Shown piece by piece: positions 1 through 23,827 of a stretch of DNA of 23,827 bases (the first letter of the stretch is position 1; each line of letters begins with the position of its first letter). The position numbers and the translations under genes were made by a program. This DNA comes from a virus, in IMG/VR virus record IMGVR_UViG_3300034279_000688, positions 1 through 23,827 of that record. One strand, 5' to 3'. The notes beneath the pieces were generated by a model, which was not told the DNA's origin, searched no databases, and was given only the letters and a program-made list of their open reading frames with translations.

Positions 1-137
1 ACAGAATCTACGTAATCTTTAGTAGTAGCGTGAGTTCCTAATGTAGGTTCTCCTACTGCTACCGCGTTTCCAAATGAACCGCCGTTAGTTACGACTAATC
101 CATTCTTGACTTTAAAATCTTTTAGACTTGTAGTCAT
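1..137 (-). CDS. Phage fibre-like protein, N-terminal part (cut by window edge)
   Basis: Only the first 45 residues are present; the gene runs off the left edge. It starts MTTSLKDFKVKNGLVV, clearly related to the start of the next gene upstream (MATVTKNFKIKHGLVVEG). It contains GEPTLGTHATTKDYVDS, a motif typical of repeat-rich phage tail fibres. A purine-rich ribosome site (aggggg) lies just before the ATG, and the upstream stop is 22 bases away, so the two fibre genes are probably co-transcribed. The start is well supported; host-binding function is inferred from the family. Confidence 0.8.
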   Translation of the reverse strand, partial: MTTSLKDFKVKNGLVVTNGGSFGNAVAVGEPTLGTHATTKDYVDS

Positions 138-159
138 TTACTGCCCCCTAATTTTTTTA

Positions 160-1692
160 CTAGACTAACAATGTACCAACAACTGTTACATCTGAGTTGT
201 TATTGGCTGTTGCTACTCTTAGTCTTACATCTGTTCCGTTTACGTCTGCAGAAATTGTGGATGCGGATCCGTTTGTTCCTACAATTGCGTATTCTGTGAT
301 TGCGATGTTGTTTGAAGTATCAAGAGTTAAGATAACTTTTGAAACTTCTGTGTGTGCACCGTAAGCAACTTTTACCAAGAATTCGGCTGAGCGATATTCT
401 GCTAATGCCCAGTCAATTGCTGTAACTGTGCTTGCTGTTGGAGCATTTACTGTTGCTGCAACTTGTCTAGCAACTGTGTTAATATCAATTTCAGTGAAAT
501 TAGGTATTACTGCTTCAAGAGCATCTACTGCACGTTGATCTGTGAAGTAAAGGTTTGTTGAACCTTCAACCAAAGCATCTGTGTTAGAATCTCCTACACC
601 ATTTTCTGCTGTAATTACCAATCCAGATGAGTTACCTGTGATTGAGATATTTGTTAGAGTTGCCATTGTTAACAAACTTGCTGCTGACTCTTTAGCCCTT
701 GTATCTGTGAAGTATTCGTTTGTTCCTTCTTCGATATCAGTTGTTGACAAAAGATTAATTGCATTGTCTGTGTAAGAATTTGCATTTGCTAAAGCATTTC
801 CTGCTGCAAAATCTGCATAGTCTTCTAGGTCTGCATATGCATTTCCTATTTCTAGATCAATATAAGTAACTGCATTTGAATAAGCAGTATCTGCTGATCC
901 TGAAACATCATAACTTCCAGTAAAGTTAATTGTGTTTCCTGTAATCTCAATGTCAGTTCCTGCAATCAAAGCATTTTGTTTTTCTGCAACTAAGTTGGTT
1001 ATTGTTCCAACAAAGTTTGCATCGTCACCAATTGCTTCTGCGATTTCGTTAAGTGTATCTAATAACGCTGGTGCATTGTTTGTTAAATCAGCAATTGCAT
1101 TACCTACTGCAAAGTCTGCATAATCTTCTAAGTCAGCCACTGCATTGCCTACTGCAAAGTCAGTGTATTCTTCTAAGTCAGAGACTGCATTAGAAATTGC
1201 GTTGTCAGTGTATGAGTTTGCATTTGCTAAAGCATTTCCTGCTGCAAAATCTGCATAGTCTTCTAAGTCAGCAATTGCATTACCTACTTCTAGGTCTGTG
1301 TAAGCAGTTGCATTTGAATAAGCATTTGCTGCTGAGCCTATAGCATCATAGGATGCTGCAGTTGCATCTGTTGCTCTTTGGTTTGTAAAGTAAAGGTTTG
1401 TTGTACCTTCTGCTACATCATCAGAATCATGATTAGAAATGTCTGATACTTGACCAGTTACATCTCCAACTAAGTCTGCTGTGATTGTATTTGCAAGAAA
1501 GTTTGCATTTGCATCACGAAGTACTAGTGTGTTTGCTACTGCGTTTGATGAAGCGTCTCCACCAACCAGGTCTATAATGTAGTTTTGATCATCTGTACTT
1601 TTTGTCAAGATGTCAAAGTTGTTAATTGTACCTGTTGTTCCTTCAACGACTAAACCATGTTTAATCTTGAAATTTTTTGTTACTGTTGCCAT
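160..1692 (-). CDS. Repeat-rich phage tail fibre protein
   Basis: A 510-residue protein. The N-terminus (FKIKHGLVVEGTTGTINNFD) resembles fibres of T4-like marine phages. The middle holds repeated Ala/Asn/Asp-rich units of the type YADFAAGNALANA and DLEDYADFAVGNAIADL. Three copies of the motif EG(S/T)xNLYFT(D/N)xRA or close variants lie near residues 95, 320 and 385. The C-terminal ~110 residues look like a beta-rich tip domain. The start has a strong ribosome site (aaggagat) overlapping the stop of the upstream gene. It probably forms a trimeric fibre for host contact; the exact receptor role is unknown. Confidence 0.85.
   Translation of the reverse strand: MATVTKNFKIKHGLVVEGTTGTINNFDILTKSTDDQNYIIDLVGGDASSNAVANTLVLRDANANFLANTITADLVGDVTGQVSDISNHDSDDVAEGTTNLYFTNQRATDATAASYDAIGSAANAYSNATAYTDLEVGNAIADLEDYADFAAGNALANANSYTDNAISNAVSDLEEYTDFAVGNAVADLEDYADFAVGNAIADLTNNAPALLDTLNEIAEAIGDDANFVGTITNLVAEKQNALIAGTDIEITGNTINFTGSYDVSGSADTAYSNAVTYIDLEIGNAYADLEDYADFAAGNALANANSYTDNAINLLSTTDIEEGTNEYFTDTRAKESAASLLTMATLTNISITGNSSGLVITAENGVGDSNTDALVEGSTNLYFTDQRAVDALEAVIPNFTEIDINTVARQVAATVNAPTASTVTAIDWALAEYRSAEFLVKVAYGAHTEVSKVILTLDTSNNIAITEYAIVGTNGSASTISADVNGTDVRLRVATANNNSDVTVVGTLLV
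779..827 (-). repeat. 49-bp exact direct repeat inside the fibre gene, copy 1
   Basis: This 49-base stretch recurs identically at 1217-1265. Both copies encode the same part of the fibre repeat (DYADFAAGNALANAN) in the same frame. Identity at nucleotide level suggests recent internal duplication or gene conversion, which would let fibre length vary. Confidence 0.9.
1217..1265 (-). repeat. 49-bp exact direct repeat inside the fibre gene, copy 2
   Basis: Second copy of the repeat at 779-827, offset by 438 bases (146 codons), so recombination between copies would delete or duplicate sequence in frame. Confidence 0.9.
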
Positions 1693-1703
1693 TTTTTATC
1701 TCC

Positions 1704-2150
1704 TTATGCCTTAAGTCCCATGCGTGCGTAACGCACAGTGACTGGCTTTATTACTGGGTCTGGAGTGATTGTTAAAGCCACTGTATTTCCAGCCCTTGAG
1801 ACGCTTATGGTTCCAATATTCCCATCGTTGTCTATTGTCCCATATTCGGAAACGGAACTATCTTCCGTGTCATTTAATATGGTCAATTCTGTTGCGTAGA
1901 AGAGGTTATCTCCTGCTGTTGTTTTAGAGATGGAAATGATATACTTAACCATTCTCCATTCTGTTGCATTATGACTATCTAATATTGTAGTGTTTTCAAT
2001 TTCAGAAATAGTGTTGTCGTTATTACCGAAGGTGCCAAGGCGTGTTGCTTGGGACGCGGTAGTGTCAATTAAATCTTCATAGTCTTGCTGAGATGGCCTA
2101 TCGCCAGTCTCATAACGTGATTTTACTGTTGAAATTGATTGTTGTGCCAT
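1704..2150 (-). CDS. Small phage structural protein, function unknown
   Basis: 148 residues. The N-terminal half (QQSISTVKSRYETGDRPSQQ, then DYEDLIDTTA) is helical and of a type seen at the start of phage tail or fibre-adapter proteins; the second half is beta-rich. The predicted -10 box TATAAT ends exactly six bases before the ATG with no ribosome site between, so the mRNA is probably leaderless. The stop codon overlaps the ribosome site of the downstream fibre gene. A fibre-associated role is inferred from position only. Confidence 0.75.
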   Translation of the reverse strand: MAQQSISTVKSRYETGDRPSQQDYEDLIDTTASQATRLGTFGNNDNTISEIENTTILDSHNATEWRMVKYIISISKTTAGDNLFYATELTILNDTEDSSVSEYGTIDNDGNIGTISVSRAGNTVALTITPDPVIKPVTVRYARMGLKA

Positions 2151-2156
2151 GCCTAA

Positions 2157-2162
2157 ATTATA
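2157..2162 (-). promoter_or_regulatory. -10 box of a predicted leaderless promoter
   Basis: TATAAT on the minus strand, preceded by TGT (extended -10), six bases before the ATG at 2150. No clear -35. Confidence 0.6.
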
Positions 2163-2188
2163 ACATTATTTTTATAACTTTTTATAAA

Positions 2189-2920
2189 TTAAACGAATAT
2201 GTAGGTTCCTACGTGCACTACTTTAACATGTGGTGCTACATACACAGAACCACCAAGTTTACGCCATAGTGTACAGAAGTAGTAGTCTTCTGACAAAAGT
2301 CTTTCTTCTTCTGGGTCTACCTGTGTTTTCCAAAAATCATAAATGTATTCACCTTTTTTAATACCACCCAAATCTAGTTGATCACTTTTATATTTTCCAA
2401 CATGCTCTTTCATTGTTTCAAAAACATTACGTTTAATTAACAGCAAACCAGTTCCTATGTTTTTTACCTCTAATGGTTTTTTAGGATTATCTGCTACCTT
2501 ATGCAAGTCTTGTCTATCAACAAAGTTTATGTTTACATAAGATCCAAACCTTTTTAAATCAGGTTTTTTTAATTCTGCTGCTTTTTCTACGTTAGCCCAG
2601 TTAATTGCTTTCATTGGCACGGCAGCCCCAATAATATCTAAATCTGTATCAATCATATCTATAACACCATCAGCGTTAAAACCTTCGTCACCATCAATAA
2701 ACAATAGGTAGTCAGCATCAGATCTTAAGAATAGTTCTGTAAGGGTGTTTCTGGCTCTGTTAATTAAAGATTCGTTGTACAAGTCGTTAAAGGTTACTTT
2801 GTATCCTTTGTAGGTTAGTTTCATTACTAGTCCCATAATACTTTTCATAAAGTATCCATGACAAACCCCACCGTACATTGGGGTTGCTATAAATATGCTA
2901 GGTTTTTCTTTTTTAGCCAT
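2189..2920 (-). CDS. GT-A fold glycosyltransferase (family 2-like)
   Basis: 243 residues. It begins IFIATPMYGG, a GT-A first strand. LLFIDGDEG near residues 72-80 carries a DxD-type metal and nucleotide-sugar site (D76-G-D78). SEDYYFC at about 210-216 fits the catalytic acidic region, with histidines H231 and H236 near the end. Similar enzymes occur in tail regions of T4-like and marine phages. The target may be phage fibres or host glycans; nothing here decides. The start has TAGAAT six bases upstream, so it is probably leaderless. Confidence 0.8.
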   Translation of the reverse strand: MAKKEKPSIFIATPMYGGVCHGYFMKSIMGLVMKLTYKGYKVTFNDLYNESLINRARNTLTELFLRSDADYLLFIDGDEGFNADGVIDMIDTDLDIIGAAVPMKAINWANVEKAAELKKPDLKRFGSYVNINFVDRQDLHKVADNPKKPLEVKNIGTGLLLIKRNVFETMKEHVGKYKSDQLDLGGIKKGEYIYDFWKTQVDPEEERLLSEDYYFCTLWRKLGGSVYVAPHVKVVHVGTYIFV

Positions 2921-2926
2921 ATGTCT

Positions 2927-2932
2927 ATTCTA
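2927..2932 (-). promoter_or_regulatory. -10 box of a predicted leaderless promoter
   Basis: TAGAAT on the minus strand, six bases before the ATG at 2920. It lies at the 3' end of the upstream gene. Confidence 0.45.
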
Positions 2933-3154
2933 CAGTATATAGTTGCTATAGCCAATAACCTGTAAAGGAATTGGGGGCACATTACCTGGACCATACCCTT
3001 CTACTGTTATTGTTGTAAATCTTATTCTAAAAGGTAAGGTGTAATTTATTTCTACCGTGCTAGGTTTGTAGGATATTTTGGTTTGGTAATAGTCTGAGGT
3101 TTCAATACGTCTTAATTTTTGTTTATTGTCATCAACAATAATTGCTGTTGCCAT
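2930..3154 (-). CDS. Small tail/baseplate-region protein, unknown
   Basis: 74 residues, beta-rich, with no recognised domain. Its start overlaps the stop of the upstream gene as TAATG, indicating translational coupling with the baseplate-like protein 3154-3561. It probably belongs to the same structural unit; function is not known. Confidence 0.65.
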   Translation of the reverse strand: MATAIIVDDNKQKLRRIETSDYYQTKISYKPSTVEINYTLPFRIRFTTITVEGYGPGNVPPIPLQVIGYSNYIL

Positions 3155-3561
3155 TAGTCAGTTACATCTTCAAGGATAATTAGACTGCCTTGTGCAACTG
3201 TCCAAACAATTTCTGATGTAGATAACTCGATATCAAAAATATCTCCTGTTTGAAGATTGTGTGATTCTTCTGCTGCAAGTTTAACTGTAAACTCTCCAGC
3301 CAAATCATCTGCATCTGCTGCTGGAGTCAAAAGCATAACTGTATTTGCATTATCTGTAATAACTCCAAGATCTTTAGCAAGGTTTGGTCTTTTAATTTTC
3401 ATAGCAATGTTCCAATCTGCTATAACTAAAGGGGACTGTTCATCGTCTGTCACATAAACTTTAAATGCTGAGGTGTCACCACGAACTACTGTCCATTTAA
3501 CGGTTGGGGGTTTAGCACCTACGTTGTATAAATCTTGAGATGAGTTTCTGAGAATGGCCAT
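3154..3561 (-). CDS. Baseplate-type beta-domain protein (BppU N-domain-like)
   Basis: 135 residues with the pattern W-x-V-x-RGDTSAFKV near the start, a central strand pair, AGEFTVKL, then a final GSLIILEDVTD. The same architecture (RGD/S, then G-T-I-x-V-x-x-D-V/I) recurs at 7533-7886 and 8752-9126, so the window holds three diverged copies. The arrangement resembles N-terminal beta-sandwich domains of siphophage baseplate upper proteins. That match is by eye only. TATAAT stands six bases before the ATG. Confidence 0.65.
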   Translation of the reverse strand: MAILRNSSQDLYNVGAKPPTVKWTVVRGDTSAFKVYVTDDEQSPLVIADWNIAMKIKRPNLAKDLGVITDNANTVMLLTPAADADDLAGEFTVKLAAEESHNLQTGDIFDIELSTSEIVWTVAQGSLIILEDVTD

Positions 3562-3567
3562 ATTGTA

Positions 3568-3573
3568 ATTATA
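3568..3573 (-). promoter_or_regulatory. -10 box of a predicted leaderless promoter
   Basis: TGATATAAT on the minus strand (extended -10), six bases before the ATG at 3561. Confidence 0.6.
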
Positions 3574-3591
3574 TCATGTTTGGATAAATAA

Positions 3592-4119
3592 TTATGAAAG
3601 ACCGTTCTTTAATGCTCCCCAAGTACCGTTACCTTTGGCGGTAACTACAAGAACTCCATTAGATGCATCTGCGTAAGCACAAACTGCTACAGCACCTGCA
3701 CCACCTACTGGTCTAACGTTTGTTAATCCTCCACCAGTCTTTACGTATAAAATATCACCTGCAACAAATTCAGATGTATTAACATCTGGTAATACTCCAG
3801 AGACTACACATATTCCTTGTGCATTATTTGCTGTTGTAGATTTTAATAATCCTAATATTGGTGATGTTGTTGTAGGAATTGCTTTTCCTACTGTTGTTAA
3901 ATCTTGTCCTGAATTATGACCATTAATAAATACAGGAGATCCTGCTGCAATTGATGCTCCAGATGTATTAATTACATCTAATTTCATGTAAGATAAGCCA
4001 AGTCCAGCGAGTGTATTATCTAGTGAAGTTGCTAAAGATTGAATATCTCCATGTACGTTTACGCTATCATCAACTTGTGGGTATGGTAAGTTATATATGC
4101 TTGATTGACCTGTTGCCAT
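3592..4119 (-). CDS. Phage fibre/decoration-like protein
   Basis: 175 residues. The N-terminus (IYNLPYPQVDDSVNVHGDIQ) is a motif common at the start of actinophage fibre proteins. The rest is Gly/Val/Thr-rich, with GSPVFINGHNSG, ILGLLKSTTANNAQGICVVSG and GDILYV, typical of a beta-structured fibre or decoration domain. TATAAT lies six bases before the ATG without a ribosome site. It is divergent from the lysozyme-like gene at 4258. Confidence 0.7.
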   Translation of the reverse strand: MATGQSSIYNLPYPQVDDSVNVHGDIQSLATSLDNTLAGLGLSYMKLDVINTSGASIAAGSPVFINGHNSGQDLTTVGKAIPTTTSPILGLLKSTTANNAQGICVVSGVLPDVNTSEFVAGDILYVKTGGGLTNVRPVGGAGAVAVCAYADASNGVLVVTAKGNGTWGALKNGLS

Positions 4120-4125
4120 ACAAAT

Positions 4126-4131
4126 ATTATA
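4126..4131 (-). promoter_or_regulatory. -10 box of a predicted leaderless promoter
   Basis: TGATATAAT on the minus strand, six bases before the ATG at 4119. Confidence 0.6.
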
Positions 4132-4180
4132 TCATTTTAAATAATTTTTTGTATTATCTTACTAATATGACATTTTTGAT

Positions 4181-4209
4181 TTGACTTGCTGGCAAATAGA
4201 TGTTATACT
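4181..4209 (+). promoter_or_regulatory. Sigma70-type promoter of the lysozyme-like gene
   Basis: TTGACT (4181-4186), a 17-base spacer and TATACT (4204-4209). The start of transcription is predicted near 4216, at the edge of the hairpin 4216-4238. Confidence 0.75.
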
Positions 4210-4215
4210 TGATAT

Positions 4216-4238
4216 ATGACACCTACCAAGGGTGTCAT
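4216..4238 (+). promoter_or_regulatory. Perfect 8-bp inverted repeat at the predicted mRNA 5' end
   Basis: ATGACACC and GGTGTCAT flank a 7-base loop (taccaag). It starts at the predicted transcription start of the lysozyme-like gene and ends 19 bases before its ATG, just ahead of the ribosome site (aggaga). It could be an operator or a 5' mRNA hairpin. Confidence 0.7.
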
Positions 4239-4257
4239 GTTTTCTTAGGAGAGAACT

Positions 4258-4833
4258 ATGAAAAAAGATAAAAAATTTTTAATAGGATTGCTCGCAAGTC
4301 TTGGATTGTCTTCAGTATTCTTGAATATTTCTAATGCTCAAGGTGTTGAAACTAACCTGAAAAACGATAAATATGCAACATTTACCGCTGAGGCGGTTTT
4401 TTTGCTTTCTAGGCCAGATCATCTAGATAAACCATCTAGAGACAATGTAAGAATTCTTGCTGAATATCAGGATAAAGGACAACTTACTGATATTGAACTA
4501 AAAACTTTGCTGTCTGCTTGTGGTTTTGAAAATAAACACCTGGTAGAGGCTTGGGCTATTGCTAAAAAAGAATCAATGGGCAACGCCTTGGCTTTTAACG
4601 GCAACAGAAGCACTGGAGACAAATCATACGGACTATTTCAAATAAATATGATTGGTGACCTTAATGCTGATAGAAAAGAAAAATATAACTTAGACTACAC
4701 TAGTCAACTTTTAAACCCATCAATTAACTGTCAAGTTGCTTATATTATGAGTGATGGTGGAAATAATTGGGGACCTTGGAAAGGCATAACTTCAAAAACT
4801 AGAGAATTTATGTATCAGTTTCCTAAAGATTAA
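4258..4833 (+). CDS. Secreted lytic transglycosylase/lysozyme-like protein
   Basis: 191 residues. The N-terminus has a signal peptide: MKKDKK, a hydrophobic stretch at about 7-22, and a possible cleavage after NISNAQ. The C-terminal half matches a lysozyme-fold SLT domain: AWAIAKKES with candidate catalytic Glu105, then SYGLFQINM (about 123-131), LNPSINCQVAYIM and NNWGPW (169-174). It probably cuts peptidoglycan outside the membrane, as endolysin or entry enzyme. It is the only plus-strand gene inside the leftward tail block, with its own promoter and ribosome site (aggaga). Its stop overlaps the convergent stop of the Hint gene. Confidence 0.82.
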   Translation: MKKDKKFLIGLLASLGLSSVFLNISNAQGVETNLKNDKYATFTAEAVFLLSRPDHLDKPSRDNVRILAEYQDKGQLTDIELKTLLSACGFENKHLVEAWAIAKKESMGNALAFNGNRSTGDKSYGLFQINMIGDLNADRKEKYNLDYTSQLLNPSINCQVAYIMSDGGNNWGPWKGITSKTREFMYQFPKD

Positions 4834-5726
4834 TCTACTGGATAAGCATTATATACAAGTAAAGAATCTGCTACAATCAAGCCAAATGGTTCTCTCATAA
4901 AATCATAAACTTTTCTATCTTCTTTGACTATTTCTATAGAGCGAACTTGATATAAAGGTCCATCAATCAATGACTCTTCTGGATTTTTTACTATTAAATC
5001 TCCAGATTTTAATTGTGAAGAAATAACAAACATTAGTTTATTTTCTCTAACAACAAGAATATCTTCTTGTGTAGAAAATCTCTTATACTTGTCTCCATTA
5101 ACTAAAACTGTATCAGATACTTCACTTTCTTTTATATTATTTACCACAGACTCTACTGTAGTGTATTCTTTATTATTTTCAGATGACCATAGTCTTAAAC
5201 CATCATGATTTGTTATTGGAATATCTTTAAATGTTTTAGTTATTAAAATATCTCCAACAACTATGTCTTTGGCTAATGCATATCCCTCTTTAGTTAAAAC
5301 TGGTGTTTCTTGATCTATACAAAGACCACCAAAATAGGTTGGTGAAAATCCAAATACTCTAAATGGTGAAAAACCAAATACGTTAAAGGGGGAAAACCCA
5401 AATACGTTAAAAGGAGAAAATCCAAATACTTGAAATGGAGAAAATCCAAACACCCCAAATGGTGTAAATGTAAATTGTCTAACTGTTAAATCAACTGGGG
5501 TTTCATAGTCTGCTGGTGTTGTTACTGCAGGAGTTTGTCCAACAACTTTTCCATCATTTGCAAGTTCTGTTGGTTCTCCAGAAACTGAAGTAATTACGTT
5601 TCCTAAAGTAAATCCTTCTGATACAACATCTGTTTGGGCTTGTGCACTTGTTCTTCCAATAAAATTAGGAAGTAGTTTCATTCCTTTTGCTACAACGTAT
5701 TTAACTAGTTTTCCAAATAATGCCAT
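4830..5726 (-). CDS. PASTA-like / octapeptide-repeat / Hint (intein-type) protein
   Basis: 298 residues in three parts. Residues 18-82 look like one PASTA domain (LPNFIGRTSAQAQ, then VVGQTPAV and PVDLTV). Residues 88-129 carry tandem octapeptides of the type GFSPFNVF. Residues 136-293 look like a Hint domain: C136 opens block A (CIDQETPVLTKEGY), SGDLIV resembles the end of block B, and VYDFMREPFGLIVADSLLVYN is a block F/G-like end with Asn293, followed by only AYPVD. The usual block-B His appears replaced by Asp222 and the penultimate His by Tyr292. Self-processing is therefore doubtful, or limited to the N-terminal junction. Ribosome site aggggt. Confidence 0.75.
   Translation of the reverse strand: MALFGKLVKYVVAKGMKLLPNFIGRTSAQAQTDVVSEGFTLGNVITSVSGEPTELANDGKVVGQTPAVTTPADYETPVDLTVRQFTFTPFGVFGFSPFQVFGFSPFNVFGFSPFNVFGFSPFRVFGFSPTYFGGLCIDQETPVLTKEGYALAKDIVVGDILITKTFKDIPITNHDGLRLWSSENNKEYTTVESVVNNIKESEVSDTVLVNGDKYKRFSTQEDILVVRENKLMFVISSQLKSGDLIVKNPEESLIDGPLYQVRSIEIVKEDRKVYDFMREPFGLIVADSLLVYNAYPVD
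5340..5465 (-). repeat. Tandem 24-bp repeats encoding GFSPFxVF
   Basis: About five in-frame 24-base units encode FTPFGVF, then GFSPFQVF, GFSPFNVF twice, GFSPFRVF and GFSP. Only the seventh codon of the unit varies strongly (G, Q, N, R). The array joins the PASTA-like domain to the Hint domain. Confidence 0.9.
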
Positions 5727-5735
5727 AGCAAACCC

Positions 5736-6386
5736 CTATGCGATCAAGTCGCCGACTAGAAGCCAGGTATTTGTATCAAACTTAAACAAGGATGCACCTG
5801 AGTACCTTGCTGCAATTGCTTTATTTGTATTTTTACTATTTAAAGTAACTCCTGCACCTGCAACAAATGTAACAGATCCAGTGTTCATTCTAAAAACATC
5901 TATTTCTGATCCTATTGGAAAGGCAATACTTGAATTGGGTGGAATAGTTACTGTCCATGCTCCTGTGGAATCAAAAGTTATACTTTGACCAATATCATTT
6001 AATGTTAAATCATAATTTTGTGTTCCGCTACCAGCCTGTTTATTAAAGGTAACTAAACCACCGTAAGATATCCAATTTGTTCCGTTGTAAAATTGTAAAT
6101 CATTAATTGCTACGGCACCAGAGGTTTGTCTAACAAAACAAACTGTTCCTCTTACTGGTGAGGTTAATGCTGCATCTCTTGCTGCAGGATTTAAAAAGTT
6201 ATTTACTCCAGCCTTAGCAGTAATTACTGCATTAGTATCTGAAAATGTAACATTGTTTTGAAATTCTTGTGTTCCAGACCAAACATAATTTGCGGCAGTG
6301 TTTGTGTTTGCACCAATTGCATAAAAAGTATCTGTACCTTGATCATATACGTATGCTGTTTTACCAGTAGTATTTAATGATGGCAT
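5736..6386 (-). CDS. Phage fibre-type structural protein
   Basis: 216 residues, Thr/Asn/Gly-rich, beta-structured. It has LQFYNGTNWISYGG near the middle, a motif common in phage fibre proteins, then QSITFDSTGAWTVTIPPNSS and a final repeat-poor domain ending TWLLVGDLIA. Its ATG overlaps the stop of the upstream 32-residue gene (TAATG). It is probably a fibre or fibre tip; the ligand is unknown. Confidence 0.7.
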   Translation of the reverse strand: MPSLNTTGKTAYVYDQGTDTFYAIGANTNTAANYVWSGTQEFQNNVTFSDTNAVITAKAGVNNFLNPAARDAALTSPVRGTVCFVRQTSGAVAINDLQFYNGTNWISYGGLVTFNKQAGSGTQNYDLTLNDIGQSITFDSTGAWTVTIPPNSSIAFPIGSEIDVFRMNTGSVTFVAGAGVTLNSKNTNKAIAARYSGASLFKFDTNTWLLVGDLIA

Positions 6387-6484
6387 TATGCACCAATCCC
6401 TATTGCTTTAAGTTCTTCTTCTGTTAAACCTAATGCAACTAGTTTTGCAATTGCTATTTCTTTTAAAATTATGTTATCAGTCAT
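6386..6484 (-). CDS. 32-residue microprotein in the tail operon
   Basis: The sequence runs MTDNIILKEIAIAKLVALGL followed by TEEELKAIGIGA. It is helical, and the LTEEELKAIGI ending recalls short tail-associated proteins such as XkdX, though the match is weak. Both ends are TAATG overlaps: its start with the stop of 6484-6930, and its stop with the start of 5736-6386. That double coupling is the main evidence that it is translated. Confidence 0.7.
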   Translation of the reverse strand: MTDNIILKEIAIAKLVALGLTEEELKAIGIGA

Positions 6485-6930
6485 TATTCACCTATTGTAT
6501 CCCAATCAGAAGTTGCTGAATTATAAATTTTCATTTCAAGTGGACTAGATCCTTTTACAACCCAAAGAGTTCCATCTGTTGGTGTTGCTGGTTCTATTGC
6601 TGTGTAAATTGCTGTTGGGTTTACTGGTGTAGTTCCTGGTGTTGAGTCAATATCTAACCAAAGTAAACCTTCTGCAAGAGCATTTGCATCTGGTTGTGTG
6701 GACTGAACAACTGAACCTGTTCCTAAATTTTGTAATACAGTTATTGAGTTTTGAATATTTTGTAAATGATAGGCAATTGATGGGTTAACTAGTGCTGCTG
6801 TATTGGCATTTGTTTCGTCATATGTGCTTGAGCCGTAATGGTATGTTCTTAGGGCAGACTGAATATCTGCGGCATCTTCATAACCTGGAACTTTAGTGGA
6901 ATATATATTTCCTATGCTAACATCAGCCAT
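6484..6930 (-). CDS. Tail/fibre-region structural protein
   Basis: 148 residues. The N-terminus includes GYEDAADIQSALRTYHYGSS and a helical YHLQNIQNSITVLQ, followed by a Thr/Pro-rich linker and a short end domain (GTLWVVKGSSPLEMKIYNSA). The last part resembles the WVxxxxxxxKIYNSxxxxW motif of phage fibre proteins. A clear ribosome site (aggaaggtga) lies upstream. Function beyond fibre assembly is unknown. Confidence 0.68.
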   Translation of the reverse strand: MADVSIGNIYSTKVPGYEDAADIQSALRTYHYGSSTYDETNANTAALVNPSIAYHLQNIQNSITVLQNLGTGSVVQSTQPDANALAEGLLWLDIDSTPGTTPVNPTAIYTAIEPATPTDGTLWVVKGSSPLEMKIYNSATSDWDTIGE

Positions 6931-6948
6931 TGTTCATCACCTTCCTCA

Positions 6949-7533
6949 TTATACCACGATAGATATTACAAAATGAACTGTTTTTACGCCAGTTAAATCT
7001 TGCCAGGTAGAACTAGCATACTCAATAGCATTAACTGTTACTGGAATTACCTGTATTCCAGTTCCTGGATCGTTTGTAAAAGAGCCTATTTCTATAGAAG
7101 ATGCTATTGGGTTTTCGTTTGGAATACTGTAAGTGATATTAAAATTTGCACTAGTTAAGGTTTGAGATGTTTCTTCGTCAACAATATAATTTACAGGAAT
7201 ATTAAAAACTTTAGATCCATCAACAAATGTTCCAGTCATTATTTTATTGTATTGAAGTGGGTTTAGTTTAATTATTGGGTACCATTGAAATCCAGGACCA
7301 CCATCAGAATTGTACTGATAAACATATGAATATTCGTTATCTGTTTTTAAAACATTAACACAAAGGTCTTTTGCTTTTGGGGTTTGGCCAACAAGTGCTG
7401 TATTTGGATTGCCTACTGAAACATAAAATAAACTTCCACGTTCACCTTCAGGTCCAAAGTCAACTTCTACGTTTATACTACTTGGTCCGCTTAATACTAA
7501 CAGTTCGTCGGTGGTTAATACTACGTCAGCCAT
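6949..7533 (-). CDS. Tail/fibre-region structural protein
   Basis: 194 residues, beta-rich, no catalytic motif. FGPEGERGSLFYVSVGNPN near residues 27-45 is a segment often seen in phage tail-tip or fibre proteins. The C-terminal half has repeated beta strands. Its start overlaps the upstream stop as TAATG, coupling it to the baseplate-like protein 7533-7886. Confidence 0.68.
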   Translation of the reverse strand: MADVVLTTDELLVLSGPSSINVEVDFGPEGERGSLFYVSVGNPNTALVGQTPKAKDLCVNVLKTDNEYSYVYQYNSDGGPGFQWYPIIKLNPLQYNKIMTGTFVDGSKVFNIPVNYIVDEETSQTLTSANFNITYSIPNENPIASSIEIGSFTNDPGTGIQVIPVTVNAIEYASSTWQDLTGVKTVHFVISIVV

Positions 7534-7886
7534 TATGCACCAGTTACATCTGCTGTTACAGTGATTGTTCCTTTTAGAAGTGTGTAAACTACATCTGTTC
7601 CACTTGATATTTGAACATCGTAATAGTATATGGTTCCTGCATCTAGATTATCTTTACCCACTTCTGGTAATATTACACAAGTAACTCTATCTTTAGCGTT
7701 GTTAATGACCGCACTTGCTGCAAATGGGCCTTCCTCTGGATCTGGTCCAGTTGAAGATGCTATAGAAAAAGCAGAATTATATCCATCTAAATCAAAAACG
7801 TCGCCTGCAGCGTCTTTAGGGTATATAACAAATTCATAACGGTCACCCTTGTAATAATTAATGTTGTATGTGCCTGGAAATGCCAT
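7533..7886 (-). CDS. Baseplate-type beta-domain protein, second copy
   Basis: 117 residues: YKGDRYEFVIYPKDAAGDVF, then LDGYNSAFSIAS, a strand block, GTIYYYDVQIS and LLKGTITVTADVTG. The order of elements matches 3154-3561 and 8752-9126. The ribosome site ggaggg is close to the ATG, and TATAAT lies 15 bases upstream (7902-7907), so a very short leader starting at the ribosome site is possible. Confidence 0.65.
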   Translation of the reverse strand: MAFPGTYNINYYKGDRYEFVIYPKDAAGDVFDLDGYNSAFSIASSTGPDPEEGPFAASAVINNAKDRVTCVILPEVGKDNLDAGTIYYYDVQISSGTDVVYTLLKGTITVTADVTGA

Positions 7887-7901
7887 AAACCCTCCTAGTT
7901 C

Positions 7902-7907
7902 ATTATA
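7902..7907 (-). promoter_or_regulatory. Candidate -10 box
   Basis: TGATATAAT on the minus strand, 15 bases before the ATG at 7886. The predicted transcript would begin at the Shine-Dalgarno sequence itself. Confidence 0.4.
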
Positions 7908-7912
7908 TCATG

Positions 7913-8641
7913 CTATGAAACTGATACATATATTTTTTTTAGTATTAGGTTTGTTAAATGATCTGATTTTGCATATGGTCTGCAGAAGTTAAACCACATT
8001 TCTTTATTTTCTATGTGTATTGTTTGGTCAACTGTTAGGTCAAAGATTCCTTGGTATTTAAATGATCCAACCATTGTTAGAACTGATTTGTCAATTTCAG
8101 GGTATACGGTAGCAAACCAAAATTCAGTATTGTTAACAAAGGTTTCAAGTGAAAAGTTATAGGTAAGTCTAACAGTTGATCCTATTTCTAAACTTCTAAA
8201 TGTTAGTACTCTGGATTGTTCGTTGTAAAGGGTGTTGCAGTTTAATGGTAGGAATGATTGGTTTTTTGATATGCCTTTTTTGTCAATGTATAAATCGTGC
8301 CATCCGTTTTCACCTCTAGATGGGTCTATGCTAAAAATTTTAGAAGATGTATCTTCGTAACTGGCCCAACCTGGTTGTTGTTTGTAAACTGGAAAATAAC
8401 TTTCTCCATTTTTACCGTTTATACCATTCTTGCCATTTTTTCCATCTGCTCCAGCATCACCTTTGTCACCTTTGTCACCTTTAGGACCTTGTATTCCTTG
8501 TGGACCCATTGCACCTTGAGGTCCTGGTACACCTTGTGGTCCTGGGACTGGTAAAAATTGTAGTTGTGGGGCTTCCTGATCAACTGCATTAATTTTTTGT
8601 TTTTCTTGTATAGGAAAACCCATGCTGCGTGAAATGGCCAT
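7913..8641 (-). CDS. Collagen-like phage fibre protein
   Basis: 242 residues. A short N-terminal anchor (to about residue 33) precedes about 16 Gly-X-Y triplets: GPQGVPGPQGAMGPQGIQ, GPKGDKGDKGDAGADGKNGK and so on (about residues 34-80). A C-terminal beta domain of about 160 residues follows, lacking recognised motifs. The collagen segment should form a trimeric stalk. Y-position lysines (GPK, GDK, GDK) are of the type hydroxylated in animal collagens; three oxygenase-like genes lie 1.4 kb away. Ribosome site aaggaga. Confidence 0.85.
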   Translation of the reverse strand: MAISRSMGFPIQEKQKINAVDQEAPQLQFLPVPGPQGVPGPQGAMGPQGIQGPKGDKGDKGDAGADGKNGKNGINGKNGESYFPVYKQQPGWASYEDTSSKIFSIDPSRGENGWHDLYIDKKGISKNQSFLPLNCNTLYNEQSRVLTFRSLEIGSTVRLTYNFSLETFVNNTEFWFATVYPEIDKSVLTMVGSFKYQGIFDLTVDQTIHIENKEMWFNFCRPYAKSDHLTNLILKKIYVSVS

Positions 8642-8650
8642 AGCGTCTCC

Positions 8651-8752
8651 TTATTTTGTTATCTTTACGATTTTTTCTGAGCCTGTTGAGTCTGTTATTT
8701 TTATAACGGACGGTAAATCATTTTTAACATTTGAAATTTTTATGACTGGCAT
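8651..8752 (-). CDS. 33-residue microprotein in the tail operon
   Basis: MPVIKISNVKNDLPSVIKIT, then DSTGSEKIVKITK. It is beta-prone and lysine-rich. Its start overlaps the upstream stop (TAATG), and its stop codon overlaps the ribosome site (taaggaga) of the collagen-like gene. The tight packing supports translation; function is unknown. Confidence 0.65.
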   Translation of the reverse strand: MPVIKISNVKNDLPSVIKITDSTGSEKIVKITK

Positions 8753-9126
8753 TATAAGGTACCACTAATGTCACCAAGAACCGTGATGGTTCCTATAACT
8801 GGTGTCCAAACTGTGTCGTCGATAGTTACTTCTAAATCAAACATAAGTTCTGCAACGCTAGAACGGTACGTAGAGCCCCAAAATGCACTCAAACTTGGGT
8901 CTACCTTTACCTGAACATACCCTGAGCCTGAAACGACCGTTAGAGGGTCGATTATATCGGTTTTAGGGTCATATGCGGAGGCAAGGTAAGTCCATCCTGT
9001 TGTGTCGTAATGTGTTGTTTCATCGTTTTGTAAAAAGTCAATTCTTATCAGAGAAGAGTCTCCACGAATTATTTGCCATTTAAGGGTGGCGGGGTCAGAT
9101 CCAAATTTTTCTACGGTTGTACACAT
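8752..9126 (-). CDS. Baseplate-type beta-domain protein, third copy
   Basis: 124 residues: LKWQIIRGDSSLIRIDF, DTTGWTYLASAY, then LMFDLEVTI and VIGTITVLGDISG. It aligns by eye with 3154-3561 (VKWTVVRGDTSAFKV at the start, GSLIILEDVTD at the end). It is the first gene of the leftward tail block. TATAAT stands six bases before the ATG, predicting a leaderless mRNA. Confidence 0.65.
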   Translation of the reverse strand: MCTTVEKFGSDPATLKWQIIRGDSSLIRIDFLQNDETTHYDTTGWTYLASAYDPKTDIIDPLTVVSGSGYVQVKVDPSLSAFWGSTYRSSVAELMFDLEVTIDDTVWTPVIGTITVLGDISGTL

Positions 9127-9429
9127 ATTAGCATTATATCATTTTATTAAAATTAAAAGTCCAACACCCAAGAAACGGTGGGTATCGAGATTTACTCAGG
9201 TGTCAGACATAAAATTATATCATGCCAGGTATATAGAAGGTTTGTGGATAAGTTGTTAATAAAGAATTCACCAAATCGTTATAATTGGTTTTTAAGGTTT
9301 GTGAGGGAATTTATATTAGACCAGGAAAACAATGTGTATAATTAATATATATAAAGAAAAAAGAATATCCTAATACCTTAGATATCTTATATATATTATA
9401 TATAAAGATATATTATATATAGGTCGAAA
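9127..9429. other. AT-rich intergenic region
   Basis: No convincing gene. It holds the -10 box for 9126 (9133-9138, minus), a second minus-strand TGATATAAT near 9217 with no gene after it, one perfect DnaA-box sequence (TGTGGATAA, 9243-9251) and a highly AT-rich tract of TATATA repeats at about 9380-9420. Confidence 0.6.
9133..9138 (-). promoter_or_regulatory. -10 box of a predicted leaderless promoter
   Basis: TGATATAAT on the minus strand, six bases before the ATG at 9126; probable promoter of the whole leftward tail block. Confidence 0.6.
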
Positions 9430-9651
9430 TTATTTTTTACGCTTAGAAGGTTTTTCAGAGTTCGACAATATGATGTCATAGATGATTTCTACCTTTTGTT
9501 CTAAGCGGTTTACTTGATCTTTGATGGATGATCCTGAGTTCGGACGAAGTTCGCTTAGGTAATGTTTTACTAACCATCTAACACCTAAAGCGATAGATCC
9601 GAATATGGATAGAATACTCACGATAACTTCGGCAGCCATTTTTAATTCCAT
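9430..9651 (-). CDS. Holin-like small membrane protein
   Basis: 73 residues from the chosen start. One membrane segment (about VIVSILSIFGSIALGVRWLV) is followed by KHYLSELRPNSGSS, a coiled-coil stretch (IKDQVNRLEQKVEIIYDIIL) and a basic tail KPSKRKK. This arrangement is common among actinophage proteins annotated as holins or membrane proteins of unknown role. The start is set by a promoter whose -10 ends nine bases upstream; an inner ATG at 9639 is possible. It could pair with the secreted lysozyme-like protein in lysis. Confidence 0.65.
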   Translation of the reverse strand: MELKMAAEVIVSILSIFGSIALGVRWLVKHYLSELRPNSGSSIKDQVNRLEQKVEIIYDIILSNSEKPSKRKK

Positions 9652-9660
9652 TGTAGTAAA

Positions 9661-9689
9661 ATTATAACAGTGTTTTACATTTTTTTGAA
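9661..9689 (-). promoter_or_regulatory. Sigma70-type promoter of the holin-like gene
   Basis: Minus strand: TTCAAA (9689-9684), a 17-base spacer, TATAAT (9666-9661). The predicted transcription start is within about three bases of the ATG at 9651. Confidence 0.65.
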
Positions 9690-9796
9690 CGGTAGTTCGA
9701 TCGCCCGACAAATAGAAGTAACAAACCCTAGCATTGACAAACCTTGCATGACACATGCCCTCATGTCAACCTGTGGTTATTTTCTATAGTATAGGC

Positions 9797-9802
9797 TATA
9801 AT
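9797..9802 (+). promoter_or_regulatory. -10 box upstream of the oxygenase cassette
   Basis: TATAAT within TATAGGCTATAAT, a 13-base string that recurs exactly at the promoter of the gene at 22933. No clear -35. A leader of about 20 bases with ribosome site gagaaaggg follows. Confidence 0.6.
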
Positions 9803-9830
9803 AGTATGATAACCGAGAAAGGGTATATGT

Positions 9831-10016
9831 ATGTACAGAGATGAAGCAGTACAACTAATGTGTGACACTGTTAACAAATATAACAGAAGCCTTGTGGATG
9901 CTGGTGCCATGTCTAGCCAAGAAATGGAACAGTTCATTGAACAAGGGGCTGAACAATTAAAGTTTATGAATGGTTTGTTATATGATACGTTAAAAGATAC
10001 TGGTGTGATTAGTTAA
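9831..10016 (+). CDS. Small helical protein, unknown
   Basis: 61 residues, helical and acidic (MYRDEAVQLMCDTVNKYNRS at the start). No recognised domain. It follows a promoter and a good ribosome site, and its stop is directly followed by the ATG of the first oxygenase-like gene, so it belongs to that operon. Function unknown. Confidence 0.7.
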   Translation: MYRDEAVQLMCDTVNKYNRSLVDAGAMSSQEMEQFIEQGAEQLKFMNGLLYDTLKDTGVIS

Positions 10017-10664
10017 ATGATTAAGTGGCCAGATAAAGATAAGCCTTATTTTGATTTGAAGCCAGTTGTTATACCCGATTTTTTTACGCCATCAGAATAT
10101 GAAGATGTGTATAAAACAATTGAGGAAAGCAGAAAAAGTCCATTTAGTAAAGTACAAGTAAATGAACCTATGGGTTATCTTGCTGAAAATGTTTATGTCA
10201 AAGAACCTTTACTGGAAGTTATGATAAACCAAATCAACAAGCATTACAAAATAGAACAAACAGATCCAGAAAAATGTTCTTTTATATTTAATCGTTACAC
10301 TTGGAAAACTGGACATCCACCAACTTTAAAACCACACTTTGATATGATAGAAAATTTTGGATTGATCACATTAACTATTATTTTAAGTACATCACTTAAA
10401 TGGAACATCATTGTTGAAGATGAAGAATTTGAAATTGAACCAAACCAAGCATTGTTGTTCGCTGGAACACACCAAATACATTGGAGACCAAAAATAGAAT
10501 TTGCTCCTGAAGATCATTACGATTTTCTTCTTTGCCAATTTGCTAACGATCCTCCATTAATGTTGAATGATGACAAACATTGGGAAATGATGGTTTCTAA
10601 CAGAGCAGAAGCAAGTACAGATTGGTGGAGAAAATATGAGTCTGACGGCTTACCAAAACTTTAA
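10017..10664 (+). CDS. 2-oxoglutarate/Fe(II) dioxygenase-like protein 1
   Basis: 215 residues. Candidate iron ligands are H107-x-D109 (LKPHFDM) and H152 or H155 in GTHQIHWRP, with R157 a candidate 2-oxoglutarate contact. The core spans about residues 85-175 and resembles prolyl 4-hydroxylase-type jelly rolls. It begins right after the previous stop and overlaps the next gene by 29 bases. The two following genes are paralogues with the same landmarks. The substrate is unknown; protein hydroxylation is one possibility. Confidence 0.75.
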   Translation: MIKWPDKDKPYFDLKPVVIPDFFTPSEYEDVYKTIEESRKSPFSKVQVNEPMGYLAENVYVKEPLLEVMINQINKHYKIEQTDPEKCSFIFNRYTWKTGHPPTLKPHFDMIENFGLITLTIILSTSLKWNIIVEDEEFEIEPNQALLFAGTHQIHWRPKIEFAPEDHYDFLLCQFANDPPLMLNDDKHWEMMVSNRAEASTDWWRKYESDGLPKL

Positions 10665-11283
10665 ACCAAAATTAATCACAAACCTTTTCACTGAAGAGGA
10701 ATACGCAAACCTTTATAACCAAGTAGCAGTGTTTAATAAAAGACCAGAATATGTTAGAGTTATCGACGAATTAGGATACACCTCAACTTCGCTTTTCCTT
10801 AACGAAACAATTAAAAACGTTTTGTGGAAAAAAATAGGGACAGATTTAGGAATAAAAACAAAAGAAGTTTTAACTCACTACGCCAGATACTCTTTACAGT
10901 CAGGTCACAAACCTTTACTTATGCCACATTATGATAGAGGCTTAACCGATGCTAGGTTCTCTCTTGCTATAGTGTTAGATAGTACCTTTGATTGGGATAT
11001 ATATGTTGAGGGTGAGAAATTTATACCCCGCAAAAATGATGCAGTGTTATTCTCAGGATCCCACCAAGTCCATTGGAGACCAGACGTTGAATTTAAAGAA
11101 GACGACTACTATGATATTATGGTGTGTCAATTTGAAGAAGACACCGAAGAAAACCTAACGCTTACCAAAAAACACAAAGAAATTATGGATGAAAGAAACG
11201 GACAATGGTGCCTACAATGGGAAAAATTATACGATATAGAAACATACAATAAAAAAATGAACTATAATGGAACAGAGGAATAG
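10636..11283 (+). CDS. 2-oxoglutarate/Fe(II) dioxygenase-like protein 2
   Basis: 215 residues. It has LMPHYDR (H98, D100), FDWDIYVEGE, then SGSHQVHWRPD (H143/H146, R148), in the same order as the first paralogue. The start lies inside the upstream gene with a strong ribosome site (ggtggag) six bases ahead, so translation is coupled. Sequence divergence outside the active site is high, suggesting different substrates or old duplication. Confidence 0.75.
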   Translation: MSLTAYQNFKPKLITNLFTEEEYANLYNQVAVFNKRPEYVRVIDELGYTSTSLFLNETIKNVLWKKIGTDLGIKTKEVLTHYARYSLQSGHKPLLMPHYDRGLTDARFSLAIVLDSTFDWDIYVEGEKFIPRKNDAVLFSGSHQVHWRPDVEFKEDDYYDIMVCQFEEDTEENLTLTKKHKEIMDERNGQWCLQWEKLYDIETYNKKMNYNGTEE

Positions 11284-11290
11284 GATAAAT

Positions 11291-12025
11291 ATGTCAAAAG
11301 TAACAGAGATAGCAAAAGAACCATTAGAACCAAAATGGAAGGCACATCACATTGAACCTGCCAAACCAGATCATTATTTAGAACCAAGTTTTTTTACTGC
11401 TGAAGAATATGGTCAAATCTATGACGTTGTTGTAAAAACCATGCAAAGAGGATTAGACGAAGCAGGAGACAAGTGGGCTTTCTTCCTTAAGATTTCTAAT
11501 AACGGATTTTATATTTTAAATGAAGATGAAGAAGGAAAAGTTAGATACCCTGAAGCAATTAAAAATAAAATTAAATCTAGAATGGAAACACTAATGGGTG
11601 AACCAGTTCGTGACCCAGGAGTATTCTTTGCAAGATACACCAACGAGGCTGGAATGCCAAGTCTAATGCCACATTGCGACAAACATCACGACAGAATGCA
11701 CGTAACAAACACAATTCAACTAAACAAAACAGTTGATTGGGATTTTTACGTAGAAGACACACTATACGAAACTGATGTTAACGATGCTGTATGGTTCTCA
11801 GGATCACATCACGTACACTTTAGACCAGACTCAAACTTTAAAGATGGAGACTACTACGATATATTCTTAGTATCATCTCAAAGAATTGCTGATGAAAAAA
11901 ATCCATTAGATAAAGAATGGTTCGCTACTCAAGAAAACTTATGTGGATATTTTGCTAACATGAGATACAAAGATGTATTTGAAAAAACTTTAAAGAAACA
12001 ATACGAAGTAGACGGTTGTCAATAA
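11291..12025 (+). CDS. 2-oxoglutarate/Fe(II) dioxygenase-like protein 3
   Basis: 244 residues from the ATG at 11291, chosen because aggaatagga lies just upstream; an in-frame ATG at 11267 would overlap the previous gene. Landmarks are LMPHCDK (H128, D130), VDWDFYVED and SGSHHVHFRPD (H173/H176, R178). An extra ~30 N-terminal residues and an insertion near residues 55-85 distinguish it. It is closest to paralogue 2 in the SGSHxVHxRPD block. Confidence 0.75.
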   Translation: MSKVTEIAKEPLEPKWKAHHIEPAKPDHYLEPSFFTAEEYGQIYDVVVKTMQRGLDEAGDKWAFFLKISNNGFYILNEDEEGKVRYPEAIKNKIKSRMETLMGEPVRDPGVFFARYTNEAGMPSLMPHCDKHHDRMHVTNTIQLNKTVDWDFYVEDTLYETDVNDAVWFSGSHHVHFRPDSNFKDGDYYDIFLVSSQRIADEKNPLDKEWFATQENLCGYFANMRYKDVFEKTLKKQYEVDGCQ

Positions 12026-12029
12026 AAGT

Positions 12030-12149
12030 TTAATTTGGTTTTTCTTGATTATCTTCCCATAATTTAAGTTGACCTACACAGTCAGTATCGTACACACAGC
12101 AATCACAACTAACAGTCTCAAAAAACTCATTATATAAATAATCAGCCAT
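12030..12149 (-). CDS. Cys-rich 39-residue microprotein
   Basis: Begins MADYLYNEFFETVSCDCCVY and continues DTDCVGQLKLWEDNQEKPN. Four cysteines (C-x-C-C and one more six residues on) could bind metal. It converges with the oxygenase cassette. TATACT ends six bases before the ATG, the same spacing as at seven other starts, which supports it being a real gene. Function unknown. Confidence 0.6.
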   Translation of the reverse strand: MADYLYNEFFETVSCDCCVYDTDCVGQLKLWEDNQEKPN

Positions 12150-12155
12150 GCCTAT

Positions 12156-12161
12156 AGTATA
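12156..12161 (-). promoter_or_regulatory. -10 box of a predicted leaderless promoter
   Basis: TATACT on the minus strand, six bases before the ATG at 12149. Confidence 0.5.
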
Positions 12162-12166
12162 CACCT

Positions 12167-12979
12167 TTATTGCTTTATGTCGTAAACTGTTGGGTTAGCC
12201 TTTTTGTTAACTATAACTTGATCCATATACGCGTTCCATTTTTCTACAAAACCTTTATCTTTAATAGCCTCAGACCATTCTTTAATAAACTCTAACTCAT
12301 CATCTAACGTTATCTTATGTTGTTTCTTAATACCAGAACGATTAATCTTGATAGTGGTAGAAAACCTTGAACCCTTTGCCTTAAAATCTTTTACCTTCAC
12401 AAACTTAAGCCACATATTATGATCAGTACCCAACGCATTAGGGGCAGCCGTCCAACCACCCACTCTATCAAATATTCTTTTATTGTGCATAACTCCAGTA
12501 AGTGATACAAAATTATAAGCCTTAAAATACATTGCGTCAACCTCGTTATCTAAAAATCTACCAAGATACTCTGCTTTAGTATCCTTTTGTTTAACCATAT
12601 ATGGAACAGGATTAACAAAATCATAACCCTGTATCTCCTCAAGCATCTTTTCTATATGATTAGGAATTAACAAATCATCATCCCCACAATACGTTATATA
12701 CTTAGGGTTAAAATCTTCTATTGGTTTATTTCTATGTACCTCGCCAGTTTTACCAGTAAGTTTAGTCTTCTTATTATCATAGAAAAAAACCCTATCATCT
12801 GAATCAACTATTTTCTGAATAATTTTTTTATAATCCTCACTGACACCATCTCCAGTGATTGCTAAGTTAAAATTTTTATATGACTGATTTAATATGCTAT
12901 CTATAGTATAACTAAAAGTATGATCTCTAGAATGAGTTGGTACTATAACCAGAACATCTTTATTTACAAGAGGATGCAT
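12167..12979 (-). CDS. Family 2 glycosyltransferase
   Basis: 270 residues from the ATG chosen (MHPLVNKDVLVIVPTHSRDH); in-frame starts up to 30 bases upstream are possible, but the GT-A domain needs only this much. DVLVIVPTHSR and SILNQSYKNFNLAITGDG form the nucleotide-binding start, YCGDDDLL near 98-104 is the DxD site, and GTDHNMW near 184-190 fits the acceptor-side acidic motif. It overlaps the epimerase gene by 20 bases, so the two likely work together on a sugar modification. The host or phage target is unknown. Confidence 0.82.
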   Translation of the reverse strand: MHPLVNKDVLVIVPTHSRDHTFSYTIDSILNQSYKNFNLAITGDGVSEDYKKIIQKIVDSDDRVFFYDNKKTKLTGKTGEVHRNKPIEDFNPKYITYCGDDDLLIPNHIEKMLEEIQGYDFVNPVPYMVKQKDTKAEYLGRFLDNEVDAMYFKAYNFVSLTGVMHNKRIFDRVGGWTAAPNALGTDHNMWLKFVKVKDFKAKGSRFSTTIKINRSGIKKQHKITLDDELEFIKEWSEAIKDKGFVEKWNAYMDQVIVNKKANPTVYDIKQ

Positions 12980-13523
12980 AGTTTTTAGGAAACACACTAG
13001 AAACATCAAAAGGAATATCTTTAGTATTCCAATCTAACAAATATCTATCTGGTGCTTCATGATGATAAACCTGTGTTGGATGATTAATTAAAAATGTTTC
13101 ATCTGTAGAAATATTAACATTCATATGCCACACGCCAGTTGGAATTACTAATTGTCTTATACCTTGAGGAGTTAATGTAACTTTCTGAATCATTCCGTAT
13201 GTTGGAGAATCTAATCTTGGATCATACAAAATTGTTATGCACTCACCACTAATTAAAGTGTATCTATCTTTTTTCTCTAAATGAAGTCCCCAACCTTTTG
13301 ATGTGTTGTGTGCAATAGAAAACATGTATGCGTATACAACTGGATCTTTCCAAAAGTCTTCAGTACCGTTCCAAATTTCAAAAAGTCTTCCTCTATGATC
13401 AACATGATTTATTGGCTTATTTGTAAGAACCCCATCAATAGATCCTTCGGTTCTAGTACCATCTTTAACTGTAGTCTGAACATCTTTGATAGCCCTGGCT
13501 ACCGTCTCGTCAAAATTAATCAT
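12960..13523 (-). CDS. RmlC-like cupin (dTDP-sugar 3,5-epimerase family)
   Basis: 187 residues. HVDHRGRLFEIWN (40-52) is the RmlC-type opening, GWGLHLEKKDRYTLISGE (77-94) is the cupin core, and IPTGVWHMNVN and INHPTQVYHHEAPDRYLLDW complete the barrel. H81 is a candidate catalytic histidine. Such proteins epimerise or bind nucleotide sugars; exact chemistry cannot be assigned. TATACT ends six bases before the ATG, so the mRNA is probably leaderless. Followed by an overlapping glycosyltransferase. Confidence 0.82.
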   Translation of the reverse strand: MINFDETVARAIKDVQTTVKDGTRTEGSIDGVLTNKPINHVDHRGRLFEIWNGTEDFWKDPVVYAYMFSIAHNTSKGWGLHLEKKDRYTLISGECITILYDPRLDSPTYGMIQKVTLTPQGIRQLVIPTGVWHMNVNISTDETFLINHPTQVYHHEAPDRYLLDWNTKDIPFDVSSVFPKNYASSCK

Positions 13524-13529
13524 AGGTCA

Positions 13530-13535
13530 AGTATA
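13530..13535 (-). promoter_or_regulatory. -10 box of a predicted leaderless promoter
   Basis: TATACT on the minus strand, six bases before the ATG at 13523. Confidence 0.55.
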
Positions 13536-13550
13536 CCTTATCTTTTAGAA

Positions 13551-13581
13551 CCCCCACCACGCTTTAAGCAGATGATGGGGG
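13551..13581. other. Strong intergenic hairpin
   Basis: CCCCCACCA (13551-13559) pairs with TGATGGGGG (13573-13581) with one mismatch, and the loop contains a further stem GCTT/AAGC. It lies just upstream of the epimerase promoter. A second weaker foldable segment follows to about 13615 (GGCT...AGCC and ATCA...TGAT on the minus strand). It could be a terminator, an operator or part of a small RNA. Confidence 0.55.
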
Positions 13582-13710
13582 CTTACGATTCTCAGAGATC
13601 ATGTCCCTTGATAGAGCCGTGTATATATATTATAAAACCATTTTTACTAAAATCTGAATATTTTGTTCAGATGTATGATGCACGATCTAAAAAAATAATT
13701 TAACAAAATA

Positions 13711-13739
13711 TAGTGAGCACTTTTTTAGAGCACTCACTA
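13711..13739 (-). terminator. Candidate terminator of the 14.4-13.8 kb operon
   Basis: TAGTGAG (13711-13717) and CTCACTA (13733-13739) form a 7-bp stem. On the minus strand it is followed by TATTTTGTT. It lies about 40 bases past the stop at 13777. The long loop makes it weaker than a classic terminator. Confidence 0.45.
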
Positions 13740-13776
13740 CACACCATCAAAACAACTTCACTACACACACCAAAAA

Positions 13777-14055
13777 CTAAACCAAACCCTCATTGGCTAA
13801 GCATGGGAATACTACAGACACTTCACCATTGGTGTCATATTCTTCCCACCCACCATTGTTGTATATGGCCGTGATTGCTCTGTCTACTTCAATACCCTCG
13901 CCATATAGAAAAACATTTGACAGCACTTCTGCTGTGTATTTATCTACGCAATTATTGTTGTTGAAATACTTATGCCATACACCTATGGCTAGTATCGTGA
14001 ATACTATTGTGTATAACACTAGTTGTATATTCTTGCCTCGTTGTGTTAGTTTCAT
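13777..14055 (-). CDS. Small membrane-anchored protein, unknown
   Basis: 92 residues. A basic start (MKLTQRGK) and one membrane segment (about 9-27, IQLVLYTIVFTILAIGVW) suggest an N-terminal anchor. The remainder is soluble and acidic, with two cysteines. Its ATG overlaps the upstream stop as ATGA. It is the last gene of a three-gene minus-strand operon. Function unknown. Confidence 0.7.
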   Translation of the reverse strand: MKLTQRGKNIQLVLYTIVFTILAIGVWHKYFNNNNCVDKYTAEVLSNVFLYGEGIEVDRAITAIYNNGGWEEYDTNGEVSVVFPCLANEGLV

Positions 14056-14198
14056 TTGATAACTACCTCACTTATCTCAGCACCTAATTCTATGGTGTTT
14101 AATATAATCTCTAATGCGTGTTGAATAGAGTGCGTTTCGTAAATGAACGGCACATCTAAGCCGTCATTTAATTTGCTAGTAATGGATATTGATTTCAT
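14052..14198 (-). CDS. 48-residue microprotein, unknown
   Basis: MKSISITSKLNDGLDVPFIY, then a helical HSIQHALEIILNTIELGAEI. Both ends overlap neighbours as ATGA, which strongly supports translation within the operon. No recognised domain; an alpha/beta micro-domain is plausible. Confidence 0.7.
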   Translation of the reverse strand: MKSISITSKLNDGLDVPFIYETHSIQHALEIILNTIELGAEISEVVIK

Positions 14199-14365
14199 TT
14201 AACTAATAATCCTTTCTTTAATTCGTTTAATCTAGTTAGATGACAATCTAAGCATAGAAACATCATCTTGCATAGATTGTCTGTGTGACACATCTTAGTT
14301 ACAGAGGTTTCACATCCTACGCATAGGAAAGTTATATCTACAATTTGAGTATTTATTTTATTCAT
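14195..14365 (-). CDS. Zinc-finger-like 56-residue microprotein
   Basis: Two CxxC pairs, C15-x2-C18 and C38-x2-C41, plus C26, H27, C32 and H42, are arranged like a treble-clef or zinc-ribbon fold, ending in a lysine-rich helix (LNELKKGLLVK). Ribosome site aaagga. First gene of the operon led by the TGTCAG promoter at 14488-14510. It could bind nucleic acid; this is inference from the cysteines. Confidence 0.7.
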   Translation of the reverse strand: MNKINTQIVDITFLCVGCETSVTKMCHTDNLCKMMFLCLDCHLTRLNELKKGLLVK

Positions 14366-14410
14366 ATTTTAATCCTTTCAAGATTTTATTTAATTTAATT
14401 CTTGGGGGTC

Positions 14411-14621
14411 TTATTTGCTAGGCTCACCCTCTTGAGGAGGTTTATTTGCTAGGCTCATACCCTTGCACTCTATTTAGTTATATCTCTATCATATAGGGGG
14501 GGTCTGACATTTTCGCTATCTAATGTCCGTTTTATCCTATTGAGTTTTTGTGACCTTAGTCACATTGTCTCTAGTTTATTTGCTAGGGCTCATGTCTTGC
14601 GACCTTATTTGCCTAGGCTCA
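14411..14621. repeat. Four copies of a 16-bp repeat (TTATTTGCTAGGCTCA)
   Basis: Copies at 14411-14426, 14442-14457, 14576-14592 (one extra G) and 14605-14621 (one extra C), in two pairs with spacing of 31 and 29 bases. The first pair lies in the predicted 5' leader of the 14365 operon. The second lies after the stop at 14639 and is enclosed by a perfect 8-bp inverted repeat, GTCTCTAG (14567-14574) and CTAGAGAC (14623-14630). Not in any convincing gene. Confidence 0.85.
14488..14510 (-). promoter_or_regulatory. TGTCAG-type promoter for the 14365 operon
   Basis: Minus strand: ATGTCA, then 11 bases beginning GACCCCCCC, then TATGAT. The predicted start is near 14481, giving a leader of about 115 bases that contains two copies of the 16-bp repeat. 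Confidence 0.6.
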
Positions 14622-14638
14622 CCTAGAGACTATAGGGG

Positions 14639-14740
14639 CTATTCGCCTCTAAAGATTTTGTAAAAGTAATCTTCATCAGGTTCAACACCCTCTGGAAGAC
14701 TAGCCTCGTAGACCTCGTAGGCCTCAACATATCCTCTCAT
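14639..14740 (-). CDS. 33-residue acidic microprotein
   Basis: MRGYVEAYEVYEASLPEGVE then PDEDYFYKIFRGE. Tyr/Glu-rich. Its ATG overlaps the upstream stop (TAATG), and gaggtga lies just upstream, so it is translationally coupled to 14740-14883. Function unknown. Confidence 0.65.
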   Translation of the reverse strand: MRGYVEAYEVYEASLPEGVEPDEDYFYKIFRGE

Positions 14741-14883
14741 TATTTCACCTCAATTTCTTCAATTGTAAAATCGTTAGTATCTAGAGTATCTAGTACTTTT
14801 TGAGCGTCTGCTCTATTTAGATAGACACTATCTGTATCTACACCCTCGTAATATCTTAGTATTGCGTATACTTTCATTTTCAT
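14740..14883 (-). CDS. 47-residue microprotein
   Basis: MKMKVYAILRYYEGVDTDSV, then YLNRADAQKVLDTLDTNDFT and IEEIEVK. This is a compact beta-alpha-beta pattern, like many small phage proteins predicted to bind or modulate host proteins. Ribosome site aaagg; a second ATG two codons in is an alternative. Controlled by the TGTCAG promoter at 14920-14942. Confidence 0.68.
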   Translation of the reverse strand: MKMKVYAILRYYEGVDTDSVYLNRADAQKVLDTLDTNDFTIEEIEVK

Positions 14884-14919
14884 TTACCTTTCTAGTAAAT
14901 CTTTTATCTTATATATATA

Positions 14920-14942
14920 ACTATATATGGGGGGTCTGACAA
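14920..14942 (-). promoter_or_regulatory. TGTCAG-type promoter for the 14883 operon
   Basis: Minus strand: TTGTCA, 11 bases (GACCCCCCATA), TATAGT. The leader contains ATAAGATAAAAG, a 12-base string also found downstream of the plus-strand promoter 15463-15485. Confidence 0.65.
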
Positions 14943-14952
14943 TTTTGGCCTT

Positions 14953-15050
14953 TTTAGATGAACGCCAGGTTAACTTTAGATGAACTAATTTAGGGTTATC
15001 AACAGGCAACACGCCGTAATGTGAATAAAGTTATACACACCTGTGGATAA
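14953..15050. other. Candidate replication-origin-like cluster
   Basis: Two 11-bp direct repeats TTTAGATGAAC (14953-14963, 14975-14985; 22-base period) are followed by DnaA-box-like sites: TTATCAACA (14996-15004), TTATACACA (15031-15039) and TGTGGATAA (15042-15050, a perfect box on the minus strand). The cluster sits in a gene-free divergent region. It may be an origin or a regulatory cluster; no replication gene is visible nearby. Confidence 0.4.
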
Positions 15051-15061
15051 CCTGTGAATTC

Positions 15062-15103
15062 GCCCGAGCCCTCGCTGATCATAGCGTACCCTTTACGTAC
15101 GAC
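15062..15103 (+). repeat. Composite intergenic element, copy 1
   Basis: GCCCGAGC (15062-15069), then TTTACGTACGAC (15092-15103) followed by a C-run. The same components recur at 15400-15441 and 17648-17690, and in part at 18662. Confidence 0.75.
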
Positions 15104-15112
15104 TTTAAGTAC

Positions 15113-15127
15113 CCCCCTCTCAGGGGG
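15113..15127 (-). terminator. GC hairpin after the 15137 gene
   Basis: CCCCC-TCTCA-GGGGG forms a perfect 5-bp stem located just beyond the stop of the minus-strand gene. There is no T-run after it, so termination is only a possibility. Confidence 0.4.
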
Positions 15128-15136
15128 CAAGGCAGA

Positions 15137-15331
15137 TTAATTTAATCTAACAAAAGTTGGCCAGGTAATTCCACAAGCCTCTTGAAATTTAGCGTCATTG
15201 AATCTTTCATTTTCTGCTAAAAATAAATCGCCAAATTCCATAACGATTTCTTCAAAAGTAGTTTGAGGAATTTCATCCTTAAATTCTTTTAGTAAAGAAG
15301 CAACTTTTTCAAAGTGTTGTCTAGTCATCAT
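15137..15331 (-). CDS. Conserved-type small phage protein, unknown
   Basis: 64 residues, helical: HFEKVASLLKEFKDEIPQTT, then FEEIVMEFGDLF and NERFNDAKFQEACGITW. The ending NERFDxxxFxxAC is a pattern seen in short proteins of many phages and plasmids. Two adjacent ATGs start it; ribosome site aaagga. Led by its own TGTCAG-type promoter, divergent from the early rightward genes. Function unknown. Confidence 0.75.
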   Translation of the reverse strand: MMTRQHFEKVASLLKEFKDEIPQTTFEEIVMEFGDLFLAENERFNDAKFQEACGITWPTFVRLN

Positions 15332-15361
15332 TTTTTATTTCCTTTGTTTGTAGTTAATTTT

Positions 15362-15384
15362 ACTTTATCACATACCCCTGACAA
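15362..15384 (-). promoter_or_regulatory. TGTCAG-type promoter for the 15331 gene
   Basis: Minus strand: TTGTCA, 11 bases (GGGGTATGTGA), TAAAGT, upstream of the ribosome site of the 15331 gene. Confidence 0.55.
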
Positions 15385-15399
15385 AAAGCCACTCGACAC

Positions 15400-15441
15400 G
15401 CTCGGGCAAAATCGGACATTTTGTTTATTTACGTACGACAC
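15400..15441 (+). repeat. Composite intergenic element, copy 2
   Basis: GCTCGGGC (15400-15407, inverted GCCCGAGC) and TTTACGTACGACAC (15428-15441), followed by a C-run and the promoter at 15463. Confidence 0.75.
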
Positions 15442-15462
15442 GCCGACCCCCCCTCCCACAAT

Positions 15463-15485
15463 TTGTCAGACCCCTGTGATAGGCT
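15463..15485 (+). promoter_or_regulatory. TGTCAG-type promoter of the rightward microgene operon
   Basis: TTGTCA, 11 bases (GACCCCTGTGA), TAGGCT. The predicted start is near 15492. It probably drives the long array from 15517 to 17639. Confidence 0.65.
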
Positions 15486-15516
15486 GAAAGCATAAGATAA
15501 AAGTTAGGATATAAAA

Positions 15517-15645
15517 ATGGGTTTTATAGAAATAGTAGATATAGATAATGACGGCGTGTCCGTTACAGAAATGTCAGAGGCTTCTGATATTGTAAGATTA
15601 GAAATTACATTAGCAATGATTTCAGAAATGAAAGGAAATAAATAA
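15517..15645 (+). CDS. 42-residue acidic microprotein with EF-hand-like loop
   Basis: MGFIEIVDIDNDGVSVTEMS followed by a helix (EASDIVRLEITLAMISEMKG). D8-x-D10-x-D12-G matches the first half of an EF-hand calcium loop, but the glutamate is one residue early. First gene after the promoter; weak ribosome site (gttaggat). Calcium binding is speculative. Confidence 0.65.
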   Translation: MGFIEIVDIDNDGVSVTEMSEASDIVRLEITLAMISEMKGNK

Positions 15646-15804
15646 ATGGATAAGTATGACAAAATAGATTTAATTCATAGCGAATTAAATGCAGAATACA
15701 ATGACAGCATAATGGCTGACTATGCATTACTTGGTACACTAAAAGCAGTAGTGACTATTGAACAATTAGATAAGTTAATTAAAATGAGAGGTTGGAATAA
15801 ATAA
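15646..15804 (+). CDS. 52-residue helical microprotein
   Basis: MDKYDKIDLIHSELNAEYND then SIMADYALLGTLKAVVTIEQ. Two amphipathic helices. It begins directly after the previous stop and ends TAATG into the next gene. No recognised family. Confidence 0.65.
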   Translation: MDKYDKIDLIHSELNAEYNDSIMADYALLGTLKAVVTIEQLDKLIKMRGWNK

Positions 15805-15914
15805 TGAGTTTAGTATGTTGGAGATGTGAAACAGAAATTCCTATGAATACCCCTGTGCATGATAACAAATATGCCCTTTGCTATGATTGTGCTATGGATA
15901 AGGTTATGGCATGA
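15804..15914 (+). CDS. CxxC zinc-ribbon-like microprotein
   Basis: 36 residues with C5-x2-C8 and C26-x2-C29, typical of a minimal zinc ribbon. Start coupled by TAATG, stop coupled by ATGA. Probably metal binding; function unknown. Confidence 0.65.
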   Translation: MSLVCWRCETEIPMNTPVHDNKYALCYDCAMDKVMA

Positions 15915-16036
15915 AAGGTATCAAGTGTTTATTCTGTGATGAATATAATGTGGCACGCAATATAGATAAAGATTGGTTTCTATGTCTGTCATGTGGACTA
16001 GACTATGAATTGGAAAAGGAGAAAATAAATGGCTAA
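15911..16036 (+). CDS. CxxC zinc-ribbon-like microprotein
   Basis: 41 residues: C6-x2-C9 and C25-x2-C28, ending in a charged helix (DYELEKEKING). It resembles its upstream neighbour in cysteine spacing and may be an old duplicate. The 3' end encodes the ribosome site (aaggaga) of the next gene. Confidence 0.65.
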   Translation: MKGIKCLFCDEYNVARNIDKDWFLCLSCGLDYELEKEKING

Positions 16037-16178
16037 TTGGTCAAAATGCGAAATATGCAATAACGATAAAAAATTCTTTCAAGTAGTGTGTGAGGTGTGT
16101 TGGTCAAGAAAAGAACACCCTGCCTACTATGATAAGATAAGCGAAATAGAAAATAGAAAGGAATACCAAAGTGTCTAA
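16029..16178 (+). CDS. CxxC zinc-ribbon-like microprotein
   Basis: 49 residues: C7-x2-C10 and C21-x2-C24, then a basic/acidic helix (YYDKISEIENRKEYQ). Strong ribosome site (aaaaggaga). Overlaps neighbours at both ends by 8 bases. Confidence 0.65.
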   Translation: MANWSKCEICNNDKKFFQVVCEVCWSRKEHPAYYDKISEIENRKEYQSV

Positions 16179-16416
16179 TTCAACACAACTATGGTGGGCA
16201 GGAGAGACAACACAATTTGGCGACATGCAAAAATTCTATGATGTTAATTTGTGGACTATGGAAAGTAAAGACGGCTCTTATGCTAGTGTAATCCTTGACG
16301 GCGAAATGATAAAAAGTTGGCGTTGTGATGGTGCATGGGACTTGGCTAGAAAATTAGCAGAGTCTCACTTACTTAAAAGAGAACAACTAGAACAAGAGGG
16401 TTGGGTGACAGACTAA
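16171..16416 (+). CDS. Small soluble protein, unknown (GTG start)
   Basis: 81 residues starting at GTG with ribosome site aaagga. Trp-rich (LWWAGE, NLWTMES, SWRCDGAWDLA), with a beta sheet followed by a helix (DLARKLAESHLLKREQLEQE). It ends EGWVTD, nearly repeated at the end of the next gene. No family recognised. Confidence 0.68.
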   Translation: MSNSTQLWWAGETTQFGDMQKFYDVNLWTMESKDGSYASVILDGEMIKSWRCDGAWDLARKLAESHLLKREQLEQEGWVTD

Positions 16417-16610
16417 TGAATACATATTCAGAAGATAACGATTGCCCTAAGTGTAATCATAAAGGTGAAATTATCTTTCATCAATATGTAAATAGTTTCT
16501 CTTGTCAATGGTGTGGGTTTTGGTGGGACTTTGGTGTTGATATTGAAAAATTAACAAATTTATTGAATAATCATAATATCAAAAGACAAGAGGGTTGGGT
16601 AACTAACTAA
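16416..16610 (+). CDS. Zinc-ribbon-like small protein
   Basis: 64 residues from the ATG that overlaps the previous stop (TAATG). C10-x2-C13 and C30-x2-C33 (CPKC, CQWC) form a clear zinc ribbon with an aromatic core (FWWDFG). The helical tail ends QEGWVTN, matching the previous gene's QEGWVTD. Likely metal- or nucleic-acid-binding. Confidence 0.7.
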   Translation: MNTYSEDNDCPKCNHKGEIIFHQYVNSFSCQWCGFWWDFGVDIEKLTNLLNNHNIKRQEGWVTN

Positions 16611-16717
16611 TGGCTACTTGCGATATTTGTAAAACTAAGATAAACTATGACGAAGACGGAGGACATATTTATCCTGACAACAGCGTATTGTGTCCACCTT
16701 GCGAGGGAGAACAATGA
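16610..16717 (+). CDS. CxxC microprotein
   Basis: 35 residues: C4-x2-C7 and C28-x2-C31 with an acidic loop between (DEDGGHIYPD), a rubredoxin- or zinc-ribbon-like arrangement. TAATG start and ATGA stop. Confidence 0.65.
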   Translation: MATCDICKTKINYDEDGGHIYPDNSVLCPPCEGEQ

Positions 16718-16917
16718 AGCCACAATGGTTAGCACACTTAGAAACAGCAAGAGACAAAATACTAGTAGCACAAAGTTGTTTAGATGAAACAGCGTATTTT
16801 GCTGAATTATCTGAAAGCACAAAAGAACAACTATTGCGATTGTCAGAGCATTGTAGTAAGATGACAATGCACTTAAACGCACTAACAAAACTAGAAAAGG
16901 AGAAAGCAAATGTCTGA
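16714..16917 (+). CDS. Small helical protein, unknown
   Basis: 67 residues starting MKPQWLAHLETARDKILVAQ. The ATG at 16714 is chosen because it overlaps the previous stop and follows gagggaga. It is almost entirely helical (LETARDKILVAQSCL, STKEQLLRLSEHCSK), suggesting a small coiled-coil or helical bundle. A TGTCAG promoter-like match lies inside (16840-16862). Confidence 0.65.
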   Translation: MKPQWLAHLETARDKILVAQSCLDETAYFAELSESTKEQLLRLSEHCSKMTMHLNALTKLEKEKANV

Positions 16918-17068
16918 CCCAAGATTTCTAATGGCAGAGACTTATACAATACTAAAAGGAAATTCTAAACTAGAAGACGCCTTTAGCGAAGAAATAAATA
17001 AAGTTAATTCACCAGAAGAAGCGATTGAAGTTTGTTTCAAGTATCAAGAGTTGGTGACAAATGCCTAA
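16910..17068 (+). CDS. 52-residue helical microprotein
   Basis: MSDPRFLMAETYTILKGNSK then LEDAFSEEINKVNSPEEAIE. Helical, acidic. Good ribosome site (aaaaggaga); overlaps both neighbours by 8 bases. Function unknown. Confidence 0.65.
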   Translation: MSDPRFLMAETYTILKGNSKLEDAFSEEINKVNSPEEAIEVCFKYQELVTNA

Positions 17069-17327
17069 AAAACCAATACATAAAATGGTTGATGAAGTAT
17101 TTGATAAAGATATAACACAAGACTTAATAGATGAACTAGCAGAGGAAAAAACCTTTATAGTTAATACATTGAGAAAGTTTGTTGAGTCTGATGAAATGTG
17201 GGCACAACTAGCAGATAACAGGGAAGCCAGACATAATTTCCTAATCAACCTGCAAATGCTATTCTTAAACGATATAGAAAACCAGACACTAATTGAACTA
17301 GCAACTACCAAATGGGGGAACGACTAA
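17061..17327 (+). CDS. Small helical protein, unknown
   Basis: 88 residues: MPKKPIHKMVDEVFDKDITQ, followed by three or four helices rich in Glu/Asp and Leu. No catalytic or metal motif. The stop overlaps the next ATG (TAATG). Confidence 0.68.
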   Translation: MPKKPIHKMVDEVFDKDITQDLIDELAEEKTFIVNTLRKFVESDEMWAQLADNREARHNFLINLQMLFLNDIENQTLIELATTKWGND

Positions 17328-17404
17328 TGCTTAAAATAGTCCTCATTGGTATAGCATTGTATGTGTTAACTATATATCTTAATAGATATGATAAGGAGTT
17401 ATAA
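17327..17404 (+). CDS. 25-residue single-span membrane microprotein
   Basis: MLKIVLIGIALYVLTIYLNR then YDKEL. Nearly all of it is one transmembrane helix. Start coupled by TAATG. Its 3' end carries the ribosome site (aaggag) of the next gene. Confidence 0.55.
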   Translation: MLKIVLIGIALYVLTIYLNRYDKEL

Positions 17405-17405
17405 A

Positions 17406-17639
17406 ATGTCTGCTAAAATAAAAAGCATGGAACTCATACACGCTGATATTTTATACCCTGACCAACTTATGCCTAATGACATAATCAAAGTAGAAAATGA
17501 TTTACTAACGATTGTGTCAGTAGAAGATACTGAAACAGGTTACAAGATAAAAACACTAAATGAATTTGGTGAACAAGATTTTATTGAAACAGATAATGAA
17601 ACTAAATTTGATTTATTTGTTTTTGTTGGCAACGACTGA
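17406..17639 (+). CDS. Small beta-barrel-like protein, unknown
   Basis: 77 residues from the ATG after aaggag. The pattern LMPNDIIKVENDLLTIVSVE, then GYKIKTLNEFGEQDFIE looks like a small SH3-like or KOW-type barrel. By eye it is a paralogue of the protein at 21797-22024 (LEVGDLIKVKNEVYEVVNLN). Last gene before the next intergenic control region. Confidence 0.65.
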   Translation: MSAKIKSMELIHADILYPDQLMPNDIIKVENDLLTIVSVEDTETGYKIKTLNEFGEQDFIETDNETKFDLFVFVGND

Positions 17640-17647
17640 GGATCCAC

Positions 17648-17690
17648 GCCCGAGCCATCCACAACTTATCCACAGGCTTTACGTACGACA
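17648..17690 (+). repeat. Composite intergenic element, copy 3, with DnaA box
   Basis: GCCCGAGC (17648-17655), a perfect DnaA-type box TTATCCACA (17666-17674) and TTTACGTACGACAC (from 17678), followed by an 8-C run and the promoter at 17707. Confidence 0.75.
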
Positions 17691-17706
17691 CACTACCCCC
17701 CCCTGC

Positions 17707-17735
17707 TTGACCCTGTCAGTCTAATATGATATATT
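17707..17735 (+). promoter_or_regulatory. Promoter of the GP88 operon
   Basis: TTGACC (17707-17712), 17-base spacer, TATATT (17730-17735). Within the spacer CTGTCA lies 11 bases from the -10, the same phase as in the other TGTCAG promoters. The -10 ends six bases before the ATG at 17742. Confidence 0.65.
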
Positions 17736-17741
17736 TATTCT

Positions 17742-17879
17742 ATGTTCAATTATTTCCAAAAACCTAAAGAGCAGATTAGGCGTATTCAAGAATTGCGTAG
17801 GTCTGGTGCTAGTACCCCTATGCCTAATAAAAAAAAGTATTCAAGAAAAAATAAACACAAAGGAAAAGAAAATGAATAA
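17742..17879 (+). CDS. 45-residue basic microprotein upstream of GP88
   Basis: MFNYFQKPKEQIRRIQELRR, then a Lys-rich tail (NKKKYSRKNKHKGKENE). Strongly basic, so nucleic-acid binding is possible. The promoter spacing predicts a leaderless mRNA. It overlaps the GP88 start by 8 bases, and its 3' end provides GP88's ribosome site (aaaggaaaag); it may act partly as a coupling leader. Confidence 0.55.
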   Translation: MFNYFQKPKEQIRRIQELRRSGASTPMPNKKKYSRKNKHKGKENE

Positions 17880-18594
17880 GTTAAAACGCTCACACGATAG
17901 AAAAGTTACTAACCTAGTTAATAATGCTGGTAATGGTAGTTTAATTCAAAATACATTTGGTCTACCTGCAGGAAAAAATTATTCATGCCCTAGTGCTACA
18001 TCCATATGTGAGAAAGTATGTTATGCAGGAAAACTAGAAAAATTATACAAGGCAGTCAAGGCTAATCTATTGCATAATTGGGAATTACTAAAAGACGCTG
18101 ACAGAATAACCATGTTTGATTTATTGTCAGACATGGTAGCAGATTTTAAAAAAGATTGTGTTAAGCGTAATGCTGAAATGTTATTTCGTATTCACTGGGA
18201 TGGCGATTTCTTCAATGAGGAATACACACACGCATGGCGTTCAGTTATTGAGGAACAACCTGACATAAAATTTTGGGTATATACAAGAGTAAAGTCTGCA
18301 GCCTTAATTCTTAAAGACTTACCTAATCTAAGTTTATATTATTCTACAGATAGTGAAAATACAGATAATGCTAAAGTATTATCCGTTGAGCATGGAATTA
18401 AATTAGCATATCTTGCAGATACATTCGCAATGGGTAAGGAACAACTACTTAACTTAGTTAATGCAAAGGGTGTTCCATGTCCTGAGAATAATAAAAAAAT
18501 TCCTCTTATTGACAAGGGTGGCTCTGCATGTGTAAAATGTAGTCAATGTGTAGTTGGAAGGAATAATATTTTGTTTAGTGCAACTAAAAAATGA
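17872..18594 (+). CDS. GP88-family phage protein
   Basis: 240 residues from the ATG after aaaggaaaag; an in-frame GTG at 17806 is rejected for lack of a site. C39-P, C46 and C50-YAG near the start (SCPSATSICEKVCYAGK), then FRIHWDGDFF in the middle, and C203, C220, C223, C226 near the end (VPCPENN, ACVKCSQC) match the phage GP88 family as I recall it. The seven conserved-looking cysteines suggest a metal or iron-sulfur site. The biochemical role of the family is not established. Confidence 0.8.
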   Translation: MNKLKRSHDRKVTNLVNNAGNGSLIQNTFGLPAGKNYSCPSATSICEKVCYAGKLEKLYKAVKANLLHNWELLKDADRITMFDLLSDMVADFKKDCVKRNAEMLFRIHWDGDFFNEEYTHAWRSVIEEQPDIKFWVYTRVKSAALILKDLPNLSLYYSTDSENTDNAKVLSVEHGIKLAYLADTFAMGKEQLLNLVNAKGVPCPENNKKIPLIDKGGSACVKCSQCVVGRNNILFSATKK

Positions 18595-18647
18595 GACCAA
18601 TTTATTTTTTTGCATTCTTATTGTTTTGGTTATTCTTAATTCAGTGA
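18591..18647 (+). CDS. 18-residue membrane microprotein (possible)
   Basis: MRPIYFFAFLLFWLFLIQ. The ATG overlaps the GP88 stop (ATGA), and the whole peptide could be one membrane helix. The short length makes it uncertain. Confidence 0.35.
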   Translation: MRPIYFFAFLLFWLFLIQ

Positions 18648-18658
18648 TCTGCTAAAGG

Positions 18659-18672
18659 GCTGCCCGAGCAGC
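18659..18672 (+). terminator. Hairpin after GP88 containing the GCCCGAGC motif
   Basis: GCTGC-CCGA-GCAGC, perfect 5-bp stem, just downstream of the GP88 operon. No T-run. The loop overlaps the recurring octamer GCCCGAGC (18662-18669). Confidence 0.4.
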
Positions 18673-18763
18673 AAAGGCGTATCCTATCACATTATTAAGG
18701 TGCTTGTCAACCCCCCCCTGTGTGAGATGTATCACAAAAAAAATATCAAAATATCACTTGCAA

Positions 18764-18786
18764 ATGTCAGATAAAAATGTTAGTAT
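18764..18786 (+). promoter_or_regulatory. TGTCAG-type promoter of the 18815 gene
   Basis: TTGCAA (18758-18763) as -35, then ATGTCA 11 bases from TAGTAT (18781-18786); -35 to -10 spacing is 17. A ribosome site (aaggaga) follows. Confidence 0.6.
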
Positions 18787-18814
18787 TAGATACAACAACA
18801 ATTAAGGAGAAAAT

Positions 18815-18982
18815 ATGTCAGTAGCAGTTGCAGATTTTAAGGTGGGCGACAAGTTCGTTACACAAAAGTCAAAAGCAGAAGGAATTATCACAGAGTTAAT
18901 TCCACAACCAAATGGCAATATTCGTGTAAAACTTGATGTTAATGGTCAAACACGATATACTACTTGGACAGCAAAGAAATAA
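18815..18982 (+). CDS. 55-residue beta-barrel-like protein
   Basis: MSVAVADFKVGDKFVTQKSK, then AEGIITELIPQPNGNIRVKL and DVNGQTRYTTW. V-G-D-K-F, G-I-I-T-E and N-I-R-V-K-L look like strands of a small SH3- or KOW-like barrel. Strong ribosome site (aaggaga) and a dedicated promoter. Such domains often bind nucleic acids or proteins; the role is unknown. Confidence 0.7.
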   Translation: MSVAVADFKVGDKFVTQKSKAEGIITELIPQPNGNIRVKLDVNGQTRYTTWTAKK

Positions 18983-18993
18983 ATAAAATTGAG

Positions 18994-19013
18994 AGGGGGC
19001 AACCCTGTCCCCT
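18994..19013 (+). terminator. G/C hairpin between 18982 and 19055
   Basis: AGGGG (18994-18998) pairs with CCCCT (19009-19013), followed by TTTCATT. It could terminate or attenuate transcription between the two genes. Confidence 0.45.
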
Positions 19014-19054
19014 TTCATTATCAGTATCCCCCTACAAAACAAAGGAAAAGAAAA

Positions 19055-19510
19055 ATGGCAAAAGCAATAAATGTAAAGGTAGCCAGAACTAAGGTTATCA
19101 AAGCATTAGAAGTAAAAGTTCAAGAAATGCAAAATGCACAAATGAACTATGACTTATTGGTAAGTAAGCATGAGTCAGATTATAGTGATTGGAAAAACAA
19201 AGTAGCCCAGATTGCCTATGCTCATCTTGACTCAGTAAAAGATAAGCAAAAGACTATTTGTGTTAGAAATGCTTGGCACAATGACGACAATATCAGAGTT
19301 GATGTTGAAGTTGAAATCCCTAAAGACAAACTACCAGCAGAACCAGAAGCACCAAAAAATCCTTTCCAATCACAAGGATATGGTCGCAACTATATTGGTG
19401 GTTTTGAGGACAGACTTGCAGAAATACAAAATGCAATTCGTGTTCTTAGCATGTCAGATGAGGAAGTAGTTTCAACCTCTACCTACCAATCTGTGAGTCG
19501 CTACTTATAG
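19055..19510 (+). CDS. Small helical/beta protein, unknown
   Basis: 151 residues from the ATG at 19055, after aaaggaaaag. It begins MAKAINVKVARTKVIKALEV, continues as a long helix (residues 10-60), a beta block (KTICVRNAWHN, IRVDVEVEIP), a Pro-rich linker and a C-terminal helix (FEDRLAEIQNAIRVLSM). No family recognised; an upstream in-frame GTG/ATG-less extension is ignored. Probably an early gene with a structural or DNA-related accessory role. Confidence 0.7.
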   Translation: MAKAINVKVARTKVIKALEVKVQEMQNAQMNYDLLVSKHESDYSDWKNKVAQIAYAHLDSVKDKQKTICVRNAWHNDDNIRVDVEVEIPKDKLPAEPEAPKNPFQSQGYGRNYIGGFEDRLAEIQNAIRVLSMSDEEVVSTSTYQSVSRYL

Positions 19511-19719
19511 ATTTTGGCAAGAACCAAATACATGGATATTAGTTCCATACACTTGGTAGCCAAGACAACCTGAGCATGTTGCTAAACTGCTCACCAATAA
19601 ATGTGGTGAGGGTTGGTTTGAACTGTGTAATCACCTAGGTTCCAACCCTCATCCAAAGCCGCACGTACCGTCCACTGGCCCGCATCCGTAGGGTTTGCGG
19701 GATCCAGGGGCGGACCCAA
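19511..19719 (+). ncRNA. Candidate structured RNA region
   Basis: About 210 gene-free bases with several strong hairpins. Hairpin 1: ACCAA-ATGGA pairs with TCCAT-TTGGT (19523-19557). Hairpin 2: TGAGCA/TGCTCA (19571-19593), overlapping CTCACC/GGTGAG (19590-19610) as an alternative. Hairpin 3: GAGGGTTGG/CCAACCCTC (19608-19650). Hairpin 4: CCGTCC-CTGG-CCCGCA pairs with TGCGGG-CCAG-GGGCGG (19668-19713, one G-U). The last is followed by GTTTT and could be a terminator. It is GC-richer than its surroundings and could be a leader, a small RNA or a set of terminators. Confidence 0.5.
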
Positions 19720-19759
19720 GTTTTGTGAGGGAAACGGTTTACGATTACGTATTACGTCC

Positions 19760-19788
19760 TTGACTTCGAATTACGATTATGATAGGAT
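19760..19788 (+). promoter_or_regulatory. Sigma70-type promoter of the 19820 gene
   Basis: TTGACT (19760-19765), 17-base spacer, TAGGAT (19783-19788). The spacer contains the recurring ATTACGA motif. Confidence 0.6.
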
Positions 19789-19819
19789 TTTTTACGGTGG
19801 AACTATTAAAAGGTGGTAT

Positions 19820-20098
19820 ATGAAAAGACCAAAGGTAAGTGAAGTAAATTATACTTTAATCTATTCTAAGAATGGTTTAGAGGTATATGCTAGTGAGCAA
19901 GATATTTATAATGATTTTAGAATAAAACTAAATAATCATTGGGCTAAAAGATATTATGGTGAAACTGCATGGATGGATGTAACTAGGTTTGTTCATGACC
20001 AAGCCATGGAATTTTGGGATTTTAATATAGAAGATATATATTCTGAGAGTATAGTTAAGGCTATGACAGAATTAACTAGTAGATTGGAAAAATTATAA
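19820..20098 (+). CDS. Small protein, unknown
   Basis: 92 residues from the ATG after aaggtgg; an in-frame TTG at 19760 is the promoter's -35 instead. Sequence starts MKRPKVSEVNYTLIYSKNGL, with Trp/Tyr-rich middle (NHWAKRYYGETAWMDVTRFV) and a C-terminal helix. No domain recognised. Confidence 0.68.
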   Translation: MKRPKVSEVNYTLIYSKNGLEVYASEQDIYNDFRIKLNNHWAKRYYGETAWMDVTRFVHDQAMEFWDFNIEDIYSESIVKAMTELTSRLEKL

Positions 20099-20099
20099 T

Positions 20100-20216
20100 A
20101 TGAGTGAATATAAATGTTTTGACTGTGGTTTAGATTTGGGTAGAATAAAAGCATATATGAGATGTAACGCATGTTATGTCCAATGGTACATGAGAACAGG
20201 AACACAATCATGGTAA
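20100..20216 (+). CDS. CxxC zinc-ribbon-like microprotein
   Basis: 38 residues: C6-x2-C9 and C22-x2-C25, ending YMRTGTQSW. The basic, aromatic tail could contact nucleic acid. It starts two bases after the previous stop and overlaps the next gene. Confidence 0.65.
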   Translation: MSEYKCFDCGLDLGRIKAYMRCNACYVQWYMRTGTQSW

Positions 20217-20371
20217 CTAATCTATGTTGGTATGATACAAAACAAGGTGATAGTTGTCAATGGTTTTGTTCAGATATTCCAGGTTTGTTTTATTGTCATA
20301 ATTGTGATAGTGTAAAACATTGGAATAGATTTGCTCAAGCCTATTCATTTTATATTAGGGAGAAAGTATGA
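20210..20371 (+). CDS. Cys-rich small protein
   Basis: 53 residues from the ATG overlapping the previous gene. Cysteines at 6, 16, 20, 29 and 32 (DSCQWFCSD, FYCHNC), with H30 and H36, suggest a zinc site. The start follows caggaa; its stop overlaps the next ATG (ATGA). Confidence 0.62.
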   Translation: MVTNLCWYDTKQGDSCQWFCSDIPGLFYCHNCDSVKHWNRFAQAYSFYIREKV

Positions 20372-20511
20372 TAGATTTTGATCTAGATACCCCCATTGAA
20401 AAAATACTTACAGATATGCTTGACAAGGTAGAGGGTCATGTGGGAGACTGTGATTGTGTTAATTGTAATAGTCTAGAAGTACTAGCCTATATGATTATGG
20501 TGGAGGAATAA
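20368..20511 (+). CDS. Acidic Cys-containing microprotein
   Basis: 47 residues: MIDFDLDTPIEKILTDMLDK, then GDCDCVNC and a C-terminal helix. Cysteines at 28, 30 and 33 form a tight cluster. Ribosome site gggaga; TAATG into the next gene. Confidence 0.62.
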   Translation: MIDFDLDTPIEKILTDMLDKVEGHVGDCDCVNCNSLEVLAYMIMVEE

Positions 20512-20597
20512 TGTCAGACAAATGTAATTGTCACCATTGGGTATGTGGTTGCAACTTTACTGTTGGTCACAACTCAGAATGTAAGGCAGGTTACTAA
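20511..20597 (+). CDS. 28-residue Cys/His-rich microprotein
   Basis: Starts MSDKCNCHHWVCGCNFTVGH. Five Cys and three His in 28 residues (C5, C7, H8, H9, C12, C14, H20, C24) imply metal binding. Overlaps both neighbours by TAATG, which supports translation despite the size. Confidence 0.6.
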   Translation: MSDKCNCHHWVCGCNFTVGHNSECKAGY

Positions 20598-20908
20598 TGC
20601 CAACGTTTGATGTATTATCAGGTACTTGGTACCATATCAGTGCACCTGATTTAGAAACAGCAGAGAAAGCCTATGACGCCTATTGGAGTTCAGGTGAAGA
20701 ACCTATGCCAGAGGGCTGTAAGGTAGTAGAGGGTGAAGTAGACAGTCATTGGATACCTGTAGATTTAGAGGGTATGGATTTGACTTTAGAACAGTACTCA
20801 AATATATTGAGAACTAGTCCTAATAAAAATACATTAGAGGCTATGCAGGAAGCACTAGAGGGTAAGACAACTCCAGAACCTCCTAGTGGTTGGATACCAG
20901 CATGGTAG
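20597..20908 (+). CDS. Small acidic protein, unknown
   Basis: 103 residues: WYHISAPDLETAEKAYDAYW at the start, VVEGEVDSHWIPVD in the middle, and a helical, Pro-ended tail. The first part resembles a ferredoxin-like beta-alpha-beta micro-fold. TAATG start. No known family. Confidence 0.68.
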   Translation: MPTFDVLSGTWYHISAPDLETAEKAYDAYWSSGEEPMPEGCKVVEGEVDSHWIPVDLEGMDLTLEQYSNILRTSPNKNTLEAMQEALEGKTTPEPPSGWIPAW

Positions 20909-21162
20909 ATGAAGAAAAAGATATAGCACAGTTAGAAGCATTCTTTAAATATAATATACCTAATGATGAAATATTATCAGGTAGGTTAAAAATATTATTG
21001 GCAGACCTATCATGGCGAATGGATTTGCCTACTTGGACAAAAGAAGAATTGGATGTTATGTGTGCAAGAATGGACGCACTTGTAGAAGTGTCCAATCTGT
21101 TATATGATATCCAATGGCACAAACTAAACTGGGAAAGGAAAACCAATGGCCAAAGTAATTGA
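20902..21162 (+). CDS. Small helical protein, unknown
   Basis: 86 residues from the ATG at 20902, which overlaps the upstream gene by 7 bases. Helical and acidic (EEKDIAQLEAFFKY, EELDVMCARMDALVEVSNLL). No recognised domain. Its 3' end supplies the ribosome site (aaagga) of the next gene. Confidence 0.66.
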   Translation: MVDEEKDIAQLEAFFKYNIPNDEILSGRLKILLADLSWRMDLPTWTKEELDVMCARMDALVEVSNLLYDIQWHKLNWERKTNGQSN

Positions 21163-21394
21163 TAGCGTAGAACTAAACGTTCAGATGTGGTCAACTGTAG
21201 TTTTGTCTGCTGAAGAGATTCAGGATATTTATCCAGAGTTTGCAGACATGACTGACTTTGAAGACACTGATGAATTGGAGCAAGCACTTCAAGACCACAT
21301 GGATATGAATTACTTAGACCATATTCAATATGCAGATGGTGCAATGGACGAATGCACAGTTCACTTTGTTTATGAGGATGATGGCAGTGAGTGA
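21146..21394 (+). CDS. Small acidic protein, unknown
   Basis: 82 residues, strongly acidic (DMTDFEDTDELEQALQDHMD, VYEDDGSE at the end). One beta strand start (VELNVQMWSTVVLS), then helices. Good ribosome site. An acidic surface could mimic DNA, but nothing specific supports this. Confidence 0.68.
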   Translation: MAKVIDSVELNVQMWSTVVLSAEEIQDIYPEFADMTDFEDTDELEQALQDHMDMNYLDHIQYADGAMDECTVHFVYEDDGSE

Positions 21395-21788
21395 AGAATT
21401 CGAAGAGGGCTGTGACTTCTGTGGCAACGAGTTGTGCAGTTGCTTGGACCCAGATATTAATCCAGACTCACCATACTACAATCAAGTATTGTTATCTATA
21501 GAAGAATGGGAGTTTCATTTTAAACCAATGGTAAACCACTTAGATAAGAATGCTTCATTTAACGATGGCAATGGAGGTATCATGTTTGAGACCTACGGTG
21601 CCGAGTATGACCATGTGGCTGCTATTGGTCAAAATGAGCCAAACCGTATCTGGACGTATATCGATGATGAAGAAGGCCATACCTGTATTGTTAATGGTTG
21701 GTGCTTTGTAAACAGAATCGGGTATATGATAACAGAAAAACCATATGATGATATGTTAAATATCATAGTACAACTAGATCGAGAATAG
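21387..21788 (+). CDS. Small protein with Cys cluster, unknown
   Basis: 133 residues if it starts at GTG 21387 (gagg nine bases ahead); ATGs at 21372, 21378 and 21381 are alternatives. The N-terminus has CDFCGNELCSC, a likely zinc or metal cluster; the rest is a mixed alpha/beta domain with IWTYIDDEEGHTCIVNGWC and a C-terminal helix. It overlaps the previous gene by 8 bases with the chosen start. Function unknown. Confidence 0.62.
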   Translation: MSEEFEEGCDFCGNELCSCLDPDINPDSPYYNQVLLSIEEWEFHFKPMVNHLDKNASFNDGNGGIMFETYGAEYDHVAAIGQNEPNRIWTYIDDEEGHTCIVNGWCFVNRIGYMITEKPYDDMLNIIVQLDRE

Positions 21789-21796
21789 GATATACA

Positions 21797-22024
21797 ATGA
21801 TAACTATGGATGATTATAAAGTAGTCGATCAGATTCTTCCTAACTTTTTAGAAGTAGGAGATTTGATCAAAGTTAAGAATGAAGTATATGAGGTAGTTAA
21901 TTTAAATGCTACCCCTGATGGTTGGGATCTTATAGTTTTAGATAACTATGAAGAAACTAAGACGATCTCCGTGCCAGATGGTAAAAAGGTTAATCTAGTT
22001 TTATCTGATGAATTTGAGGGGTAA
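21797..22024 (+). CDS. Small beta-barrel-like protein, paralogue of 17406-17639
   Basis: 75 residues: FLEVGDLIKVKNEVYEVVNL, then GWDLIVLDNYEETKTISVPD. The order of strands and the GD(L/I)IKV motif match the protein at 17406. Likely an SH3/KOW-like micro-domain. Ribosome site aggata. Confidence 0.66.
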   Translation: MITMDDYKVVDQILPNFLEVGDLIKVKNEVYEVVNLNATPDGWDLIVLDNYEETKTISVPDGKKVNLVLSDEFEG

Positions 22025-22062
22025 TTGACAAATGATTGCCAAGATGATAAGATTGGATACTT

Positions 22063-22281
22063 ATGGGTATAAATAAATCAGAAAGAATAGCAGATAAATT
22101 AGTTGTCTTCCTATCTGACCTTAGAATAGATACTAGACAAGTAGGTAAATACTTTGCTAGAATTGCACCACCAAAAATATATGATAGGTTTGATGAATTA
22201 GTGGAGTCAGCAGAAATGGAAAGAACAGAGTTAGATATCGAACGAGGAGAGGAAGTAAATGTCTACAAGTTTTTCAAATAA
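22063..22281 (+). CDS. Small helical protein, unknown
   Basis: 72 residues: SERIADKLVVFLSDLRIDTR, then IYDRFDELVESAEMERTELD. Helical, charged. Start at ATG 22063 with a weak ribosome site (ttgga); a 14-codon ORF (22032-22076) overlaps it. Its 3' end holds a strong ribosome site (gaggaga) for the next gene. Confidence 0.66.
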   Translation: MGINKSERIADKLVVFLSDLRIDTRQVGKYFARIAPPKIYDRFDELVESAEMERTELDIERGEEVNVYKFFK

Positions 22282-22570
22282 GGTTAGTATCTTAGCAGAA
22301 GTATATGCTGAGTCACTATGGAATGAAGAATTAAAAGAGTTCAAGGATATAAATGATGTTGCCCTACCATTAGCATATTTAACACAAAATGAATTTGCTA
22401 CTATGACAGATAAGGCAAATAGTTATATTGAAGAAACTTGGTCAATGCTTTGCAAGACCCTAAGTGTAGACCCTGAGGGTGACTATGAAAGTGGTGACGA
22501 CATGCTCGGCAAGTCTCCTGTCGCTGAAGAAGTCTTTAGTGATGACGACGAAGACGAGGACGAAGAATGA
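22259..22570 (+). CDS. Small protein with very acidic tail
   Basis: 103 residues: helical body (VSILAEVYAESLWNEELKEF, ATMTDKANSYIEETWSMLCK) and a C-terminal run of Asp/Glu (SDDDEDEDEE). Acidic tails of this kind occur in DNA mimics and chaperone-like or nucleic-acid-binding proteins; no specific role can be assigned. Strong ribosome site; stop overlaps the next ATG. Confidence 0.7.
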   Translation: MSTSFSNKVSILAEVYAESLWNEELKEFKDINDVALPLAYLTQNEFATMTDKANSYIEETWSMLCKTLSVDPEGDYESGDDMLGKSPVAEEVFSDDDEDEDEE

Positions 22571-22665
22571 TGTACTGGGGCGATTGGTTAGCAATTGGGA
22601 TCATTTGCACAGTTGCATCATTTATGCTAGGATATGTCTACGGAGCCTGGAAGCACCTCAAATAA
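22567..22665 (+). CDS. 32-residue single-span membrane microprotein
   Basis: MMYWGDWLAIGIICTVASFM, then LGYVYGAWKHLK. One transmembrane helix with a basic C-terminus. ATGA overlap with the upstream stop. Its own stop codon abuts the first base of the tRNA. Confidence 0.6.
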   Translation: MMYWGDWLAIGIICTVASFMLGYVYGAWKHLK

Positions 22666-22739
22666 GGTCCTGTAGTTCAGTTGGTTAGAACGCCACCCTG
22701 TCACGGTGGAGGTCGACGGTTCAAGTCCGTTCAGGATCG
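22666..22739 (+). tRNA. tRNA-Asp (anticodon GTC)
   Basis: Cloverleaf by eye: acceptor GGTCCTG with CAGGATC (one G-U), D arm gttc/gaac, anticodon stem CCACC/GGTGG with loop CTGTCAC (GTC at 22700-22702), T arm gacgg-ttcaagt-ccgtt. Discriminator G; no encoded CCA (next bases ctc). It follows the preceding stop codon with no gap, so it is probably cut from the long mRNA. Confidence 0.93.
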
Positions 22740-22741
22740 CT

Positions 22742-22760
22742 CAGGGGCGGTCCCAATTTT
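22742..22760 (+). other. tRNA 3' flanking element (CAGGGGCGGtCCCAA-TTTT)
   Basis: Three bases after the tRNA. A near copy, CAGGGGCGGaCCCAAgTTTT, follows the hairpin region at 19705-19724. It may be a terminator or RNA-processing signal. Confidence 0.5.
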
Positions 22761-22772
22761 CTACCACATTTT

Positions 22773-22844
22773 TATTACGATGTCAATAGTTTTTTTCACA
22801 GGATATTACGAAGGGTATAATTTTATATGGGAATAGTATTACGA
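22773..22844 (+). repeat. Three TATTACGA motifs at 31-33 base spacing
   Basis: TATTACGA at 22773-22780, 22804-22811 and 22837-22844, all in the same orientation. Further copies lie at 23553, 23599 (first base C) and 23675, and related ATTACGA or ATTACGT strings at 19744-19776. Confidence 0.75.
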
Positions 22845-22865
22845 TCATATAAATATTTGCCATAT

Positions 22866-22895
22866 TTGACAATGATATTGTCTATAGGCTATAAT
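22866..22895 (+). promoter_or_regulatory. Strong sigma70-type promoter of the Ntn-hydrolase gene
   Basis: TTGACA (22866-22871), 18-base spacer, TATAAT (22890-22895), both perfect consensus. The 13 bases ending at the -10 (TATAGGCTATAAT) also occur at 9790-9802. Confidence 0.75.
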
Positions 22896-22932
22896 TGAAT
22901 TCAGGTATGTATTTATATCATAGGGATTATTA

Positions 22933-23484
22933 ATGACATGTATAGTAGGTATAGTAGATAATCTTTCTACCCCCCGCAAAGTCTATATGGCGGCGGATTC
23001 GGGGGCATCTGATGAAAGTATTATGATATCTATAATAGATCCTAAGATACAAAAGAATGGAAAATATCTTATAGGATATGCAGGAGAAACAGGATTAGGA
23101 CAATTATTACATAGTATTGATCTTCCAGATCCTTCTGGATATAATGGAAAAGAATTAACTAAATTTTTAAGAACAAAATTTTGTCAAGTATTTAAGAATG
23201 CTATAGGTATTTATTCTCCTTCTACTTCCCCCGCCGATGACAAGGACGGCGGCATCCTGGCCCTCATCGCCGTGCGTGGGCGACTGTTCGAATTCGACTC
23301 ATCAGACTTCCAACTCAACGAGATCACTGAAGGAGCCATTGGATCTGGCGGCACAATAGCCTTCGGCTCTTTGTACACAACCAGGGGGTATAAAGATATA
23401 AATAGAAGATTAAAAATAGCGGTAGAATCAGCAATAGAATATAGTCCTTCATGTAAAGGACCTATCTATTTTGACTCAATATAA
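22933..23484 (+). CDS. Proteasome-beta/HslV-like Ntn-hydrolase family protein
   Basis: 183 residues. After Met, the order TCIVGIVDN, KVYMAADSG, DPKIQKNGKYLIGYAGE follows proteasome-beta/HslV subunits: candidate nucleophile Thr2, Asp22 and Lys38, then the glycine turn at G48-G51. C-terminal helix RRLKIAVESAIEYSP fits the family. Processing by Met removal would expose Thr2. It could be a phage peptidase or a non-catalytic relative; the substrate is unknown. The middle (about 23222-23390) is much GC-richer than the ends. Ribosome site aggga. Confidence 0.72.
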   Translation: MTCIVGIVDNLSTPRKVYMAADSGASDESIMISIIDPKIQKNGKYLIGYAGETGLGQLLHSIDLPDPSGYNGKELTKFLRTKFCQVFKNAIGIYSPSTSPADDKDGGILALIAVRGRLFEFDSSDFQLNEITEGAIGSGGTIAFGSLYTTRGYKDINRRLKIAVESAIEYSPSCKGPIYFDSI

Positions 23485-23827
23485 TTATCTTTTAAAATAG
23501 TATTACTATCTGGCAAAATGCCCATATTATCTATATAAAACTATATAAAAACTATTACGAATAGGGCAAAATCATGCCATTTTTTTGGGCATAAAAAACA
23601 TTACGAACACATAAAAATATGCCCATATGTATTGACAAAATATAAAATATATGATAGGGGCTATGGGCAAAAGATATTACGAATTAAGATTATAATCGCA
23701 ATCACCCACTATCTTCCCTTTTATTCCACTCGTCATAGTATATTTTAGTCTTGTAACATGTTTAGTATAGTATTGTTCTATTTTTTGGGGTATAAATTTG
23801 GCTTTATAGGTTCATATTGGCTATGGT
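23485..23827. other. AT-rich non-coding right end
   Basis: No convincing gene. It contains TATTACGA motifs (23553, 23675, with CATTACGA at 23599), a 7-bp inverted repeat TGGGCAT/ATGCCCA (23586-23592, 23619-23625) and two copies of ATGCCCATAT. A TTGACA (23632) has no good -10 at the usual distance. Confidence 0.6.

What the first reader, a model, noticed from the sequence alone, without database searches (positions are those of the whole stretch)
4830..5726. PASTA + GFSPFNVF octapeptide array + degenerate Hint domain in one tail-region protein
The combination is unusual. A short PASTA-like cell-wall-binding domain is followed by about five near-identical octapeptides, and then an intein-type Hint domain. 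Cys136 and the terminal Asn293 are kept, but the block-B His appears to be Asp222 and the penultimate His Tyr292, with only AYPVD after the Asn. It may cleave or attach the N-terminal part by thioester chemistry, rather than splice.
Basis: partly seen in the sequence, partly recalled or inferred. Interest (0 to 1): 0.7.

Follow-up and report, generated by a model that had tools for sequence, protein, structure and literature searches.

The report
Swappable intein-like caps on phage fibres
A freshwater phage protein, coded right after a tail-fibre gene, carries at its end an intein-like (self-cutting type) domain that has lost most of its splicing machinery; in related phages this end is freely exchanged for small cysteine-rich ends or none, and the two such proteins of one phage usually carry matching ends, which suggests a swappable fibre-tip part.

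Summary
The 298-aa protein (5726-4830, minus strand) is as described: PASTA domain, five VFGFSPF octapeptides, C-terminal Hint domain. AlphaFold (pLDDT 94) and Foldseek match Hedgehog and bacterial-intein-like domains. Two corrections: the block-B His position is Glu221, not Asp222, and Asn293 is not conserved (N/G/H). The domain cannot splice: no block-B His, no His-Asn, no +1 nucleophile. Position 1 is nevertheless Cys or Ser in 60 of 60 relatives. Block-B-Glu relatives mostly have a bulky residue before Cys1, a substitution known to rescue the N-S acyl shift without the His. So one-sided cleavage or transfer at Cys136 remains plausible but unproven. The larger finding is the context. Every such gene checked directly follows a tail-fibre gene with one conserved C-terminal knob. 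That slot holds PASTA or FN3 domains, an aromatic repeat array, then a Hint domain, a Cys-rich tail or nothing. Where two such units lie on one contig, cap class matches in 22 of 27 pairs. The Hint segment is a divergence island (about 50-60% DNA identity inside 90-100% flanks). I read it as an exchangeable fibre-tip cap derived from an autoprocessing domain. No paper describing this was found in the library searched.

The parts
4830..5726 (-). whole gene: tail-fibre-tip protein with PASTA N-terminus, aromatic octapeptide array and C-terminal Hint domain (298 aa plus stop)
5481..5672 (-). PASTA domain, residues 19-82 (sister protein in the same phages has FN3 domains here)
   Evidence: Pfam PF03793 above cut-off; fold in full-length model; FN3 in the paralogue
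5334..5474 (-). aromatic array, residues 85-131: FTFTPFG then five VFGFSPF(X) octapeptides; no confident monomer fold
   Evidence: pLDDT about 30-34 over residues 91-130; very low dN/dS with high dS
4833..5321 (-). Hint (Hedgehog/intein) domain, residues 136-298; exchangeable C-terminal cap
5319..5321 (-). Cys136 = Hint position 1 (Cys or Ser in 60 of 60 relatives); preceded by bulky Leu135
5064..5075 (-). degenerate block B: S218-T-Q-E221 in place of TxxH
4848..4853 (-). degenerate block G: Y292-N293 in place of His-Asn, followed only by AYPVD
5736..6386 (-). directly upstream tail-fibre gene; its C-terminal about 80 residues are the 'knob' that precedes the proteins of this slot
   Evidence: phrog_21510 and phrog_8780 matches; upstream of all checked relatives; cultured-phage homologues

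Best explanation
This is a virion tail-fibre-tip protein made after, and probably attached to, the knob-ended fibre encoded just upstream. It has three modules: an N-terminal anchor (PASTA here, FN3 in the sister protein), an aromatic octapeptide stalk, and an exchangeable C-terminal cap, here a Hint domain descended from an autoprocessing, bacterial-intein-like (BIL) domain. In the window's clade the C-terminal half of the chemistry is lost, so it does not splice. The most likely remaining activity is the first step only: the peptide bond before Cys136 shifts onto the Cys thiol, and the thioester is then hydrolysed or attacked by another nucleophile, which removes the cap from the PASTA-stalk part or joins that part to something else. 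Shown here: fold, domain order, gene order, cap exchange, matched caps between the two units, motif losses and retention of the nucleophile. Inferred: presence in the virion, tip position, receptor-related role, and any cleavage.
For: Fold: pLDDT 94, Hedgehog and BIL best PDB matches. Slot: every relative for which upstream DNA could be read (all but one) directly follows a knob-ended fibre gene, gap -1 to 31 nt; in cultured phages the gene after the knob codes for other exposed-type proteins, such as a Gly-rich protein annotated lectin-like in Marchewka and a repeat protein that reads like a beta-propeller in DSL-LC01. Exchange: fetched by knob and so without Hint bias, 51 unique FN3-type slot proteins carry Hint 18, Cys-rich tail 14, other/bare 19; 53 unique proteins of the second search carry Hint 25, Cys-rich 12, other 16. 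Matching: cap class agrees in 22 of 27 within-phage pairs, array type in 19 of 27. Island: Hint DNA 49-62% identical to L020 and L016 inside flanks mostly 90-100%. Chemistry: position 1 Cys 54, Ser 6 of 60; Ser1 always with block-B His; block-B Glu goes with a bulky -1 residue in 26 of 31 against 2 of 17 with His, and steric bulk at -1 rescues the N-S acyl shift without that His (PMC6333167). Some Hint-less homologues end just where such cleavage would end the chain. dN/dS in the Hint part below 1.
Against: Block-B His, block-F His/Asp and block-G His-Asn are all absent in this clade, so activity may be gone. Cys136 is one of 20 invariant columns of 163 in the clade, not uniquely kept. The -1 association rests on few independent events; the tree-based test could not reach significance. 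No mass spectrometry or virion data exist for this phage. Tip position is inferred from gene order only.
Confidence: 0.5

Rival explanations
1. Dead Hint: the domain is catalytically inert and kept as a folded, rapidly diversifying head that contacts the host surface or the partner fibre; Cys136 is structural.
For: All assisting residues lost in a 23-member clade; Hint segment is a divergence island exchanged like a receptor-binding cassette and replaced by small Cys-rich caps in relatives; isolated Nanopelagicales phages have a variable island over tail-fibre genes that the authors link to host recognition (PMC10202952).
Against: A nucleophile at position 1 in 60 of 60 and the bulky -1 residue in Glu-type Hints are not expected of an inert scaffold.
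Confidence: 0.35
2. Covalent attachment: the Cys136 thioester transfers the PASTA-stalk part onto an amine or hydroxyl of the fibre knob or of the host surface, fixing the tip or making adsorption irreversible.
For: Hedgehog precedent (attachment to cholesterol through the Cys1 thioester, established knowledge); the Hint lies at the very C-terminus, as in Hedgehog; fold closest to 1at0.
Against: No acceptor site or sterol-recognition-like segment was identified; hydrolysis would leave the same sequence signature.
Confidence: 0.08
3. Active splicing intein or polymorphic-toxin Hint that releases a C-terminal effector.
For: Hint fold; weak Pfam Intein_splicing and PT-HINT matches in relatives.
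Against: Only five residues (AYPVD) follow Asn293, no +1 nucleophile, no His-Asn, no block-B His, no downstream effector in the frame; the gene ends there, against a convergent lysozyme-like gene.
Confidence: 0.02
4. The cap exchange and matched pairs are assembly artefacts of repetitive metagenome contigs.
For: L049 joins the FN3-locus gene to PASTA-locus downstream DNA through an identical stretch shared with L016 and L047, which could be a chimera.
Against: The window protein is identical in 8 other contigs; cap classes differ across many records while gene order is constant; matching holds for caps homologous but far from identical, such as CPPSLYC against CPPSLWC, which chimeras would not produce.
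Confidence: 0.05

Closest known systems
Bacterial intein-like (BIL) domains, types A and B
   Same: Hint fold; Cys1; no +1 nucleophile; relatives with C-terminal His-Asn look like type A, the window's clade without block G looks like type B (definitions from PMC4031507)
   Different: Block-B His replaced by Glu; domain sits at the extreme C-terminus of a phage fibre-tip protein; no activity shown
Hedgehog C-terminal autoprocessing (Hog/Hint) domain, 1at0
   Same: Best Foldseek match; C-terminal Hint after a modular N-terminal part; only N-terminal chemistry needed
   Different: Block-B His is lost; no sterol-recognition region found; phage, not animal
Tail-fibre proteins with a C-terminal Hint in Erwinia and Dickeya jumbo phages, Yersinia fHe-Yen9-02, Alcaligenes Afa-NA1 and Phage NCTB
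   Same: Stalk repeats (collagen) followed by a C-terminal Hint and a short tail, beside tail-fibre genes
   Different: Fully canonical motifs (THEH, VHN); collagen stalk instead of the aromatic array; no PASTA; not shown to be in the knob-linked slot
Uncultured Caudovirales phage 'PASTA_pknB domain containing protein' A0A6J5NY54 and 'Fibronectin type III' A0A6J5NYB8
   Same: Same Hint structure in BFVD, 66% and 36% identity over the Hint; database entries of this family
   Different: Entries name only the N-terminal domain; no description of the Hint cap or of cap exchange was found

Membership tests
Hint fold superfamily | Hint beta-fold | tested here: met
   pLDDT 94.2; PDB matches to Hedgehog, BIL and intein structures, E down to 2.8e-6
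Hint fold superfamily | nucleophile at position 1 (block A) | tested here: met
   Cys136; Cys or Ser in 60 of 60 relatives
Class 1 intein | block-B Thr-x-x-His | tested here: not met
   S218-T-Q-E221
Class 1 intein | C-terminal His-Asn and +1 Cys/Ser/Thr followed by a C-extein | tested here: not met
   Y292-N293-A294-YPVD-stop
BIL type A | C-terminal His-Asn without +1 nucleophile | tested here: not met
   Not in the window's clade; present in relatives such as L059, L073, L152, L200
BIL type B | no block-G similarity | tested here: met
   His-Asn absent, though a block-G-like strand (LLVYN) is still recognisable
BIL type B | cleavage activity | not testable with these tools
   needs expressed protein
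Hedgehog autoprocessing domain | Cys1 plus TxxH | tested here: not met
   Cys1 present, His absent
Polymorphic-toxin PT-HINT | toxin domain after the Hint | tested here: not met
   five residues after Asn293
PASTA domain (PF03793) | Pfam gathering score | tested here: met
   23.6 bits against 23.2
Tail-fibre tip/adhesin | gene directly after a fibre gene, exchangeable head | tested here: met
Tail-fibre tip/adhesin | presence at the fibre tip and receptor binding | not testable with these tools
   needs virion proteomics, microscopy and adsorption assays

The most novel reading that the evidence does not exclude
Freshwater (probably actinobacterial) phages carry two tail-fibre tip proteins with matched, swappable C-terminal caps. 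One cap class is a Hint domain that has kept only the N-terminal half of intein chemistry, with the block-B His replaced by Glu plus steric strain from a bulky -1 residue, and uses it to shed the cap or to bond the tip covalently.
Probability: 0.25. Interest if true: 0.85.

Novelty: new variant of a known kind. Interest (0 to 1): 0.68.

Why it matters
If right, it adds self-cleaving or self-attaching chemistry to the known ways phages build and diversify fibre tips, and gives a natural series (Cys1+His+HN, then Cys1+Gln/Glu+HN, then Cys1+Glu only, and Ser1+His without HN) for asking which intein residues are dispensable. It also gives an annotation rule for a large set of uncharacterised freshwater phage genes.

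Tried and rejected
Sequence search of the full protein against the PDB gave coronavirus spike chains: a low-complexity match to the aromatic array, discarded. PHROGs, NCBIfam and INPHARED gave nothing useful for the protein itself. The genome-contig scan found no relative. T4-like capsid and portal models gave no match, but the control also rang nowhere, so this is uninformative. The register of L183 was first read as Asn1 and corrected to Ser1 on inspection. Splicing intein and toxin-release readings were rejected on sequence. 'PASTA means cell-wall binding' was not adopted, because the sister protein has FN3 domains in the same place. The full-length model gave no structure for the array. 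Attempts to make the -1/Glu association phylogenetically independent had too few pairs.

Full report
Observation. The protein is encoded on the minus strand, 5726 to 4830. It has a PASTA domain just above the Pfam cut-off, five octapeptides with a 24-bp period and a C-terminal domain that AlphaFold models as a Hint fold at pLDDT 94, closest in the PDB to the Hedgehog autoprocessing domain and to bacterial-intein-like domains. Cys136 is kept; Asn293 is not.

Relatives. IMG/VR holds 22 close relatives and many distant ones. They show a modular family: PASTA or FN3 domains, an array of short aromatic/proline repeats (VFGFSPFN, FFAPPG, YSFTP, FFPFFPP, GFTPF), then the C-terminal part. Some relatives have a fully canonical Hint (for example L200: Cys1, TAEH, THN then K; L152; L073; L059), many keep Cys1 and His-Asn but have Gln or Glu for the block-B His, a Ser1 group keeps the block-B His but has lost His-Asn, and the window's clade keeps Cys1 only. 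A tree of 60 Hints puts the window in a 23-row clade with the combined losses (SH-aLRT 92; long branches make deep joins unsure).

Gene order. Every relative whose upstream DNA could be read (all but one) directly follows a gene ending in the same C-terminal knob. The knob is widespread in cultured phages, mostly as 'minor tail protein', and the next gene there codes for other exposed-type proteins, including a Gly-rich protein annotated lectin-like and a repeat protein that reads like a beta-propeller (the propeller reading is mine, Pfam gave only a weak DUF6242 match). This places the window protein in a fibre-tip slot, by inference.

Exchange of caps. To avoid selecting on the Hint, I fetched loci by the knob alone. 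Of 51 unique FN3-type slot proteins, 18 end in a Hint, 14 in a Cys-rich tail and 19 otherwise, several stopping right after the array. Of 53 unique proteins in the second, PASTA-side search, 25 have a Hint, 12 a Cys-rich tail and 16 something else (at least one of these 16, L292, looks like a missed Hint). Where a record holds both units, the two proteins share the cap class in 22 of 27 and the array type in 19 of 27 (permutation p below 5e-5 for each, but the phages are related, so perhaps a dozen or so independent lineages). Often the caps are homologous, as in G023, G025, G032, G033 and G038. The window's own phage species has a second, FN3-type Hint protein about 8 kb further on, beyond the left end of the window. 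DNA identity between the window and close relatives falls from mostly 90-100% in the flanks to 49-62% (L020, L016) or 71-80% (L032, L037) in the Hint segment. L016 and L047 share an identical stretch of roughly 480-540 nt across the end of the array and the Hint, from the two different loci, so caps move between the two units, or the contigs are chimeric there.

Mechanism. The C-terminal reaction is excluded by the missing His-Asn. For the N-terminal reaction, position 1 is Cys (54) or Ser (6) in all 60; the Ser1 group always has the block-B His; block-B Glu Hints have a bulky -1 residue in 26 of 31 against 2 of 17 with His (Fisher p 1.4e-6, not corrected for kinship, and too few independent pairs for a tree-based test). 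Friedel et al. showed that bulk at -1 compensates for the missing block-B His in the N-S acyl shift of an intein (PMC6333167). This makes one-sided cleavage or transfer at Cys136 plausible, about even odds; a dead Hint kept as a variable head is the main rival. dN/dS of the Hint part is 0.1-0.7, so it is under constraint in the pairs compared. A caution: several of the Hint searches used patterns that include the Cys1 motif, so the unbiased evidence for the nucleophile is the knob-based and N-terminus-based sets and the profile search of whole records.

Host. WhiB, an actinobacterial marker, is present in two of the longer records, and isolated Nanopelagicales phages carry a hypervariable island over tail-fibre genes that its authors link to host recognition (PMC10202952). 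An actinobacterial host is likely but not shown for the window.

Novelty. Hint domains and BILs are known; C-terminal Hints in jumbo-phage tail proteins exist in databases, some annotated as intein domains; UniProt holds members of this family under their N-terminal domain names. I found no paper on a Hint as a fibre-tip cap, on cap exchange or on matched caps, within an open-access library only. Hence: new variant of a known kind.

Noticed in passing
window 6484-6930 and 7533-7886, minus strand: Two more neighbouring tail-region genes are divergence dips against L020 (about 74% and 62% in otherwise mostly 85-99% DNA).
   Followed up: no
window 4258-4833, plus strand: SLT_3/lysozyme-like gene, apparently with a signal peptide, convergent with the Hint gene and overlapping its stop by 4 bases.
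   Followed up: partly
L120 (G014 12314-12778), outside the window's left end: Second, FN3-type Hint protein of the window's own phage species, with a different C-terminus (YSSYALTQDYLGLPTT).
   Followed up: yes
L107 9480-9941 (Phage NCTB BN7874_135): Stand-alone 153-aa Hint-like ORF ending VHNKVD, directly after a collagen-Hint fibre gene.
   Followed up: partly
L064, L068, L069: YSFTP arrays interrupted by one or two copies of a Cys-containing unit of about 80 residues (GVWYTHCSNP...FFWANKTC...).
   Followed up: no
L049: Contig joining FN3-locus upstream DNA to PASTA-locus downstream DNA: recombinant or assembly chimera.
   Followed up: partly
window 22933-23484, plus strand: HslV-family peptidase-like gene (phrog_1040).
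   Followed up: no
window 10017-12025, plus strand: Three tandem ORFs resembling one another, possibly 2-oxoglutarate-oxygenase-like by eye.
   Followed up: no
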